A stretch of 64,000 nucleotides of DNA from Phycisphaerae bacterium. Lineage in GTDB: Bacteria > Planctomycetota > Phycisphaerae > Phycisphaerales > Phycisphaeraceae. Under the pieces are notes generated by a model, which was not told the origin of the DNA, did no database searches, and worked only from the letters and a program-made list of their open reading frames with translations. Shown piece by piece: positions 1 to 64,000 of the stretch. The stretch covers positions 124,001-188,000 of the forward strand of contig JAUHZU010000006.1 of NCBI GenBank assembly GCA_030425705.1. The letters run 5' to 3'. The translations under genes and the position numbers were made by a program. Each line of letters starts with the position of its first letter. Position 1 is the stretch's first letter.

Positions 1-757
1 ACAGCGGGTTGTCCCGCAGGTAGGCCAGCACCTGCTCGAAGAGCTTCTGTTTGGGGCGCAGCTCGTACATCAGGTTGGTGCGCTCGAAGTCGCCGCGGTA
101 CTCGGCGGGGGCGCGGAGCCCGAGCTGGCCGACGATGTCTTCCCGCACGCGCGGCGTCGCCGTCGCGGTCAGCGCGATGACCGGCGTGTCGGCGAACCGG
201 CCACCAAAGCCAGAGCGGAGCTGCGCCAGCATGCGGTACTCGGGGCGGAAATCGTGCCCCCATTCGGAGATGCAGTGCGCCTCGTCGATCGCGAATCGGC
301 CGACGTCGAGCTTGTCCAAGAGCCGTGCCCCCGCGGCGCTGAAGAGCCGCTCGGGCGCGAGGTAGACCAGGTCGTACTCGCCCGCCAATGCCGCCTGTTC
401 CCGGCGATACGCCTCGTCAAGGTCCAGCGTCGAGTTCAGCAGCGTCGCGCGGATGCCGTTCTGCTCGAGCTGCGTCACCTGGTCCTGCATCAGCGCGATC
501 AGCGGCGACACCACGACCGTCATGCCGCCGGTGAGCAGAGCCGGGAGCTGGTAGCACAGCGACTTGCCACCGCCCGTCGGCATGAGGACAAAGACGTCCC
601 GGCCCGCCAGCGTGTCGTCGATGATCTCCCGCTGCATCGGCCGGAACCCGCCATGCCCGAAGTGCCGCTTGAGCAGCGCGTCCAGGTCGCCGGCCCCAGG
701 TGAGGTAGCCGGCACCGGGGCGGCGGGTGGGTCGTCGTCGGCGTGCCAAACGGTCAT
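1..757 (-). CDS. recQ: ATP-dependent DNA helicase RecQ (N-terminal part, cut by window edge)
   Basis: RecQ is a superfamily 2, 3'-5' DNA helicase used in recombination and repair. About 252 N-terminal residues are present and the 3' part lies outside the window. Visible motifs are the RecQ motif 0 region (FRPMQREII, about residue 38), Walker A (MPTGGGKS, about 59-66), motif Ia (VVSPLIALMQDQV), the DEAH box (IDEAHCISEWGHDFRP, about 157) and motif III (ALTATAT). The start is the ATG giving MTVWHADDD, which has no in-frame competitor before the RecQ fold. HRDC and zinc-binding domains would be downstream and cannot be checked here. Confidence 0.93.
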   Translation of the reverse strand, partial: MTVWHADDDPPAAPVPATSPGAGDLDALLKRHFGHGGFRPMQREIIDDTLAGRDVFVLMPTGGGKSLCYQLPALLTGGMTVVVSPLIALMQDQVTQLEQNGIRATLLNSTLDLDEAYRREQAALAGEYDLVYLAPERLFSAAGARLLDKLDVGRFAIDEAHCISEWGHDFRPEYRMLAQLRSGFGGRFADTPVIALTATATPRVREDIVGQLGLRAPAEYRGDFERTNLMYELRPKQKLFEQVLAYLRDNPL

Positions 758-932
758 CCCTGTAGCGTAGCAGCCCCTGCGCGGGAGGGTGGGCCCCTCG
801 CGGTGTGGGTCATGATTTCCAGTTGTCGCCGGTCTCGGCTGGGGGTATGCTTGCTCGTTCCGCCCAAACGCGGGTGTTTGGCCTCGTGCCAATCCGCCGC
901 GCATCCCCAGCCACGACGCAGCCGGAGCCCAC

Positions 933-1403
933 ATGCGTCTGACCGAGATCCTCAAACCCGTGTGTGTCAAAGTCCCGCTCGACGCGACGGACAAGCAGCA
1001 GGCGCTGTACGAGCTGGTCGATCTCCTCGCCGACCACTGCGCGATCGGTCAGGCCCAGCAGCTCAAGGACGCCGTCTGGCAGCGCGAGCAGACCCGCACG
1101 ACCGGCATCGGCCACGGCATCGGCATCCCCCACGGCAAGACCGATGCGCTCACCGAACTCAACATGGCGATCGGGCTGCCGCCCAGCCCCATCGAGTTCG
1201 GCGCGATCGACGGCAAGCCCGTCGACCTCATCATCCTGCTCGCCAGCCCCGCCGACCAGACCGGCCCGCATATCCAGGCGCTCGCCAAGATTAGCCGGCT
1301 CCTCACCGACGACACCTTCCGTGACGCGATCAAGCAGGCCCAGTCGGCCGAACAGCTCTACGACATGCTCGCCCAGCAGGAAGCAGCGATCGCGGGGGCG
1401 TGA
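933..1403 (+). CDS. PTS EIIA type-2 domain protein (PtsN/fructose-type)
   Basis: The 156-residue protein is a single EIIA domain of the fructose/mannitol/PtsN class. It starts MRLTEILKP, and the phosphoryl-accepting histidine lies in GIGIPHGKTD (His67), with the usual second histidine at GIGHG (His61). The length matches stand-alone PtsN. No EI, HPr or permease gene is adjacent, so a regulatory role (PtsN-like) is more likely than sugar transport. That role is inference; the fold assignment is secure. Confidence 0.9.
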   Translation: MRLTEILKPVCVKVPLDATDKQQALYELVDLLADHCAIGQAQQLKDAVWQREQTRTTGIGHGIGIPHGKTDALTELNMAIGLPPSPIEFGAIDGKPVDLIILLASPADQTGPHIQALAKISRLLTDDTFRDAIKQAQSAEQLYDMLAQQEAAIAGA

Positions 1404-1521
1404 TTACTGCCGTGCGCCGACCCGGCGATCGGCGTATTGGTCAAGGGCGGTTCCGATTCAGGTGAAGCAGGGTTCGTGCTAAGCTGTAGTTGATGCAGCG
1501 TCTAACGCATACATCGATCTG

Positions 1522-2022
1522 GTGGGATCAGCGTGGCGACCGCGTGATCTTGTTCTGGCGACTGCGTGCGACGGTCGCATTCCGCATTCTTTTTGCGTTT
1601 TCATTGTTGTATGCGTCTCGTTCCTGATCGCCCCGGTCTATGTGATTAGCCAGGTTGAATTGGCGCAAGGATATGGCCGGATCGTTATTTTTCTGGGTCT
1701 TGCAACCCTGTTCGGGCTGTTGGCGCTGCTTCTGTACAGGTGGACTAAGCGAGAGCGGCACCTGTACCTTAGGCGCAGGTCACTCAAAATGGGCCAGGGT
1801 CTTTGTCTGGATGTTGAGCGAGAAAAGATTGTACTTTCAACGGGGGTGGGTGGGACTATGGAGGGCGGGAGCCGGTACCGTGTACTGCTGCGCCAAGCCG
1901 GAAACGCTAAGCCGTTGTGCCTCGCGCGTACCACCGCGGAGTCGGACACCTCGGCCATCAACCTTGTGTTAGCAAGAAAGTCACACGAACCTGTTGGAGA
2001 CAAGCTACAGCGCACAACGTAG
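1522..2022 (+). CDS. hypothetical two-TM membrane protein, possible frameshift near N-terminus
   Basis: I do not recognise this gene. With the GTG at 1522 it encodes 166 residues. There is a TM segment near residues 24-45, a second near 53-72 (IVIFLGLATLFGLLALLLY), a basic cluster (KRERHLYLRRR) and a soluble tail of about 85 residues. Base composition is less GC-rich than in neighbours. A second open frame starts at the better ATG at 1493 (MQRLTHTSIWWDQRGD) and runs 44 codons to a stop near 1627, overlapping the first TM region. The true N-terminus may therefore be frameshifted or the gene decayed. Function unknown. Confidence 0.5.
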   Translation: MGSAWRPRDLVLATACDGRIPHSFCVFIVVCVSFLIAPVYVISQVELAQGYGRIVIFLGLATLFGLLALLLYRWTKRERHLYLRRRSLKMGQGLCLDVEREKIVLSTGVGGTMEGGSRYRVLLRQAGNAKPLCLARTTAESDTSAINLVLARKSHEPVGDKLQRTT

Positions 2023-2090
2023 CTCCCATCGATGCGCATGAGTGCCCATGTGTCATGTGGTGTTTCAACCGCGTTTCGGAGACCGTACCG

Positions 2091-2690
2091 TTACTCCGCT
2101 GCCTTCGCGTTGAACAAACTCGCCGCCTTCTCCAGCCCTTCGCTCAGCCACATCTCGATGCACCTCACGCCGCGGTCCAGGGCCGGGTCGGTGCGGGCCC
2201 ACTGGTCGTCGGTGAATCGGCCGAGCACGTAGTCTTTTTGCGGGACACGGCCCTTGGGGTCGATGCCGATGCGCAGGCGCGGGTACTTGCGGGTACCCAG
2301 GGCGCGCTCGATGTTGGTGAGCCCGTTGTGCCCCCCGGCCGAGCCCTCGCCACGGAGGCGGATCACGCCGCAGTCGAGCGCGAGGTCGTCGACCAGGACC
2401 AGCAGGTCCGTCGCCGGGTCGAGCTTGTAGAAGCTCACCGCCTCGCCCACGGCCAGGCCGGACCGGTTCATGTAGGTCGTCGGCTGCATCAGGATGCAGC
2501 GGTGGGGCGACATCGCGCCGCCGGGCGGGCCGCAGACCACCTCGCCATCAAGGATGCCGGCGTGGAACTTGTGCTTCGCGCCGGTGAGGTGGTGGCGCGT
2601 GGCGAGACGGTCGACGAGCATGAAGCCGACGTTGTGGCGGGTCTTGGCGTATTCGGGGCCGGGGTTGCCCAGGCCGACGATGAGTTTCAT
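2091..2690 (-). CDS. pth: Peptidyl-tRNA hydrolase
   Basis: Pth cleaves the ester bond of peptidyl-tRNAs that drop off the ribosome and recycles the tRNA. The 199-residue protein starts MKLIVGLGNPGPEYAKTRHN, which carries the conserved Asn10 and catalytic His20. LVLVDDLALD holds the conserved Asp, and GSAGGHNGL is the usual substrate-binding loop. A longer in-frame extension upstream crosses an apparent terminator and is rejected. It lies downstream of rplY on the same strand, a common bacterial arrangement, with a 109-bp gap that contains the rplY terminator. Confidence 0.97.
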   Translation of the reverse strand: MKLIVGLGNPGPEYAKTRHNVGFMLVDRLATRHHLTGAKHKFHAGILDGEVVCGPPGGAMSPHRCILMQPTTYMNRSGLAVGEAVSFYKLDPATDLLVLVDDLALDCGVIRLRGEGSAGGHNGLTNIERALGTRKYPRLRIGIDPKGRVPQKDYVLGRFTDDQWARTDPALDRGVRCIEMWLSEGLEKAASLFNAKAAE

Positions 2691-2739
2691 GGATAGGGTC
2701 TGGGAGATAAGGTCTAGGGTCTCGTGAAGAAGGCACATG

Positions 2740-2773
2740 ATAGAACAAGCCCGCGGCGCCGGGCCGCGGGCTT
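2740..2773 (-). terminator. Rho-independent-type hairpin after rplY
   Basis: A perfect 10-bp stem (AAGCCCGCGG / CCGCGGGCTT) with a 7-nt loop lies between the rplY stop and pth. On the minus strand it is followed by TTGTTCTAT, a weak U-rich tract. It suggests at least partial transcription ending between rplY and pth. Confidence 0.6.
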
Positions 2774-2799
2774 GGAGGTTCTGCACGAATCGTGTGGGC

Positions 2800-3471
2800 T
2801 TACTCGCCCTTGTCTTCGTCTGCGTCTTCCTTGCCGATGACTTCGGGTTCGGACGCCTCGGTGTCGGCGGAGGCCTCGGCACCGCCCTCGATCGCTTCTT
2901 CGACGTCCGCGGCGACCTTCACGCCGGAGATCTGGCAGATCAGCGTCTCGGGCGAGCTGGTGATCTCGATCCCGGCCGGTGGGGTCAGGTCCGCGACGGT
3001 CACGGGCTCGCCCATGCCCAGCTCGGCGATATTGTGCTCCAGGTGTGAGGGGATCGCGTCGGCCCGGCACTTGATCGAGACCATGGTGGTCGGGTGGTCG
3101 AGCACGACGCCGGACTGGTTCAGCGCCTTGGGTTCGCCGACGAGGACCAGCTCGATATCGACCTCGACCTCTTCGCTGAGGTCGACGCGCTCGAGGTCGA
3201 CATGGACGATGTACCGGCTGAAGGTGTCCCACTGCACGTCCTTGATGAGGACGTGCTCGCTCTTGCCGCCGACGGTGACATCGACGATGTGCGACTCGGC
3301 GTGGAGGATGTCCGTGAATGCGCGGCTGTCGACGGTGACGTGCGCGGGGTCCTGCTTGTGGCCGTAGATCACCGCGGGGGTGCGGCCGGCGTCGCGCTCG
3401 CGCTTGGCGTAGCGGGTGCCGAGTTTTTCACGGGGCTGGGTCTCGAGGGTCGGGATCGTTGCGGTAGCCAT
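2800..3471 (-). CDS. rplY: 50S ribosomal protein L25 (general stress protein Ctc type)
   Basis: This is the 5S rRNA-binding protein bL25 in its long two-domain Ctc form, 223 residues. The N-terminal half has the L25 signature (REKLGTRYAKRERDAGRTP followed by AVIYGHK). The C-terminal TL5/Ctc beta domain follows, then an acidic Glu/Asp/Ala-rich tail of about 35 residues. The start ATG (MATATIPTLETQ) is preceded by AGGAAACACT, a good ribosome-binding site. The gene sits 52 bp downstream of prs on the same strand, so co-transcription is likely. Confidence 0.96.
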   Translation of the reverse strand: MATATIPTLETQPREKLGTRYAKRERDAGRTPAVIYGHKQDPAHVTVDSRAFTDILHAESHIVDVTVGGKSEHVLIKDVQWDTFSRYIVHVDLERVDLSEEVEVDIELVLVGEPKALNQSGVVLDHPTTMVSIKCRADAIPSHLEHNIAELGMGEPVTVADLTPPAGIEITSSPETLICQISGVKVAADVEEAIEGGAEASADTEASEPEVIGKEDADEDKGE

Positions 3472-3523
3472 AGTGTTTCCTTTCGGGTGGTTTGTTTTCT
3501 GGTCGGTTCGCAGTTCGAATCGG

Positions 3524-4507
<984 letters not shown>

Positions 4508-4588
4508 GGGGGGGTTCCCGTTGCGTGGGAGATTGTGTCGCGGTCGATACCAAGGGGTTACAGGCATCCTGCCTGTCGGTGCAGCGGC

Positions 4589-5356
4589 TTATGCCGTTGC
4601 CAGCCGGGCCTGCAGGATGCGGTCTACCTCGGCGAGCTGTTCGAGCGTGTTGATCGACAGCACGTCCTCGGGCGGCACGGCGTCGACGACGGTCACGGTC
4701 TGGCCCTGCTGCTTCAGCAGGCCCGGCGCGTCGGTGACGTAGTACTCGCCCTGGCTGTTGTTGCTGCCGACCTGGTCGAGGGTCTTGAACAGCAGGTCGC
4801 CGCGGAAGCAGTAGTAGCTGGGGTTGACTTCCTTGATGGCGCGTTGCGCATCGGTCGCGTCCTTCTGTTCGACGATCGCGCTGAACCCGCCGTCCGCGGC
4901 GCGGACGATCCGGCCGTAGCCCGTGGGGTCGTCGATGACGGAGGTGGCGAGGGTGGCGGCGGCGTGGGTCCGGCGGTGGACCTCAAGCAGCCGGGCCAGG
5001 GTCTTGCCTCGGATGAGCGGGCCGTCGCCGGCAAGGACGAAGATGTCGCCGAGGGAGCGGTTGTCGAAGGCGGGCTCGGCCATCTGGGTCGCGTGGGCCG
5101 TGCCGAGCTGTTCGGTCTGCTCGACAAACGCGACGCCCGGCTCGTCGGCGAGCGCCTCACGGACCAGTTCGCCCTTGTAGCCGATCACGACGACGCACAG
5201 GTCGGCCCCGGCTTCTTTGCAGGCCTGCACGACCCACCAGACCATCGGCTTGCCCGCAACCTCGTGCAGGACCTTGGGCAGGTCGCTCTGCATGCGGGTG
5301 CCCTTGCCTGCGGCCAGGATGATCGCTGCCGGGGGGATCGTTTCGGGGGTACTCAC
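4589..5356 (-). CDS. GlmU-like UDP-GlcNAc pyrophosphorylase, uridylyltransferase domain only
   Basis: This is a nucleotidyltransferase of the GlmU N-terminal family, which transfers UMP to GlcNAc-1-phosphate in cell-envelope precursor synthesis. The 255-residue protein has the G-loop LAAGKGTRMQSDLPKVLH, the QLGTAHA motif, GDGPLI (normally GDVPL), GYGRIVR and VNPSYYCF. It ends where the left-handed beta-helix acetyltransferase domain of bifunctional GlmU (about 450 residues) would begin. Translation most likely starts at the GTG (VSTPETIPPAAII) preceded by AGGAGACGG. Acetylation must be done elsewhere or by another protein. Confidence 0.85.
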   Translation of the reverse strand: MSTPETIPPAAIILAAGKGTRMQSDLPKVLHEVAGKPMVWWVVQACKEAGADLCVVVIGYKGELVREALADEPGVAFVEQTEQLGTAHATQMAEPAFDNRSLGDIFVLAGDGPLIRGKTLARLLEVHRRTHAAATLATSVIDDPTGYGRIVRAADGGFSAIVEQKDATDAQRAIKEVNPSYYCFRGDLLFKTLDQVGSNNSQGEYYVTDAPGLLKQQGQTVTVVDAVPPEDVLSINTLEQLAEVDRILQARLATA

Positions 5357-5379
5357 GTCCGTCTCCTGGTGGGAGGAAA

Positions 5380-5451
5380 TTGGCCCGCCAGGACTTGAAC
5401 CTGGAACGACTGGACCAAAACCAGCTGTGTTGCCAATTACACCACGGGCCA
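5380..5451 (-). tRNA. tRNA-Gln (anticodon UUG)
   Basis: On the minus strand the 72-nt sequence folds as a complete cloverleaf. The 7-bp acceptor stem is TGGCCCG/CGGGCCA with discriminator A. The anticodon loop TTTTGGT gives UUG, and the T arm contains GGTTCAAGTCC. CCA is not encoded. It lies 23 bp upstream of the GlmU-like gene on the same strand. Confidence 0.95.
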
Positions 5452-5665
5452 AACAGGTCATTCCCCGCCGGCGGGGCGGGGAGTGGCCCCTTGGCTGACC
5501 GCGAGGACGCGGCGCAGAGAGGGGGCCGACCAACACCCGTCGGGTTCGGTGCCTGGCCAGGTCGGCGGCCGACACCTTAGTCCGCGCCTCGGCTCTCGCC
5601 TCGTCACGGTCGACCCAATCGGGCCGCGTATCGTACCAGAGCGGTGGGGGGTGTCAAAACGCTTC

Positions 5666-5890
5666 TCAGGAATCCATCAACTCAAGAGTTAGCAAAAGGA
5701 ACAACAACGCACAGGCGAATAGACACAGCAGATTTGAGAGGCTGAACACGAAAAGCCAGATTTTTTCTCGATTGTGTCTTTGCCGTGTCGAGAAGCGGGA
5801 CTTTTTCCTTATTAGTAACTGAAGATTGATCGTAGCCAGCAGGCCTAGGAAGACCCATCCGCCAATCAGCCAGCCCACTAGTAACGCCAT
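5666..5890 (-). CDS. small hypothetical two-TM membrane protein
   Basis: I do not recognise this 74-residue protein. It has two clear hydrophobic segments: residues about 3-26 (LVGWLIGGWVFLGLLATINL) and about 46-68 (FVFSLSNLLCLFACALLFLL). They are separated by a strongly basic loop (RKKSRFSTRQRHNREK). Codon use is AT-richer than in the neighbours, similar to the other small membrane genes in this window. It lies immediately upstream of nothing obvious and is separated from the next minus-strand gene by 4 bp. A true gene is likely but unproven. Confidence 0.5.
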   Translation of the reverse strand: MALLVGWLIGGWVFLGLLATINLQLLIRKKSRFSTRQRHNREKIWLFVFSLSNLLCLFACALLFLLLTLELMDS

Positions 5891-5894
5891 ACGC

Positions 5895-6914
5895 CTATCC
5901 CCTGCTCATCTGCATCACGCGTTCCGGGCTCTCGGGCTGGCCGGTCTTGGCGCTGAGCAGGCAGGCGAGGGTGCAGGCGAGGGCCTGCTGGTCCCGGCGG
6001 GTGCCCGCTTCGTCCGGGGGGTTGCGCTGGTCCAGCAGGCGGCGCCACTGGTCGGCCATCTGGTCGAGCATGGGCGGGGCGGCCGGTGCGCCGTCGGGCG
6101 GGATGAGCTGATCGATGGTCGAGCCGTCGGCGTGGCGGAGGTGGTAGCCGGTGGGCGTGACGGTGAGCTGGCCGGTATCGCCCAGGACGGTGAGGGTTCG
6201 GGGCAGGGCGGGGCTGTTGTCGGCGGCGATGAGCGCGATCGACGACCCGCCGGGGCACGAGGCGTTGGCGGATAGCCGGCCCGTGAGCCCGCGCGGGCCG
6301 TCGGCGGGGGTGGCGCTGGCGTGGGCGAGGTGGGCGTGGATAGCTTCGGGGGTGTCGCAGAAGCAAAGCGCGGTCGACCAGGCGTCGTGCAGGCGGGCGA
6401 ACAATGAGCCGTCGTGTGCCGGGCCCGTGCTGGTGACCAGGACGGACCGCCGGTCGCCGAGCGTGTCGTACGGGTCGGTGGCGGCGAGGTAGCCGGGCGT
6501 CTGGGTAAACCGGGGCAGCAGGACGAGCCGGCCGGGCATCGCCGGGCTGTCGTCCGTGGCGTGGCGTGGTGGGCGGTCGAGCTCGGCGTAGTCGGCGAGG
6601 GTCGAGCAGGCGGGCTCGAGGGAGAGGACGGTGGTCCCGTTGGCGAGCGCGGCCGCGAGGTCGGCGGGGCTCTCGTCCTCCGAGACCGCGAGCAGCAGGA
6701 ACGCGGCCGGCCGCTCGACACCCATCTGCCGCAGGTCGTCGTACGGGGCCAGCCCGAGCGACTCGGCGAGCTTGCCGGCCGCGCCGTCACGCGGACCGCC
6801 CACGGCGATCGGGGCGATCGACCCGCCCATCAGGTCCAGCAGGCCCGCGACGATCGACGCGTGGTCCTCGTCGGCCCAGACCGCGACCTCCGGGGTGTAG
6901 GGGGGCGTTGCCAT
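5895..6914 (-). CDS. hypothetical protein, divergent Gfo/Idh/MocA oxidoreductase-like
   Basis: The 339-residue protein is not confidently assigned. The N-terminus (EVAVWADEDHASIVAGLLDLM ... APIAVGGPRD) and the segment ANGTTVLSLEPACSTL resemble the Rossmann half of Gfo/Idh/MocA proteins, where the latter corresponds to the 'KHVLCEKP' strand. The canonical GxGxxG and the catalytic EKP lysine are missing. The second half (SCPGGSSIALIAADNS, LTVLGDTGQLTVTPTGYHL) matches the usual 'G..G.l.ltp.g..l' pattern of the C-terminal sheet. It may therefore be a non-catalytic family member. The start MATPPYTPE is the only ATG near a plausible N-terminus. Confidence 0.65.
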   Translation of the reverse strand: MATPPYTPEVAVWADEDHASIVAGLLDLMGGSIAPIAVGGPRDGAAGKLAESLGLAPYDDLRQMGVERPAAFLLLAVSEDESPADLAAALANGTTVLSLEPACSTLADYAELDRPPRHATDDSPAMPGRLVLLPRFTQTPGYLAATDPYDTLGDRRSVLVTSTGPAHDGSLFARLHDAWSTALCFCDTPEAIHAHLAHASATPADGPRGLTGRLSANASCPGGSSIALIAADNSPALPRTLTVLGDTGQLTVTPTGYHLRHADGSTIDQLIPPDGAPAAPPMLDQMADQWRRLLDQRNPPDEAGTRRDQQALACTLACLLSAKTGQPESPERVMQMSRG

Positions 6915-7041
6915 GCGTGCAAGATAGCGTCTATCCCGCGGCGCTGAATGGGCAGAGGGGACGCGCTCGGGGCGAGAGATCAGCCGCAGGTTTCGTTTGT
7001 ATCGCGCTTCACACGCCCGGTGCCGCCGCTACCATGTAGGC

Positions 7042-7505
7042 GTGATGCGGCTGTGGCGACCGCGGTCCTGCTTCGGCAGGGACGAGGAAAGTCCGAGCAC
7101 GACAGGACACGGTGGTGGGTAACACCCACCGGCCCGGGGGGCGACGCCCGGGTCAGGGACAGTGCCACAGAAAACAAACCGCTGGGGAAGGGGCTCAGGG
7201 GTCCAGGGGCAGAGGGGCCGAGTGTTGCGTTCGCCGCGTTTCACTTGGCCCCTTAGCCCCTCGGCCCCTTGGCCCCTTCCCGAGTAAGGGTGAAAAGGTG
7301 CGGTAAGAGCGCACCGGGCGCCGGGCGACCGGCGTCGCACGGTAAACCCCACCGCGTGCAAGCCCAAGCAGCCCCGGGGAGCATTGCTCCCGCCGCCGGT
7401 CCGGCGTGGGGTGGGTAGGGTGCTGGAGCCCGTCGGCAACGGCGGGCCTAGAGAAATGGTCGCACCGCCTTGGCGGAACAGAACTCGGCTTACGGGCCGC
7501 ATCAC
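7042..7505 (+). ncRNA. rnpB: RNase P RNA, type A, with extended P12
   Basis: This is the catalytic RNA of RNase P, which matures tRNA 5' ends. The ends GTGATGCGGC and GCCGCATCAC are perfectly complementary and form P1. Conserved blocks appear in order: GAGGAAAGTCCGAGC (CR-I), CACAGAAAACAAACCGC (CR-II), AAGGGTGAAAAGGTGCGG TAAGAGCGCACC (P12 exit and P13), GGTAAACCCCACC (CR-IV) and AGAAATGG plus ACAGAACTCGGCTTAC (CR-V). The total of 464 nt is longer than the usual 350-400 nt. The excess is a roughly 98-nt P12 arm (7184-7281) built from iterated GGGGC/GCCCC runs. Confidence 0.96.
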
Positions 7506-7510
7506 AACAC

Positions 7511-7545
7511 AAGCCCCGGACCGAGGTCCGGGGCTTGCTGTTTGT
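7511..7545 (+). terminator. rnpB terminator
   Basis: A perfect 11-bp hairpin (AAGCCCCGGAC / GTCCGGGGCTT, loop CGAG) begins 5 nt after the P1 helix of rnpB and is followed by GCTGTTTGTTC. It fits a Rho-independent terminator for rnpB and may also limit read-through from the convergent HEAT-repeat gene. Confidence 0.8.
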
Positions 7546-7568
7546 TCACGGGATGGTGTCGGCCTGGT

Positions 7569-9722
7569 TTAGTTGCCGAGGATGAAGCCGCTGGTGTCGC
7601 CGGTCGGCCGCTCGGTCAGGGCACCCAGGGCGCGGGCCGCCGCGAGGGCGGTCTCGCCGTTGGCAGAGGCGACGAGCTGCTTGAGGGCATCCACCGCATC
7701 GCGTTCGAGCATGTTGGTGAAGTCCTTGGCGGACTCGGCAAGACTACCGAGCAGGGCGATCTGCACATCGCCGCGGCGGGCGAGCGCGGCCGACGCCAGA
7801 CCCTGCTGGGCGGCAGCGTCGTCGAGCAACGCAAGGACCCGGCCGGCACCGGTCGCGACCGTCGGGCGGTCGTCGTCCAGGGCCCCGACAAGCACGGACA
7901 GCGCGTCATCGGCGCTGTACACCGATTCGTTGGCCGCGATGGTTTCCAGGAGGCCCAGCGCGGTCTCGGCGTAGTGCAGGGATTCCTCCGCGCCGATCGG
8001 GTCGCCGCCGTAGGCCAGCACGGCCTCGTTGGCCAGCCGCTCGACACGGTCGGTCTCGTCGGCGCTGTCGGCAGAGAGCTTGGCGGTCGTGATGACGTCT
8101 TGGTATTCCAGGCGGATCGCGGTCGCCACGTCGTCGTTCACCATCGCGAGGATGGGGGCGATGCTGAGCATGCCGTCGGCCTTCGCGCCCTCGTAGAACG
8201 CGCGGAAGCCCAGCAGGTCGCCGGAGTAGACCAGCACGTCCACGCCGGGGAAAGCCCTGGACGCCGTCTCGTTGGCCTTGTCGAAGGTATCGCTGCCCAC
8301 GGCGTTGAAATCGGCGTCTTCGAGTACGGCGACGAGGGAATCGGTGCTGCCGTCGGTCGCGACGACCATCGCGTTAAGGGTCTCGCTCTGCCGCAGCGCC
8401 TGGCCGAGGATCGGCACGACGCTGTACGCGCCGGGGTAGGTCTCTTCGGGGGCCGCTTGAGCGAGGGTGATCGCCGCGGTGTAGCGGACGCGGCGGTCGG
8501 CGTAGTACAGGGCTTCGAGCACGGGCTGGCGGGCCTCGGCCTGGCCCAGCAGGACGTTGTTGCCCACGGTCTGCGCCATCGCCTCGATCGCGTCCAGGGC
8601 CTGGGCGGCGTCGGTGTTGTCCAGCCCGCGGGAGAGCACGGCCTTCTGCTGGTCCGGCCCGGCCAGGAGCAGGTAGAAGGACGCGGGGTTGGGCAGCTTG
8701 TAGCTGATGTCCGTCTCGCCATCGAGGCGGTTTTCACGCCGGATGTTCGCCGCGAGGTGGAGGGTGACGGCCTGGGTGTACTCGGGGTCGAGCGTCAGCG
8801 CGGCGCGGGCGTTCTGCATTGCCAGCACGTCGGCGTAGACCGCACGCGACACGGGGATCATGACCAGCCCGGCGTCGGCGTTGTACCGCCAGACGATGCC
8901 CTGGTTGCTGGACAGGTCCGTGCCGACCAGGTCCTCGTTGCGGGTGCCGGCCGCGTACTTCGCTTCGCCCAGGGCGAGGTGCAGCTGCGCGGCGGTCGCG
9001 TTCGCGGGGGCGTCGGCGTTGACAGCGATCTGCTGGAACGCGCTGGCGCAGGCGGCCTTGAGGTTGTTGTCGGCCCGGTCGCTCTCGACGACCTGCCGGA
9101 GGTAGGGCAGCGCCTCGGGGTAGCCGATGTTGCCCAGCACGTCCGCGAGCTTGACCTGCGTCGCCGCGTCGAGGTGGGGCAGGGCGATCGCCAGCGGGTA
9201 GACCAGCTCGACGCCGATCTCGGTCATCGCGGTCACCAGGCGGGGGTGCAGCCGCTTGTGCTGGTCGGCCTGGAGGTACTCGAGCATCATCGGCGCGGCG
9301 TACTGACCGGTGACGCGAAGCCGTTCGACGGCGTTTCGGTACTCGCGGGTGGTGCCGCCGAGCTGCTGGATATCGGCGCGGATCTGCGCTTCATCGCGGC
9401 TGCGTTCGGTGAGAGCGGCTTCGTACTTGTCTTCGAGCTGTTCCCAGACGGCGCGGAGCTGGTCGTTGCGGGTCCAGCGGGCCAGGTCGCCGAACTCGCG
9501 GTTCACGTCCATCTCGACCGCGGCGAGGAAGTCCTCGTTGGACAGGGCCAGCAGCTCTTCGCCGAGCGGGGCGGCCTGTCCGGGCTGGGCGACGAGCACG
9601 AAGTGTGCGAAGGCGTCCCAGAGCTTGTAGTTGGGGTCGTCCTGGGCGTAGGCGCTAGGCGAACCAACGATCAGTGACAGGGCCACTGTCGGGCCCGCGA
9701 GAGAACGCAGCGATACCACCAT
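7569..9722 (-). CDS. exported HEAT-repeat protein
   Basis: The 717-residue protein starts MVVSLRSLAGPTVALSLIVG with a signal peptide ending near YAQ|DDPNYK, so it is probably secreted or periplasmic. Much of the rest is alpha-helical, with HEAT/armadillo-like repeats (for example TQVKLADVLGNIGYPEALPYLRQ near 220, RRVRYTAAITLAQA near 455, and RPTVATGAGRVLALLDD and TALAAARALGALTE near the C-terminus). No enzymatic motif is seen. Such proteins are usually scaffolds or interaction platforms; the partner is unknown. It ends 63 bp from rnpB, convergently. Confidence 0.8.
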   Translation of the reverse strand: MVVSLRSLAGPTVALSLIVGSPSAYAQDDPNYKLWDAFAHFVLVAQPGQAAPLGEELLALSNEDFLAAVEMDVNREFGDLARWTRNDQLRAVWEQLEDKYEAALTERSRDEAQIRADIQQLGGTTREYRNAVERLRVTGQYAAPMMLEYLQADQHKRLHPRLVTAMTEIGVELVYPLAIALPHLDAATQVKLADVLGNIGYPEALPYLRQVVESDRADNNLKAACASAFQQIAVNADAPANATAAQLHLALGEAKYAAGTRNEDLVGTDLSSNQGIVWRYNADAGLVMIPVSRAVYADVLAMQNARAALTLDPEYTQAVTLHLAANIRRENRLDGETDISYKLPNPASFYLLLAGPDQQKAVLSRGLDNTDAAQALDAIEAMAQTVGNNVLLGQAEARQPVLEALYYADRRVRYTAAITLAQAAPEETYPGAYSVVPILGQALRQSETLNAMVVATDGSTDSLVAVLEDADFNAVGSDTFDKANETASRAFPGVDVLVYSGDLLGFRAFYEGAKADGMLSIAPILAMVNDDVATAIRLEYQDVITTAKLSADSADETDRVERLANEAVLAYGGDPIGAEESLHYAETALGLLETIAANESVYSADDALSVLVGALDDDRPTVATGAGRVLALLDDAAAQQGLASAALARRGDVQIALLGSLAESAKDFTNMLERDAVDALKQLVASANGETALAAARALGALTERPTGDTSGFILGN

Positions 9723-9984
9723 GGGGGGGACTCCGGCTATTGCGGTTCGGTCAGGTCGAACGTGCAATCTACTTGGGCTCGGCGGTAGCGTCAAGGTCCG
9801 TGATACAGGGGGCTTGCGCAAACGGCCCCCGCCGGCGACGGCCCGGCTCGACGTTGCGTTGCGGCCGACACCGGCTCATAATCTCGGCGGGCCGAAGAAC
9901 CGTGGGCCCGACGGGCCGTTCCGGCCGATGGTCACGGTATCGGGCCGGTGCCCGTCCCGGCTTTTTCACGCCCCAAGGCCCCCC

Positions 9985-11553
9985 ATGCTCAAGTTTCAGG
10001 TGTTTGATGGCGACCGACCCGCGAAGGCGTGGCCGCTGCGCAACAGCTACCTGATCGGGGCCGACGGCAACGCCGTCCGCGCCGAGATCACCCTCAAGGA
10101 CGGCATCATCACCGCCGAGAAACGCGAGGCCGGCACCGCCGCCCTCGCCCTCCAGCACCAGGTCGGCGACCTGGGCGAGCTCACCATCCAGACCTGCCTG
10201 CTGCCCGAACGCGACGAGCCCTACCTGCTCGTCCTCGAGCTGGCCCGGCACCGGCTGATGACCCTCTACACCAAGCTCGAAGACTGGGGCATGTTCGAGC
10301 TGGCCGACGACCACCCCGTCACCCGCCGGTCGCTGCACGCCCGTGAACGCTTCATCGAGGCGCTCTGCATCCAGCATGAAGAACCCGCCCGGGCCTGCCG
10401 GCTCGCGCACGAGTGCCTCGTCGCCGCGGTCGACGGCACCGAGGAACTCGCCCTCGCACACGCCGAGCTGCTGCTGAACCGACGCAAGTCCACCGGCTCG
10501 CTGCCCAAGTCGCCCATCGGCTGCGGCGTCACCATCGAGCACAACGACGACCGCCTGAAGAACGGCATCCACGCCAACTTCGACTACGTCCAGCTCCCCA
10601 TCCCCTGGAAGATGGTCGCCCCCGAAGAAAACGAGTACCACTGGGACCGCATGGACGACTGGGCCCAGTGGGCGGGCCACCTGCACCTGCCCGTCGTGGC
10701 CGGGCCGGTCATCAGCTTCGAGCCCTCGTGCCTGCCCGACTGGCTCTACATCTGGGAGCACGACTACGACACCGTCCGCGACCTGATTTACGAGCACATC
10801 GAGAAGGTCGTCAGCCGGTACCGCAACATCGTGACCATGTGGAACATCGTCTCGGGCCTGCACGTCAACAGCCACTTCACGTTCAGCTTCGAGCAGCTCA
10901 TGGACCTGACGCGCATGGCCACCATGCTCGTCAAGAAGATCCAGCCCCACGCCCAGGTGATGGTCGAGGTCCGCCAGCCCTTCGGCGAGTACTACGCGCA
11001 CAACGCCCGGTCCATCCCGCCGATGATGTACGCCGACCTGATCCTCCAGTCGGCGATCGCGTTCGACGCGTTCGGCCTCCGCCTGCCGATGGGTCAGGCC
11101 GTGCAGGGCCAGTACACCCGCGACCTCATGCAGGTCAGCGCGCTGTTCGACCAGTTCGCCCACTTCGGCAAGCCTCTGTACCTCACCGTGTCGACCCCCA
11201 GCGAGCCGGTGACGTCGATGATGATCGCCGACCCGCTCTCCGAGGACCCGGTGGACGACGTGAGCGGGTACTGGCGTCGGCCGTGGTCCCAGGTGGTGCA
11301 GAGCCGCTGGGCCGAGGCCGTGTTCCAGATCGCGATCAGCAAGCCCTACGTCGAGGCGATCGCGTGGCAGGACCTGATCGACTACCCCAACATCGAACTG
11401 CCCCTGTCCGGGCTGCTGGACGAGGAGATCCGCATCAAGGACTCGTTCCGCAAGGTCGTCGGCTTCCGCAAGAACCTCCGGCAGATCGAGGCCCACAGCG
11501 GAGGCCCGCACACCGACCCCAACCCCCCGGCCGAGAACGGGGCCGGCATCTGA
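9985..11553 (+). CDS. GH10-fold protein lacking catalytic glutamates
   Basis: The 522-residue protein has an uncharacterised N-terminal region of about 190 residues, then a glycoside hydrolase 10-like TIM barrel. IPWKMVAPEENEYHWDRMDD followed by WAQWAGHLHLPVVAG matches the GH10 'NxMKWxxxEPxxGxFxWxxxDxxxxFAxxxG' block. At the acid/base position GH10 has NE; here it is TMWNIVSGLHVN, with no Glu. At the nucleophile strand, normally ITELD, it is LYLTVSTPSEP. Both catalytic glutamates therefore appear replaced and xylanase activity is unlikely. No signal peptide is visible. A carbohydrate-sensing or structural role is inference. Confidence 0.75.
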   Translation: MLKFQVFDGDRPAKAWPLRNSYLIGADGNAVRAEITLKDGIITAEKREAGTAALALQHQVGDLGELTIQTCLLPERDEPYLLVLELARHRLMTLYTKLEDWGMFELADDHPVTRRSLHARERFIEALCIQHEEPARACRLAHECLVAAVDGTEELALAHAELLLNRRKSTGSLPKSPIGCGVTIEHNDDRLKNGIHANFDYVQLPIPWKMVAPEENEYHWDRMDDWAQWAGHLHLPVVAGPVISFEPSCLPDWLYIWEHDYDTVRDLIYEHIEKVVSRYRNIVTMWNIVSGLHVNSHFTFSFEQLMDLTRMATMLVKKIQPHAQVMVEVRQPFGEYYAHNARSIPPMMYADLILQSAIAFDAFGLRLPMGQAVQGQYTRDLMQVSALFDQFAHFGKPLYLTVSTPSEPVTSMMIADPLSEDPVDDVSGYWRRPWSQVVQSRWAEAVFQIAISKPYVEAIAWQDLIDYPNIELPLSGLLDEEIRIKDSFRKVVGFRKNLRQIEAHSGGPHTDPNPPAENGAGI

Positions 11554-11562
11554 GGCCAACCC

Positions 11563-11880
11563 ATGCCCAGCCGACGCGGTCCTCTGGCGGCCCTGCTGTT
11601 CGCCTGCGTGATGCTCGTCGCGGCCTCGGCCGTGCGTCTCCAGCGGCCGGTGCACCAGAGCGCCGTCGAGCCCGCGCCGATCACCTACCGCATCGACATC
11701 AACCACGCCGACCCCGACACGCTCTGCCTGCTCCCCGGCGTCGGCCCGGGGATCGCCGAGCACATCATCACCCGCCGCGAGGTCCTGGGCCCGCTGAAGA
11801 CCGCGGACGACCTCGAATCGGTCCGCATGATCGGCGGCAAGACCCGGCAGGCCATCGAGCCGTGGGTCGTGTTCGACTGA
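11563..11880 (+). CDS. ComEA-like helix-hairpin-helix protein
   Basis: The 105-residue protein has an N-terminal membrane anchor or signal (residues 7-24, GPLAALLFACVMLVAASA) and a C-terminal tandem HhH domain. IDINHADPDTLCLLPGVGPGIAE followed by HIITRREVLGPLKTADDLESV is the typical ComEA DNA-binding motif. ComEA is the periplasmic DNA receptor of natural transformation, but single HhH proteins like this also occur outside competence. It follows the GH10-like gene by 9 bp, so it is probably co-transcribed. No other competence gene is in the window. Confidence 0.85.
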   Translation: MPSRRGPLAALLFACVMLVAASAVRLQRPVHQSAVEPAPITYRIDINHADPDTLCLLPGVGPGIAEHIITRREVLGPLKTADDLESVRMIGGKTRQAIEPWVVFD

Positions 11881-11901
11881 GTGATCTGATCGTCGTGTTG
11901 G

Positions 11902-12786
11902 CTATCCCCCGACTCGCTTGAGCACCGCCTGCAGGTCTTCCCAGACTTTCTTGCGGTTCGCGGTGGTGTAGCTGCGCAGCAGGAACGCGGGGTGGAACGT
12001 CGGCATCAAGGGGATCGGCGGGTCGGTAAAGCCGAACTGCCCCCACTGGCCGCGGAGCCGGGTAATGCCGGTGGTGGTCTGGAGCGCGAACTTCGTAGCG
12101 GTGCCTCCGAGCGCGACGATCGCCTTGGGCGCGACGATCGCCACCTGCTGGGCGAGGTAGGGGCCGGACACCGCCGACTCCTCGGGCGTCGGTACGCGGT
12201 TGCCCGGCGGGCGGTACTTGACCACGTTGGCGATGTAGACCGACGGCCGATCCAGCCCCATCGCGACGATCATCTTGTTGAGCAGCTCGCCGGCCGGGCC
12301 GACGAAGGGCTTGCCCTGTTGGTTCTCGACCTCGCCGGGGCCTTCGCCGATGAACATGATGTCCGCGTCGACGCTCCCGTCGTCCCAGGCGAGTCGGGTC
12401 CCGGTGGGGCGGGTGGCCTGCACCGCCGGGTCGTTCTCGAACGCGTCGCGGAGCGTGTCGAGCTTCTCGCGTTTTTCTTCGGTGGTCAGCCCCTGCTGGA
12501 CGGGGTAGCGGGTGGCGAACATCGGCGTGGTCGCGGCGACGGAGGGCTTGGCCGGTGCGGGTCGCACGGGCGGAGCCGCGGCACGATGCGTGTCGGGCCG
12601 GGTGTAGGCGGTCTGTTTCGGCGGGGTCGTGGTGCGTTCGGGGGACGGCCGAGGAGCTTGCGCGGCGGGCGGTGCGGGGGCAGAGCGCAGAAAGACACCG
12701 GGCGGGAGCGGCAGCGCCTCGACGCCCAAGAGCTGGTCGGTCTGGACGTGCTGGCGCAGAATGCGGCGGGGGTCCGGGCGGGGCAT
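11902..12786 (-). CDS. Uracil-DNA glycosylase family 4-like protein without Fe-S cysteines
   Basis: The 294-residue protein has a Pro/Ala-rich N-terminal extension (about residues 30-95) and a UDG family 4 fold. Motif 1 is IGEGPGEVENQQGKPFVG (about 146), followed by VYIANVVKYRPPGNRVPTPEE, VALGGTATK and motif 3 TFHPAFLLR. Family 4 enzymes coordinate a [4Fe-4S] cluster through four cysteines. Here all four positions are changed (ENDPAVQA near 117-124, KYRPP at Tyr191, SAVSG near 207), and the whole protein contains no cysteine. It may be a cluster-free glycosylase or an inactive homologue. Confidence 0.85.
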   Translation of the reverse strand: MPRPDPRRILRQHVQTDQLLGVEALPLPPGVFLRSAPAPPAAQAPRPSPERTTTPPKQTAYTRPDTHRAAAPPVRPAPAKPSVAATTPMFATRYPVQQGLTTEEKREKLDTLRDAFENDPAVQATRPTGTRLAWDDGSVDADIMFIGEGPGEVENQQGKPFVGPAGELLNKMIVAMGLDRPSVYIANVVKYRPPGNRVPTPEESAVSGPYLAQQVAIVAPKAIVALGGTATKFALQTTTGITRLRGQWGQFGFTDPPIPLMPTFHPAFLLRSYTTANRKKVWEDLQAVLKRVGG

Positions 12787-12953
12787 GCCGGGAGCATAGC
12801 ACTCCGTCCGGGCGCGCGTCTGTGCCTGTTTATCGGTTCGGTGTAGGGTTTGGCGCGTTCTTCGGTTAAGATCAGTGAGTGCCCGGGCTTACGGTGGTGG
12901 GTCCGAAGTTGGCCGGTTTTTGTTGGCACCGACCCGCCCGAGGGCCGCGCACT

Positions 12954-14621
12954 GTGACCGAGACGACGCCCAGCCCGAGCCCGGACGCGACCCCGGTGAT
13001 CTCGCCGCCCAACGAGGGCACCGTCCCCCGGCGGTTTGCGCGGTACGAGATCGACAAGGTCACGGGCAAGGGCGCGATGGGCTGGGTGGTTCTGGCCCGC
13101 GACCTCACGCTGCAGCGGCCGGTTGCACTCAAGCTCTTCCGTGTGGATGGCGACGCCGAGACCCAGCGCAAGGTCAAGAAGCGCTACGTCGATGAGGCCC
13201 GCGCCGCCGCGCGTCTGGTCCACCCGCACATCCTGCAGATCTACGAGGTCGGCCTCTTCCAGGGCTGGGTCTACATCGCCATGGAGGTCCTGCCCGGCGG
13301 TGACCTGAAGACCCGCGTCGTCAACTACGGCCCGCTGGGCTGGTTCGATGCCTGCAAGCTCATCCTCCAGGCGGCGGACGGCCTGGCCTACGCGCACCAG
13401 CAGGGGATGCTCCACCGCGATATCAAGCCCGCCAACCTGATGCTGACCGCGCGGGGCGACTGCAAGGTCGTCGATTTCGGGCTCACCACGCGCATCGGCG
13501 CGACCATCGGCGAGCCCGGCGCGGGCACCCCCAACTACCAGTCGCCCGAGTCGGCCCGCGGGCACAACGGGCCGCAGAACGACGTCTGGGGCACCGCCGC
13601 GACGCTCTGGTTCCTGCTCGTCGGCAAGCCGCCCTTCGAGTTGGACAAGCCCAAGGACGTCATCAAGATCCACAACGGCCTGGAACTACCCGACCTCCGT
13701 GTGCTGCGGCCGGACGTCCCCGAGTCCGTGGTGCGTGTGATCGAGCAGGCCCTCGCGAAGCACCCCGGCGAGCGGTTCCACCTCGTCGAGGACTTCGCGC
13801 GGGTCCTCCGCGTGGCGGTCGAGCAGTCGATCCAGCGCGGCAGCGGGGCCTGGCCGGGCTATGGCCCGGTGAACCCGGAGCTGGTCGAGTTGGCTACCGC
13901 GGCGGGCTCGATGGACTTCAGCGGCTCGCAGGGGACGCCCAGCCGTCTCGTCGCCGCCAGCCGGACCCGCCACGACGACGGCTCCACACCGGCCTGGGCC
14001 TACGTGCTGATCGCGGTGCTGCTGATCGTGGCGTTGGGGGGCACGGCCTACATGCTGATCGACTCGGCCGGGTCGGGCGGACGTGCGGGGCGTGGTGTCG
14101 ATCCGATGCCGTGGAGCGACGGGCCGACCAACAGTCAGCCGAACGGCCCGATAGACGATGGGCGCAGCGACGTCGAGACGGACCTGATCTCGATCGCCGA
14201 GCAGTTCGGCGCTGGGCCGGGCCTGGCGGAACAGATCGCCGGGGTCGGCATCGCGGTGTCGAGCACGGCACGTGGCAGCAAGCCCGGCGCGGCGATCGAT
14301 GGCGCCTTCGATACCGCCTGGCAGTCCGACTCGGGGGGCTGGCTGGAGAACAAGCTCACGCTGGACCTGGGCGAGGCGATGCTGCTCCAGTCTGTGACGA
14401 TCCACTGGGGCGACCCGCTCCCCCCGGAGGTCCGCATCCGGCGGTCTGCGGACGGCAGGATCTGGCATGTGTTCAGCGATTGGCAGCCGGTCAAAGAGAC
14501 GGAAAACCGCCACCGCACGGTGTCACCCGCCGAGGCGCAGTACATCGAGATCACGACCCGCAACGAGCCGGACGCCGCGCCGGACATCGTGATCCGCGAG
14601 GTCAAGCTGATCTATGAGTAG
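12954..14621 (+). CDS. Ser/Thr protein kinase with TM segment and F5/8C-like C-terminal domain
   Basis: This is a Hanks-type kinase of about 555 residues. Visible features are the glycine loop (VTGKGAMGWVVLA), VALKLF lysine, catalytic loop MLHRDIKPANLM, DFGL, and the APE equivalent SPESA. A single TM helix near residue 345 (AYVLIAVLLIVALGGTAYML) links it to an extracytoplasmic domain with the discoidin/F5/8C pattern (AIDGAFDTAWQSDSGGWL, LTLDLGEAMLLQSVTIHWG, VREVKLIYE-like end). The start is the GTG in ACTGTGACCGAG; a GTG at 12879 would add 25 residues. The outside domain suggests sensing of a surface glycan; this is inference. Confidence 0.92.
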   Translation: MTETTPSPSPDATPVISPPNEGTVPRRFARYEIDKVTGKGAMGWVVLARDLTLQRPVALKLFRVDGDAETQRKVKKRYVDEARAAARLVHPHILQIYEVGLFQGWVYIAMEVLPGGDLKTRVVNYGPLGWFDACKLILQAADGLAYAHQQGMLHRDIKPANLMLTARGDCKVVDFGLTTRIGATIGEPGAGTPNYQSPESARGHNGPQNDVWGTAATLWFLLVGKPPFELDKPKDVIKIHNGLELPDLRVLRPDVPESVVRVIEQALAKHPGERFHLVEDFARVLRVAVEQSIQRGSGAWPGYGPVNPELVELATAAGSMDFSGSQGTPSRLVAASRTRHDDGSTPAWAYVLIAVLLIVALGGTAYMLIDSAGSGGRAGRGVDPMPWSDGPTNSQPNGPIDDGRSDVETDLISIAEQFGAGPGLAEQIAGVGIAVSSTARGSKPGAAIDGAFDTAWQSDSGGWLENKLTLDLGEAMLLQSVTIHWGDPLPPEVRIRRSADGRIWHVFSDWQPVKETENRHRTVSPAEAQYIEITTRNEPDAAPDIVIREVKLIYE

Positions 14622-14650
14622 CCACGCAGCACACAGGCCCTGGCCCGGGT

Positions 14651-15697
14651 CTACTCGTCCTCTTCTTCGTCTTCCTCGGGGTTGATCCGGCTGAGCAGGA
14701 GCTTGCCGCGGTCGGGGTCGACGTTAAAGGTGAAGTGGGAGAGGAAGGAGTTGCCCAGCAGCGCGGGGGCGGCATGGAGTTCTTCGGGCAGCACGATGCA
14801 CTCGACATCGCGGACGACGAACTGCCCGACCTGCACGGATTCAAGGGTCATGCGCCAGGCATCAACGATCTTGCCATCGGCCATCTGCACCTGGACCTGC
14901 GGCGTCGCCTCGTCGGGACGGATACCCAGGTCCTGCGCGAAGGTGTAGGGCATGCTGATCGAGCTGGCCCCGGTGTCGAGGATCATGCTGCGGATCGGGT
15001 TGCCGTTGATCCGCACATCGATCATCAGGATGTTGCCTTCCTTGCGGAGGTCCACCACGCCGGCGGAATACTCCTCGGCCGACTGGATCAGCTCTTCCTG
15101 CATGCGCTCGAAGCCCCGGCTGGGACCCAAGGCATACCGCCGCCCGCTCGATTCACTCTGGGCTTCGATCGCGGCGGCGACTTCCTCGTCATCGGCGAGT
15201 TCGGTGTAGCGCTGCGCCACCGTGCTGACCTGGTCCGCGACCTCAAAGAGCATGTTCAGGTACGCCGCCCGTGCGTCATCGATCGTCTGCTGCTGCTCGT
15301 CTTCAAACGCCTGCCGTTGTTCCTGCACCTGCTGGATCTCCGCGGTCTTCTCCTCGAGCGAACGCATGTGGCGGTCGTACTCGCGCTGGGTGTCGGACCG
15401 GCGGGCCCGGCTGCGGATCTCGTCGATCTCGTTCTGCAACTGGGCGATGTACGCCTGAGCCCGCGCGATCTGCCGCTCGGCTCGCCGGAACTCTTCCTCC
15501 GCTTCACGCAGCTCACGCTCGGCCATCTGCACATCGCGACGCAGCCGGGTGACCGCCTGCTCTTCTTCCAGCACGTAGACCGAGCCCACCGGTGTCAGGC
15601 CGTGTTCGGTCAGGACGGCCTCGGCGGCCTCGTCGGCCGACAGCAGCGAGACCGGCAGCAGGGCAAATGTCAATGCAATCAGGCACAATCGCGGCAT
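14651..15697 (-). CDS. exported coiled-coil protein with retropepsin-like aspartic protease domain
   Basis: The 348-residue protein has a signal peptide (MPRLCLIALTFALLPVSLLS|AD). A long charged coiled coil follows (about residues 45-135, with repeated E/R/Q heptads such as MAERELREAEEEFRRAERQI). The C-terminal part is a single retropepsin-type domain with the catalytic ILDTGASSISM near residue 240 and the later ALLGNSFLSHF strand. The protein ends in an acidic tail (EEDEEEDE). One DTG per chain implies dimerisation for activity, and the coiled coil could provide it. The gene is divergent from the S1C protease gene. Confidence 0.88.
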   Translation of the reverse strand: MPRLCLIALTFALLPVSLLSADEAAEAVLTEHGLTPVGSVYVLEEEQAVTRLRRDVQMAERELREAEEEFRRAERQIARAQAYIAQLQNEIDEIRSRARRSDTQREYDRHMRSLEEKTAEIQQVQEQRQAFEDEQQQTIDDARAAYLNMLFEVADQVSTVAQRYTELADDEEVAAAIEAQSESSGRRYALGPSRGFERMQEELIQSAEEYSAGVVDLRKEGNILMIDVRINGNPIRSMILDTGASSISMPYTFAQDLGIRPDEATPQVQVQMADGKIVDAWRMTLESVQVGQFVVRDVECIVLPEELHAAPALLGNSFLSHFTFNVDPDRGKLLLSRINPEEDEEEDE

Positions 15698-15978
15698 GGC
15701 GGGCTCCGGGTGGCAGCGGCGGGTGTTCGGGTCTCTTTCGATCAGAGGTCCATTTAGTCTAACCCATGCCCCGCACCGGCAGAAGCGCCGGCCTGCAACC
15801 GCGGAGGCTTCGGTGAAATGCGCTGGCTTTGGACGCGTCCCGGGCTGATAATACCGGTGTGCAATCGTCGGGTTGGCAGGGGCGTTGGACCGCAGGGTGG
15901 TGCTGCGCGAACAATCCCGCGCCGGCCCGCGTTGTACCCCAGACCGAGAATCTGATCCCCGATCCCCCGGAGCCCTGC

Positions 15979-17019
15979 ATGAAGTTGTGCCCTCCCGCCC
16001 GGCGATTTGTTGCCCCGATGTTCCTCGCCGGGGTGGGGCTGGTGGCCCCGCCCGTCTTCGCCCAGCCGGCCGAACCGGCTGCGGCCGTCGCGACGGACTG
16101 GAGCGAGCTCCGCGAGCCGGAAACCCTCGAACAGGTCCGTGAGCTGCAAGCGCTGGTTGAGTCGGTCGTCGCACGGTCGGCACCCGCGACCGTGTGCCTG
16201 CGGGCGGGGGGCGGCTCGGGCAGCGGCGTGATCGTCTCCGAAGACGGCCTGATCCTCACCGCCGGCCACGTGGCCATGCGCCCGGGGCAACGCATCACCG
16301 TCGTCTTTCCCGACGGCAGCACGGCTCGCGCCGAATCGCTGGGCATCAACGAAGGGATCGACAGCGGGCTGGCAAAGATCACCGACGACGGCCCCTGGCC
16401 CTACGTCGAGATGGGGGACCTGGACAGCATCGAACGTGGCGACTGGGTCGTCGCGATGGGGCACCCCGGCGGGTTCGACGACGAACGCCCCGTTGTGGCC
16501 CGGATGGGCCGGCTCGTCTTCAGCCGGGAGGGCGTGGTGCAGACCGACTGCACGATCATCGGCGGCGACTCGGGCGGCCCGCTGTTCGACCTCGACGGCC
16601 GGGTCATCGGTATCCACAGCCGGATCGGTGGCGGGCTGACGCAGAACTTCCACGTACCGATCACGACATACCTCGAAACCTGGGACCGTTTGGTCGCCGG
16701 GGAGATGTGGAACCGGGCGATGCCGAACCGCGCGCTGCAGCCCGGCGATGCCTACATCGGTGTCCGGCCTAACCGCCGGGGCGGCACGGAGATTGGCGAG
16801 GTGATCGAGGGCGAGGCCGCCGACAACGCCGGCCTCCGACGCGGGGACCGGGTCACCGCTGTCGCCGGGGTCCAGGTCGAGTCGTTCGGCGACGTGGTCC
16901 ACGAGATCCGAAAGCACGAGGCCGGGGACACGGTCACTTTCAGCGTCGAGCGCGACGGCGAGGCGCTGGACCTCGAGCTGACCTTCGGCCGGTATGAGCC
17001 CGGCGAATCCCAGCGTTAG
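15979..17019 (+). CDS. exported trypsin-like serine protease with PDZ domain (S1C/DegP-like)
   Basis: The 346-residue protein has a signal peptide (residues 1-28, ending VFAQ) and a chymotrypsin-fold protease with an intact triad: His97 in LTAGHVA, Asp128 in GIDSGLAKI and Ser198 in GGDSGGPLF. One C-terminal PDZ domain follows (YIGVRPNRRGGTEI to DRVTAVAGVQVESFGDVV, about 255-335). The layout is that of DegP/DegS family envelope proteases that degrade or sense misfolded proteins. It is followed after 50 bp by a related gene whose triad is lost, so the two probably form an operon. Confidence 0.93.
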   Translation: MKLCPPARRFVAPMFLAGVGLVAPPVFAQPAEPAAAVATDWSELREPETLEQVRELQALVESVVARSAPATVCLRAGGGSGSGVIVSEDGLILTAGHVAMRPGQRITVVFPDGSTARAESLGINEGIDSGLAKITDDGPWPYVEMGDLDSIERGDWVVAMGHPGGFDDERPVVARMGRLVFSREGVVQTDCTIIGGDSGGPLFDLDGRVIGIHSRIGGGLTQNFHVPITTYLETWDRLVAGEMWNRAMPNRALQPGDAYIGVRPNRRGGTEIGEVIEGEAADNAGLRRGDRVTAVAGVQVESFGDVVHEIRKHEAGDTVTFSVERDGEALDLELTFGRYEPGESQR

Positions 17020-17069
17020 CCACGCCCGCCGGCCGTTCCGTTTTTCCGCCTACACCCAAGAGAAGACCC

Positions 17070-18125
17070 ATGATTCACGCGATTTCTCCTGCACGCCTGA
17101 CGCAACGTTTCCTCGTCGCCGCGCTGGCGTTTGCCATGTTGGCCTGCACCGCGTCGCCCGCCCTGGCTCAGGGCCGTGGACGGCGGGGCGACAACTCCGA
17201 GCGTGAGCTGCGCCGCCTGCTCGTGCCGGTGGTCGAAGGTGCCCGCCAGAGCGTGGCGACGGTCCTGGCCGACGGCGACACCACGGGGCTCGCGACCGTC
17301 GTGGACGCCCGGGGCTACCTGATCGCCAAAGCCAGCGACCTCCGTGCCGCCGAGGAACTGGTGGTGCGGTTGGAGGGTGACAACGAGTACGTCGCGCGGA
17401 TCGCGGGGCACAACCGCGCGAACGACCTGGTGCTGCTGCATATCGCGGCGGACGGCTTGGTCCCCGTGCGGCTCGCGGAGGCCGAGGCGACCCCGATCGG
17501 CGAATGGGTGATCACGGTCGGCCCGGAGGAGGAGCCGCGTCGGCTGGGCATCGTGAGTGCCGAGCCCCGCCCGATCGCGCCGCGTCGGCTGGTGCTGGGT
17601 GTCATGCTCGCGCCCGATGGCGATGGGCTGGTCGTCACCAACCTGACCGAGGGTTATGGTGCCGCTCGGGCCGGGGTCGAGGTGGGCGACATCATCACGC
17701 ACGTGATGGGGCAGAAGGTGAGCGCGATCCAGCAGGTCGTCGCGGCGCTGCAGGACGGCGTGATGGGGGATTCGGTGGCCGTGGCTTTGCTTCGTAACGG
17801 CGAGCCGATCGAGATGGAGATCGAGATCAGCGAGATGGAGCCGGACCCGACCAGCCGGGGCGAGCGAATGAACCGCATGGGCGGCGAGGTCAGCGAGCGG
17901 AACGTCGGGTTCGAGATGGTGCTGCAGCACGACGCGGAGCTCCGCCCGGTCGACTGCGGCGGCCCGCTGGTGAACCTGGACGGCGAGGTGGTGGGGATCA
18001 ACATCGCCCGGGCCGGCCGGATCGCGACCTACGCCCTGCCCGCGGGGCTGGTGGCGGAGGTGGTGGCCGAGCTGATCGAGCAGGACCACGAGCCCGCCGC
18101 GGCGGAACCCACGGAAAACCAGTAA
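17070..18125 (+). CDS. exported trypsin-fold pseudoprotease with PDZ domain inserted into the protease fold
   Basis: The 351-residue protein has a signal peptide (ending near SPALAQ). Its DegP-like strands are split. GYLIAKASDL (about 82) corresponds to the His loop but lacks His. RANDLVLLHI (about 117) keeps the Asp, and EWVITVG plus RLGIVSAEPR (about 143-165) follow. Then a complete PDZ domain occurs (VLGVML ... GLVVTNLTEGYGAARAGVEVGD, about 171-257). Only after it comes the oxyanion/nucleophile segment RPVDCGGPLVNLDGEVVGIN, with Cys296 in place of Ser. The closing strand is ATYALPAGLV. Chaperone or regulator of the upstream protease is a reasonable guess. Confidence 0.85.
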   Translation: MIHAISPARLTQRFLVAALAFAMLACTASPALAQGRGRRGDNSERELRRLLVPVVEGARQSVATVLADGDTTGLATVVDARGYLIAKASDLRAAEELVVRLEGDNEYVARIAGHNRANDLVLLHIAADGLVPVRLAEAEATPIGEWVITVGPEEEPRRLGIVSAEPRPIAPRRLVLGVMLAPDGDGLVVTNLTEGYGAARAGVEVGDIITHVMGQKVSAIQQVVAALQDGVMGDSVAVALLRNGEPIEMEIEISEMEPDPTSRGERMNRMGGEVSERNVGFEMVLQHDAELRPVDCGGPLVNLDGEVVGINIARAGRIATYALPAGLVAEVVAELIEQDHEPAAAEPTENQ

Positions 18126-18166
18126 TCGCGTCGATTCGATTAGCTGTTGTCAATCATGGATTTATG

Positions 18167-18201
18167 GCCCGGCCCGCTGTCAAGGCGGGCCGGGCTGTTT
18201 T
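18167..18201 (+). terminator. terminator after the protease pair
   Basis: A perfect 11-bp GC-rich stem (GCCCGGCCCGC / GCGGGCCGGGC) with loop TGTCAAG is followed by TGTTTTA. It separates the protease genes from fliD and implies that fliD has its own promoter between about 18200 and 18264. Confidence 0.85.
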
Positions 18202-18264
18202 AAGGTCGCAAGCCCATCCGGTCGATGATCAATCGGTACAGAACACACAGCCCGAGATACCGAT

Positions 18265-21200
18265 ATGGGACAGATCACGACCGGCGTCGGCCTCATCAGC
18301 GGCCTGGATATCGCGTCGATCGTCGAGCAGCTCGTCGCGATCGATGCCCGGCCGCGCACCCTGCTGCAGAACCGCAACGAGGTCCTGCGCTCGCAGCAGG
18401 TCGCGTTCCAGGAGATCAATGCCCGGCTGCTCTCGCTGAAGACCTCCGCCAGCGAATTCGCCGGCACCTCCCTGTTCACCGGCACGACCGCGAGCACCTC
18501 CAACGAGAACGTCCTCACCGCCAGCTCGGGCATCGGCGCGGTGCCCGGCACCTACAGCTTCATCGTGAACCGCCTGGTCTCGGCCCAGCAGTCGATCACC
18601 CGCGGGTTCCAGGACGCCTCCACGACCCCCGTCGCACCCAACGGCACGGTGCTGTCGTTCGACCGCGGGGAGGCCCGGCTCGACTCCCAGACCCGGCTGT
18701 CCCGGCTGAACGGCGGCGACGGGATCAGCCGGGGCCAGATCCGCATCACCGACCGCTCCGGCGCGACCGCGCTCGTGGACCTCACGTCGGTCGTCACCGT
18801 CGACGACGTCATCGACAAGATCAATAACGCGACGGGCGTGAACGTCATCGCCGAGATCGATGGCGACCGGCTGTCGCTGACCGACGCGTCCGGCTCAACA
18901 TTGGGCGAACTCAAGGTCACCAACGTCGGCACGTCTGGCACCGCCACTTCGCTTGGCATCGCCACCGACTCGACCCTCGACGGCGACGGCGACGACAACG
19001 TGCTGACCGGGAGCGTCATCAACACCGTCGGGCGGAACACGCTGCTCGCCTCGCTCAACGACGGCAAGGGCGTCCGCGCGACCGCCGGCAACGCCTTCAC
19101 GATCACCGCTTCCGACGCGACCTCCGTCACGGTCGACCTTAGCGGTGCGCTCACGCTCGGCGACCTGTTCGACCAGATCGAAGAGGAGTCCGGCGGCGTG
19201 CTGACCGCCCAGGCCAACGACGACGGCACGGGCATCAAGATCATCGACAACTCCGGCGGCGGTGCGGGCTTCACGATTACCGCCGGCGCCAACGCCAACA
19301 CCCTCACCGACCTCGGGCTTGTGGCGGGCAACGACGGCGACGGCGACGGCGAGATCGCCGGCGGCCGGACCATCGCCGCGATCAACTCTAAGCTGCTCAG
19401 CGGAATTAACGGCGGCGGCGGGGCGGGCGTGGTGCTCACACGCGAACTGACCGCCGCGACCAACCTCTCGGCCCTGCTCGACGGGACCGGTCTGTCGACG
19501 ACCGGCGACAGCGGCGAAGACATCAGCATCCAGACCCGCGACGGCGCGAAGGTCTCGCTCGACCTGGACGCGGTCTCGACGGTCCAGGAGTTGATTGATC
19601 TGGTCAACACTGAGTCGGCGGGCTCGCTGACGCTCTCCATCGAAGATAACGCGCTGCGGCTGACCGACAACACCGGGGCGACCGCGCAGAACCTGGTCGT
19701 GTCCAACGGCACGGGCAGCAGCGCCGCGGCGCAGCTCGGGCTGGTTACGGATGTGGCCAGCAACACCGTGCTCGGCAGCGACACGAACCCGGCCGGCACC
19801 TACCAGCCGGGGGGCGGGCTCGGCACGATCCGCATCACCAACGGGCTAGGCGTGGCGACGGACATCGACCTGACCGGCGCGCAGTCGGTCAGCGAGGTGC
19901 TCGACCGGATCAACGATTCGGGCGCGGGCGTCACCGCGTCGCTCAACAGCGCGGGCACCGGCCTGAAGATTACCGACGACACCAACGGCAACGGCGACCT
20001 GACGATCGCCGACCAGTCCGGCGAGGCCGCGGCGTCGCTCGGGCTTGCCGGTACATTCGTCAACGGCGTCGCCGACTCGGGCGACCTCGAGTACGCCTAC
20101 ATCAACGGCGGCACCCGGCTGGACGACCTGGGCATCGCCCGCGGCCAGTTCACCATCCGCGACAGCGACGGCGACACCGCAACCGTTGACATCACCCAGG
20201 GCAACGAGTTGACGATCAACGACCTGCTCAGCGAGATCAACAGCCGCGGGCTGGACATCCTCGCCCGGGTCAACGACACCGGCGACGGCATCGTGATCGA
20301 AGACCTTGGCTCGGGTGCCGTCGCCATCCAGGTCGAGGACAGCGGCTCGACCACCGCCCGGGACCTGGGCCTCCTGGGGACCGCTGCGAACGCCGGCGAA
20401 GACTACGTCAGCAGCTTCGAGAAGAACATTACCGTCACTTCGACCGACTCGCTGCAGGACGTCGCCAACAAGATCAACGACGCGAACATCGGCGTCGCCG
20501 CCTCGGTGATCAACGACGGCTCGCCCGGCGCGCCCTTCCGGCTGTCGCTCAGCTCCGAGACCGCGGGCACCGCCGGGGCGTTCACCTTCGACGACGGCGG
20601 GGCGGGCTTCGCCGCCTCGACGCTGAGCCGTGCCCAGGACGCCGTGGTGTTCTACGGCGGCAATGACCCAGCCAACTCGATCCTCATCGAGTCGCGCTCG
20701 AACACGCTCTCGTCGGTCATCCCCGGTGCCGACATCACCCTGCTGACCACCAGCGATCAGCCGACCCAGGTCACCATCGGCCGGGACGAAGAAGCCATCA
20801 TCTCCAGCGTCGAGAGCTTCGTGACCGGCTTCAACTCGATGATCGATACCCTCAACCGCTACGACTCATACGACGCCGAGAACGAGGTCCGCGGGCTCCT
20901 GCTGGGCGACAGCACGGTCGGCCGGATCCGCAGCAGCGTCTACAACGCGGTCATCAACCCCAACAACGCGCTCACCGGCCAGTACAAGTCGCTGGCCCAG
21001 GTCGGCATCCGTGTTGGTGCCGGTGCCAAGCTGGAGTTCGACCCGGACAAGTTCCGCCAGGCGCTGACCAACGACCGCGAGGCCGTCGAGGCCCTGTTCA
21101 ACTTCGAGCAGTTCGAGATCGACCCGGACACCGGCGAAGAGACCGAGACGCTGGTCGCCCAGGGCATCGGCGTCGAGATCAACGATCTGCTCGAACGCCT

Positions 21201-21429
21201 GACCGACTCGATCGACGGCACGGTCCAGCAGCAGCTCGACGTGCTCGACCAGCAGGTCCAGATCAATGAACGGCGGATCGAGACGCTTACCGAGCGGCTC
21301 GACGCGAAACGAGAACGGCTCAATGCCCAGTTCGTGGCGATGGAGTCCGCCCTCGCCCAGCTCCAGGACCAGAGCGCGGCGCTCTCGCAGATCCAGCGGA
21401 TCCAGGCCCCGCAGAACAACAGCAACTAA
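18265..21429 (+). CDS. fliD: Flagellar hook-associated protein 2 (filament cap FliD), oversized
   Basis: FliD forms the cap on which flagellin polymerises. The N-terminus (GVGLISGLDIASIVEQLV, LLQNRNEVLRSQQVAFQEIN) is the FliD_N signature and the C-terminal 70 residues form the usual coiled coil (LDVLDQQVQINERRIETLTERLD). Typical FliD is 400-700 residues; this one is 1054. The extra length comes from about five diverged repeats of roughly 105 residues of the flagellin hook-IN type, starting near residues 158, 275, 420, 521 and 627. Each shows 'I.I.D.dG....vDl....tv.dll..IN...... a.v...g..l.i.D..G'. fliS follows. Confidence 0.95.
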   Translation: MGQITTGVGLISGLDIASIVEQLVAIDARPRTLLQNRNEVLRSQQVAFQEINARLLSLKTSASEFAGTSLFTGTTASTSNENVLTASSGIGAVPGTYSFIVNRLVSAQQSITRGFQDASTTPVAPNGTVLSFDRGEARLDSQTRLSRLNGGDGISRGQIRITDRSGATALVDLTSVVTVDDVIDKINNATGVNVIAEIDGDRLSLTDASGSTLGELKVTNVGTSGTATSLGIATDSTLDGDGDDNVLTGSVINTVGRNTLLASLNDGKGVRATAGNAFTITASDATSVTVDLSGALTLGDLFDQIEEESGGVLTAQANDDGTGIKIIDNSGGGAGFTITAGANANTLTDLGLVAGNDGDGDGEIAGGRTIAAINSKLLSGINGGGGAGVVLTRELTAATNLSALLDGTGLSTTGDSGEDISIQTRDGAKVSLDLDAVSTVQELIDLVNTESAGSLTLSIEDNALRLTDNTGATAQNLVVSNGTGSSAAAQLGLVTDVASNTVLGSDTNPAGTYQPGGGLGTIRITNGLGVATDIDLTGAQSVSEVLDRINDSGAGVTASLNSAGTGLKITDDTNGNGDLTIADQSGEAAASLGLAGTFVNGVADSGDLEYAYINGGTRLDDLGIARGQFTIRDSDGDTATVDITQGNELTINDLLSEINSRGLDILARVNDTGDGIVIEDLGSGAVAIQVEDSGSTTARDLGLLGTAANAGEDYVSSFEKNITVTSTDSLQDVANKINDANIGVAASVINDGSPGAPFRLSLSSETAGTAGAFTFDDGGAGFAASTLSRAQDAVVFYGGNDPANSILIESRSNTLSSVIPGADITLLTTSDQPTQVTIGRDEEAIISSVESFVTGFNSMIDTLNRYDSYDAENEVRGLLLGDSTVGRIRSSVYNAVINPNNALTGQYKSLAQVGIRVGAGAKLEFDPDKFRQALTNDREAVEALFNFEQFEIDPDTGEETETLVAQGIGVEINDLLERLTDSIDGTVQQQLDVLDQQVQINERRIETLTERLDAKRERLNAQFVAMESALAQLQDQSAALSQIQRIQAPQNNSN

Positions 21430-21542
21430 GGTCATCGCCCGAGGTCTTATGGGACCGCCCGTTTCGACAGTGCATCTGGCCTCCATGCGTCGCCGATATA
21501 TCTGACGCACAACGACTTAGGATCACACGGACGACACGCCCT

Positions 21543-21929
21543 ATGGTGCCTACCGCCCCCAACGCCTACCTCCGCAACCAGGTCCTCGCCGCGAGCCCCG
21601 AGCAGCTCCGCCTGATGCTGTTTGACGGGGCCCTGCGCCACTGCCGGGCCGGCCGGGCGGGGCTGGAAGCCAAGGACTTCGACACCTCGTACACCCACCT
21701 GTCCAAGGCCCAGAAGATCGTCCTGGAGTTGACCAACTCGCTCAAACCCGAGCTGATGCCCGAGCTGTGCGAGAAGCTCTCGGCCCTGTACACCTACATC
21801 TATCGCCGGCTCATCGACGCGAGCATGGAACGCGACACCCAGCCCATCGACGAGGCGATCAAGCTTATCGAGTTCGAGCGCGAGACCTGGGTCCTGCTCA
21901 TGGAAAAGAACGCCAGCGACGCGGCATGA
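21543..21929 (+). CDS. fliS: Flagellar export chaperone FliS
   Basis: FliS binds the C-terminus of flagellin in the cytoplasm and prevents early polymerisation. The 128-residue, all-helical protein has the family pattern NAYLRNQVLAASPEQLRLMLFDGALRHC at the N-terminus and YTYIYRRLIDASMERD further on, with the usual length. It follows fliD by 113 bp on the same strand, the standard fliD-fliS order. No flagellin gene is in the window. Confidence 0.95.
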   Translation: MVPTAPNAYLRNQVLAASPEQLRLMLFDGALRHCRAGRAGLEAKDFDTSYTHLSKAQKIVLELTNSLKPELMPELCEKLSALYTYIYRRLIDASMERDTQPIDEAIKLIEFERETWVLLMEKNASDAA

Positions 21930-21970
21930 GCCGATCCAGACGTAACACCACACCTAATCCAAGAAGCGCG

Positions 21971-22000
21971 AAGCCCATGCCGACCGGCGTGGGCTTTGTG
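21971..22000. terminator. bidirectional terminator between fliS and trpS
   Basis: An 11-bp stem (AAGCCCATGCC / GGCGTGGGCTT, one G-U) with loop GACC lies between the convergent fliS and trpS genes. T-rich sequence (TTTGTGGTT) follows on the plus side, and the stem's own AA gives a short tract on the minus side. Confidence 0.75.
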
Positions 22001-22001
22001 G

Positions 22002-22982
22002 TTACAGGCCCGCCGCTTCGCGCGCACGACGGACGACCGCCGAGACCGCCTCGTTCGCCGCCGCGGCGCCGTCCCGCAGCACCCGGTCGATGTAGCCGGT
22101 GTCGGCGAGCAACTCGGCCCGCCGGGTCCGCGCCTCGCCGAACTCGTCGAGGATCAGCTCGAACAGCGCCTGCTTCGCGTGGCCGTAGCCCATACCGGGC
22201 TTGCGGTACCGCTCGGCCAGCTCCGCGGTCCGCGGGTCATCGCCGCCCGCCAGCCCCGCGAAGATCTGGTACACCGTGCAGCCGGCAGGGTCCTTGACGT
22301 CGTCGACGCCCTTGCTGTCGGTCACGATCTTCATGATGCGTTTGCGCAGCGGCTTCTCGTCCATGAACGGGTCGAGCGCGTTGCCGTAGCTCTTGCTCAT
22401 CTTCTGCCCATCGATGCCGGGCACCACACCCGATTCCTTCTGGATCATCGCGTCGGGCAGCTTGAAGACCGGCGATGCCTCGGTGCCGAAGTAGTGGTTG
22501 AATTTAGCCGCGAGGTCACGGGTGATCTCGATATGCTGCCGCTGGTCCTCGCCGACGGGCACGAGGTCCGGGTCGACGCTGAGGATGTCCGCCGCCTGCA
22601 GGATCGGGTAGGTGTACAGCCCGACCGACGCGGGCAGCCCCTTGGCCACCTTGTCTTTGTAGCTGGTCGCCTTGTCCATCAGGTGCTTGGGGCAGACGCA
22701 GCTCAAGAGCCAGCACAGCTCGGTCACGGCCGGGACGTCCTGCTGCAGGTAGATATGCGTCTTGTCCGGGTCCAGCCCGAAGGCGAGGTAGTCGACGACG
22801 ACCTGCCGGATGTTCGCGCGGAGCTGTGCGGGGTCGCGGCTGGAGGTCAGCGCGTGGTAGGACGCGACAAAGACGTACATCTCGTGCGTGTCCTGGAGCT
22901 GGACAAACTGCTTGATCGCCCCGGCGTAGTTGCCCAGGTGGAGCTGGCCGGACGGCTGTAAACCGGAGAGGACACGTTTCAT
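22002..22982 (-). CDS. trpS: Tryptophanyl-tRNA synthetase
   Basis: This is a class I aminoacyl-tRNA synthetase charging tRNA-Trp. The 326-residue protein begins MKRVLSGLQPSGQLHLGNYAGA, which holds the HIGH-equivalent HLGN. The KMSKS loop is at GQKMSKSYGNAL (about 197-205). YPILQAADIL and VGEDQRQHIE are the Trp-pocket and ATP-binding signatures. Length is normal for bacterial TrpRS. Confidence 0.98.
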   Translation of the reverse strand: MKRVLSGLQPSGQLHLGNYAGAIKQFVQLQDTHEMYVFVASYHALTSSRDPAQLRANIRQVVVDYLAFGLDPDKTHIYLQQDVPAVTELCWLLSCVCPKHLMDKATSYKDKVAKGLPASVGLYTYPILQAADILSVDPDLVPVGEDQRQHIEITRDLAAKFNHYFGTEASPVFKLPDAMIQKESGVVPGIDGQKMSKSYGNALDPFMDEKPLRKRIMKIVTDSKGVDDVKDPAGCTVYQIFAGLAGGDDPRTAELAERYRKPGMGYGHAKQALFELILDEFGEARTRRAELLADTGYIDRVLRDGAAAANEAVSAVVRRAREAAGL

Positions 22983-23045
22983 GGCCGGGGATTGTAGTCA
23001 ATCGTTTATCATCGGTGGCTGACACCCCCAACCGGAGACGGCACG

Positions 23046-23459
23046 ATGCGTCTGAACTGGAAGCTCTGGAAGTTCGCACTACTCGGATGGTGCGTTGCGC
23101 TGGTTGCGCCTCAACTGGCCGGCTGTGTCGCCGCGGCGGTGGTGGGGGCCGGGGCGGTGACGTACGCCTACGTCGAGGGTGACACCGAGGGCTACCTCCG
23201 CAAGACCCCCGACGAGGTCGAGCAGGCCGCCCGCACGGTTCTCACGCAGGCCGGCGTCCGCACGGTCGACAAGCAGGTCTCCGAGCAGGGCCGCATCGAG
23301 CTCGACGGCGAGACCGAGACGGGGACGAACATCCGCGTCGTCATCAAGCCCAAGCCCGAGGCGACCTATGCGTCGGTACGTGTCGGGCTGGTAGGCAACA
23401 ACGCCGCGAGCGGAGCGCTCTTCAAGAAGCTCCGCGAAGAGCTTGGCATCGTGGAGTAA
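23046..23459 (+). CDS. small lipoprotein, DUF3568-like
   Basis: The 137-residue protein has an N-terminal signal ending in the lipobox LAGC (Cys27), so it should be lipidated. It is followed by the AAAVVGAGAVTYAYVEGDTE block typical of DUF3568 proteins. The remaining domain has alternating strands (YLRKTPDEVEQAARTVL, RIELDGETETGTNIRVVI) like a BON-type or similar small alpha/beta module. Function is unknown. It is divergent from trpS and stands alone. Confidence 0.8.
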   Translation: MRLNWKLWKFALLGWCVALVAPQLAGCVAAAVVGAGAVTYAYVEGDTEGYLRKTPDEVEQAARTVLTQAGVRTVDKQVSEQGRIELDGETETGTNIRVVIKPKPEATYASVRVGLVGNNAASGALFKKLREELGIVE

Positions 23460-23519
23460 CGCCCGCAGCAGTCATTCAACCCAGAGACCCATAGCCGCCG
23501 CGTCACACGCGGCGGACAC

Positions 23520-24146
23520 CTAGCCAGACACGTCGACCGCTTCACAGAACGCACGAATCAACCCCGCGTCTTTCACCCCACGCGACGACTCGACGCCACT
23601 GGAAACATCCACCGCGTACGGCCGAACCACCGACACCGCCTGGGCGACATTGTCAGGCGTCAGCCCGCCCGCCAGGATGAGGGGCTTGCTGAACCCGTGG
23701 GCCGCCGCCGCCAACCCGTGCCAGTCGATCGCTTCACCGCTGCCGCCCTGCGCCGCGTCGAAGAGTAGCGACGATACCCGCGCGTCCGCATCCCACTTCA
23801 GGGCATCCCCGATCTTGTCCGGGTCAAACGGCAGCGCACGGATGACCCGCAGCCCCGCCAATCCATCCAGGACCGCCAGCGGCTCACGGCCGTGAAGCTG
23901 AACGGTGCGGATGCCCGTTGCGCCGCAGACCTCGCGGATGTCACCCGCTGACGTATCGACAAACAGCCCGACGGGCTCGACGAACGGCGGCAGCGACGCG
24001 ACGACCCGGGCGGCGGTGGCCTTATCGACACATCGCGGCGACGAGTCGACAAACACCAGCCCGACCGCGTCCGCCCTGGCGTCGGCCGCGGCTCGCGCCG
24101 TGTCGGTATCCCGGACCCCGCAGATCTTGATGCGTGTGCGTGTCAT
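23520..24146 (-). CDS. trpF: Phosphoribosylanthranilate isomerase
   Basis: TrpF performs the Amadori rearrangement of N-(5'-phosphoribosyl)anthranilate in tryptophan synthesis. The 208-residue (beta/alpha)8 protein starts MTRTRIKICGVRD with the catalytic Cys. VQLHGRE, FDAAQGGSGEAIDW, LILAGGLTPDNV and the phosphate-binding AVDVSSGVESSRGVKD with the catalytic Asp complete the signature. No other trp gene is adjacent except trpS, a synthetase, further downstream. Confidence 0.97.
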   Translation of the reverse strand: MTRTRIKICGVRDTDTARAAADARADAVGLVFVDSSPRCVDKATAARVVASLPPFVEPVGLFVDTSAGDIREVCGATGIRTVQLHGREPLAVLDGLAGLRVIRALPFDPDKIGDALKWDADARVSSLLFDAAQGGSGEAIDWHGLAAAAHGFSKPLILAGGLTPDNVAQAVSVVRPYAVDVSSGVESSRGVKDAGLIRAFCEAVDVSG

Positions 24147-24210
24147 GGTGTCTTACCACTTCAACCTACCCGAAGCCCATGGTCGCCGACCTTGGGCTTG
24201 CCGCATAGTC

Positions 24211-26583
24211 CTAAAACGGCAAATCCGCGCCGTCCTCCGCATGGTCATCCAGGTACGTCTCGCCCGCCGGCTCGGCCGGCTTATCAAGACGTTCGAGGTT
24301 CGCGTACTGCAGGATCAGGGTCTTGCGGCCGTGGGTGTTGAACCGCACGGTGGCCCGGCTGATCGAACCCATCGCCGCGACGTCCAGCACCTCGCCGATG
24401 CCGAACTGCGCGTGACGCACCCTGCAGCCCTTGGGGAACATCGCGGCCTGTTTCGCCGCGACCGACCGCGGCGGGGCGGTGTCGAGGTCGTCTCCCTCGC
24501 TGAACGGGTCGCTGTACCCGTCGATCTGCTCGACATGCTCGCCGGGCAGTTCGTCGAGGAACCGGCTGCGCATCGTGGTCTGCGGGATGCCGAAGACCGT
24601 CCGCGACCGGGCGTGGGTCAGGTACAGGCGGCGCATCGCGCGGGTGATGCCGACGAACGCGAGCCGGCGTTCTTCTTCGAGCTCTTTGTCGTCGTTGTTC
24701 GCCCGCTGGTGGGGGAGCAGCCCGTCCTCGAAGCCGATCATCGCGACGGCCGGGAACTCCAGCCCCTTCGCCGCGTGCAGCGTCATCAGCGTGACCGACC
24801 CCATCTCTGAGTTCACCGTATCCACGTCCGAGACCAGCGCGATACGCTCCAGGAACCCCAGCAGCTTGTCTCTCAGCGGGACGTGCATCACCCGGCCGTC
24901 CGAGTCGGCCTGGACTTCCGCGACAAGTTCCTGCTCGAACTGCTGGGCCGACGTCACCAACTCGCCGAGGTTCGCCAGACGCTCCTGGTCCGGGTCGGAT
25001 TTGTCGTTGCGGAAGAAGTCCTCCAGCCCGCTTTCACGCAAGACCCGCTCGACGAAGTAACGCAGGGAGTCTTCCTCGTTTTCTTTTGGCGGGTGTTCAG
25101 GATCGGTAGAAGGGTTCAGGTCCTTCTGCCAGGACTGCATCAGCTTATCGAACTTCGCGATGCTGTTCTGCGCCCGCGTGTTCACCGCGGTGAGCGCCAT
25201 CGGCTCGGCGATCACCGCGTCCATCGGTTGGTTCTCGGCCAGGGCGTAGGCCTGCATCGCCTTGACCGTCGCCGCGCTGATGCCCCGGGCCGGCGTGTTG
25301 ATGATCCGCAGCAGGTTGACTTCGTCCGCCGGGTTCGCGAGCGCACGCAGGTAGGCGACGGCGTCCTTGATCTCCTTGCGGTCGTAGAATGCCGTGCCGC
25401 GCGCGATCTGGTACGGGATGCCCGCGTCGCGCAGGGCATCCTCCATTACCCGCGACAGCGAGTTGATCCGGTAGAACACCGCCATCTGCCCCCAGGCGAC
25501 GCCGTCCTGCTCGTTGAGCGTGCGGAAGGCCTCGGCGATGCCGCGCGCCTCGCCACGCTCGTCCAGGTAGCTCACGACCCGTACCGGCTCGCCCCCGCCG
25601 TTGTCGGTCCACAGCCGCTTGTGCTTCCGCCCGCGGTTGTTGCGGATCAATGCGTCGGCTGCGGCGAGGATCTGTGGCGTCGAGCGGTAGTTCTGCTCGA
25701 GCGCGACGGTCTTCGCCTCGGGGTAGTGGTCCTCGAACTCGAGGATGTTGCGGATGTTCGCGCCCCGCCAGCCGTAGATCGACTGGTCCGGGTCGCCGGT
25801 CGCCATGATGTTCTGATGGCCCGCCGCGAGGGCGTTGGCGATCATGAACTGCGCGTGGTTGGTGTCCTGGTACTCGTCGATCAGCACGTATTGAAACCTG
25901 TCGCGGAGCGTCGCCAGGACCCCGTGGTGGTCGCGCATCAGCTCGACGGTCTTGAGCAGCAGGTCGTCGAAGTCCAGCGCGTGGTTTCGTTCCAGGGTCT
26001 GGGCGTACTTCGTGTAGACCTTGGCGACGGTGCGGTCGTAGAAGTTGGCGGCGTCCTGGGCGAAGGGCTCGGGGCCGATCAGTTCATTCTTGGCGTTGCT
26101 GATCGCGGCAAGCATGGAGGCGGGCGGGAAGTTCTTGGTGCTGATCTCCAGGTCCTCGAGCGTCTGCTTCATCGCCCGCTTCTGGTCGGAGGCGTCGTAG
26201 ATCGAGTAGCCGGGCACTAGGCCGAGGTGCTCGCCGTACTGCCGGAGCAGGCGGGCGCAGAGGGCGTGGAACGTGCACATGGTGACGGCCCGGGCCTGCC
26301 GCTCGGTGAGCATCGCGGCCATCCGCTCGCGCATCTCGGCGGCGGCCTTGTTGGTAAACGTGATGGCCAGGATGTTCCACGGCGCGATGCCGACCCGCTG
26401 GATCAGGTGGGCGACCCGGCGGGTGATGACGCGCGTCTTCCCCGAGCCCGGGCCGGCCAGCACCAGCAGCGGGCCGTCCACATGCACTACCGCTTCGCGC
26501 TGCGGCGCGGTCAGGTCCGCCAGCAGCGGGTCGTGCTCGTCGGTGTTGGGGTCGTCCATGACACGGGTCGGTTCGGGGTCCAT
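24211..26583 (-). CDS. pcrA: UvrD/PcrA/Rep-type ATP-dependent DNA helicase
   Basis: This is a superfamily 1A 3'-5' helicase of 790 residues used in repair and clearing of DNA-bound obstacles. Motifs in order: Q-motif region LTAPQREAVVH, Walker A AGPGSGKTRVITRR, Ia ITFTNKAAAEMRERM, II LIDEYQDTNHAQF, III GDPDQSIYGWRGA, IV EQNYRSTPQIL, V VTLMTLHAAKGLEFPAVAM and VI EERRLAFVGITRAMRRLYL. The C-terminal segment (GCRVRHAQFGIGEVLDV) is the PcrA/UvrD RNA-polymerase-binding Tudor-like domain. The start could be MDPEPTRV or MDDPNTD 8 residues later. Confidence 0.96.
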   Translation of the reverse strand: MDPEPTRVMDDPNTDEHDPLLADLTAPQREAVVHVDGPLLVLAGPGSGKTRVITRRVAHLIQRVGIAPWNILAITFTNKAAAEMRERMAAMLTERQARAVTMCTFHALCARLLRQYGEHLGLVPGYSIYDASDQKRAMKQTLEDLEISTKNFPPASMLAAISNAKNELIGPEPFAQDAANFYDRTVAKVYTKYAQTLERNHALDFDDLLLKTVELMRDHHGVLATLRDRFQYVLIDEYQDTNHAQFMIANALAAGHQNIMATGDPDQSIYGWRGANIRNILEFEDHYPEAKTVALEQNYRSTPQILAAADALIRNNRGRKHKRLWTDNGGGEPVRVVSYLDERGEARGIAEAFRTLNEQDGVAWGQMAVFYRINSLSRVMEDALRDAGIPYQIARGTAFYDRKEIKDAVAYLRALANPADEVNLLRIINTPARGISAATVKAMQAYALAENQPMDAVIAEPMALTAVNTRAQNSIAKFDKLMQSWQKDLNPSTDPEHPPKENEEDSLRYFVERVLRESGLEDFFRNDKSDPDQERLANLGELVTSAQQFEQELVAEVQADSDGRVMHVPLRDKLLGFLERIALVSDVDTVNSEMGSVTLMTLHAAKGLEFPAVAMIGFEDGLLPHQRANNDDKELEEERRLAFVGITRAMRRLYLTHARSRTVFGIPQTTMRSRFLDELPGEHVEQIDGYSDPFSEGDDLDTAPPRSVAAKQAAMFPKGCRVRHAQFGIGEVLDVAAMGSISRATVRFNTHGRKTLILQYANLERLDKPAEPAGETYLDDHAEDGADLPF

Positions 26584-26626
26584 CCGGGCAGTTTAGCAGG
26601 GCCCACGCGGTATGAACGTGCCCGTG

Positions 26627-27313
26627 TCAGTTCAGCGGCAGCCCGTGCTCGCCGGTGCAGGGGCCCATCCCGTCGGCGACACGCAGCGTGTCCCGGGTCC
26701 GCCGGAGCAGGCCGATCAGCCGGCGAGCACGCCGTACTGCGCACGGCTCGGACAGCACCCGGTAGCGCTCCGCCGGGTCCCGGCTGAGCGCATGCCACGA
26801 GAGATCGGTCACCGCCGCGGTGGGCAGTTCAGGTGTCATCCAGTTGCGGATTGCGCCGATCCCCGCGAGCTTCTGCAGCGCGCCGTCTTTGAGCAGCTCG
26901 GTGAGCTGGTCGCGGTGTTCCTGCAGGTCGATCTCCATGACGCCCGCATCGATCGGCGCGAGCCGCGCCCGCCGGTACCCGCCGGGGTCTTCGTCGAACT
27001 CGTCAAGAAGGCGGGCGCGGGCGATCCCCTGGAGCAGGATGTTGTATCGGCCGTCGTCGAGGCGCTCGTGGTGCACGATGTAGCCCACGCACACGCAGGG
27101 CTTGAGCACGGGCCGGCCGTCAACATCGAGCAGGTCGCTGTCGATCGTCGCCATCGCGATGAGGCCAGTGCTGTCCAGCGCGTCGCAGGTCATCGCCCGG
27201 TAGCGCGGCTCGAAGATGTGCAGCGGCATCGCGCTGAGCGGCAGCAGCACGCAGCCCGGCAGCGGGAACAGCGCGATCGGCTTGTTGAAATCGATGGTGA
27301 GCGTCAGTGGCAT
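26627..27313 (-). CDS. Lon N-terminal (LAN/PUA-like) domain protein
   Basis: The 228-residue protein consists of the substrate-binding N-terminal domain of Lon protease without the AAA or protease domains. FNKPIALFPLPGCVLLPLSAM, then PLHIFEPRYRAM, and GYNILLQGIARA-like DGRYNILLQGIARARLL are the family signatures. Stand-alone proteins of this kind are widespread and their function is not established. The ATG at MPLTLTIDF fits the family start; further in-frame upstream sequence is low in conservation. It lies between the helicase and cysE on the same strand. Confidence 0.88.
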   Translation of the reverse strand: MPLTLTIDFNKPIALFPLPGCVLLPLSAMPLHIFEPRYRAMTCDALDSTGLIAMATIDSDLLDVDGRPVLKPCVCVGYIVHHERLDDGRYNILLQGIARARLLDEFDEDPGGYRRARLAPIDAGVMEIDLQEHRDQLTELLKDGALQKLAGIGAIRNWMTPELPTAAVTDLSWHALSRDPAERYRVLSEPCAVRRARRLIGLLRRTRDTLRVADGMGPCTGEHGLPLN

Positions 27314-27412
27314 AGCGGCCGATTGGCGTGGTGGCGCAGAAGCCGGGCGATCCACTCGTATCGTAGGCGCCCGACCGCGGCGGGGCTGCATGCGCCGCCC
27401 GCGGCTGGACGT

Positions 27413-28381
27413 TCAGATGGACCAGTTCCCCGAGCCGTCGCCGCCCCGGGCCTTGAGCTGCGGCTCGGGCTGGGTGGACAGCACGACGTGGTCCGGCGGG
27501 ACGCTCCGGGTCAGGAACACAGAGCCAGCGATCGTCGACCGCGCCCCGATCACGGTGTCGCCGCCGAGGATCGTGGCCCCGGCATAGATGGTCACGTCGT
27601 CCTCGATGGTCGGGTGGCGCTTCTTGTGACGGAGGTCCTGCCCGCCCTTGGTGGACAGCGCGCCGAGGGTGACGCCCTGGTAGACCTTGACGCGCTTGCC
27701 GATCTCGGTGGTCTCGCCGATCACGACACCGGTAGCGTGATCGATGAAGAACGACTCACCGATGGTCGCGCCGGGGTGGATGTCGACGCCGGTCTCGTTG
27801 TGGGCGTACTCGCTCATGATGCGTGGCAGCATCGGCACGTCCAAGCGGAACAGCGTGTTCGCGACGCGGTGGATAAACACCGCATCGACCCCGGGGTAGC
27901 AGAAGACCGCCTCGTCGGTGTGCTTCGCGGCCGGGTCGCCGTCGAACGCGGCCTGGACATCCAGCGCGAGGGCCCGGCGGAGCGCGGGGAGCCCCTGCAT
28001 AAACGCGTTGGTCGCGACACGGGCCTGCGTGTCGCAGTCATCGCAGTCGTCGCCCCGGCCGGACTGCTGGGCGTTCTCCCGGTACCGCAGGGACTGACGG
28101 ACCTGGTCGTAGAGCAGCGCGTCGAGCTGCCGGACCAGCTCGCTGACGTGTGCGTGCAGGCGGGCGGAGGTCAGGCGGTGGTCGTCAAAGAACCCGGGGA
28201 AGACGATCCGCCGGATCAGCTCGATGCACTCGACCGCGCGGGCCCGGCTGGGGAGGAAGGTCGCGTCGATGTGCTGGGTCCGCCCGTCCTTGGGGTAAGA
28301 AACCATCAGCGCCTCGACCACGGCGTCGAGGTCGGCGGGCGGTGCGGCGTCGATGGGTTGGTCCATGGGGCGGGTGTCCAT
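27413..28381 (-). CDS. cysE: Serine O-acetyltransferase (cysteine biosynthesis)
   Basis: CysE acetylates L-serine to O-acetylserine, the first step of cysteine synthesis. The 322-residue protein has a long helical N-terminal region and a left-handed beta-helix of hexapeptide repeats. DIHPGATIGESFFIDHATGVVIGE contains the catalytic His/Asp pair, and VYQGVTLGALS with DDVTIYAGATILGG continues the helix. It belongs to the longer EpsC/SatA group rather than the enterobacterial 270-residue form. A cysteine-rich insertion (GDDCDDCDTQ) is seen near residue 110. The upstream 410 bp have no gene but a strong fold (see 28464). Confidence 0.94.
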   Translation of the reverse strand: MDTRPMDQPIDAAPPADLDAVVEALMVSYPKDGRTQHIDATFLPSRARAVECIELIRRIVFPGFFDDHRLTSARLHAHVSELVRQLDALLYDQVRQSLRYRENAQQSGRGDDCDDCDTQARVATNAFMQGLPALRRALALDVQAAFDGDPAAKHTDEAVFCYPGVDAVFIHRVANTLFRLDVPMLPRIMSEYAHNETGVDIHPGATIGESFFIDHATGVVIGETTEIGKRVKVYQGVTLGALSTKGGQDLRHKKRHPTIEDDVTIYAGATILGGDTVIGARSTIAGSVFLTRSVPPDHVVLSTQPEPQLKARGGDGSGNWSI

Positions 28382-28463
28382 GCCGCCATCATAGCCGTGG
28401 AAATGCGCAGCGGATGGTGCCGGAGAAATCCCGGAGGTTCGCGAGGCGTCGCGGAGGCGGGGC

Positions 28464-28675
28464 GTTCGAGTGCGCGGTTTCGGGAGGCCGTCGGCGTGTC
28501 CCGAACCCCAAGATCAGGTGGGTGCATCGCCGGGTCAGCCGGGCCTTCCCCTTCGCCGACATCCGAAGATGCAGGCGGGGGCTTGACCGTCGTGCCCAGT
28601 CCCGCTCCCTTGGGGCTCGACAGGTTCGAGAGCACTTTGCCGAGTATCCGGCCTCTCGAAACCGCGTAGTCGAAC
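28464..28675. ncRNA. candidate structured RNA or small inverted-repeat element upstream of cysE
   Basis: The stretch 28382-28791 has no convincing gene. Within it, 28464-28491 and 28648-28675 are inverted repeats matching at 24 of 28 positions. Inside is a second arm (CGAACCCCAAG at 28510-28520 with CTTGGGGCTCG, about 28612-28622). An inner arm pairs GGTCAGCC with GGCTTGACC and closes on CATCCGAAGATG, which on the minus strand is CATC-TTCG-GATG, a UUCG tetraloop. An alternative hairpin GGTTCGAGAG / CTCTCGAAACC competes with the outer arm. The rod shape with an asymmetric bubble recalls 6S RNA, but strand and identity are not settled. Minus-strand TAGAAT near 28738 could be a -10 box. Confidence 0.4.
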
Positions 28676-28791
28676 CGGCCGGAGTCTGGCCGGGGGCGCC
28701 GCGTGCCGTCACGCGGCCGGTGAATCTATCGGCCATTCTACCCCGCGTGCGCCAGCGGGCCAGCGCGGCGTATGCATTTTTTGTGATGGCC

Positions 28792-29532
28792 TTACAGGGT
28801 CCGTGTTGGCGGAGGAGTAGACGCGAGATCCATCGCAACCCGGAGCAATGCCTGCTTCTGTTCATCAAGTACATTCGCGACGTATGCCCAATAGAAGGAG
28901 CCGGGGATCGTCCATAACACCCCGCTGACGATCAGGGCGATCACCGTATCTTCCATCGATTGCTCAACGACCGCGGCGGTGCACACCACCGCGAGTTGAG
29001 TCAGCAGGCAGGCGGCTGCAAAACCCATCGCAAGATATATCTTCGCGCGATAGGTGATCCTGATCGCAATCACAAACACGCAGACGTAATGGATCGTCAA
29101 CGATGCTGCAAAGCAGGTGAGGAGTGTGACGAAGCGGAATGAAGACCAGGCATACGATGGGGCAATAAAAGCCGCGGCCATACACGCGAAGACGCTAAGC
29201 AGGGAGAGCCATGTCGCGTGCCTAATGACGGCCCAGTGCATGCCGGTCGGCATCCGCCGGATCAACATCACCAGGCCGATGGTCCAGGGGATCAGGCCCA
29301 ACCCGATCGCGAGCATAGAGATCAAGCCGAACGCGAGCAGCCGGCACGGCTCGACCGCCGTGAAGGGCCAGCGCTCCACGCGGTACGAGGCGATACTGTG
29401 TTTCACGGCACTACCGCACTCCGGGCAGCTCGCAGCGACTCGGAGCGCACGCAGGTTGTACCCGCACTGGAAGCAGGGAAGGTCTGTGTCGACTTCCAAG
29501 TGGGGCTCGGTCACGGGCGTGTCGTCAGCCAC
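28792..29532 (-). CDS. membrane protein with N-terminal zinc ribbon
   Basis: The 246-residue protein begins with a zinc-ribbon motif CFQCGYNLRALRVAASCPEC (residues about 20-39), followed by about six TM helices (for example LLAFGLISMLAIGLGLIPW, IYLAMGFAAACLLTQLAVV and VIALIVSGVLWTIPGSF). This CxxCxYNLxxL...CPECG head on multi-TM proteins is frequent in planctomycetes. Function is unknown. A second such protein is at 49458-50129. The gene overlaps the aldo/keto reductase gene by 8 bp and is lower in GC than neighbours. Confidence 0.75.
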   Translation of the reverse strand: MADDTPVTEPHLEVDTDLPCFQCGYNLRALRVAASCPECGSAVKHSIASYRVERWPFTAVEPCRLLAFGLISMLAIGLGLIPWTIGLVMLIRRMPTGMHWAVIRHATWLSLLSVFACMAAAFIAPSYAWSSFRFVTLLTCFAASLTIHYVCVFVIAIRITYRAKIYLAMGFAAACLLTQLAVVCTAAVVEQSMEDTVIALIVSGVLWTIPGSFYWAYVANVLDEQKQALLRVAMDLASTPPPTRTL

Positions 29533-30298
29533 CTGCGACCGCCGTGATGTTGGCGCGCATGTGTTCCGGGTTCAGGGTGCCGATGACCGCGCTGTGGACG
29601 CCCGGCTGGTCGAAGACAAAACGCAGCGCTTCGTCGGCCGGGAGACGCCCCGACCCAAGGGCTTTCTTGACGACGACACCGACGCCGCGCTCGCTCGCAA
29701 ATGTTATGGTTTCCGCCAGTTCCGGTGCGGCGGGGCTGAACTCGATCATCGCGACGTCGGCCCAGTCGAACGACTGCGCAAAGCCCTCGGCCGTCTTGCC
29801 GGACAGCCCGATCGCACGGATCACGCCCCGGTCGCGCAGGTCGCAGAGGGTCTCGGCCGCATCGGTCTGGCTCAGGATGTGCAGGTCGTCGCCGTTGGAA
29901 TGGATGAACACGAGGTCGAGCGTGTCCCGGCCGAGAAGCTGCCGGCTGCGGTCGATGCTGGCGCGGATCGACGCGGCGTCGTAGCGATACTCGGACCGTG
30001 GCTGGTCGTCCACGACGCCGAAGGTTTCACCGACCTTGGTCGAGACGACGACGTGGTCCGACGGCTTGCGGCGGAGCGCCTTGCCCAGGCGTTCTTCGCT
30101 CAGCCCGTAGGCGGGGGCGGTGTCGAGGTAGTTGATGCCCAGGTCGAGCATCTGGTGCACGATGCGGACGGCGGCGTCTTCGTCGGGGATGCGATAGGTG
30201 CCGGGGTACTTGGTCCCCGCGTCGCGCCCGATCTTGAACGCGCCGAACCCGATGGGCGTGACGGCGAGGCCGGTGCGGGCTAGGGGTCGCGGGTCCAT
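29525..30298 (-). CDS. Aldo/keto reductase
   Basis: This is an NAD(P)H-dependent oxidoreductase with a (beta/alpha)8 fold, 257 residues. The catalytic tetrad is visible: Asp and Tyr in NYLDTAPAYG, Lys in VVVSTKVGE and His in LVFIHSNGDD. The cofactor region AVIGTLNPEHMRANI is at the C-terminus. The substrate cannot be predicted. Its start lies inside the end of the FAD oxidoreductase gene (19-bp overlap) and its end overlaps the zinc-ribbon gene, so these three genes are probably translated from one mRNA. Confidence 0.93.
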   Translation of the reverse strand: MDPRPLARTGLAVTPIGFGAFKIGRDAGTKYPGTYRIPDEDAAVRIVHQMLDLGINYLDTAPAYGLSEERLGKALRRKPSDHVVVSTKVGETFGVVDDQPRSEYRYDAASIRASIDRSRQLLGRDTLDLVFIHSNGDDLHILSQTDAAETLCDLRDRGVIRAIGLSGKTAEGFAQSFDWADVAMIEFSPAAPELAETITFASERGVGVVVKKALGSGRLPADEALRFVFDQPGVHSAVIGTLNPEHMRANITAVAGG

Positions 30299-31545
30299 GC
30301 GTCGGCGGTTTCCCAGGGCGGTGGTGCGACGGCGGGGCGGGGCATCGCCGCGAGGGGTTCGGCTGTATTCACAGACAGGATGCCTGTGCCACTTCCTTCT
30401 CTTGCGGGCGGCGGCAGCTTGCCGATGATATCCGCCGCGAGGACCGGCGCAAGCGCGAGCTTGGTCGGCCAGCAGGTGAGCACGTTGCGTTCTTGCAGCA
30501 CCGCGTGGTCTTCGGGGCGCTTGTTGCCGGGCATCTGCCGCTCAGCCCGGTCGACGCGGTAGCTCGCCCACTCTACGCCCGACAGGTCGAGCCCCGGCAG
30601 GACCGCGGCGACCTCGTGCCGGGCAAACGCGAGGAGCTCGTCGCGTTCCATCGCCACGCCGTCCTCGGAGACCTGCCCGCCGACCTGCCAGACGACCCGC
30701 CCGGCCGCGTCGCGGTCGCTGGTAATAGTCGCCCGGGTCTTCGCGCCGTCGACGCAGTGTCCCTGCAGCATCGGCAGCGATGGCGAGCGCATCATGACCA
30801 TGTGCAGCGGGCGGCGCTGCATGGTCTCGTTGGGCATGCCGATCAGCCGACGCAGCTCCGCGTTGCCCGCGCCGGCGGTGAGGACGAGGTGGGTCGGCTC
30901 GACGCGCCGGCCGTGCAGCTCAAAGGCGGCGACATGATCGTCCGTCACCTCGAAGCGGTCGACGTCGGCCTGGATGATGCGCCCGCGGTGGCGCTCCAGC
31001 AGGACTTCTAACAGCGACTCGGGCGCGATCACCTGCTCGTCGAGGCGGAAGACACCGCCGGGGCAGGCCCGCAACACCTCGGGCACGTCATCGCCGGTGA
31101 GCCGGACGGGCCTGACCTTGAGCCCGGCCCGTGCGCCGACCATGCCGAGTTTCGAAGACAAGGATTGCGTGCGCCAGAGCAGGCAGCTCTCGCTGCGGAT
31201 GCGTGTGCCCCGCAGGTCGGGCCGGTCTTCGCCCGCCAGGCAGCGTCGCCACAGCGCGGGCATCTCGCGGATGGCCTGGGCCGAGCCGGTCATCCCGCCC
31301 TTGAGGGTGTATTTGAGCCCGGAGTGGATGATGCCCTGGGCGCAGACGGTCTGCCCCTCGCCCAGGGCGTGCTTCTCGACAAGGACGGCGTCGTAGCCGG
31401 CGCGGACGAGTGCGTCCATGAGCCACATCCCCGCGACACCGCCGCCGAAGACCGCGACATCGACCCGAACGGCCGGCGCGGTGGCGAGGGGTTGCGTCTG
31501 CGTCTGCGGGTCAGCCGCGGAGGGTTGGAGCGGGGGAGAGGTCAC
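30280..31545 (-). CDS. FAD-dependent oxidoreductase (DAO family)
   Basis: The 421-residue protein has an N-terminal Rossmann motif VAVFGGGVAGMWLMDALV followed by VLVEKHALGEGQTVCAQGIIH, typical of the DAO/glycerol-3-phosphate dehydrogenase-like family. A C-terminal segment (VLTCWPTKLALAPVLAADIIG) matches the second FAD contact region. No signal peptide. The last 40 residues are Pro/Ala-rich and overlap the start of the aldo/keto reductase. Substrate unknown; the pairing with an AKR suggests a small redox pathway, which is inference. Confidence 0.88.
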   Translation of the reverse strand: MTSPPLQPSAADPQTQTQPLATAPAVRVDVAVFGGGVAGMWLMDALVRAGYDAVLVEKHALGEGQTVCAQGIIHSGLKYTLKGGMTGSAQAIREMPALWRRCLAGEDRPDLRGTRIRSESCLLWRTQSLSSKLGMVGARAGLKVRPVRLTGDDVPEVLRACPGGVFRLDEQVIAPESLLEVLLERHRGRIIQADVDRFEVTDDHVAAFELHGRRVEPTHLVLTAGAGNAELRRLIGMPNETMQRRPLHMVMMRSPSLPMLQGHCVDGAKTRATITSDRDAAGRVVWQVGGQVSEDGVAMERDELLAFARHEVAAVLPGLDLSGVEWASYRVDRAERQMPGNKRPEDHAVLQERNVLTCWPTKLALAPVLAADIIGKLPPPAREGSGTGILSVNTAEPLAAMPRPAVAPPPWETADAWTRDP

Positions 31546-31555
31546 GCGGGCGGGC

Positions 31556-32488
31556 TCAGTCCCGCTCAGGGAGGGCGGGGGGGATGTCCAGCGTCATGCC
31601 CGCGCGGAGCCGGCCGGGGTCGGCGCCGATGGCCTCGCGGTTGTGGTTGTAGATGATCTCCCAGTGCTCGGCGCTGCCGTAGAACCGCTCGGCGATGCGG
31701 GAGAGGTTGTCGCCGGGCTGGACGACGTAGCGTTCGCGTTCGCCGGGGGGCGGGGCGGGCTGCTCCTGGCGTGGGCGGTTGACCGAACTGCGGGGCGGCA
31801 GGCGGAGGACCTCGCCGACCTGGAGGCGGGTCGGGTCGACCGACGGGTTGGCCTGCGCGATGGCTTCCCAGGCGGTCTGCGTGCCGTAGAGCCGCTCGGC
31901 GATGGTGACGAGCATGTCGCCGGGCTTGACGGTGTAGGTTTCGGGGACATCGCCCGGCTGGCGGGCAGGCGGCGGGGTGGTCCGCGTCCCGGGGCGGGTC
32001 TCGGGCGTCTCGACGGGCTGGGCCGGCTGGGTCGGCTCGTTGTCGCGAACCCCGGGCTCGGCGCCGGGTTGGGCGGCGGGCGGGTCGGCCTCGGCCGGTG
32101 TTTCGGTCGGTGGGTCGGTGGTGTCGCTGCCGCCGGTGCCGCCCGCGACCGGGTCCAGCGGTTCGCCGGGCGCGGGGCCGAGCTCGACGGTGCGGGGCTG
32201 CCGGGGGGTGACGGTTTCCAGGTCCAGCCGGATCGGCGGCTCGGGCCGGTCGTTCCGCACGGCGGGGGGGGTGTCTCCCGTCGTCCGCGGGGTGCGGGTG
32301 TCGGGCGTGTTTCGGCGGCTGGGGGTGTCGTCGGCCGGGGCGTCATCCAAGGCGACGGCCGCGCCGTCCAGGGCGGGCTCACTTGTGCCGGTGATGCCCT
32401 TGCCTCCGCCCCGTGCGGCGTAGTAGCCGACGACGACGATCAGCAGCCCCACGGCGACGACCAGAGCGATCTTGTACGAAGCGTTCAT
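31556..32488 (-). CDS. membrane-anchored LysM protein
   Basis: The 310-residue protein has one N-terminal TM helix (KIALVVAVGLLIVVVGYYAA), a long Pro/Thr/Asp-rich linker of about 150 residues and two LysM domains. The domains are YTVKPGDMLVTIAERLYG (about 185-232) and YVVQPGDNLSRIAERFYG (about 252-300). LysM binds N-acetylglucosamine in peptidoglycan or chitin-like glycans. It ends 10 bp before the FAD oxidoreductase start. The domain order is that of tetratricopeptide-free LysM anchors that tether to the wall. Confidence 0.9.
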   Translation of the reverse strand: MNASYKIALVVAVGLLIVVVGYYAARGGGKGITGTSEPALDGAAVALDDAPADDTPSRRNTPDTRTPRTTGDTPPAVRNDRPEPPIRLDLETVTPRQPRTVELGPAPGEPLDPVAGGTGGSDTTDPPTETPAEADPPAAQPGAEPGVRDNEPTQPAQPVETPETRPGTRTTPPPARQPGDVPETYTVKPGDMLVTIAERLYGTQTAWEAIAQANPSVDPTRLQVGEVLRLPPRSSVNRPRQEQPAPPPGERERYVVQPGDNLSRIAERFYGSAEHWEIIYNHNREAIGADPGRLRAGMTLDIPPALPERD

Positions 32489-32588
32489 TGCGGACCTCCA
32501 TGTTCGCAGTCCCTTGGCAGTCTATCAGCCCACGCGGGCGGGGGCTAGGCGAGCAGGCATGAGGGCTGATTGAAGGAGGTGCAATCGC

Positions 32589-32649
32589 TTGACACCCCCC
32601 CGGCTCGCGGATACGGTCTGGCTCGTATAACCCCTTGGGAGACCGGCTG
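32589..32649 (+). promoter_or_regulatory. possible promoter and ribosome-binding site of the STAS gene
   Basis: TTGACA (32589-32594) matches the -35 consensus. GATACG 15 bp later is a weak -10. GGGAGA lies 8 bp before the ATG of the STAS gene and serves as ribosome-binding site. The -10 is poor, so this promoter call is tentative. Confidence 0.3.
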
Positions 32650-33009
32650 ATGTCTAATCCGGAGTCGCGCTTGGTTGTCGAGAACGACGGCGAAGTGACA
32701 CGCGTTGGGTTCTTGGACCGCAACATCCTCGAAGAGGCCAGCATCCAGCAGATCGGCGACCAGATCAGCGACCTGATCGAGGCGTCATCTAACCCGAAGC
32801 TGCTGCTGAACTTCGAGAACGTCGAGCACCTGTCTTCCGCCGCGCTGGGCACGCTGATCACGATCAACAACAAGATCAAGGCCAAGGGCGGGCAGCTCCG
32901 GCTGTCGCACATCGACCCTCAGATCAAGGAGGTCTTTGTGATTACCAAGCTCAACAAGCTGTTCCACATCCACGACGACAACCAAGCCGCACTTGCGAGC
33001 TTCCAGTAA
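32650..33009 (+). CDS. anti-sigma factor antagonist, STAS domain (RsbV/SpoIIAA-like)
   Basis: The 119-residue protein is a single STAS domain. The phosphorylatable serine is in VEHLSSAALGTLITI (normally DSSGLG), and the segment KLNKLFHIHDDNQAALASF is the standard C-terminal helix. In its unphosphorylated state such a protein binds the anti-sigma kinase and frees the sigma factor. The start is ATG (MSNPESRL) after a good ribosome-binding site. The RsbW-like gene follows, so the two form a partner-switching pair. Confidence 0.93.
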   Translation: MSNPESRLVVENDGEVTRVGFLDRNILEEASIQQIGDQISDLIEASSNPKLLLNFENVEHLSSAALGTLITINNKIKAKGGQLRLSHIDPQIKEVFVITKLNKLFHIHDDNQAALASFQ

Positions 33010-33049
33010 GCCGCCGAGCCGGCCCGATGTGCCGACCCCGGCGTGATTG

Positions 33050-33478
33050 ATGGGCGAATCGACCAAGAACTCGTGGGTCATCCCCAGCACGCTGACCGAC
33101 GCGGTCGACGTGCTCAAGCAGATCGTCTCGGCCGTCGAAGCCGCGGGGTTCCGGCGGGAGGCCGTCTTTGCTGTCCGCCTCGCCCTCGACGAGGCCCTCG
33201 CCAACGCGGTGAAGCACGGCAACGCCGGGGACGGCTCCAAACAAGTGATGATCGACCTCGACGCCACCCCACAGCGCGTCGTGATCTCGATCGAAGACCA
33301 AGGGCCGGGCTTCGTCCCCGAGGCCCTGCCCGACCCGACGGCCGATGAGAACCTCAGCCGGCCCAACGGCCGGGGGGTCATGCTCATGCAGGCCTACATG
33401 ACCCACGTCGAGTACAACGACTCGGGCAACCGCGTCACCCTTACCAAGACGATGGACTGCAAGCTGCCCCACGGCTGA
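33050..33478 (+). CDS. anti-sigma regulatory Ser/Thr kinase (RsbW-like)
   Basis: The 142-residue protein is a GHKL ATPase of the HATPase_c_2 family. The N box is ALDEALANAVKHGN, G1 is EDQGPGF and G2 is GRGVMLMQAYM. It should phosphorylate the STAS protein 40 bp upstream and bind a sigma factor. No sigma factor or PP2C phosphatase gene is in the window, so the target is unknown. Confidence 0.93.
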   Translation: MGESTKNSWVIPSTLTDAVDVLKQIVSAVEAAGFRREAVFAVRLALDEALANAVKHGNAGDGSKQVMIDLDATPQRVVISIEDQGPGFVPEALPDPTADENLSRPNGRGVMLMQAYMTHVEYNDSGNRVTLTKTMDCKLPHG

Positions 33479-33495
33479 TCCGCGCCGACCCGCCC

Positions 33496-34071
33496 TTGAA
33501 CCACGACACGCCCCCCGAGCACGACCCCAGCGACCCCGACGAGCCCCCGTCTATCCCGGGCGGTCAGTCCAGCGACTGCGCCCTGGTTATTGATCTCGCG
33601 TTCAACACCGACGACGCCCAGCCCCCGCTTGCGGGCTGGCTGGATGTGATGCTGCGCCGCGCCGCCGATGCCGCCGGGGTATCGCGTGGCCGGCTCGGGC
33701 TCGTCGTGGTTGGCGATGACGAGATGGCAGAGCTGCACCAGGCCTGGAAAAACGTGCCGGGCACGACCGACGTGCTCACCTTCGACCTCTCAGAGCCCGA
33801 TGCCCCCGGCGGGTCGGTCGAGGGCGACATCGTGGTCTGCATCGACGAGGCCCATCGGCAGGCGGAGCAGCGCGGCCACCCGCTGCGGCACGAGGCGCTG
33901 CTGTATGCGGTGCATGGCCTGCTGCACCTGCTGGGCGAGGACGACCGAGACGACGCGTCCTCCGAACGCATGCACCGCCGGGAAGACGAACTGCTCACCC
34001 ACATCGGCATCGGCTCGGTGTACGCCGACCCGCAGGACACCAGCCCCCAACACGAGGCCCGACCGCATTGA
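33496..34071 (+). CDS. ybeY: Endoribonuclease YbeY (16S rRNA maturation)
   Basis: YbeY is a zinc-dependent single-strand endoribonuclease acting in 16S rRNA 3' processing and ribosome quality control. The core is present: LNxxWRxxDxxTDVLSF is here LHQAWKNVPGTTDVLTFDLS, followed by EGDIVVCIDEA and the metal motif HGLLHLLGEDDRDD. The third zinc ligand, normally His 10 residues after the first (H..H.....H), is Asp. An N-terminal acidic tail of about 25 residues precedes the fold if the TTG at 33496 is the start. The next gene overlaps by 4 bp. Confidence 0.92.
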   Translation: MNHDTPPEHDPSDPDEPPSIPGGQSSDCALVIDLAFNTDDAQPPLAGWLDVMLRRAADAAGVSRGRLGLVVVGDDEMAELHQAWKNVPGTTDVLTFDLSEPDAPGGSVEGDIVVCIDEAHRQAEQRGHPLRHEALLYAVHGLLHLLGEDDRDDASSERMHRREDELLTHIGIGSVYADPQDTSPQHEARPH

Positions 34072-35351
34072 GCCCGGCTACCTGGATCATCCTGATCGCC
34101 TGCATCCTCGGCTGCTACTTCGCGGCGTGCCATACCGCGCTGAAGACCTACTCGCGCAAGCGGCTGGCCGACCTGCTCGAACCCCGGGGCAAGCTCCGTC
34201 GGGCCGAGGGGATCGGCGAGAAGCTCGACCGGCTCCAGTTGATCACCGGGGTGCTCCGTGTCTGCCTGGCCGCCACGATCGCGATGGCGACGCTTTACAT
34301 CGTCGAGACCTCGGGCTGGACCGACGCGCTGTTCCTGCAGTTCGTGATCGCCGGGCTGATCGCCGCGGTGCTGCTCAGCGTGTTCCTGGTGGCGATCCCG
34401 GTGAGCTGGGCCCGCTACCGCCGGGAGCGCCTGCTCGCGTGGTCGGCCCCGATCCTGCAGGGCATGCTGGTCGTGTTCGCGCCGCTGGTGGTGCTCCTGC
34501 ACCTGCTGGACCCCATCGTCCGACGCATCTCCGGGGCCGACCTGGACAGCGATGATGACAACGACCTGTCCGACGAGGTGCTCTCGACGATCGAGGACCA
34601 CGAGGACGCCGCGGAGATCGACGAGTCGCAGAAGGAGATGCTCGAGGCGGTGTTCGACCTGAAGGACACGGTCGCCGAGGAGGTCATGACGCCGCGGACC
34701 GATGTGCAGGGCCTGGAGGTCGAGGCGGACCTGATGGAGGTCAAGCGGGCGATCCTCGAGTTCGGCCACTCGCGCATCCCGGTCTACGAAGAGTCGATGG
34801 ACCACATCATCGGCGTGCTGTACGTCCGCGACCTGATCCGCTTTGTCGGGACGGGCGAAGACTTCCACCTCCGGCAGATCATCCGCGAGCCCTTCCTCGT
34901 CCCCGAGTCCAAGCCCGTGCGCGAGCTGCTGGCCGAGTTCAAGCAGCGCAAGGTCCACATGGCCATCGTGCTCGACGAGTACGGCGGCACGGCCGGGCTG
35001 GTCACGATCGAGGACATCCTCGAAGAGATCGTCGGCGAGATCCAGGACGAGTACGACCACGAGGAAGAGGAGCCGGGCATCCGCGACGAGGCGTCCGGTG
35101 GCGTCGAGGCGGACGGCCGGGTCGAGATCGACGACCTCGAAGACCACCTCGGGCTGAGCTTCCCCGAGGACCGCGACTACGACACGGTCGGCGGGTTCGT
35201 CTTCTCCGAGCTGGGGCATATCCCCGAGCGCGGCGAGACGTTCGACTACGGCGGCTACCGCGTGACCGTGACCGATGCGGAGCGGACGAAGGTGCTCGCG
35301 GTCCGGCTCGACCCCATCGACGAGACCGAGCCGGCGGTCGGCAAGGGCTGA
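34068..35351 (+). CDS. CBS/CorC-domain membrane protein (HlyC/CorC, CNNM-like)
   Basis: The 427-residue protein has an N-terminal transmembrane domain (about residues 1-155 with 3-4 TM helices). A CBS pair follows (VMTPRTDVQGLEVEADLMEV near 205 and PVRELLAEFKQRKVHMAIVLDE near 283), then the conserved EYGGTAGLVTIEDILEEIVGEI. A CorC_HlyC transporter-associated domain closes the protein. Members influence Mg/Co efflux. It starts at a TTG overlapping the ybeY stop by 4 bp, a ybeY-corC order seen in many bacteria. Confidence 0.92.
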   Translation: MSPATWIILIACILGCYFAACHTALKTYSRKRLADLLEPRGKLRRAEGIGEKLDRLQLITGVLRVCLAATIAMATLYIVETSGWTDALFLQFVIAGLIAAVLLSVFLVAIPVSWARYRRERLLAWSAPILQGMLVVFAPLVVLLHLLDPIVRRISGADLDSDDDNDLSDEVLSTIEDHEDAAEIDESQKEMLEAVFDLKDTVAEEVMTPRTDVQGLEVEADLMEVKRAILEFGHSRIPVYEESMDHIIGVLYVRDLIRFVGTGEDFHLRQIIREPFLVPESKPVRELLAEFKQRKVHMAIVLDEYGGTAGLVTIEDILEEIVGEIQDEYDHEEEEPGIRDEASGGVEADGRVEIDDLEDHLGLSFPEDRDYDTVGGFVFSELGHIPERGETFDYGGYRVTVTDAERTKVLAVRLDPIDETEPAVGKG

Positions 35352-35408
35352 CAGCTTCCGGGAGTTCACGGCCAGCGACCGCCCGCGGTGGCGCGTAAAC
35401 TACCGCCC

Positions 35409-36908
35409 ATGCAGCCCCCGGAAATCCGTTTTTACAACGCACTGACCAAGCGGCTCGAGCCGTTCGCCCCCGTCGATCCGCCCCGGGTCTACATGTACAA
35501 CTGCGGGCCGACCGTCTACGACTACGCCCACATCGGCAACTTCAAGGCCTTCCTCTTCGCGGACGTCCTGCGCCGCTTCCTCGAACTCGTCGGCTACGAC
35601 GTCCTGCAGGTGATGAACCTCACCGACGTCGGGCACATGACCGAGGACGACGTCGCCGACGGCGGCGGTCAGGACAAGATGGAGGCCGCCGGGGAACGTC
35701 TGGCGCAGGACAAGAAGTCCGGCAAGCTGCCCGACGGGGTGGACCTGGACCCCAACGACCCGTACCAGATCGCCCAGTTCTACATCGACGCGTTCATCGC
35801 CGACGCGAAGCTGCTGGGCGTCAAGGTGGCCGAGGAGTACCCGGCACGGATGCCCCGCGCGACGGACTACGTGCCCGGCATGCAGGCGATGACGCAGACG
35901 CTCATCGACAAGGGCCACGCCTACGTCGCCGAGGATGGCGTGGTCTACTTCAGCGTCGCGTCGTTCCCCGGCTACGGCAAGCTGTCGGGCAACACGCTGG
36001 ACAAGCTGCGCGGCGGCGCGGGCGGTCGCGTCAACGACGCACACCAGTCCGTCAAGCGGCACCCCGGCGACTTCCTGCTCTGGAAGCCCGACGGCTCGCA
36101 CCTCATGAAGTGGGACAGCCCGTGGGGCGCGGGCTACCCCGGCTGGCACCTGGAGTGCTCGGTGATGGCCCGCGAACTGCTCGGCCGGGACGTCATCGAC
36201 ATCCACACCGGCGGCGAGGACAACATCTTCCCCCACCACGAGTGCGAGATCGCCCAGTCCCGCTGCGCTCACGGCACCGACAGCTTCGCCAACGTCTGGA
36301 TGCACGCCCGCCACCTCATGGTCGAGGGCGAGAAGATGTCCAAGAGCAAGGGCAACTTCTACACCGTCCGCGACGTCATCGGAGGCAAGGTCACCGGCAA
36401 CACGGTCGACCCGGCCGTGCTGCGCCTCGAACTCATCAAGGCCCAGTACCGCAGCAACCTCAACTTTACCCGCAAGGGGCTCGAAGACTCCGCCAGCGCG
36501 GTGCGGAAGCTGCGCGCGTTCGCAGGGTCGCTCGGCACGAACGAGGCGGCGGCGGTGGGACTGGACCACCCCGCGGTCGCGCGGTTTGTCGATGCACTGG
36601 CCGACGACCTTAACACCGCCGGAGCATTGGGCGAGGTGTTCGGCTACCTGATTGACCCGGACGACGACCCCGCCGTCACACGCGGCGTGCTGGCCAGGTT
36701 CGATGCGGTGCTCGGCGTGCTGGAGCCGTCACAAGAAGGCGGGCAGGGCGATCACGGACGGATCAGCGAACGCGTCGCTGCGCTTGACGCCGCCCGCGCG
36801 GCGAAGGACTTCGCCACCTCCGACGCGATCCGCGCCGAGCTCGAGGCCGCGGGCTACGACGTCAAGACCACCAAGGACGGCACCGTGGCGACCAGACGAC
36901 TGGCGTAG
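35409..36908 (+). CDS. cysS: Cysteinyl-tRNA synthetase
   Basis: This is a class I synthetase that attaches Cys to tRNA-Cys, 499 residues. [20 protein letters not shown] contains the zinc-binding Cys and HIGH-equivalent [35 protein letters not shown] and the KMSKS loop [11 protein letters not shown] are all present. The ATG at [10 protein letters not shown] is preferred; the in-frame GTG 21 bp upstream adds a non-conserved extension. Confidence 0.97.
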
Positions 36909-36922
36909 GTTTCGTGTGTAGG

Positions 36923-37393
36923 TCAGGCCGCCTCGCTGTCGTCCGCGACGTCTACGCCCTCGTAGGCGTACATGTTCGCGATGAACTCCTCGATCGGCCG
37001 CATCTCCGCCAGCGCGAAGCGGTAGGGCTGATCGAGCTTCTCCGACAACAGTTCGATCGCGGCGGGCAACGTCTCGACGGTGGTGGCACACAGCAGCTCG
37101 CCGTCCTCGACGCGGATCGGCAGGACCAGCGTGTCCCACGCCTCCCGGGCGGAGATCACCCCCAGCACCTCGGGCTCGAAGGTCTCCTGGCAGAGCTTCA
37201 CCTGCGGGGCACGGTAGGCGATCTGGTCGGCCAGGGCCTGGTGTACTTTGTGCTCGTCGATGCCGTACATCTTCGCGGCGAGCTCGCCAAACGGGGTGCC
37301 GGCTTCCAATTGATCGGTGAGCAAGCGGTCGACCTGTTCCTGCGTCAGCACGTTCTGCTCAATCATGATCTGCCCGATCTGGTGGTTGTCCAT
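36923..37393 (-). CDS. MshEN (GspE N-terminal-like) domain protein
   Basis: The 156-residue protein starts MDNHQIGQIMIEQNVLTQEQ and matches the N-terminal domain of type II secretion/type IV pilus ATPases (GspE/PilB, MshEN), which can bind c-di-GMP. The linking segment ITYRAPQVKL-like IAYRAPQVKLC, then PLRxExGxLxVA-like LPIRVEDGELLCATT, follow. No ATPase domain is fused. The 274 bp upstream (37394-37667) contain no gene; they hold a GC-rich inverted repeat GGCCCACAC...GTGTGGCGGGCC near 37555-37600. Confidence 0.8.
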   Translation of the reverse strand: MDNHQIGQIMIEQNVLTQEQVDRLLTDQLEAGTPFGELAAKMYGIDEHKVHQALADQIAYRAPQVKLCQETFEPEVLGVISAREAWDTLVLPIRVEDGELLCATTVETLPAAIELLSEKLDQPYRFALAEMRPIEEFIANMYAYEGVDVADDSEAA

Positions 37394-37667
37394 GTGCTGC
37401 TGCTCCCATCGGCGAATGGGCCGGGCCCGCGCCAGTCGCGGCCCGGGTGCAGGCCGCCGCTACTGGGCCATCGGCTATGAGGGCTTGAGGGATAAGCCGG
37501 CCGCGCGAAGTGCGGCGAAACAGCACACTTCCTGCGTGTTCGGCTTGGTTATCAGGCCCACACACGGTCCTCAGCCCGCCTGACACGGTGTGGCGGGCCC
37601 CCCGGCCGTTCGTGCATCTGCAGTGCACGCGCCGGGGAGGAAGGACGCTCCAGGGGCGATAGGCGTT

Positions 37668-38342
37668 TCAGCCCTCGGCCGGGCCACGGTCCTGCCGGGC
37701 GATGCGCAGCGCACCGGTGATGTATGGCAGCCCGCTGAGGATGGTGACGATGACGGTGGCGTAGACGAGGATGTCGCGCGTCCAACGCAGCCATTCGAGG
37801 TTGGCGTCTGGCCAGCTCTCGCGGACGAAAACGATCAGCAGCACGGCCGGGACGACAACCGACTGCAGGATCATCTTCAGCTTGCCCCAGACGTTCGCGC
37901 CGAATTTGTGGCCGCTGCCTTCAAGCTCGCCACGGATGCCGGTGACCAGCAGCTCGCGTGCGAGCATGACGACGACCATCCAGGGGTAGACGCCGGACAT
38001 GTGTTCTGTGTAAGACACACGATGACCACGCGATGGAAGCACATAGGTCTCAAACCACGTGAATCCCGGCCCCGCCAGAAACACCAGCGCCCCCAGCACC
38101 AGCACCTTGTCGCAGAACGGGTCCATGATCCGGCCGAACTTGGATTCGACCTGCCACCGGCGGGCGTAGTACCCGTCCAGCGCGTCGGTCACCGCCGCTG
38201 CGATGAACAGCACGATCGCGGGGACCAGCAGCCACACGACGCCGGTGTCGTACCGGTAGAACGCGAGCACAACAAAGAACACCGCCGCGAGCACCAGCCG
38301 CAGCACGGTCAGCAGGTTCGGGATGTGCTTGCGGTCGACCAC
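37668..38342 (-). CDS. pgsA: CDP-diacylglycerol-glycerol-3-phosphate 3-phosphatidyltransferase
   Basis: PgsA makes phosphatidylglycerophosphate, the precursor of phosphatidylglycerol. The protein has the CDP-alcohol phosphotransferase signature DALDGYYARRW...GRIMDPFCDK (DxxDGxxARx8GxxxDxxxD) near residue 55 and several TM helices. The start is best taken at GTG 38342 (VVDRKHIPNLLTVLR), giving 224 residues. A longer in-frame start at 38411 would read into a REP-like palindrome and is not conserved. An insertion (VLPSRGHRVSYTEHM) is seen in a luminal loop. Confidence 0.93.
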   Translation of the reverse strand: MVDRKHIPNLLTVLRLVLAAVFFVVLAFYRYDTGVVWLLVPAIVLFIAAAVTDALDGYYARRWQVESKFGRIMDPFCDKVLVLGALVFLAGPGFTWFETYVLPSRGHRVSYTEHMSGVYPWMVVVMLARELLVTGIRGELEGSGHKFGANVWGKLKMILQSVVVPAVLLIVFVRESWPDANLEWLRWTRDILVYATVIVTILSGLPYITGALRIARQDRGPAEG

Positions 38343-38374
38343 AGACGGGATGGTAGCGGATGGCCTGCCCCGCC

Positions 38375-38478
38375 GTAGGGTGGGTGGAGCGAGTCCGCGA
38401 GCGATACCCACCGGGATGAAACGGGCGTGAAGGAACGCACGGTGGGTATCGGCCGCGGACGGCCTCCACCCACCCTAC
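38375..38478. repeat. REP-like palindrome, 39-bp arms
   Basis: Arms 38375-38413 and 38440-38478 are reverse complements at 34 of 39 positions, with mismatches confined to two short internal sites and a 26-nt loop. The ends are GTAGGGTGGGTGGAG and CTCCACCCACCCTAC, and the inner ends are CGATACCCACCG and CGGTGGGTATCG. This is the typical appearance of REP/BIME elements spread by REP-associated tyrosine transposases. It includes the stop codon of the downstream flavoprotein gene and lies just upstream of pgsA. Confidence 0.85.
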
Positions 38479-39746
38479 ATGGCCGCCGCGCGGCCCGCGA
38501 GCCGGCCGGTGCACCACGCCCACTGGAAGTTGTATCCGCCGATCCGGCCGTCGACGTCCAGCACCTCGCCGCACAGGTACAGCCCCTCGCACTGCTTGCT
38601 CGCCATCGTCGCGGTGGTGACCTCGTCCATCGGCACGCCCCCAGCCGTGACCTCGGCGAACTTGTACCCCCGGTCGCCGACGACCGGCAGGGGCATCGCC
38701 GTCAACGCGTGGCACAGCGCGCGGCGGTCTTCCCGGCTGAGGCGGGACAGCGGCAGCTCCGGCTCGACGCCCAGGTACCGGGACAGCACCGTCTGCGCGA
38801 ACCGCTCGGGGAGCCGGCCGCGCAGGTGCGTGCCGACCGCGCGGGTCGGGTGCTGCTCCGCCGCGTCCAGCCAGACCCGCTCGAGCTGCTCGAACGTCAG
38901 GTCCGGGCAGAACGACGCCGTGAGTTTCCGCGGGGCCTGGTCGGCGTAGTCGCGCAGGTGCCGGCTCATGTCCATCGCCGCGGGCCCTGACAGCCCGAAG
39001 TGCGTGAACAGCAGCGCGCCGTCCTGCCGGTACAGCGCCTTGCCGGTCTTGCCCGACAGGGTCAGCGCCGCGTCGACCGCGATGCCCGAGAGCTCGGTGA
39101 GGAAGTGACCGTCCTGCAGGACCAGTGGGACGAGCGCGGGCCAGGTCTCGGTGACGCTGTGGCCGATGCGTTGGAGCAGGGCGTACCCGCCGCCGTCGCT
39201 GCCGGTCGCGGGCAGCGCTTTCCCGCCGGTAGCGAAGACGACGCGGTCGGCGGTGAACGGGCCGCGCGATGTCTGGATCATGAAGCGGGGCCCGTCGCCG
39301 GCCTCGCGGACCTGGAGGTTGGTCACCCGGTGGTCGGTGAGGACCTCGACGCCGGCGTTACTCATCGCGCGGTGCAGCGCATCGAGCACGGTGCGGGCCT
39401 TGTCCGTGATGGGGAAGAGCTTGCCGGTGTCTTCACGCTTGAGTTCGACGCCCAGCTCCGCGAAGAAGGCCGTCGTCTCCTTGACGCTGAACGACTTGAG
39501 CACCTTCTTGACGGTGTTGCGAGAGGCCCCGCCGAAGTAGTCGGCGGGGCTGACGACGTCGTGGGTGACGTTGCACCGCCCGCCGCCGGCGATGAGGATC
39601 TTCGCGCCCAGTTTCTTTGCGCCGTCGAAGACGGAGACGCGTGGGTCACGGCCCTCGGCCTGCGCGGCGCGTTTCGCGAAGATCGCCGCCATCATCCCCG
39701 CCGCGCCGCCGCCGATGATCGCGATGTGGCATGTTTGGGTTTGCAG
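38475..39746 (-). CDS. HI0933/BaiN family flavoprotein, start codon abnormal
   Basis: This is an NAD(P)/FAD-dependent oxidoreductase of the HI0933 (BaiN) family. The conserved body is intact: GAKILIAGGGRCNVTH, VVFATGGKALPATGSDGGGYALL, AEVTAGGVPMDEV and LYLCGEVLDVDGRIGGYNFQWA. The first in-frame ATG (39695) would remove the FAD-binding IAIIGGGAAGMMAA, which is encoded just upstream in the same frame (39696-39725). That frame has no ATG, GTG or TTG before a stop at about 39770. The only near start is CTG at 39746, while an ATG at 39733 lies one frame off. A one-base indel or a CTG start are both possible. Confidence 0.85.
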   Translation of the reverse strand: MQTQTCHIAIIGGGAAGMMAAIFAKRAAQAEGRDPRVSVFDGAKKLGAKILIAGGGRCNVTHDVVSPADYFGGASRNTVKKVLKSFSVKETTAFFAELGVELKREDTGKLFPITDKARTVLDALHRAMSNAGVEVLTDHRVTNLQVREAGDGPRFMIQTSRGPFTADRVVFATGGKALPATGSDGGGYALLQRIGHSVTETWPALVPLVLQDGHFLTELSGIAVDAALTLSGKTGKALYRQDGALLFTHFGLSGPAAMDMSRHLRDYADQAPRKLTASFCPDLTFEQLERVWLDAAEQHPTRAVGTHLRGRLPERFAQTVLSRYLGVEPELPLSRLSREDRRALCHALTAMPLPVVGDRGYKFAEVTAGGVPMDEVTTATMASKQCEGLYLCGEVLDVDGRIGGYNFQWAWCTGRLAGRAAAM

Positions 39747-39754
39747 TGGACTTG

Positions 39755-40069
39755 TTACCTGTTGGGGTTATCCAAGAATGAGATATCAGGCACAAACTGA
39801 GGGAGAATGATGATGGCAAAAACCAGAATCATTACTCCGATAGTAAGATAGAGAAAGCCGAGTTGAGCGCTGATCGCGGTGTTTCTATCGTCAGGGTCTT
39901 CCCAGTTGACTGTGTTGTCTTGGCGTCTGAAACCTTTGCTGCCATTCCAAAGGAATATGGCCGCCGCAATGCATAAAGCGATTTGAACCGCACTGACCCC
40001 GTACTCTAAGCTCTGCATTCCTTTGAGGAACGCTTCAACCTGTTTGTCATAAGAATCAGGTCGATACAT
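39755..40069 (-). CDS. hypothetical two-TM protein
   Basis: I do not recognise this 104-residue protein. Two TM helices are seen (residues about 25-42, GVSAVQIALCIAAAIFLW, and about 72-93, LGFLYLTIGVMILVFAIIIL) with a charged loop between them. Its GC content is far lower than its neighbours', which suggests recent acquisition or relaxed selection. It lies 8 bp upstream of the flavoprotein coding region and 6 bp downstream of the ribosomal protein S1 gene, all on the minus strand. Confidence 0.6.
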   Translation of the reverse strand: MYRPDSYDKQVEAFLKGMQSLEYGVSAVQIALCIAAAIFLWNGSKGFRRQDNTVNWEDPDDRNTAISAQLGFLYLTIGVMILVFAIIILPQFVPDISFLDNPNR

Positions 40070-40075
40070 TGCATC

Positions 40076-41722
40076 TCATTTTTGCTTCAAGCTGTCCATC
40101 GACAGCCCGCCCAGACCGATGCCGCCCAGGTCCATGCCGCCCTTGAGCTTGCTCTGGTCGACCTTCTTCTTGGCGGGCTGGATGTGGATCATCTCCTCGT
40201 CGCCTCGGCCGCGTCGTCCGCCGCCCTGACCACCGCCACCCTTGGGGCCGCTGTCCTTGCGGAGCGACAGCGCGATCTTGCGGTTGTCCGGGTCGATGCT
40301 CTTGATGCGGAACTGCTTCTCGTCGCCGACCTTCACGATGTCGGTCACCTGGTTCACGCGCTGGTCGGCCAACTCGGAGATGTGGACCAGCCCCTCGACG
40401 CCTTCCTCCAGCTCGACGAACGCGCCGAAGTCCTGCACGCTGACGACCTTGCCCGTGACCATCGTGTCCGGGGCGTACTTGCCGGTCGCGTCGCCCCAGG
40501 GGTCGCCGCTGACCTGCTTGAGACTCAACGACATGCGCTGCTTCGCGGGCTCGAGGGTGAGCACCTTCAGCCGCAGCGACTGGCCGACGCTGATCGCGTC
40601 CTCGCAGCGGTGGATACGCTTCCAACTGATCTCGCTGATAGGCAGCAGCGCCTCGACCCCCTGCTCGAGTTGGATGAACGCGCCGAAGTTCGCGGTGCGG
40701 ACGACCCGGCCGGCGACCTCTTCGCCGATACTGACGACCGCGCTGACGGCGTCCCACGGGTCGGGCTGGACCTGCTTCATGCCAAGGGCGATGCGGTCCT
40801 TGTCGCTCTCGATCTTGAGGACCTTGACCTGCACCTTGTCGCCTTGCTTGACGACGTCGCCGGGGTTTTTGACGTGGCTGTAGCTCATGTCTGAGACATG
40901 GACGAGGCCGTCGACCCCGCCGATGTCGACGAATGCGCCGAAGGGCATGAGCTTGGATACGGTGCCGTCGATAACCTGGCCGACCTCGAGGGTGGCCATG
41001 AGCTTGATCTTGTCGGTCTTGCGTTGCTGCTCTACGTAGGCGCGTCGGCTGAGCATCACCTTCTTGTGCTTACGGTCGATCTCGGTGACCTGGGCGGGGA
41101 TCTTCTGGCCGACGAAGGCCTCGATGGCGTCGTCGTCGAGGTGGTGGATATCGACCTGGCTGAGGGGCATGAACGCGCGGATGTTGCCGACGAGTTCGAG
41201 CTCGAGCCCGCCCTTGTTCTTGCCGGTGACGCGGGCCTCGACGACGTTGCCGCGGCTGAGGTTGTCCCAGTTGGTGCGGGAGATGGCGCCCTCGCGGGAG
41301 AGGAACATGAGCCCCTGCCCCTCATCGACCTTGTCGACCACGAAGTCCATGATCGAACCCAGGCGGGGGGCACGGTCGAACTGGGCCAGCGGGACGACGC
41401 CCTGGAGACGGCCGGTCTGGCCCTGCACATCGACGAAGACGTCTTCGCCGCGCACCGCGGTGATGCGGCCACGCCGGACCTCGGTGTGGACCGAGTCCTC
41501 GTTGTTCGCCGCGTCGGCCGAGGGGGCCTGCTCGAGTTCCTTGTCCTGCTGGGCCTGCTGGTCCATCAGGGCTTCCATGCTGTCGCCGCCGAGGGCCGCC
41601 TCCAACTCCGCGTCGAGGTCCTGGGCCGGGGCCGGCTCGGGGGTCGGCGGGGTGGCCTCGGCCTCAGGCGTGGTGGGGGATTCGGGCGTTTCGTTGTCGA
41701 GGGGGGCGGGGGTGGCGTCCAT
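40076..41722 (-). CDS. rpsA: 30S ribosomal protein S1 (five S1 domains)
   Basis: S1 binds mRNA on the 30S subunit. The 548-residue protein has an acidic/Pro-rich N-terminal tail (about 85 residues) and five S1/OB repeats. They begin at VRRGRITAVRGEDVFVDV, SRGNVVEARVTGKNKGGLEL, EVGQVIDGTVSKLMPFGAFV, SIGEEVAGRVVRTANFGAFI and APDTMVTGKVVSVQDFGAFV. A Gly/Arg-rich linker (GGGGQGGGRRGRGDEE) and a basic/Gly tail close it. Five domains rather than six is normal outside Proteobacteria. The start is ATG (MDATPAPLDN); more upstream codons are intergenic. Confidence 0.93.
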   Translation of the reverse strand: MDATPAPLDNETPESPTTPEAEATPPTPEPAPAQDLDAELEAALGGDSMEALMDQQAQQDKELEQAPSADAANNEDSVHTEVRRGRITAVRGEDVFVDVQGQTGRLQGVVPLAQFDRAPRLGSIMDFVVDKVDEGQGLMFLSREGAISRTNWDNLSRGNVVEARVTGKNKGGLELELVGNIRAFMPLSQVDIHHLDDDAIEAFVGQKIPAQVTEIDRKHKKVMLSRRAYVEQQRKTDKIKLMATLEVGQVIDGTVSKLMPFGAFVDIGGVDGLVHVSDMSYSHVKNPGDVVKQGDKVQVKVLKIESDKDRIALGMKQVQPDPWDAVSAVVSIGEEVAGRVVRTANFGAFIQLEQGVEALLPISEISWKRIHRCEDAISVGQSLRLKVLTLEPAKQRMSLSLKQVSGDPWGDATGKYAPDTMVTGKVVSVQDFGAFVELEEGVEGLVHISELADQRVNQVTDIVKVGDEKQFRIKSIDPDNRKIALSLRKDSGPKGGGGQGGGRRGRGDEEMIHIQPAKKKVDQSKLKGGMDLGGIGLGGLSMDSLKQK

Positions 41723-41954
41723 GGTGTGGTCTGCCCGGCGGGGCGTGTCAATGGGGGCGTGGGTCGGTCGGTCCAGAACCCGCCAGTTTACTCGGCCCGG
41801 CAGCGGGGTGCTAGGAGCGGCGGGGCGGTTTGAGGTTTTCCGTTGCCGTATGGACGGGGTGGATGCAGAGCGGAATCCAGCGGTTTCATCGTGGGATTCC
41901 CACTGCACGACGCATTGCGGTTTGGGGTGAGGTCGCGGGATCGTGGCTGCCTGG

Positions 41955-42617
41955 CTAGCGGCTCACATGCGGGTTGCCGGCGACGGAGAAGCGCAGCGGG
42001 CGGTCGACCCATTCGCGGGCGTAGCCGATGCCGACGCGTGGGCCGACGACGATGCGCGGGCTCGGCAGGCGTCTTGCCCGTGTTCGTTCGACGTGGAGCG
42101 GTCCGTTGCCGCAGAGGTCAGCACCGTTGAGGGCCCGGTTGATGGCGAGGGCCTGGCACAGCTTGGCGGGGCCGGAGCAGAGGTCGGTCTCGCGCCGCGG
42201 CTTGCCGGCATCGGGGAACCGGTGGCGGTGCATGTATTCGATCCCTTCGACCGGCTGCAGGGCGCGGATAAGCGCGGCCTGCGGCGTCTGAGCATCGCGG
42301 GTCACGATGTTCATGCAGTGGTGCAGGCCGTAGGTGAAGTAGACGTAGCAGGTCCCGCCGATGCGCCACATCGCGTCATTGCGTGGGGTGTGTCGGCCGC
42401 CGAAGGTGTGGGCCGCGCGGTCGTCGGGCCCGAGGTAGGCCTCGGTCTCGACGATGAGCCCGGACAGGCGGGTGCCGTCGTCGAGGGTGCGGACGAGCAG
42501 TTGGCCGAGCAGGGCCTGGGCGACCGTCGTGGTGTCACGCGTGTAGAACGCCCGGCCGCGGCGGGGCCGCGGGCCGTCCGGCACAGGCAACAACGGGTCT
42601 GAGGTGTGACTAGCCAC
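41955..42617 (-). CDS. mpg: 3-methyladenine DNA glycosylase (AAG/MPG family)
   Basis: The enzyme removes alkylated purines in base excision repair. The 220-residue protein has LLGQLLVRTLDDG, the catalytic IVETEAYLGPDDRAAH, the HTPRNDAMWRIGGTCYVYFT intercalating region, and AALIRALQPVEG. SGPAKLCQALAINRALNG follows. Length is typical. It overlaps the ResB-like gene by 8 bp. Together with two uracil glycosylases in this window, three unrelated base-excision enzymes lie within 50 kb. Confidence 0.96.
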   Translation of the reverse strand: MASHTSDPLLPVPDGPRPRRGRAFYTRDTTTVAQALLGQLLVRTLDDGTRLSGLIVETEAYLGPDDRAAHTFGGRHTPRNDAMWRIGGTCYVYFTYGLHHCMNIVTRDAQTPQAALIRALQPVEGIEYMHRHRFPDAGKPRRETDLCSGPAKLCQALAINRALNGADLCGNGPLHVERTRARRLPSPRIVVGPRVGIGYAREWVDRPLRFSVAGNPHVSR

Positions 42618-43845
42618 CGGGCTTTCGCCTCGCGCTGAGTAGGCGTACCGCGCCGCCGAGCAACAGTCCGGTCCCGGCCACCAGCAGAGACATCAGCGTA
42701 AACCCACGGGTTGGTTGGCCGGTGACCTCGACCCACCGCGGGGCGGCGTCGCGCTCGCTTGGCCCGGCGGTGAGCGTGACGCGGCTGAGCCCGGGGACGG
42801 GGTTGGCCGGCTCGTACCGGGTGGAGGCCCCGCTATCCAGCGGACGCGTGAGCGCGGGGATGATCCGCCGGGTCGTGGGGTCGGTATCGACGAGGTTGAG
42901 CGTGACTTGCCCCGGCCCCGCAGGCTCGGCGGCGATGGCGAAGCCCAGGTCGCGGCCGGCGAGCGTGAAGGCGAGGTGGATCTGCCCGAGCCCGGGGATG
43001 TCGTAGGCCTCTGGCGGCATGACGCGCTGGCCCGCGGCGAGGTCAAAGGGGAGCCAGACGACCGTTTCGCCCTCGGGCCCTTCGCTGCCGTTGGCGGTAA
43101 AGCGCAGGCCGATCAAGGCCCGTGGCGGGCAGTCGGGCAGCGGCCAATGGCGTTCACCGCCGGGCGTGACTGTCGGGCGGCCTTCCGCGTCGGATTCCCG
43201 AGTCAGCGTCCCGTCCGCGACGTAGCCGACGACATGGACCTGCGCGCGGTAGTCGAGCTGGCTACGCAGCCCCGGGTGCTGGTGCAGCGGCATCGCGATC
43301 GCGTCCGGACTCGCGTCGTGCCAGAGCGGCAGTCCGTCTAGGTACACGGCCTGGGGTGGGGAGGTGCCGATCTGCACGGTAAGCACGCGCTGGGTCGGGT
43401 CGAGGTACCGGGTTTGCAGCGCGGTGGCGTCGTCGGCGATGGACTGCACCGCGAGCAGGCCATGCGTGGAGAAACGCCAGCCGGTGGACTGTCCGGCCAT
43501 CGCCGCGGCGGTGCCGAGTGCAGCAAGGAACCAGCCGGCGTTGCGCGGCCGCCAGGGCAGACGGCGGATGGCGGTCCACACGATCGAGCACGCCAGCAGC
43601 AGCCAGACCACATGAAACCCGGTCCAGCCGAGCACCGCCGACTGTGGCGCATCGATGAGCTGCGACTGCCAGAGGTAGCGCCCGCCCACGGGGAGGTAGG
43701 CCGCGACGAGGTACAGCCCGCAGACCAGGGCGAGCGCGACAACCAGCCGGGGCGAGCTGAACAGCCGGGTCGCCCAGCGGAGCGGCGCGGGGAGCTGGTC
43801 GTCGGGGTGCGGGGGTGGGGCGGGCGGCGTGGTCACGGGGCTCAC
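42610..43845 (-). CDS. ResB-like membrane protein
   Basis: The 411-residue protein has TM helices near residues 34-52 (LVVALALVCGLYLVAAYL), 75-95, 107-120 and a last one near 383-402 (TLMSLLVAGTGLLLGGAVRLL). A large extracytoplasmic domain lies between them. This order is that of ResB/CcsB, a System II cytochrome c maturation component. The similarity is in architecture and the N-terminal block WATRLFSSPRLVVALALVC; the family assignment is moderate. No ResC/CcsA gene is adjacent. Confidence 0.6.
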   Translation of the reverse strand: MSPVTTPPAPPPHPDDQLPAPLRWATRLFSSPRLVVALALVCGLYLVAAYLPVGGRYLWQSQLIDAPQSAVLGWTGFHVVWLLLACSIVWTAIRRLPWRPRNAGWFLAALGTAAAMAGQSTGWRFSTHGLLAVQSIADDATALQTRYLDPTQRVLTVQIGTSPPQAVYLDGLPLWHDASPDAIAMPLHQHPGLRSQLDYRAQVHVVGYVADGTLTRESDAEGRPTVTPGGERHWPLPDCPPRALIGLRFTANGSEGPEGETVVWLPFDLAAGQRVMPPEAYDIPGLGQIHLAFTLAGRDLGFAIAAEPAGPGQVTLNLVDTDPTTRRIIPALTRPLDSGASTRYEPANPVPGLSRVTLTAGPSERDAAPRWVEVTGQPTRGFTLMSLLVAGTGLLLGGAVRLLSARRKPGG

Positions 43846-43950
43846 TCGGGAGAGGGGCGGCGATTATAGCGGTGTCGCGCGGTCCCGAAGCCGTGCGGGA
43901 GATGCCGATACACTCGTGTCGGTCGTCAGGCACACGGAAGGTACGGCACG

Positions 43951-44328
43951 ATGTGGAAGACACTGCTGAGCATCGCGATCGCCGGGGCGGCGGGCACCCT
44001 CGCCCGCTACGGGCTGAGCGAGCTGATCGACCGCCGCATCAGCCACAACTTCTACGGCACGCTCGCCGCTAATGCGCTGGGCTGTCTGCTCTTCGGTGTC
44101 GCGCTGGCCTGGCTGTCTAGCCGGTACGCCCCCGAGCACCCGGTCCGCCTCATGATCCTGACGGGGTTCATGGGCGCGTTCACCACCTTCTCCACCTACG
44201 CCTTCCTGTCGTCCAACCTCATCGGCAAGCACCAGTACGCCTACGCCGCCGCCCACATCCTCGCCCACAACGTGCTGGGGATCGGGCTGTTCTTCGTCGG
44301 CTGGACCCTGGCCGAACGCTGGGCATGA
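43951..44328 (+). CDS. crcB: Fluoride channel CrcB/FluC
   Basis: This is a small dual-topology fluoride exporter. The 125-residue protein has four TM helices with [15 protein letters not shown], the [15 protein letters not shown] Asn-containing helix and [16 protein letters not shown] with the Phe box. Length is normal. I do not see the conserved core of a fluoride riboswitch in the 105 bp upstream. Confidence 0.95.
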
Positions 44329-44461
44329 GCCGGCCCGACCCGCGGACCTGAGTGACGCGCTCCCACGCCAAACGGTGGGTAGCCCCCTGCCCGCCGACAG
44401 AGCCAACCGGGTCCGCTATCATGTGGGGTTTGGCCTCACGCCCCCCGATGCGGACCCCGCC

Positions 44462-46450
44462 ATGCCTGCCGACGACCACGCAACGACACGACCCGCCGAC
44501 ACCCTGACCTCCGCGGTGGTCCGCTTCGCGGGCGACTCGGGCGACGGTATGCAGCTCGCCGGCACGCAGTTCACCGATACGTCCGCGATCCTCGGCAACG
44601 ACGTCGCCACCCTGCCGGACTACCCCGCCGAGATCCGCGCGCCCGCCGGCACCGTCGCCGGCGTGTCGGGCTTCCAGATCAACTTCGCCGCCCAGCAGAT
44701 CTTCACGCCCGGCGACCAGGTCAACGCGCTCGTCGCCATGAACCCCGCCGCCTTCAAGGCCCACATCGACGACGTCGAGCCCGGCGGCACCGTCATCGTC
44801 AACGACACCGAGTTCAGCAAGACCAACCTCAAGAAGGCCGGCTACCCCACGCCCGACGGCAGCAAGGAGCCGTACAACCCGCTCGACGACGAGGCCTACA
44901 ACCTCAAGTATAAGATCCTCCGCGTCCCGATCACCAAGCTCAACCAGGAAGCGCTCAAAGACAGCGGCATGTCGCCCAAGGACGTGAACCGCTGCAAGAA
45001 CATGTACGCGCTCGGGCTCGTCTACTGGCTGTACGACCGGCCGCTGGACACGACGATCCGGCACCTCACCGAGGTGTTCGCGGAGAAGAAGGGCCGGCCC
45101 GAGGTCGCTGACGCTAACATCGCCGCGCTCAAGGCCGGCTACTTCATGGGTGAGACGGCCGAGCTGTTCCCCGTGCGTTACCGCGTCGCGCCCGCCCCGA
45201 TCCAGCCCGGCAAGTACCGCAAGGTCACGGGCAACGAGGCCCTGGCGATGGGGCTGGTAACCGCGGCTGAGCTGGCGAAGAAGAAGCTGCACTACTGCAC
45301 CTACCCGATCACGCCGGCCAGCGACATCCTCCACTACCTCGCGCCGCAGAAACACTTCGGTGTCCGCACCTTCCAGGCCGAGGACGAGATCGCCGCGGTG
45401 TGCGCGGCGATCGGTGTCGGCTTCGCCGGGCAGCTCGGGGTCACCGGCACGTCCGGCCCGGGGCTCGCGCTCAAGGGGGAAGCCATCGGCCTGGCCGTGA
45501 TGACCGAGCTGCCCCTGGTCATCATCGACGTCCAGCGCGGCGGGCCGTCCACCGGCCTGCCGACGAAGACCGAGCAGTCGGACCTCTGGCAGGCGCTGCT
45601 GGGCCGTAACGGCGACTGCCCGACGGTCGTGATCGCCCCGCAGAGTCCCGCGGATTGTTTCCGGGGGGCGATCGAGGCCTGCCGCATCGCGCTCACCCGC
45701 ATGGTCCCCGTGCTGCTGCTCACCGACGGCTACATTGCCAACGGCTCGGAGCCCTGGCGTGTGCCGAAGGCCAGCGAGCTCGAACCGATCGAAGTCAGGC
45801 ACACCACCGCGAACCGCGACCGTGACGGAGCGGGTGATGCAAGCCACTTCCTACCCTACACCCGCGACGCCAACCTCACCCGCCCGTGGGCCGTCCCGGG
45901 CAACCCCGGCACGGAGCACCGGCTGGGCGGGCTCGAGAAGCAGAACAACACCGGCAGCGTCAGCTACGACCCCGCCAACCACCAGCTCATGACCCGCATC
46001 CGCGCGGAGAAGGTCGCCCGGGTCGTGGACCTCGTGCCAGACCTCGACGTCCACGGCGACCCGGACGGTGGGGACCTGCTCGTGCTCGGCTGGGGCGGGC
46101 CCTTCGGCTCGATCCGCACCGCCGTCGACCAGGCCCGCGCCGAGGGCCGGTCCGTCAGCGCGGCGCACCTGCGCTACCTCAACCCGATGCCGAAGAACCT
46201 CGGCGACGTCCTCAAACGCTTCGACCGGGTGCTGATCCCCGAACTCAACAACGGCCAGCTCCGCCTGCTCATCCGTGGCCGATACCTCTGCGACGCCCGC
46301 GGGCTCAACAAGATCCAGGGCAAGCCGTTCCTCATCGAGGAGATCGCCCAGGCCATCGACCTGATGCTGTCCGGGGACTGGGGCGACGCCGAGGCGCTGT
46401 ACCCGCAGGCCGGCGGCGTGGACGTCAACGCACAGGCCCTGGGGGTGTAG
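44462..46450 (+). CDS. korA: 2-oxoacid:ferredoxin oxidoreductase, gamma-alpha fusion (KorA type)
   Basis: This is the alpha/gamma fused subunit of a 2-oxoglutarate-type ferredoxin oxidoreductase, 662 residues. The N-terminal gamma domain shows [18 protein letters not shown], the alpha domain [35 protein letters not shown] and [17 protein letters not shown]. The C-terminal domain has [18 protein letters not shown] and [14 protein letters not shown]. With KorB it reversibly converts 2-oxoglutarate and CoA to succinyl-CoA in the TCA cycle. The start ATG gives [13 protein letters not shown]. Confidence 0.95.
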
Positions 46451-46452
46451 CG

Positions 46453-46680
46453 ATGCCGATCACCCTCGAACCCGACCGCCGCAAGCGGCTGATCGCCGAG
46501 ATCACAGCGTTCATGCACGACGAGTTCGACACGGACATCGGCGAGCTACGGGCGACGCTGGTGCTGGAGTTCATGATGCAACACACAGCCCCCGCGGCCT
46601 ACAACCAGGGCGTCGCCGACTGCCAGGCGTACCTGACCCACAAGCTGGCCGACATGGAGATCGACCTGCACGAGGATTGA
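46453..46680 (+). CDS. DUF2164 small protein between korA and korB
   Basis: A 75-residue protein begins 2 bp after the korA stop (MPITLEPDRRKRLIAEITAF) and contains YNQGVADCQAYLTHKLADMEID, the DUF2164 signature. No function is established for this family. It is 51 bp upstream of korB on the same strand, so it is almost certainly in the kor operon. The gene is easily missed because longer shadow frames cover it. Confidence 0.85.
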   Translation: MPITLEPDRRKRLIAEITAFMHDEFDTDIGELRATLVLEFMMQHTAPAAYNQGVADCQAYLTHKLADMEIDLHED

Positions 46681-46731
46681 TGAAGAAGACCCTGTCGCTT
46701 TCCAGCGACGGCCAACACCGGTGATCGACTT

Positions 46732-47745
46732 ATGCCCGACACACCCCTGCCCACGCTCAAAGCCAAAGACTTCGCGACCGACCAGGACGTGCGCTGGTGC
46801 CCCGGCTGCGGGGACTACGCGATCCTCATGGCCGTGCAACGCGTCTGTGCCAAGATCGGCGCGACCCGTGAGAACACCGTGTTCGTCTCCGGCATCGGAT
46901 GCTCCAGCCGGTTCCCGTACTACATGGACACCTACGGGTTCCATTCGATCCACGGCCGGGCCCCGGGCTTCGTCACCGGCATCAAGATCGCCAACCCGGA
47001 CCTGGACGTCTGGATGGTCACCGGCGACGGCGATGGGCTGTCGATCGGCGGCAACCACCTGATGCACCTACTCCGCCGGAACGTCAACGTCAACGCGCTG
47101 CTCTTCAACAACCGCATCTACGGGCTGACCAAGGGCCAGTACTCGCCGACCAGCGAGCCGGGCAAGAAGACCAAGTCCTCGCCGATGGGCTCGCTGGACT
47201 TCCCGATCAACCCGCTTTCGCTGGCGATCGCGGCCGAGGCCTCCTTCGTCGCCCGGGCAACCGACAAGGACCGCATCCTGGTCGAGGTGCTCGAGCGTGC
47301 CGCCGCGCACCGCGGGGCGTCGTTCGTCGAGGTCTACCAGAACTGCAATATCTTCAACGACGGCGCGTTCGACTTCGCCACCGGCAAGGATGTCCGCGAA
47401 GACAACGTGCTCTACCTCAATCACGGCAAGCCCATGATCTACGGCAAGGACAGCGACAAGGGCATCCGCCTGGTCGGCTGCCGGCCCGAGGTCGTGACGC
47501 TCGGCGAGGGCGGCGTGTCTGAAGACGACCTGCTCTTCCACGACGAGACGAACAAGACCATGGCCATGATGCTCGCGGGCCTGCACCACCCCGCCTTTCC
47601 CGAGCCGATGGGTGTGCTGTACCGGGAGGAACGGCCGACCTACGAGGACCAGCTCCACGCCCAACTCGGCGTGGCGGTCGAGAAACGCGGGGCCGGCGAC
47701 CTGGACGCGCTCTTCAACGCCGGGGATACCTACGAGGTGGCGTAG
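46732..47745 (+). CDS. korB: 2-oxoacid:ferredoxin oxidoreductase beta subunit (KorB type)
   Basis: KorB carries thiamine diphosphate. The 337-residue protein has VRWCPGCGDYAILMAVQR, SGIGCSSRFPYYMDTYGFHS, the TPP-binding MVTGDGDGLSIGGNHLMH and NNRIYGLTKGQYSPTS. A C-terminal extension VYQNCNIFNDGAF is as expected. It lacks a fused ferredoxin domain. It works with KorA at 44462. Confidence 0.95.
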   Translation: MPDTPLPTLKAKDFATDQDVRWCPGCGDYAILMAVQRVCAKIGATRENTVFVSGIGCSSRFPYYMDTYGFHSIHGRAPGFVTGIKIANPDLDVWMVTGDGDGLSIGGNHLMHLLRRNVNVNALLFNNRIYGLTKGQYSPTSEPGKKTKSSPMGSLDFPINPLSLAIAAEASFVARATDKDRILVEVLERAAAHRGASFVEVYQNCNIFNDGAFDFATGKDVREDNVLYLNHGKPMIYGKDSDKGIRLVGCRPEVVTLGEGGVSEDDLLFHDETNKTMAMMLAGLHHPAFPEPMGVLYREERPTYEDQLHAQLGVAVEKRGAGDLDALFNAGDTYEVA

Positions 47746-47834
47746 CCGCCGGGGACGGGGTCAACCTACCTACGCTAAAGCAAGGCCATCGCCACGGCCG
47801 TGTTTGACATCTGCGCTGTCTTTGGGCGAAACGC

Positions 47835-48557
47835 CTACGGGCTGTCCATCACGAACGTCTCGCCGCTCTGCATCGTTGTCTCGCCGGTGATGCAGTCCGC
47901 GAGCGCCTGGGCGACCTGCGCGGGGTCGAGGGTCTTGTCTCGGGGCAGCATCTTCTCGTTGAACATCGAGCGGAGCATGCCCGTCTCGATCGCGCCGGGC
48001 GCGATGCAGTAGGCCAGGATGCCCGCCGCTTTACCCTCGTCCGCGGCCGCCTTGGTGAACAGGTTGACCGCGGCCTTGGCCGAGCCGTAGATGTTAAAGC
48101 CGGTGAACGGGTCGACGCTGGCCTTGGAGGAGACGCTGGCGACGACGCCCCCGCCTTGTGCCTTGAAGTGCGGCCAGCAGGCCTGGGTCAGCGTGACGAC
48201 GGCCTCGAAGTTCACCGCGAGCGTCTGCCGGAGGAGGTCGTCGGTGATCTTGGGGATCGGCTGGAGCGGGGCGTAGCCCGCGACGTTCGCCAGCGCATCG
48301 ACCCGGCCAAACCTATCTGCCGTGCGCTCGACGAGTGCTTTCGTGGCGTCGGCGTCGGCCAGGTCCGTGGGGACCGTGATGACCTCGGCACCGGGGGCTG
48401 TTTCCGCGACGAGTTGGGCCGTCTCGTCCAGCGTCTCCGCCGTGCGACCGGCCAGGGCGCAGCGGTAGCCGAGTTTGGCGAGTTGCAGCGCCAGCGCCCG
48501 GCCGACGCCGCTGCCGGCCCCGGTGATGATCGCGACAGGGGATTCTTGGGTTGGCAT
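47835..48557 (-). CDS. Short-chain dehydrogenase/reductase
   Basis: The 240-residue SDR has TGAGSGVGRALALQL (cofactor TGxxxGxG), NVAGYAP (NAG equivalent), VASVSSKASV with the catalytic Ser and the YxxxK motif YGSAK (Tyr/Lys). The sequence after TDLADADA suggests NADP(H) use through the Arg of AGRTAE; substrate unknown. It converges with korB and is divergent from the protease gene. Confidence 0.93.
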   Translation of the reverse strand: MPTQESPVAIITGAGSGVGRALALQLAKLGYRCALAGRTAETLDETAQLVAETAPGAEVITVPTDLADADATKALVERTADRFGRVDALANVAGYAPLQPIPKITDDLLRQTLAVNFEAVVTLTQACWPHFKAQGGGVVASVSSKASVDPFTGFNIYGSAKAAVNLFTKAAADEGKAAGILAYCIAPGAIETGMLRSMFNEKMLPRDKTLDPAQVAQALADCITGETTMQSGETFVMDSP

Positions 48558-48646
48558 ACGGTCTCCTGGTGGTCATGCCCGCCGGGTCCGTGCAGATCAT
48601 AGGCCGACCGCACCGGGTCGGCCGAGCGCCCCTATACTGCCCCGAC

Positions 48647-49429
48647 ATGCAAAACGGTTCCTTCAAGCTGTTCCGCGCGTTCGGCATCGACGTGTTCCTG
48701 CACTGGTCGTGGTTCGTCATGGCCGTGCTCATCATCCCGCGCATGGGCTACTTCACCGGGCCGGACGCGCTGGTGTGGAAGTCGGCGCTGTTCGTCTCGC
48801 TGTTCGTCATCGTGATCCTCCACGAGTTCGGCCACGCGCTGGCCTGCCGGTCGGTCGGCGGCGAGGCCCGCAACATCACGCTCTGGCCCCTGGGCGGGGT
48901 CGCGTTCGTCAACCCCCCGGCCCGCCCGGGCGCGGTACTGTGGTCGATCGCGGCGGGTCCGCTGGTCAACGTGCTGCTCATCCCCGTCACGGTGGCGGTC
49001 TACCTGTTCGTGCGCGGCGACCTGGCGATGCCGATCGGCGGGAACGCGCCCCAGCTCTTCTGGTTCGCCGTGATGGCGATGAACTTCGGGCTGCTGGTCT
49101 TCAACATGATGCCCGTCTACCCGCTCGACGGCGGGCAGGTATTGATGTCGCTGCTGTGGTTCGTGATCGGTCGGGCCGCGGCGCTGAAGGTGGCGAGCAT
49201 CATCGGCCTGGTCGCGGCGGGGCTGCTCGGGATGCTCGCGCTGGGGATGGGCGACCTCTGGATGCTGCTGATCACCGCCTTTGTCGCGATGCAGGCCTTC
49301 AACGGCTTCCGCCTCGCCAACGCGATGGCCCGCATGGACCCCCGCCGCGTCGACGAACGCCTCGCCCAACGCCACGCCGACCAACAGGTCGAAGACCGCA
49401 TCCGCGCCGAGGTCGATCCCTGGCGGTGA
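48647..49429 (+). CDS. Site-2 protease family membrane metalloprotease (M50)
   Basis: The 260-residue protein has about six TM helices. The zinc motif is VILHEFGHALACR (HExxH, about residue 60), and the third ligand is in NMMPVYPLDGGQVL (NxxPxxPLDGG, Asp). The family performs regulated intramembrane proteolysis, for example of anti-sigma factors. The ATG at MQNGSFKLF is the likely start. No CBS domain is fused, and the C-terminus carries a charged tail (MDPRRVDERLAQRHAD). Confidence 0.92.
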   Translation: MQNGSFKLFRAFGIDVFLHWSWFVMAVLIIPRMGYFTGPDALVWKSALFVSLFVIVILHEFGHALACRSVGGEARNITLWPLGGVAFVNPPARPGAVLWSIAAGPLVNVLLIPVTVAVYLFVRGDLAMPIGGNAPQLFWFAVMAMNFGLLVFNMMPVYPLDGGQVLMSLLWFVIGRAAALKVASIIGLVAAGLLGMLALGMGDLWMLLITAFVAMQAFNGFRLANAMARMDPRRVDERLAQRHADQQVEDRIRAEVDPWR

Positions 49430-49457
49430 AGCTGCCTTCACCAGAATCGCGGCCATT

Positions 49458-50129
49458 TTAGCGTTGGGACTGAGTTGCGTGACGTTTCTTTCGTGCATCA
49501 TCGCGTACGGCTCTGCAATAGCGCATCCATGGCGGGACCAGTCTGCGTTGGCAGTATCTCTCGTAGCTGCTTAAGACACGGAAACAAAGCCATATGCAGA
49601 TCGGCGAGACGATCAAACAAACCGTGAGATAGAACTCAACATATAGCGTGTAGAAGTGCCCCGCGCGGTAGCCTGCATACATAATGGCGGCCGGTAGGAG
49701 ATAGGATAAGTGGCTGAAGAGGATGGAGGCCAGAATCTGATACCGGTTTGAGCCTAGTTTCAGCTCTCTACGGACAAACTGCGGGTAGACCGTACGAGCG
49801 AGTGAGCATAGAAATAATACGGCAGCGAGTGCAGTAACGAGAAAATGCCAGCTTGGATAAAGGAGTACTGTGTACGTTACCAGCACGATTAGAAAGAAAG
49901 AAACACCTGCCGGGTCTATGGGCGTCAGGTTGCGAGCCGTTTTTTTCCTCTGTGAAGGGATCGTCATCGGCAGCAGACGTTTCCACTGCTTGGGGTATTG
50001 TAGGTCGTTCACCGCACCGCATTCCGGGCAATTGACTATGGGACCGGTAAGCTGCTGCAGGTTGTAGTTGCATCCGAGACACGGTAGTTTGCGGTCAATC
50101 AACCAAGGCGATGGTGATTCAGCTTTCAT
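49458..50129 (-). CDS. membrane protein with N-terminal zinc ribbon (second copy)
   Basis: The 223-residue protein begins with CLGCNYNLQQLTGPIVNCPEC, the same zinc-ribbon head as the protein at 28792. Four TM helices follow (for example VSFFLIVLVTYTVLLY and ICIWLCFRVL). A charged C-terminus (RRLVPPWMRYCRAVRDDARKKR) is basic. GC content is below the window average. Function is unknown; similarity to the first copy is limited to the head. Confidence 0.7.
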   Translation of the reverse strand: MKAESPSPWLIDRKLPCLGCNYNLQQLTGPIVNCPECGAVNDLQYPKQWKRLLPMTIPSQRKKTARNLTPIDPAGVSFFLIVLVTYTVLLYPSWHFLVTALAAVLFLCSLARTVYPQFVRRELKLGSNRYQILASILFSHLSYLLPAAIMYAGYRAGHFYTLYVEFYLTVCLIVSPICIWLCFRVLSSYERYCQRRLVPPWMRYCRAVRDDARKKRHATQSQR

Positions 50130-50197
50130 AAACTGCCTGCCGGATTATATAGGAGCAATCGCCGTCCCGGATACCACGGATTAGAATCCCGGCAGTT

Positions 50198-51364
50198 TCA
50201 CACCGTCTGCATCGCCTCATCGATGCGCCAGTCTGCCCCGTCTCGGATGACCCGGCGGTAGAGCGTGTCGCGTTCGATGGGGGTGTACCCGGCCTCGCGG
50301 ATGAGTTTCTGTAGGTCGGCCGGGGTGGTCTCCTGGTGCGTACCCGCGCCGCCGACCTTCGTGATGTCGTACCACACCACGGTGCCGTCCACGTCGTCGA
50401 CGCCCCAGCTCAGGCCGAGCTGCGCCATCGGCAGGGTCTGCATGATCCAGAAGCACTTGACGTGGTCGAAGTTGTCCAGCATCAGCCGGCACACCGCGAG
50501 CATGCGCAGGTTGTCGAGCCCTGTGGGCCCGGGCAGGTGTTCGAGCTCCGACCCGTCGGGGAAGAACGGCAGGGGGATGATCGTCTGGAACCGTCCCGCG
50601 TGGCCCTGATCGATCGCCTCGTCCTGCGCGTCGCGGAGGAGGCACAGGTGGTTGATGCGGTCTTCGAGGGTCTCGACGTGGCCGTAGAGCATCGTCGCGT
50701 TGGACATGAGCCCGAGCTCGTGGGCGGTGCGGTGGACATTGATCCACTCGAGCCCGCCGATCTTTCCGCGAAAGACCTCGTTGTGGACGCGGTCGTCGAA
50801 GACCTCGGCCCCGCCGCCGGGGAGCGAGCCGAGGCCCGCCGCGATCAGGTCTTCGAGCATGCCCCGGATCGTGCCCGCGCCGGGGTGGCCCTTGCGGTCG
50901 CGCTTGTGGATGCGGGCGAGGTGGGTGAGCTCGACGGCGGTGAACGCCTTGAGGTGGATCGCCGGCGTCGCCTGGCGTACGGCCCGGAGCAGGTCGGTGT
51001 AGTAGTCGAACTTCAGCTTCGGGTGCAGCCCGCCGACGATGTGCATCTCGGTCGCGCCGGCCGTTTCCGCTTTCTTCGCGTGCTCGACCACCTCGTCGAT
51101 GGAGTACTGGTACGCGCCGTCCTGGCCGGGTTTGCGGTGGAACTCGCAGAACTTGCAGGACAGGACGCAGAGGTTGGAGTAGTTGAGGTGGCGGTTGATG
51201 TTGTAGTAGGCGGCGGTGCCGTAGCGCTGGGTGCGGGCGTGGTGGGCCAGCTCGCCAAGCGTCCAGACATCCCGGGTCGTGAGCAGGGCCAGGCCGTCGG
51301 CGGCGGTGAGGCGTTCACCGGCGTAGACCTTCTCGGCGATCGGCTGGAGGGCGGGGTCTTGCAT
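50198..51364 (-). CDS. mqnE: Aminofutalosine synthase MqnE (radical SAM)
   Basis: MqnE forms aminofutalosine in the futalosine route to menaquinone. The 388-residue protein has the radical SAM cluster motif in NLCVLSCKFCEFHRKPGQ (CxxxCxxC) preceded by NRHLNYS. MHIVGGLHPKLKFDYYTDLLR and ELTHLARIHKRD are characteristic of this group rather than CofH. SLPGGGAEVFDDRV is conserved in MqnE/CofH. Start MQDPALQPIAEKVYAGERLT follows the family; other mqn genes are not in the window. Confidence 0.88.
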   Translation of the reverse strand: MQDPALQPIAEKVYAGERLTAADGLALLTTRDVWTLGELAHHARTQRYGTAAYYNINRHLNYSNLCVLSCKFCEFHRKPGQDGAYQYSIDEVVEHAKKAETAGATEMHIVGGLHPKLKFDYYTDLLRAVRQATPAIHLKAFTAVELTHLARIHKRDRKGHPGAGTIRGMLEDLIAAGLGSLPGGGAEVFDDRVHNEVFRGKIGGLEWINVHRTAHELGLMSNATMLYGHVETLEDRINHLCLLRDAQDEAIDQGHAGRFQTIIPLPFFPDGSELEHLPGPTGLDNLRMLAVCRLMLDNFDHVKCFWIMQTLPMAQLGLSWGVDDVDGTVVWYDITKVGGAGTHQETTPADLQKLIREAGYTPIERDTLYRRVIRDGADWRIDEAMQTV

Positions 51365-51416
51365 GGCTGATGCATGGTAGGGCGGGGCTGGGCGCGGGGC
51401 AAAGGTCGGGTACTGG

Positions 51417-51543
51417 GTCAGGGGTTTCGGGTCTCGGCTCCGTGCCTGACACACAAACGTCTTGACACGATGCCGGGTTATCATGGCGTTTCAGGTCCGC
51501 CAAACCATCCGAACCCCGAGACCCCAGACCCGAAACCCGCCCC
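51417..51543. repeat. imperfect inverted repeat between mqnE and acpS
   Basis: GGGTTTCGGGTCTCGG (51420-51435) is matched downstream by CCGAGACCC and GACCCGAAACCC (51512-51537). The interval also holds TTGACA near 51460 and TATCAT 11 bp later, too close for a standard sigma-70 promoter. Similar degenerate GGGTCTnGGG text occurs at 2697-2724. I see no gene here. Confidence 0.5.
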
Positions 51544-51924
51544 ATGATCCTCGGCCACGGCATCGACCTTGTAGACACCGCGCGGATCGCGCGCCTGCTG
51601 TCCGACCACGACGACCGGTTCCTCGGCCGGGTGTTCACCGAGGGGGAGCGGGCGTACTGCGAGGACGGCGGGAAGAACCGGCTGCAGCGGTACGCCGCGC
51701 GGTTTGCGGCGAAGGAGGCGGTGCTCAAGGTGCTGGGCACGGGCTGGTCGGGGGGGATCGCGTGGACGGATGTGGAGGTCCTGAAGGACCCCGGCGGTCG
51801 GCCGTGCGTCGCGCTGCACGGCGAGGCGGCGGCGATCGCAGGCCGGCTGGGGATCGCCCGCTGGCACCTGTCGCTGAGCCACCTGCCGGACCACGCGCTG
51901 GCCAGCGCGATCGGCGAGGGCTAG
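51544..51924 (+). CDS. acpS: Holo-[acyl-carrier-protein] synthase
   Basis: AcpS transfers 4'-phosphopantetheine from CoA to apo-ACP. The 126-residue protein has GIDLVDTARI (Mg-binding Asp) and ARFAAKEAVLKVLGTG (catalytic Glu), with SLSHLPDHALASAI at the end. Length is normal. It is divergent from mqnE across the repeat region. Confidence 0.96.
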   Translation: MILGHGIDLVDTARIARLLSDHDDRFLGRVFTEGERAYCEDGGKNRLQRYAARFAAKEAVLKVLGTGWSGGIAWTDVEVLKDPGGRPCVALHGEAAAIAGRLGIARWHLSLSHLPDHALASAIGEG

Positions 51925-51974
51925 GGGGCGGGCCGGCATAGTATGATGTCGGCCCCTATCAGGCAGACACCGCG

Positions 51975-52709
51975 ATGGCCCGCCGAGACGACATCCCGCC
52001 GTACGAGATCATGCGCCAGCGCTCGGCGGGCGGGGGGGCGGTGCCCGGGCCGCGTACGTCGGAGCCGTCGGCCAAGTCAAGCCGGTCCGGCGGGTCGCCC
52101 TGGTGGGTGGGGGCGTCGTCGCCGCTGGTGCTGCGTCTGCCGCGGGGGCTGGCGGCGTTGGCGGTGCTGGGGCTGCTGCTGGTGATCGTGCTGGCCTACT
52201 GGGTGGGGGCGTCGCGGGGCCGGTCCGCGGCCGAGGCGGCGTATGCTCAGCAGCAGGCACAGGCCGGCGGGATCGTGCCCGGCCCGCGTGGGGTGGGGGC
52301 GGTGTCCGTGTCGCGTGCGGGGGGCCCGGGGGGCAACGGCGAGGCCGGGGAGAACGGCAACGGCACCGAATCGCCCCAGGAGGTCGTGACGACCTTCACC
52401 GAGCGGCGGGAGCGGGGGCTGAACTACTTCCGGCTGATCTACACCAGCCGGGAGGAGGGGGAGGCGATGGCCGAGTTCATGGCCCGCAACGGGATTGACA
52501 TCCAGCTTGTTCTGGTAGACAATGATCGGTCCTGCATTGCGTACGCCGTAGACCGCGGCTTCCGCAGCGACGAGCGGGATTCCGATGCCCGGCGGTACTA
52601 CGAGAGCCAACTCAAAGAGTTGGGCGACCTCTGGAAGCAGCGGGGCAGCGGCAACAGCGGTTTCAGCACCGCGTACCTGGAACTTTACAAGGGGCCCGAC
52701 GCGGACTGA
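51975..52709 (+). CDS. membrane-anchored SPOR-like protein
   Basis: The 244-residue protein has a cytoplasmic basic N-terminus, one TM helix (residues about 58-76, LAALAVLGLLLVIVLAYWVG) and a Gly/Asn-rich linker (GGPGGNGEAGENGNG). The outer domain has YFRLIYTSREEGEAMAEFMARNG followed by strands, which resembles the sequence pattern of SPOR-type peptidoglycan-binding repeats but is not conclusive. It lies 50 bp after acpS and 45 bp before the small basic protein gene, in the same direction. Confidence 0.6.
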   Translation: MARRDDIPPYEIMRQRSAGGGAVPGPRTSEPSAKSSRSGGSPWWVGASSPLVLRLPRGLAALAVLGLLLVIVLAYWVGASRGRSAAEAAYAQQQAQAGGIVPGPRGVGAVSVSRAGGPGGNGEAGENGNGTESPQEVVTTFTERRERGLNYFRLIYTSREEGEAMAEFMARNGIDIQLVLVDNDRSCIAYAVDRGFRSDERDSDARRYYESQLKELGDLWKQRGSGNSGFSTAYLELYKGPDAD

Positions 52710-52754
52710 TCCGCCGGCCCCGTCGACCGAACCGTTACCCAAAGGATCGATCCG

Positions 52755-52955
52755 ATGAGTCTTGACAGCAGCCTGAAAATCGGTGGCGGCCTCGCAGGCC
52801 ACCGCAACGTCCTGACCCGTGCCGAGCGCGTCGCGAAGCTCGCGCAGAACGGCGAGTTCGACCTCGAGTCGGGCGACCCCATGGGCCTGCGCAAGGTCTC
52901 CAACCGCAAGGTCGTCGCCGGCAAGAAAAAGAAGAAGAAGGACGCCGAAGAGTAG
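52755..52955 (+). CDS. small basic protein of the Planctomycetes/Verrucomicrobia/Chlamydiae group (TIGR04137-like)
   Basis: The 66-residue protein begins MSLDSSLKIGGGLAGHRNVL and continues TRAERVAKLAQNG, then ends in a lysine-rich tail (AGKKKKKKDAEE). This is the conserved 'small basic protein' of the PVC superphylum. Its function is not established; the size and charge suggest RNA or ribosome binding, which is inference. A terminator follows. Confidence 0.88.
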   Translation: MSLDSSLKIGGGLAGHRNVLTRAERVAKLAQNGEFDLESGDPMGLRKVSNRKVVAGKKKKKKDAEE

Positions 52956-52996
52956 GCCCCGCCTGCCTCGCACCGTCCCAACCGGTTCATCCCTCG

Positions 52997-53027
52997 CAGC
53001 GTCGCTCACCCGGGCGACGCTGTTTTT
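52997..53027 (+). terminator. terminator after small basic protein gene
   Basis: A perfect 9-bp stem (CAGCGTCGC / GCGACGCTG) with loop TCACCCGG is followed by TTTTT. It is the clearest Rho-independent terminator in the window and ends the acpS to small-basic-protein unit. Confidence 0.92.
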
Positions 53028-53126
53028 GTGCTATCGTTCCCGTTGCCCTTGGTCGATGTGACCGCCGCCTGCCTGGCCGCGTCAACGCCTGCCTCAAGCC
53101 CCCGAACCGCCAGCCCAGGAGCCGCC

Positions 53127-54302
53127 ATGGACTACGCCGCGCTGATCGCCGACCGCATGCACGCCATCGACGCCTCGGGTATCCGCCGGGTGTTCGACCT
53201 CGCGGCCAAGCTGGACGACCCGATCAACCTCTCGATCGGCCAGCCGGACTTCGACGTGCCCGACGCGATCAAGGACGCGGCCTGCGACGCGATCCGCTCG
53301 GGCTTCAACAGCTACACCCAGACGCAGGGCATCGCCGACCTCCGCGCGACGATCGCGGCCCGGCTCGCCGAGGAGTTCCCCGAAACCCTCGGCGGCGGGA
53401 CGCTCGACCCCGGTGGCGACACGGGCCTGCTCATCTCGTCCGGCGTCTCGGGCGCGCTGATGCTCGCGCTCATGGCCACGATCCAGCCCGGCGACGAGGT
53501 GATCATCCCCGACCCCTACTTCGTCATGTACAAGCACCTGGTCCGCCTCGCCGGCGGGACGCCGGTGTTCGTCGATACCTACCCCGACTTCCAGGTCACC
53601 GCCGAGCGCATCGCGCCGCACCTGACCGACAAGACCAAGCTCGTGCTGTTCAACACGCCCAGCAACCCGACGGGTGTGGTCGCAACACCCGAGACCTGCC
53701 GCGCGATGGCCGAGTTGTGCGAGCAGCGGAGCGTGCTGCTGGTCAGCGACGAGATCTACGACGAGTTCTGCTACGAGAAGGCCGACGTTGGCGGCGGCGT
53801 CAAACGCCTGCCCTCGCCGCTGCGGACCTCGCGCAACGTGCTGATGATGCGCGGGTACTCGAAGACCTACGCGATGACCGGCTGGCGGCTGGGCTACGCC
53901 GTCGGGCCCCGGCCGATCATCGAGCAGATGACCAAGCTCCAGCAGTACTCGTTCGTCTGTGCCCCGTCGATGGTGCAGATGGCGGGGGTGTTGGCGATGG
54001 ATGTGGACGTGTCCGGGCACGTCGCCGACTACCAGCGCAAGCGCGACCGCGTGGTGGAACGCCTGTCGCCGCACTTCGAGCTGACGACGCCCGGCGGCGC
54101 GTTCTACGCCTTCCCCAAGGTCCCGGAGAAGCTCGGGCTCACCGCGACGCAGTTTGTCGAGCGGTGCGTCGCGAAGAACCTGCTGGTGATCCCCGGCAGC
54201 GTGTTCAGCGAGAAGGACACGCATTTCCGCCTGAGCTACGCGACGACCGACGCGACGCTCGAGCGCGGGCTGGACGTGCTGGTCGGCCTGGCGTCAGGGT
54301 AA
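53127..54302 (+). CDS. Class I/II pyridoxal-phosphate aminotransferase (aspartate aminotransferase-like)
   Basis: The 391-residue protein is a fold-type I aminotransferase. INLSIGQPDFDVPDAIKDA, the PLP-contact NTPSNPTG, SDEIYDEFCYEK and the PLP lysine in GYSKTYAMTGWRLGY are seen, with RLSYATTDATLERG carrying the substrate-carboxylate Arg. The start MDYAALIADRMHAIDAS is the usual position. The exact amino acid substrate cannot be read from sequence. Its 3' end overlaps birA by 9 bp, tail to tail. Confidence 0.93.
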   Translation: MDYAALIADRMHAIDASGIRRVFDLAAKLDDPINLSIGQPDFDVPDAIKDAACDAIRSGFNSYTQTQGIADLRATIAARLAEEFPETLGGGTLDPGGDTGLLISSGVSGALMLALMATIQPGDEVIIPDPYFVMYKHLVRLAGGTPVFVDTYPDFQVTAERIAPHLTDKTKLVLFNTPSNPTGVVATPETCRAMAELCEQRSVLLVSDEIYDEFCYEKADVGGGVKRLPSPLRTSRNVLMMRGYSKTYAMTGWRLGYAVGPRPIIEQMTKLQQYSFVCAPSMVQMAGVLAMDVDVSGHVADYQRKRDRVVERLSPHFELTTPGGAFYAFPKVPEKLGLTATQFVERCVAKNLLVIPGSVFSEKDTHFRLSYATTDATLERGLDVLVGLASG

Positions 54303-55259
54303 GACCGTGGTCGTCGCGGCGGGGAGGTGCACGATCTCGCCGGTGTCGCGGCGGACGATCAGGCCGAGCGTCGGGTCGAGGTCGATGACCGTGCCGGCGA
54401 CCTGGATGCCGCCGCTGCGGAACCGCGCGTGGTAACCGAGCGGGCTGCGAGCACGCCATTCGTCGAGAAGTACTTTTTCATGGGCGTTGGTCAGCCGGTC
54501 GTAGCAGCGGGCGATCAGCGCCGCCGCCACGGCGAGCCGGTCCGTCGGCCGGCCCAGGATCGCCAGCGACGTCACGCGCCTCGCGAGTTCGTCGGGCAGG
54601 TCTGCGAGTTCCTCGGGCTTCAGCGTGACGTTGAAGCCGATACCGATGACCGCCGCGGCGTCCGCCCGCTCGATGAGGATGCCCGCGAGCTTTCGGCCGT
54701 CCACGAGGATGTCGTTGGGCCACTTGATGCGGACCCGGTGGTTTGTCCCCGCGAGGAACCGTTCGGCCGTCTCTGCCGCCGCGACCGCGACGCGATGCGC
54801 GATCGTGTCCAGCGACTTGTCTTCGATGTGACAGGGCCAGTGCATGCTCATCAGCACCGCCGAGCCCGGCGGCGCGACCCACGCCCGGCCGAGCCGCCCG
54901 CGCCCGGCGGTCTGTTCATCCGCCAACGCGACGAACCACCCGCCCTTGTGTTGGCGCGCGATGTCCTGCGTGCTGGGTGTTTGGCGATAAACGCGGACCA
55001 CAGGTGCAGGCCCACCGTAGTAGGGTTCGCTGGATTCGAGATAGTCACGCCAAACAGATAGGTCCGTTGAACGGAGCCGGTAGACCTCCGGGCTCGGTTC
55101 GGTAATGACACATCCTAAATCTCGAAGAGTTTGAACTGACCGTCTCAGCTTGTCTGGCGAAAGTTGATACTCCCACTGCATAAAACCCGCGGACAGGTCA
55201 CCCAATCCAAGGAGATGGAAAAGGAGTGTGGAGTCGGGATGGGGTGCCTTGGCTTTCAA
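54294..55259 (-). CDS. birA: Biotin-[acetyl-CoA-carboxylase] ligase, bifunctional BirA type
   Basis: BirA attaches biotin to the carboxylase carrier protein. The 321-residue protein has an N-terminal winged-helix-like segment (about residues 1-70) and the catalytic core with STQDIARQH, EQTAGRGRLGRAW (biotinyl-AMP loop), RIKWPNDILVDGRKLAGIL and IGIGFNVTL. A C-terminal SH3-like domain follows. The N-terminal 250 bp are notably less GC-rich than the rest. It overlaps nadC by 4 bp, so translation is probably coupled. Confidence 0.93.
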   Translation of the reverse strand: MKAKAPHPDSTLLFHLLGLGDLSAGFMQWEYQLSPDKLRRSVQTLRDLGCVITEPSPEVYRLRSTDLSVWRDYLESSEPYYGGPAPVVRVYRQTPSTQDIARQHKGGWFVALADEQTAGRGRLGRAWVAPPGSAVLMSMHWPCHIEDKSLDTIAHRVAVAAAETAERFLAGTNHRVRIKWPNDILVDGRKLAGILIERADAAAVIGIGFNVTLKPEELADLPDELARRVTSLAILGRPTDRLAVAAALIARCYDRLTNAHEKVLLDEWRARSPLGYHARFRSGGIQVAGTVIDLDPTLGLIVRRDTGEIVHLPAATTTVLP

Positions 55260-56140
55260 CCGATATCCAGCCCCAAATCCAGCGACGGCGCGGAATGGGT
55301 CAGCGCACCGACCGAGATACGGTCCACCCCGGTCTGGGCGACCGCGGCGATGGTATCCAGGGTGATCCCGCCGCTGGCCTCAAGCTCGATACTGGGGGCG
55401 GCCGCGTCGCGCATCGCCACGGCTTCACGCAGCATCGCGGGCGGCATATTATCCAGCAGCACGATGTCCACCGGCGCTTGCAGCACTGCTTCCAACTGAC
55501 ACAAACTATCCACCTCGGCCATCACAAACTTTAGCTCGGGGTTCAGCCGCACCGCCTTCGCCCGGGCCTCGGTCAGCCGAGCGACCATCGCTTCCGGGGG
55601 CAGTCCCGCGAGGTGGTTGTCCTTCACGAGCACGGCGTCGTAGAGCCCGATCCGGTGCGTCCCGCCGCCGCCGCAAGCGACCGCGTACTTCTGTAGCCCG
55701 CGGAGGCCGGGCAGGGTCTTGCGGGTGTCGTAGACAGTCGCCCGGGTACCCGCGCAGCGAGCGACGTACTGCGCGGTGAGCGATGCGATGCCCGACAGGT
55801 GCGTGAGCAGGTTGAGCGCGACCCGCTCGACGGCGAGCACTTCCCGGGTCGGGCCGCGCAGGGTCGCGGCCGCCTGGCCGGGCGTTGCGGCATCGCCATC
55901 GGTGGCGAGCGTTTCCACGGCGACTGTGCCGCCGTAGACGGAGCACACCGTGTCGAGCGTTGCAAGTCCGGCCAGCACGCCCGCTTCGCGAGGGACGATG
56001 TGTGCCGTGGTCTGCGCGGACGCGGGGATGAAGCAGCGGGACGTAACGTCCAGCGAATCGGGCCCGAGGTCTTCGAGCCGGGCGGTCTCCACCAGCGTGG
56101 CGAGGGCCTCCGCCGAGATGTAGTCGTGCAGGTCCGGCAT
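55256..56140 (-). CDS. nadC: Nicotinate-nucleotide pyrophosphorylase (carboxylating)
   Basis: NadC converts quinolinate and PRPP to nicotinate mononucleotide in NAD synthesis. The 294-residue protein has LEDLGPDSLDVTSRCFI, VALNLLTHLSGIAS and VYDTRKTLPGLRGLQKYAVACGGG in two parts with GTHRIGLYDAVLVKDNHLA. LEASGGITLDTI and ISVGALTHSAPSLDLGLDI close it. Length is normal. It overlaps birA by 4 bp (ATGA). No nadA or nadB in the window. Confidence 0.97.
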   Translation of the reverse strand: MPDLHDYISAEALATLVETARLEDLGPDSLDVTSRCFIPASAQTTAHIVPREAGVLAGLATLDTVCSVYGGTVAVETLATDGDAATPGQAAATLRGPTREVLAVERVALNLLTHLSGIASLTAQYVARCAGTRATVYDTRKTLPGLRGLQKYAVACGGGGTHRIGLYDAVLVKDNHLAGLPPEAMVARLTEARAKAVRLNPELKFVMAEVDSLCQLEAVLQAPVDIVLLDNMPPAMLREAVAMRDAAAPSIELEASGGITLDTIAAVAQTGVDRISVGALTHSAPSLDLGLDIG

Positions 56141-56167
56141 CGCGACGAGTCTAGCAGCCCGCCGGGG

Positions 56168-56845
56168 TCACGTCCCCGCGTCTGCCTTGCGGATCGAGAC
56201 GCGGTAACGGCGGTCGCCAACCCTCAGAAACCGCAGGCGGTCGCCGGGCTGTGCATCGGCGGCGTCATACAACGCCGCCCACCCGCGCCACCGCAGCATG
56301 CGCCCGCGTACAAGGTCGGTGACCACCGCCTCGCCGTTGGGGAGTTCGAGCGTGATCACGCCCGTAGGCGGCGTTTCCCCCTGTGGGCCCGGCAGCGTCG
56401 CGTAGCGGTTGCGGATCGCACCGTCCGTGAGCACCACCTCGCGCAGCGGGCTCAGCGATTCGTCGAGCACGTACCAGGCCTTCATGTACGCGACCTTGTA
56501 CGCGGGACCGACGTCCATCGGCTCGGACGCTGCAAGCCGGATCAGGGTCGCGAACCGGCTGTCGCGCTTGGCTTGCCAGTAGGCATCGTCACCGCCGATG
56601 GCGTGGCGGTGCTGCTTTTCGATGCGGCGCACCTCGGCCGGGCTCAGGTTGTCCCAGGACAGGACCTCGGCCACGAGCGCGGTCGCCATGAACGGCCCGC
56701 CGGACGCCTTGAGGAACAGCCGCTCTCCCGGCTGCACCCGCCCATGCGGCGGCTGATTCGTCTTGGTGAGCCGCGACTCGACCGTCTTCGTCCCCGCGAG
56801 GATGTCGCGGATGTAGCCGGGCTTGAGGATCGCGACGTGGATCAT
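56168..56845 (-). CDS. ASCH-domain protein
   Basis: The 225-residue protein begins MIHVAILKPGYIRDILAGTK, the beta strand and helix of the ASCH/PUA-like fold, with VESRLTKTNQPP and GERLFLKASGGPFMATALV next. ASCH domains bind RNA or act as nucleoside hydrolases; the function here is unknown. The C-terminal 80 residues form beta strands (DRLRFLRVGDRRYRVSIR) of unclear relationship. It lies 27 bp upstream of nadC in the same direction. Confidence 0.78.
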   Translation of the reverse strand: MIHVAILKPGYIRDILAGTKTVESRLTKTNQPPHGRVQPGERLFLKASGGPFMATALVAEVLSWDNLSPAEVRRIEKQHRHAIGGDDAYWQAKRDSRFATLIRLAASEPMDVGPAYKVAYMKAWYVLDESLSPLREVVLTDGAIRNRYATLPGPQGETPPTGVITLELPNGEAVVTDLVRGRMLRWRGWAALYDAADAQPGDRLRFLRVGDRRYRVSIRKADAGT

Positions 56846-56894
56846 GGGGCAAGCGTACCGGAGAGGCAGCGTCGCTGCGCATCACGGCGGCGTA

Positions 56895-58847
56895 TCACGT
56901 CAGATACGTCGACCCCGCCAGCCCCTTCTCGTAGAAGCGGCGCAGGGTGCGGGCCTCGTCGAGGGTCAGTTGTTGCTCGCGGACGGCCCGCTCGACAGAC
57001 TGGGTGAAGGTCCGCCGCAGCTCGTCGGGGTTGAACTGCACATAGCTCAGCACCTCGCGGACGGTGTCGCCCTCGACGACCTCCTCGATCTCGACCTCGC
57101 CGCCGGGCCCGATGCGGATGTGCACGGCGTTGGTATCGCCAAAGAGGTTATGCAGGTCGCCGAGCGTTTCCTGGTACGCCCCTACCAGGAATGCGCCGAG
57201 GTAGTAGGGCGCGCCGGTGAAGGGGTGCAGGGGCAGGGTGGACTCGACCTCGCTGTCGCCGATGAACTTGTCGATCTTGCCGTCCGAATCGCAGGTGATG
57301 TCGGCGAGGATGCCGCGGCAGGTGGGCTCCTCGTTGAGGCGGTGGATCGGCATGATCGGGAAGCACTGGTCGATGGCCCAGTGGTCGGGCAGGGACTGGA
57401 AGATCGAGCAGTTGCAGAAGTAGATGTCCGAGAGCATCGCCTCGAGGTTGTAGAACTCCTCGGGGGGGTTCTCGACCCCGCGGACGAAGCGCAGCACCCG
57501 CGAGCCGATCGAGAAGAACAGCCGCTCCGCGAGACCGCGGTGCTCGATCGTGCAGTAGCCAAGATTAAACAGGCTCAGAGTCTGCTCGCGCGCGAGCTGC
57601 GCGTCGTGGTAGCACTCGGTGTAGTTGGTCTCGGTGAGCGCGGTGTAGGACTCGCACAGCGTCCGCACGGGCTCGGGCATGTCGTCCAGCTCGTCGTCGC
57701 TGAACGCCTCGGGCAGGTCGAACCGGTCGAAGCCCGACCATCCCAGCACGTCGAAGATCAGCACACTGTGGTGCGCGGCCATGGCCCGGCCTGACTCGCT
57801 GATGATCGTGGGGTGCGGCGTCTCGGTCGCGTCGCAGACCGTCTGCATGTGGTAGATGATGTCGTTGGCGTATTCCTGCAGCGAGTAGTTGACGCTGCCT
57901 TCCTGCGCCGAGTTCGAGCCGTCGTAGTCGACGCCCAAGCCGCCGCCGATGTCGACGTACTTCGCCTGTGCGCCCAGCCGGTGCATCTCCGCGTAGACCC
58001 GCGCCAGTTCGGTGACCACCGCCTTAACCTTGCGGATATCGTTGAGCTGGCTCCCGACGTGGCAGTGCAGCAGCGTCAGGCAGTCGAGCATGTCCTCCTC
58101 ACGCAGCCGGTCCACCAGGTCCAGCACCTCGCTGACGAAGAGGCCGAACTTCGACCGCTCGCCGGCCGAGTGCTCCCACCGCCCGGTGCCCCTGCTGGCG
58201 AGCTTGACGCGCACGCCGATCTGGGGGCGGACGTTGTGCTTCTTCGCGAACTCGATGATCAGCTTCAGCTCGGAGAACTTCTCGATGACGGGGATGATGT
58301 TCTTGCCCAGCTTTGTGGCGAGGATGACCGCCTCGATGAACTGCCGGTCCTTGAACCCGTTGCAGATGATCGGCGTCGTCGGGTCGTCGACCATCGCCAT
58401 CACCGCGAGCAGCTCGGGCTTGGACCCCGCCTCGAGGCCGAAGCCGTAGGACCGGCCCATCTCGAGCATGCTCTCGACCACGTGCCGCTGCTGGTTGACC
58501 TTGATCGGGTAGACCGCGTGGTAGCCGGCCTCGTACTCGTGGTCGGCGATGGCCTTCGCGAACGCGTTGGCGATCTCCTGCAGGCGCTGCTGGAGCAGGT
58601 CGGAGAAGCGGATCAGCAGCGGCGCGGCCAGGTCGCGCTGTGCCAGCTCGTCGGTCAGCTTCTTGAGGTCGACGCCTGTCCCGGTCGTGTTGGCCGGCCG
58701 AACCACCAGGTGGCCGGCCCGGTTGATCTGAAACATGCCCCGGCCCCAGAGGTCCAGGCGGTAGAGCGCCGCCGAGTCGTCGCGCGACCAGGCATCGGTG
58801 TCGGGCTTGATCGCGCGTGGGGAGGGGGGTGGGGGAGGGGTAGGCAT
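56895..58847 (-). CDS. speA: Biosynthetic arginine decarboxylase
   Basis: SpeA makes agmatine from arginine for polyamine synthesis. The 650-residue protein has YHAVYPIKVNQQRHVVESM with the PLP lysine, GFGLEAGSKPELLAVMA, LTLLHCHVGSQLNDIRKV, YVDIGGGLGVDYDGS and ITCDSDGKIDKFIG. The PLP barrel and the extra helical insertion match the bacterial SpeA family, and length agrees (630-660). The ATG (MPTPPPPPSPR) follows GCAGGAGCCCACG, a good ribosome-binding site. Confidence 0.97.
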   Translation of the reverse strand: MPTPPPPPSPRAIKPDTDAWSRDDSAALYRLDLWGRGMFQINRAGHLVVRPANTTGTGVDLKKLTDELAQRDLAAPLLIRFSDLLQQRLQEIANAFAKAIADHEYEAGYHAVYPIKVNQQRHVVESMLEMGRSYGFGLEAGSKPELLAVMAMVDDPTTPIICNGFKDRQFIEAVILATKLGKNIIPVIEKFSELKLIIEFAKKHNVRPQIGVRVKLASRGTGRWEHSAGERSKFGLFVSEVLDLVDRLREEDMLDCLTLLHCHVGSQLNDIRKVKAVVTELARVYAEMHRLGAQAKYVDIGGGLGVDYDGSNSAQEGSVNYSLQEYANDIIYHMQTVCDATETPHPTIISESGRAMAAHHSVLIFDVLGWSGFDRFDLPEAFSDDELDDMPEPVRTLCESYTALTETNYTECYHDAQLAREQTLSLFNLGYCTIEHRGLAERLFFSIGSRVLRFVRGVENPPEEFYNLEAMLSDIYFCNCSIFQSLPDHWAIDQCFPIMPIHRLNEEPTCRGILADITCDSDGKIDKFIGDSEVESTLPLHPFTGAPYYLGAFLVGAYQETLGDLHNLFGDTNAVHIRIGPGGEVEIEEVVEGDTVREVLSYVQFNPDELRRTFTQSVERAVREQQLTLDEARTLRRFYEKGLAGSTYLT

Positions 58848-58910
58848 CGTGGGCTCCTGCGGAACGCGGGATTCTACCCGACTCGCCTGGCGCCTTCGAG
58901 GCAACAAGAT

Positions 58911-58934
58911 GAAAAAACCCGCCTGGCGGCGGGT
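58911..58934 (-). terminator. terminator after the PEP-CTERM gene
   Basis: Read on the minus strand, ACCCGCC-GCCA-GGCGGGT is followed by TTTTTTC. The stem has 7 bp and a 4-nt loop. It lies 36 bp after the PEP-CTERM stop and 64 bp before the speA start, so it separates the two genes. Confidence 0.9.
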
Positions 58935-58969
58935 CGGTGTGTTCGTTCTGTTGGGCCCGTATGGCGGGG

Positions 58970-59749
58970 TCAGGCCGAGCGGCGGCGGCGGGCGAACAGG
59001 AGGCCGCCGAGGCCCACGAGTGCGAGCGAGCCGGGCTCGGGGACCACATCGATCGTGAAGTCTTTCTTGGTCACCAGGGCGATGCTGTTGTCTTCACTGA
59101 TGGCGAACAGAGAGTCGTCGATCACAAGCTCGATCTTGGTCGCACGGTCGCTGGAGCTGAAGCCCGCACCGAGCAGGGCGGCATTGACATCGTAAAGCAG
59201 GGCAAGGCTCCAGGGATTGACCGCGGTGGGGCCATGGTCTTCGAGGTTCCTGGTTGCAAAGATCGATGCGCCCGCGAGATCGACCGGCGTGATCGCGGTG
59301 CCATTGATCTCGGTCACGGTCACACTCGCGAGGCTCAGGCCGTACACCACCTGCGTGATCGAGGTGCCCGAGCCGAGCAGCGAGTAGTCGCCGGACTCAT
59401 CGATCAGGATGGCGTCGATCGAGCTGCCGGGCGTCGCCATCAGGGTAAAGTTGAGTTGGCCGTCCGTGATATCGGAGGCGCCATCGGTCGCCGCGGCGCT
59501 GAAGCCCGCGGGGTCGAAGTCGAGCTGGTTGCTGGAGATCGTCGGAGCACCGAACAGCGGTTCGGAATCGCCAGGCGAGTTGGCCGTCTCGGTCACGTCG
59601 AGGTACATGACGCTGCCGGGGGGCACATCGCTGAAGTCGCCGTAGTTAATCGGCGCAGCATGGGCACCGACGCCGACCGAGACCAGACCGGCTGTCGCCA
59701 GCATCAAGGCGATCCGGCTCCGTGATACGCAACGCTTGAACGTGGTCAT
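58970..59749 (-). CDS. exported PEP-CTERM sorting-domain protein
   Basis: The 259-residue protein has a signal peptide (residues 1-31, ending VGAHA|APIN) and a beta-rich middle. The C-terminal sorting signal has VPEPGSLAL, a hydrophobic stretch (VGLGGLLFA) and a basic end (RRRRSA). Such signals direct processing by exosortase and cell-surface or polysaccharide association. The start is MTTFKRCVSR, preceded by GGAGGCAAGAG. No exosortase gene is in the window. Confidence 0.9.
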   Translation of the reverse strand: MTTFKRCVSRSRIALMLATAGLVSVGVGAHAAPINYGDFSDVPPGSVMYLDVTETANSPGDSEPLFGAPTISSNQLDFDPAGFSAAATDGASDITDGQLNFTLMATPGSSIDAILIDESGDYSLLGSGTSITQVVYGLSLASVTVTEINGTAITPVDLAGASIFATRNLEDHGPTAVNPWSLALLYDVNAALLGAGFSSSDRATKIELVIDDSLFAISEDNSIALVTKKDFTIDVVPEPGSLALVGLGGLLFARRRRSA

Positions 59750-59932
59750 CTCTTGCCTCCAGTGCATCGCGAGTCGAAATGTAAGGGTGATCTGCCGACC
59801 AAGAACATCCTGTTCCCGGGTCTTGTGCATCGCACAAAGATCCACATACAGCTTATTGAAACCATTCCGCCGGTCAAGCGGCCGTCGACCTTGTACCTAC
59901 TGGGTTACGGCCCGTCTGCCCGAGAATGAAGG

Positions 59933-59960
59933 GTAAACTCTTGCTAGCAAGAGAGTTTAC
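59933..59960 (-). terminator. hairpin after carA
   Basis: GTAAACT and AGTTTAC flank CTTGC/GCAAG with a 2-nt bulge, forming a 12-bp hairpin 14 bp beyond the carA stop. No clear U-tract follows on the minus strand, so it may act as a terminator or a 3' mRNA-stabilising structure. Confidence 0.5.
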
Positions 59961-59973
59961 GGCCAGCCGTCAG

Positions 59974-61215
59974 TCACGGGGCGGTCGTTAGGACCCGGTC
60001 AACGCTGTTGCGGGCACGCTGGGCCTGGTCCATCTGCTCGCCGGTCGGGCTCGTGCCGGTCTGCATCATGGACACGAAGCAGTCGAAGAGGTAGCGGGCG
60101 TCGTGCGGGCCCGGGCTGGCCTCGGGGTGGTACTGCACGGCGAACACCGGCAGGCCCGCGTGCCGGAAGCCCTCGAGCGTCTGGTCGTTCAGGTTGAGGT
60201 GCGTCGGCTCGCCGCCGGCCTGCTTCAACGATTCGGTCTCGACCGCGAAGCCGTGGTTCTGGCTGGTGATCTCGACCTTACCCGTGCCGAGGTTCTGGAC
60301 CGGCTGGTTCCCGCCGCGGTGCCCGAACTTGAGCTTGTAGGTCTCGGCCCCCAGCGCGAGAGAGAGGAGCTGGTGCCCCAGACAGATGCCGAAGGTCGGC
60401 TGCTCGCCCATGACGTGCTTCAGCATCGCGACCGTCTCGCCGACCGCCGCGGGGTCGCCCGGGCCGTTGGACACAAACAGCCCGTCGGGCTTGTGCTCGC
60501 GGACCTGCTCGGCCGAGGCGTCCCAGGGCAGGACCGTCACGTCGCAGCCTGAGTCCACCAGGTTCCGCAGGATGTTCAGCTTCGCGCCACAGTCGATCGC
60601 CACCACTTTGTATCGCTTGCCCGAGGTGGGGATCGCCCCTTGCAGCGGGGCCCAGCCGCCCAGGTCTTCGTCCCAAGCGATCGGCTCGGATCGGCTGACT
60701 TCTTTCACGAGGTTCCGCCCGACCAGGCCCGCCGAGTCTCGCGCCATCTGCACGAGTCGCACGTCGGTCTGGCCGGGGTCGGTGCAGAGCACGCCGTCCA
60801 TCGCGCCGTCGACACGGAGCTTGCGGGTGAGGGCGCGGGTGTCGATCTCGGCGATGCCGGTCAGCCCCTGATCAGCCAGCCAGCGTTCGAGCTTGGCGGT
60901 GCTCCGGTAGTTGCTCTCGCGGTTCGCCAACTCGCGGACGACAAAGCCCGAGCAGTGGGCGCGGGTGGATTCGAGGTCGCCATCGGACGTGCCGTAGTTC
61001 CCGATGAGCGGGGTGGTCATGGTGACGATCTGGCCGGCGTAGGACGGGTCGGTGAGGATCTCCTGGTAGCCGGACATGGAGGTGTTAAAGCAGACCTCGC
61101 CGACGACGCAGCGGGGCGTGGTCAGCCCGAAGGCGGTGCCGGTGAAGACGCTGCCGTCGGCTAGCGCGAGGCGGCAGACGGTGCGGGCGGGAGCGGTATC
61201 GTGGGGGCTCGGCAT
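59974..61215 (-). CDS. carA: Carbamoyl-phosphate synthase small subunit
   Basis: CarA is the glutaminase subunit that supplies ammonia for carbamoyl phosphate in arginine and pyrimidine synthesis. The 413-residue protein has the N-terminal CPSase_sm domain (NTSMSGYQEILTDPSYAGQI) and a class I amidotransferase domain. FVSNGPGDPAAVGE, the nucleophile motif FGICLGHQLLSLALG (Cys) and FAVQYHPEASPGPHDARYLF with His/Glu complete it. The large subunit carB is not adjacent. Confidence 0.97.
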   Translation of the reverse strand: MPSPHDTAPARTVCRLALADGSVFTGTAFGLTTPRCVVGEVCFNTSMSGYQEILTDPSYAGQIVTMTTPLIGNYGTSDGDLESTRAHCSGFVVRELANRESNYRSTAKLERWLADQGLTGIAEIDTRALTRKLRVDGAMDGVLCTDPGQTDVRLVQMARDSAGLVGRNLVKEVSRSEPIAWDEDLGGWAPLQGAIPTSGKRYKVVAIDCGAKLNILRNLVDSGCDVTVLPWDASAEQVREHKPDGLFVSNGPGDPAAVGETVAMLKHVMGEQPTFGICLGHQLLSLALGAETYKLKFGHRGGNQPVQNLGTGKVEITSQNHGFAVETESLKQAGGEPTHLNLNDQTLEGFRHAGLPVFAVQYHPEASPGPHDARYLFDCFVSMMQTGTSPTGEQMDQAQRARNSVDRVLTTAP

Positions 61216-61306
61216 GGCCGGGGATTCTAGCAGGGGCGTGGGGGAGTGGTTGGTGGCTAATGGTTAGTGACTAGGGTGACGAAGTCGGTTGTTACGAGCG
61301 ACTGGC

Positions 61307-62056
61307 TCAAGGCGACTTCTCCCACACGCCCATCTCGATGAGTTGCTGCTCCGCCTGCTCCGCCCAGCCCTTGTTCGCCAGCGGGCTCGCGGGGCTGGGG
61401 TGCAGCACCCGGCCGAACCGGCAGCCCATGCCGTCCAGCACACGCTTCGCCTGCTTCTCCGCGAAGGCACCCACGCCGACCACCCACTCCGGCGACAGGG
61501 CCGCAACCACCGCTCGCAGGTGCGCGTCACACGCCCGCTCGAGCGGCTCACGCTCCGCGGCCGGCAGCTTGTCCGGTGTTCGGTTCTTGCCGCTCTCCTC
61601 CATGAACACCAACGGGCAGTAGTTGAGGATGAAGCCCCCGGCCCCGTCGTTGAAGAACCGGTCGGCCTCCGGGTAGCGCTGCGCCAGCAGGCCCCACAGC
61701 CGCCGGCCGGACACCTCGGACCGCGTGCACGCCAGCCCCTCGATCGGCCGCTTGGGGTGCTCATCCCGTGGCTTGCCGAACGGCGCATCCAGCTTGAGGT
61801 AGTCCCGCACCGCCGCGACCTCGCCGAACGGTGCACCGGTCTGCGCCATGCCCCACGGCCCGGGGTTCATCCCGAGGAAGACGACACGCTTGGTCGAGTC
61901 GCCGTACCGCCGGACATACTGCTCGTGCATCGCATAGGCGTAGTCGTAGGGGTTATAGACATGCGTGACCGGCTCGGCGAAGCGGAGTTTGTCGAGCGTC
62001 TTGTTCAGCGCCTTCGCGGCGGCGAGGATCGTGTTGGCGGTTGAGGTGGTAGGCAT
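61307..62056 (-). CDS. SMUG1-type uracil-DNA glycosylase (family 3)
   Basis: The 249-residue protein has LGMNPGPWGMAQTGAPFGEV (motif 1 of SMUG1) and VLHPSPASPLANKGWAEQ (motif 3), with NPYDYAYAMHEQYVRRYG at the N-terminus. These are hallmarks of family 3 single-strand-selective uracil glycosylases, which are common in animals and found in some bacteria. It should remove uracil and oxidised pyrimidines. The start ATG at MPTTSTAN or the one 4 residues upstream (MLCP) are both possible. Confidence 0.95.
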   Translation of the reverse strand: MPTTSTANTILAAAKALNKTLDKLRFAEPVTHVYNPYDYAYAMHEQYVRRYGDSTKRVVFLGMNPGPWGMAQTGAPFGEVAAVRDYLKLDAPFGKPRDEHPKRPIEGLACTRSEVSGRRLWGLLAQRYPEADRFFNDGAGGFILNYCPLVFMEESGKNRTPDKLPAAEREPLERACDAHLRAVVAALSPEWVVGVGAFAEKQAKRVLDGMGCRFGRVLHPSPASPLANKGWAEQAEQQLIEMGVWEKSP

Positions 62057-62092
62057 GGGGCAAAGCATACCGAGGTGTGGATATCACGAAAG

Positions 62093-62125
62093 AAGCCCAC
62101 GCTCGGCGAGCGTGGGCTTCGGGGT
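62093..62125. terminator. bidirectional terminator between SMUG1 gene and gapA
   Basis: A perfect 12-bp stem (AAGCCCACGCTC / GAGCGTGGGCTT) with a 3-nt loop lies 28 bp after the gapA stop. On the minus strand it is followed by CTTTCG. It terminates gapA before the SMUG1 gene. Confidence 0.82.
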
Positions 62126-62147
62126 TTTCGCATTGTGGGTAGGGGCG

Positions 62148-63260
<1,113 letters not shown>

Positions 63261-63326
63261 TCAAACCTGTGGAAGGATCGGCGTGTGTCGGCGATGGCGG
63301 CGGCGCGGACGGGCTACACTGGCCGG

Positions 63327-64000
63327 ATGCCACGGCTGTTTGATGAACCCAGGCCCCCCCGGCGGACGCCGGCCGACCCGCCCGAACGCCATGGCGACGA
63401 CGCGATCCCGGTCGCGGACCTGGTCGGCCGGATCAAGCAGACACTCAACCAGCAGATGCCCGGCAAGCTGCGTGTCGCGGGCGAGGTCTCCAACCTCTCG
63501 GACCGCAACCACTGGTTCTTCTCGCTCAAGGACGAGCAGGCGGCGATCCGGTGCGTGATGTTCGCGTCGGCGGCGCGGCAGGTCCGCTTCCCCGTGCGGG
63601 ACGGGCTGGCGGTGGTGGCGACGGGCCGAGTGGACGTGTTCCCCGCGCAGGGGCAGGTGCAGTTCTACGTCGACCGGCTGGAGCCCGTGGGGCAGGGCGC
63701 GTTGGAGCAGCGGCTGCGGGAGATGATCGATGAGCTGCGGGCGCTGGGTTACTTCGATGCCGAGCACAAACGGCCGCTGCCCGCGATCCCGCGTCGGATC
63801 GCGGTGGTGACCTCGCGGAGTGCGGCGGCGCTGCAGGACGTGATCGACACCGCCCGCCGCCGTTGGGCCGGGTGCGAGCTGGTTCTGTGTGATGTGCGGG
63901 TGCAGGGCGATGCCGCCGCGCCGCAGATCGCTGCAATGATCGACCGGTTGTCCCGGGACCACGAAGCACTCGGGATCGACGCGGTCCTCCTGACGCGGGG
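63327..64000 (+). CDS. xseA: Exodeoxyribonuclease VII large subunit (N-terminal part, cut by window edge)
   Basis: XseA is the large subunit of the nuclease that degrades single-stranded DNA. The visible part of about 224 residues includes VADLVGRIKQTLNQQMPGKL, the OB-fold with VAGEVSNLSDRNHWFFSLKD and IRCVMFASAARQVRF, and the start of the nuclease domain (PRRIAVVTSRSAAALQDVID). The start ATG gives MPRLFDEPRPP and is followed by a Pro/Arg-rich leader. It is divergent from gapA across 159 bp, with no clear promoter. Confidence 0.94.
   Translation, partial: MPRLFDEPRPPRRTPADPPERHGDDAIPVADLVGRIKQTLNQQMPGKLRVAGEVSNLSDRNHWFFSLKDEQAAIRCVMFASAARQVRFPVRDGLAVVATGRVDVFPAQGQVQFYVDRLEPVGQGALEQRLREMIDELRALGYFDAEHKRPLPAIPRRIAVVTSRSAAALQDVIDTARRRWAGCELVLCDVRVQGDAAAPQIAAMIDRLSRDHEALGIDAVLLTR

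Follow-up and report, generated by a model that had tools for sequence, protein, structure and literature searches.

A very probable, strongly diverged 6S RNA gene upstream of a cysE-like gene in the Phycisphaeraceae, missed by the standard Rfam model

Bacteria use 6S RNA, an established RNA family, as a mimic of an open promoter; it holds RNA polymerase and is released through the synthesis of pRNA. In Bacillus subtilis 6S-1 RNA, according to PMC8876501, refolding and release are aided by a collapse helix in the central bubble. In this helix the 5' bubble strand pairs with the 3' strand of helix P2, to the exclusion of part of P2, and 6S-1 has an additional hairpin in the 3' bubble. For Escherichia coli 6S RNA, PMC8876501 describes an extended 3' bubble hairpin that acts in release.

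Earlier reports touch on the distribution and control of this RNA. PMC5673643 reports no 6S RNA in Thermogutta terrifontis and, with reference to Wehner 2014, gives it as absent from two others, and PMC8567305 makes a bare mention that Rbn controls 6S RNA. PMC2864571 states that an expanded 6S RNA collection is provided in an additional file, which may thus already contain published 6S variants of planctomycetes.

The locus described here occupies positions 28464-28675 of the window, the whole 64,000-nucleotide stretch of a Phycisphaerae bacterium genome that was analysed. It is very probably the single 6S RNA (ssrS-type) gene found in this genome, read from the minus strand between about 28728 and 28464, and it is well supported as a strongly diverged 6S RNA gene that the standard Rfam model misses. 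With E. coli 6S RNA it shares the general architecture of rod and bubble. With the 6S family as modelled in RF00013 it shares the length, the paired ends, the central bubble between two arms and the GGG..CACCCACCU core, as well as -10 boxes and terminators in many relatives and model matches in orthologues. It departs from RF00013 in that the window copy is not reported by the model, the outer stem is long and GC-rich and the apical arm is enlarged; moreover, a partly covarying helix can form across the bubble here, a helix that the RF00013 consensus structure does not contain.

The 212-nt element was singled out by a first-pass annotation as a foldable rod in a gene-free region, with outer arms inverted at 24 of 28 positions. 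The inverted match of the arms (28464-28491 and 28648-28675) was confirmed at 24/28 positions, the exact C(UUCG)G tetraloop is present on the minus strand, and the sequences of the proposed competing hairpin (28623-28663) were found by eye. As to the description as gene-free, three long ORFs overlapping the element (28389-28874 minus, 28150-28917 plus and 26612-28669 plus) gave no Pfam match. The 212-nt element is predicted to fold, like the rod of roughly 180-200 nt typical of 6S RNA, with its 5' and 3' ends paired to each other and its helical arms separated by a central bubble. Its minimum free energy was -116.8 kcal/mol on the plus strand (z -6.2) and -111.2 kcal/mol on the minus strand (z -5.8), and on neither strand did any of 200 dinucleotide shuffles match it (0/200). 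In a scan of 152 minus-strand window tiles, with z values that are noisy at 20 shuffles per tile, the element reached z -4.1 and two tiles were more extreme, at 7141 and 20161. The former corresponds to RNase P RNA, a class A copy of which was matched at 7043-7508 on the plus strand with 241.6 bits. The latter (20161-20372) had the top fold of the scan, z -5.5 over its 20 shuffles, and its plus strand is protein-coding in appearance by eye.

The identification as 6S RNA is carried by covariance models. RF00013 gave no match in the window at its gathering cut-off of 46.4 bits, which is a detection threshold and not a biological feature; it did not report the window copy on 28350-28850 at E up to 10, and it reported no place across the window's own genome. 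The Rfam check proposed for the element was therefore negative for the window copy itself but positive for its relatives, since homology to RF00013 is shown through the orthologues: a row was found at the homologous place, on the minus-strand equivalent, in 16 of 20 family loci, bearing out the earlier guess of a 6S-like RNA gene. Fourteen of these rows span the full model and two span positions 32-155, with E from 1e-11 to 0.46, several being weak. Two loci scored above the cut-off (69.2 bits in L022 and 63.8 in L017) and the lowest score was 25.0, and there was no row at the remaining four of the 20 (L002, L007, L009 and L014). Other Rfam rows on the element (mir-8830 and PyrR208) were far below cut-off and were discarded as chance.

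R1, a covariance model built from 17 family members, none of them of the window's genus, matched the window at 28641-28491 on the minus strand with 96.8 bits (E 1.1e-25, a rough value since the calibration was short), the next best match in the window reaching 12.7 bits. Because the members of R1 were first gathered through DNA similarity to the element, this match is a consistency test and not a blind prediction. In the reciprocal direction, six of seven class-level R1 matches were retrieved (26 to 36 bits) and RF00013 called all six, two above its cut-off; over all 14 loci of this reciprocal test, an RF00013 row stood at the place in 12. A broader model, R2, was built from sequences within the class alone and contains none of the eight best phylum-level RF00013 loci, yet it re-found those eight at the same positions with 21 to 48 bits. 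The orientation of the element, previously left undecided, is settled by these matches as the minus strand. A plus-strand RNA was rejected because the RF00013 matches in relatives, the R1 match in the window and the terminators are all on the minus side. The argument that mismatches in the outer stem become G-U pairs on the plus strand held by half, two of the four mismatches giving G-U there and none on the minus strand.

The features assigned to the locus are listed below in the order in which the minus strand is read, the core match and the neighbouring gene standing last; A4 denotes an alignment of 59 members that MAFFT built with no structural input.

28735..28740, minus strand: -10-like box TAGAAT, located by script; TAGAAT or TAAAAT also precedes the RNA in the three genus relatives that carry it
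28675..28717, minus strand: leader with two strong hairpins (28698-28717 and 28675-28693) predicted in the window fold
28648..28675, minus strand: outer closing stem, 5' strand
28623..28634, minus strand: helix P2, 5' strand, ending in the first GAACC (A4, covariation); presumed pRNA template region
28619..28622, minus strand: 5' central-bubble nucleotides between the two repeats (A4)
28610..28618, minus strand: second copy, reading GAGCCCCAA in the window; 5' strand of the alternative cross-bubble helix
28604..28609, minus strand: GGGAGC, inner helix, 5' strand (both-side changes at column pair 44-155)
28526..28603, minus strand: apical arm with the C(UUCG)G loop, its terminal part enlarged in the window and in genome G001
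28520..28525, minus strand: GCACCC, inner helix, 3' strand, and start of the conserved GCACCCACCU motif
28503..28511, minus strand: UUGGGGUUC, 3' strand, its GGUUC pairable with either 5' copy
28496..28507, minus strand: helix P2, 3' strand (A4, covariation)
28464..28491, minus strand: outer closing stem, 3' strand
28491..28641, minus strand: core matched by R1 (96.8 bits)
27413..28381, minus strand: cysE-like gene, downstream neighbour on the same strand, identified by a Pfam Hexapep match only and here taken to be cysE

Judging from the position of TAGAAT, transcription would be expected to start about 7 nt downstream of the box, near 28728. The leader of G001 has similar hairpins by eye, of different sequence; G002 and G003 are without them and have the box closer.

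The helices flanking the bubble covary. In the 59 rows of A4, both-side changes occurred in eight of the 12 pairs of helix P2, the three outermost pairs counted failing in 19 to 27 rows, and in the inner helix GGGNGC/GCNCCC pair 44-155 changed on both sides in 24 rows, the other four pairs being invariant. The covariation score exceeded every slid register and all 500 shuffles (0/500), which related sequences can outscore even without structure. The number of pair types was not above chance, being reached by 64/500 and 30/500 shuffles. A compensatory change from CCCCAA/UUGGGG to CCUCAA/UUGAGG was present in G001, and change at pair 34-174 was also present in L006, L010, L037 and L067.

A DNA search of 61 genomes with the element, at E up to 1, matched three relatives of the genus strongly and others across the family more weakly, in a table that also includes many chance rows. 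The weaker matches fell mostly in two blocks, one for each side of the rod's central part, and across the family the interior of the element is conserved and its ends are not. The rod is nearly palindromic, so that 13 of the 21 loci examined were retrieved on the opposite strand. All 15 named records with the core motif were labelled Phycisphaeraceae, Phycisphaerae or Planctomycetota.

The model genome scans used stricter filters, with the loss of weak matches. R1 matched 51 of 298 class genomes, and R2 matched 116 of 151 order genomes, many of which had served in its training, with one match each except in G021, which had two. The second of these (G021:C312:16607-16737, 58 bits) may be a paralogue or a sign of a mixed assembly. 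RF00013 matched 172 of 392 phylum genomes, 102 of them above its cut-off; among the 61 close relatives, 28 had a row when E up to 10 was allowed, part of these rows being due to chance (for example in G001), and seven exceeded the cut-off. Under the strict filters R2 found no match in 35 of the 151 order genomes, some of them near-complete. Four near-complete genomes of one genus, g34 (G037, G042, G046 and G050), gave no match to RF00013, R2 or the window CysE. When eight match-less genomes were searched by synteny, the window CysE was matched in three, and R2, run on two of these CysE loci (L113 and L115), found nothing there (best 9.7 bits). Either absence of 6S RNA or its further divergence would account for the match-less genomes of the order.

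Signals resembling promoters and terminators accompany the RNA in many relatives. Many loci, read on one strand, have a TATAAT box upstream and a hairpin followed by a T-run downstream. In A4, -10-like boxes were present in 29 of 59 rows and terminators in 32, against 8.2 and 1.4 expected from mononucleotide shuffles. In the window's own family these signals rose to 23 and 21 of 27 rows, and outside the family and its nearest neighbours they were sparse. The window copy has TAGAAT at 28735-28740 as its sole transcription signal, no U-run terminator and no two-hexamer consensus promoter having been found there.

A cysE gene lay downstream on the same strand within 800 bases at 29 of 64 loci, comprising 29 of the 44 with flanks of about 1.5 kb and none of the 20 with flanks of about 1 kb. 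Strain ZRK32 (CP066225.1) is one relative with the RNA next to cysE. In G001, the order of 6S, cysE, a Lon-substrate-domain gene, a UvrD-type helicase and four genes on the opposite side is the same as in the window. On that side, the ORF at 28792-29532 (minus, 246 aa) has cysteine pairs near its start by eye and no Pfam match, and a relative, 48% identical, was found at only the G001 locus among 24 searched.

This linkage, together with the lack of a terminator between the RNA and cysE in the window, could be read as a cis-acting cysE leader, a riboswitch or attenuator folding in the nascent cysE transcript. Such a leader is very unlikely, as a terminator follows within 170 nt downstream of the core in 21 of 27 family rows, and the 6S models match both the family loci (RF00013) and the window (R1). 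In addition, the RNA is retained at eight loci from another family in the order (L046, L049 and L055-L060) that have no cysE within about 1.5 kb, which is more than a simple cysE leader would explain.

It is similarly improbable that the window's genus carries a decayed 6S gene, homologous but no longer functional. RF00013 misses the window copy while some relatives pass, the outer arms have diverged and the terminator is missing, all of which would fit decay; the core, however, keeps its conserved motifs, the window sequence pairs in both bubble registers, and the change in G001 is compensatory. A miniature inverted-repeat element, the alternative previously raised and one to which the imperfect 28-nt terminal arms would lend themselves, is so improbable that it can be set aside, because a DNA search of the 4.1 Mb genome returned the element itself as the sole match, where several dispersed copies would be expected, and because the element holds an orthologous place beside cysE in many relatives and is conserved across the family in its interior and not at its ends.

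The bubble of these RNAs is flanked and entered by a repeated sequence. An exact GAACC stands at the first copy in 46 of 59 rows and an exact AACC at the second in 28, the window having AGCC at this latter place. The first register can form in 51 rows, the second in 43 and both in 36, the window among them; the second register comprises four pairs that are exclusive with the rival P2 pairs. What sets these RNAs apart from B. subtilis 6S-1 is the second P2 copy, which can give a cross-bubble helix of 6 to 10 bp, and such a helix is also the predicted alternative structure where E. coli has its extended 3' bubble hairpin.

Covariation offers a measure of this helix. Of the 59 rows, both-side changes were seen in 5 at pair 34-174, in 10 at 36-172 and in 9 at 38-171, and these pairs failed in 0, 14 and 18. 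As they can also form beside an intact P2, they favour a helix across the bubble but are no proof of a switch. All four bubble pairs were intact in 32 rows. The longest cross-bubble helix had a median of 8 pairs, whereas shuffling of the 5' strand gave a mean of 5.2; on average 10% of shuffles reached the observed length, which makes this a weak control for any single row.

Folding of the 59 cores alone gave the open register P > 0.5 in 41, the collapsed register in 6 and neither in 12, with a median energy difference between registers of 2.3 kcal/mol (range -3.7 to 13.7). For the window core the collapsed register was favoured (0.74 vs 0.29), the minimum energies being 0.1 apart. The proposal, drawn from the window fold, that the free RNA is mostly collapsed fails for the set, in which the open register prevails. 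At class level, four loci of one family (L074, L075, L077 and L079) have GAACC repeated as GAACCC by eye; in four phylum-level alignments no second AACC was seen in the 5' bubble, and one of these loci, L107, could form a six-pair cross-bubble helix of other sequence.

A tentative interpretation, drawn from these predicted folds and somewhat doubtful, is that the 6S bubble of the order is bistable owing to the repeat of the P2 sequence within the 5' bubble strand, GGUUC pairing with the first copy in an open state or with the second in a collapsed one. By analogy with 6S RNA elsewhere, the element would be expected to bind polymerase and template pRNA. The rod would mimic an open promoter and occupy the RNA polymerase holoenzyme with the housekeeping sigma factor, and the polymerase would copy the 5' bubble strand into a short pRNA, upon which the RNA would be released. 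In this lineage, pRNA synthesis would take up the first GAACC and free the GGUUC of the 3' strand, which could then close the bubble by pairing to the second copy, much as the collapse helix does in B. subtilis 6S-1. Release would be helped because, with the first GAACC engaged, GGUUC is available to the second copy. As the predicted energies of the two registers are often close, the RNA would switch to the collapsed register once pRNA is made over the first copy, and this would help to eject the polymerase.

For the Planctomycetota, the present results indicate that calls of 6S absence based on RF00013 should be rechecked, as the lineage model recovers the RNA in 116 of 151 order genomes while RF00013 exceeds its cut-off in only 7 of 61 relatives. 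With its bridged bubble, the lineage also lends itself to tests of the collapse model for 6S release.
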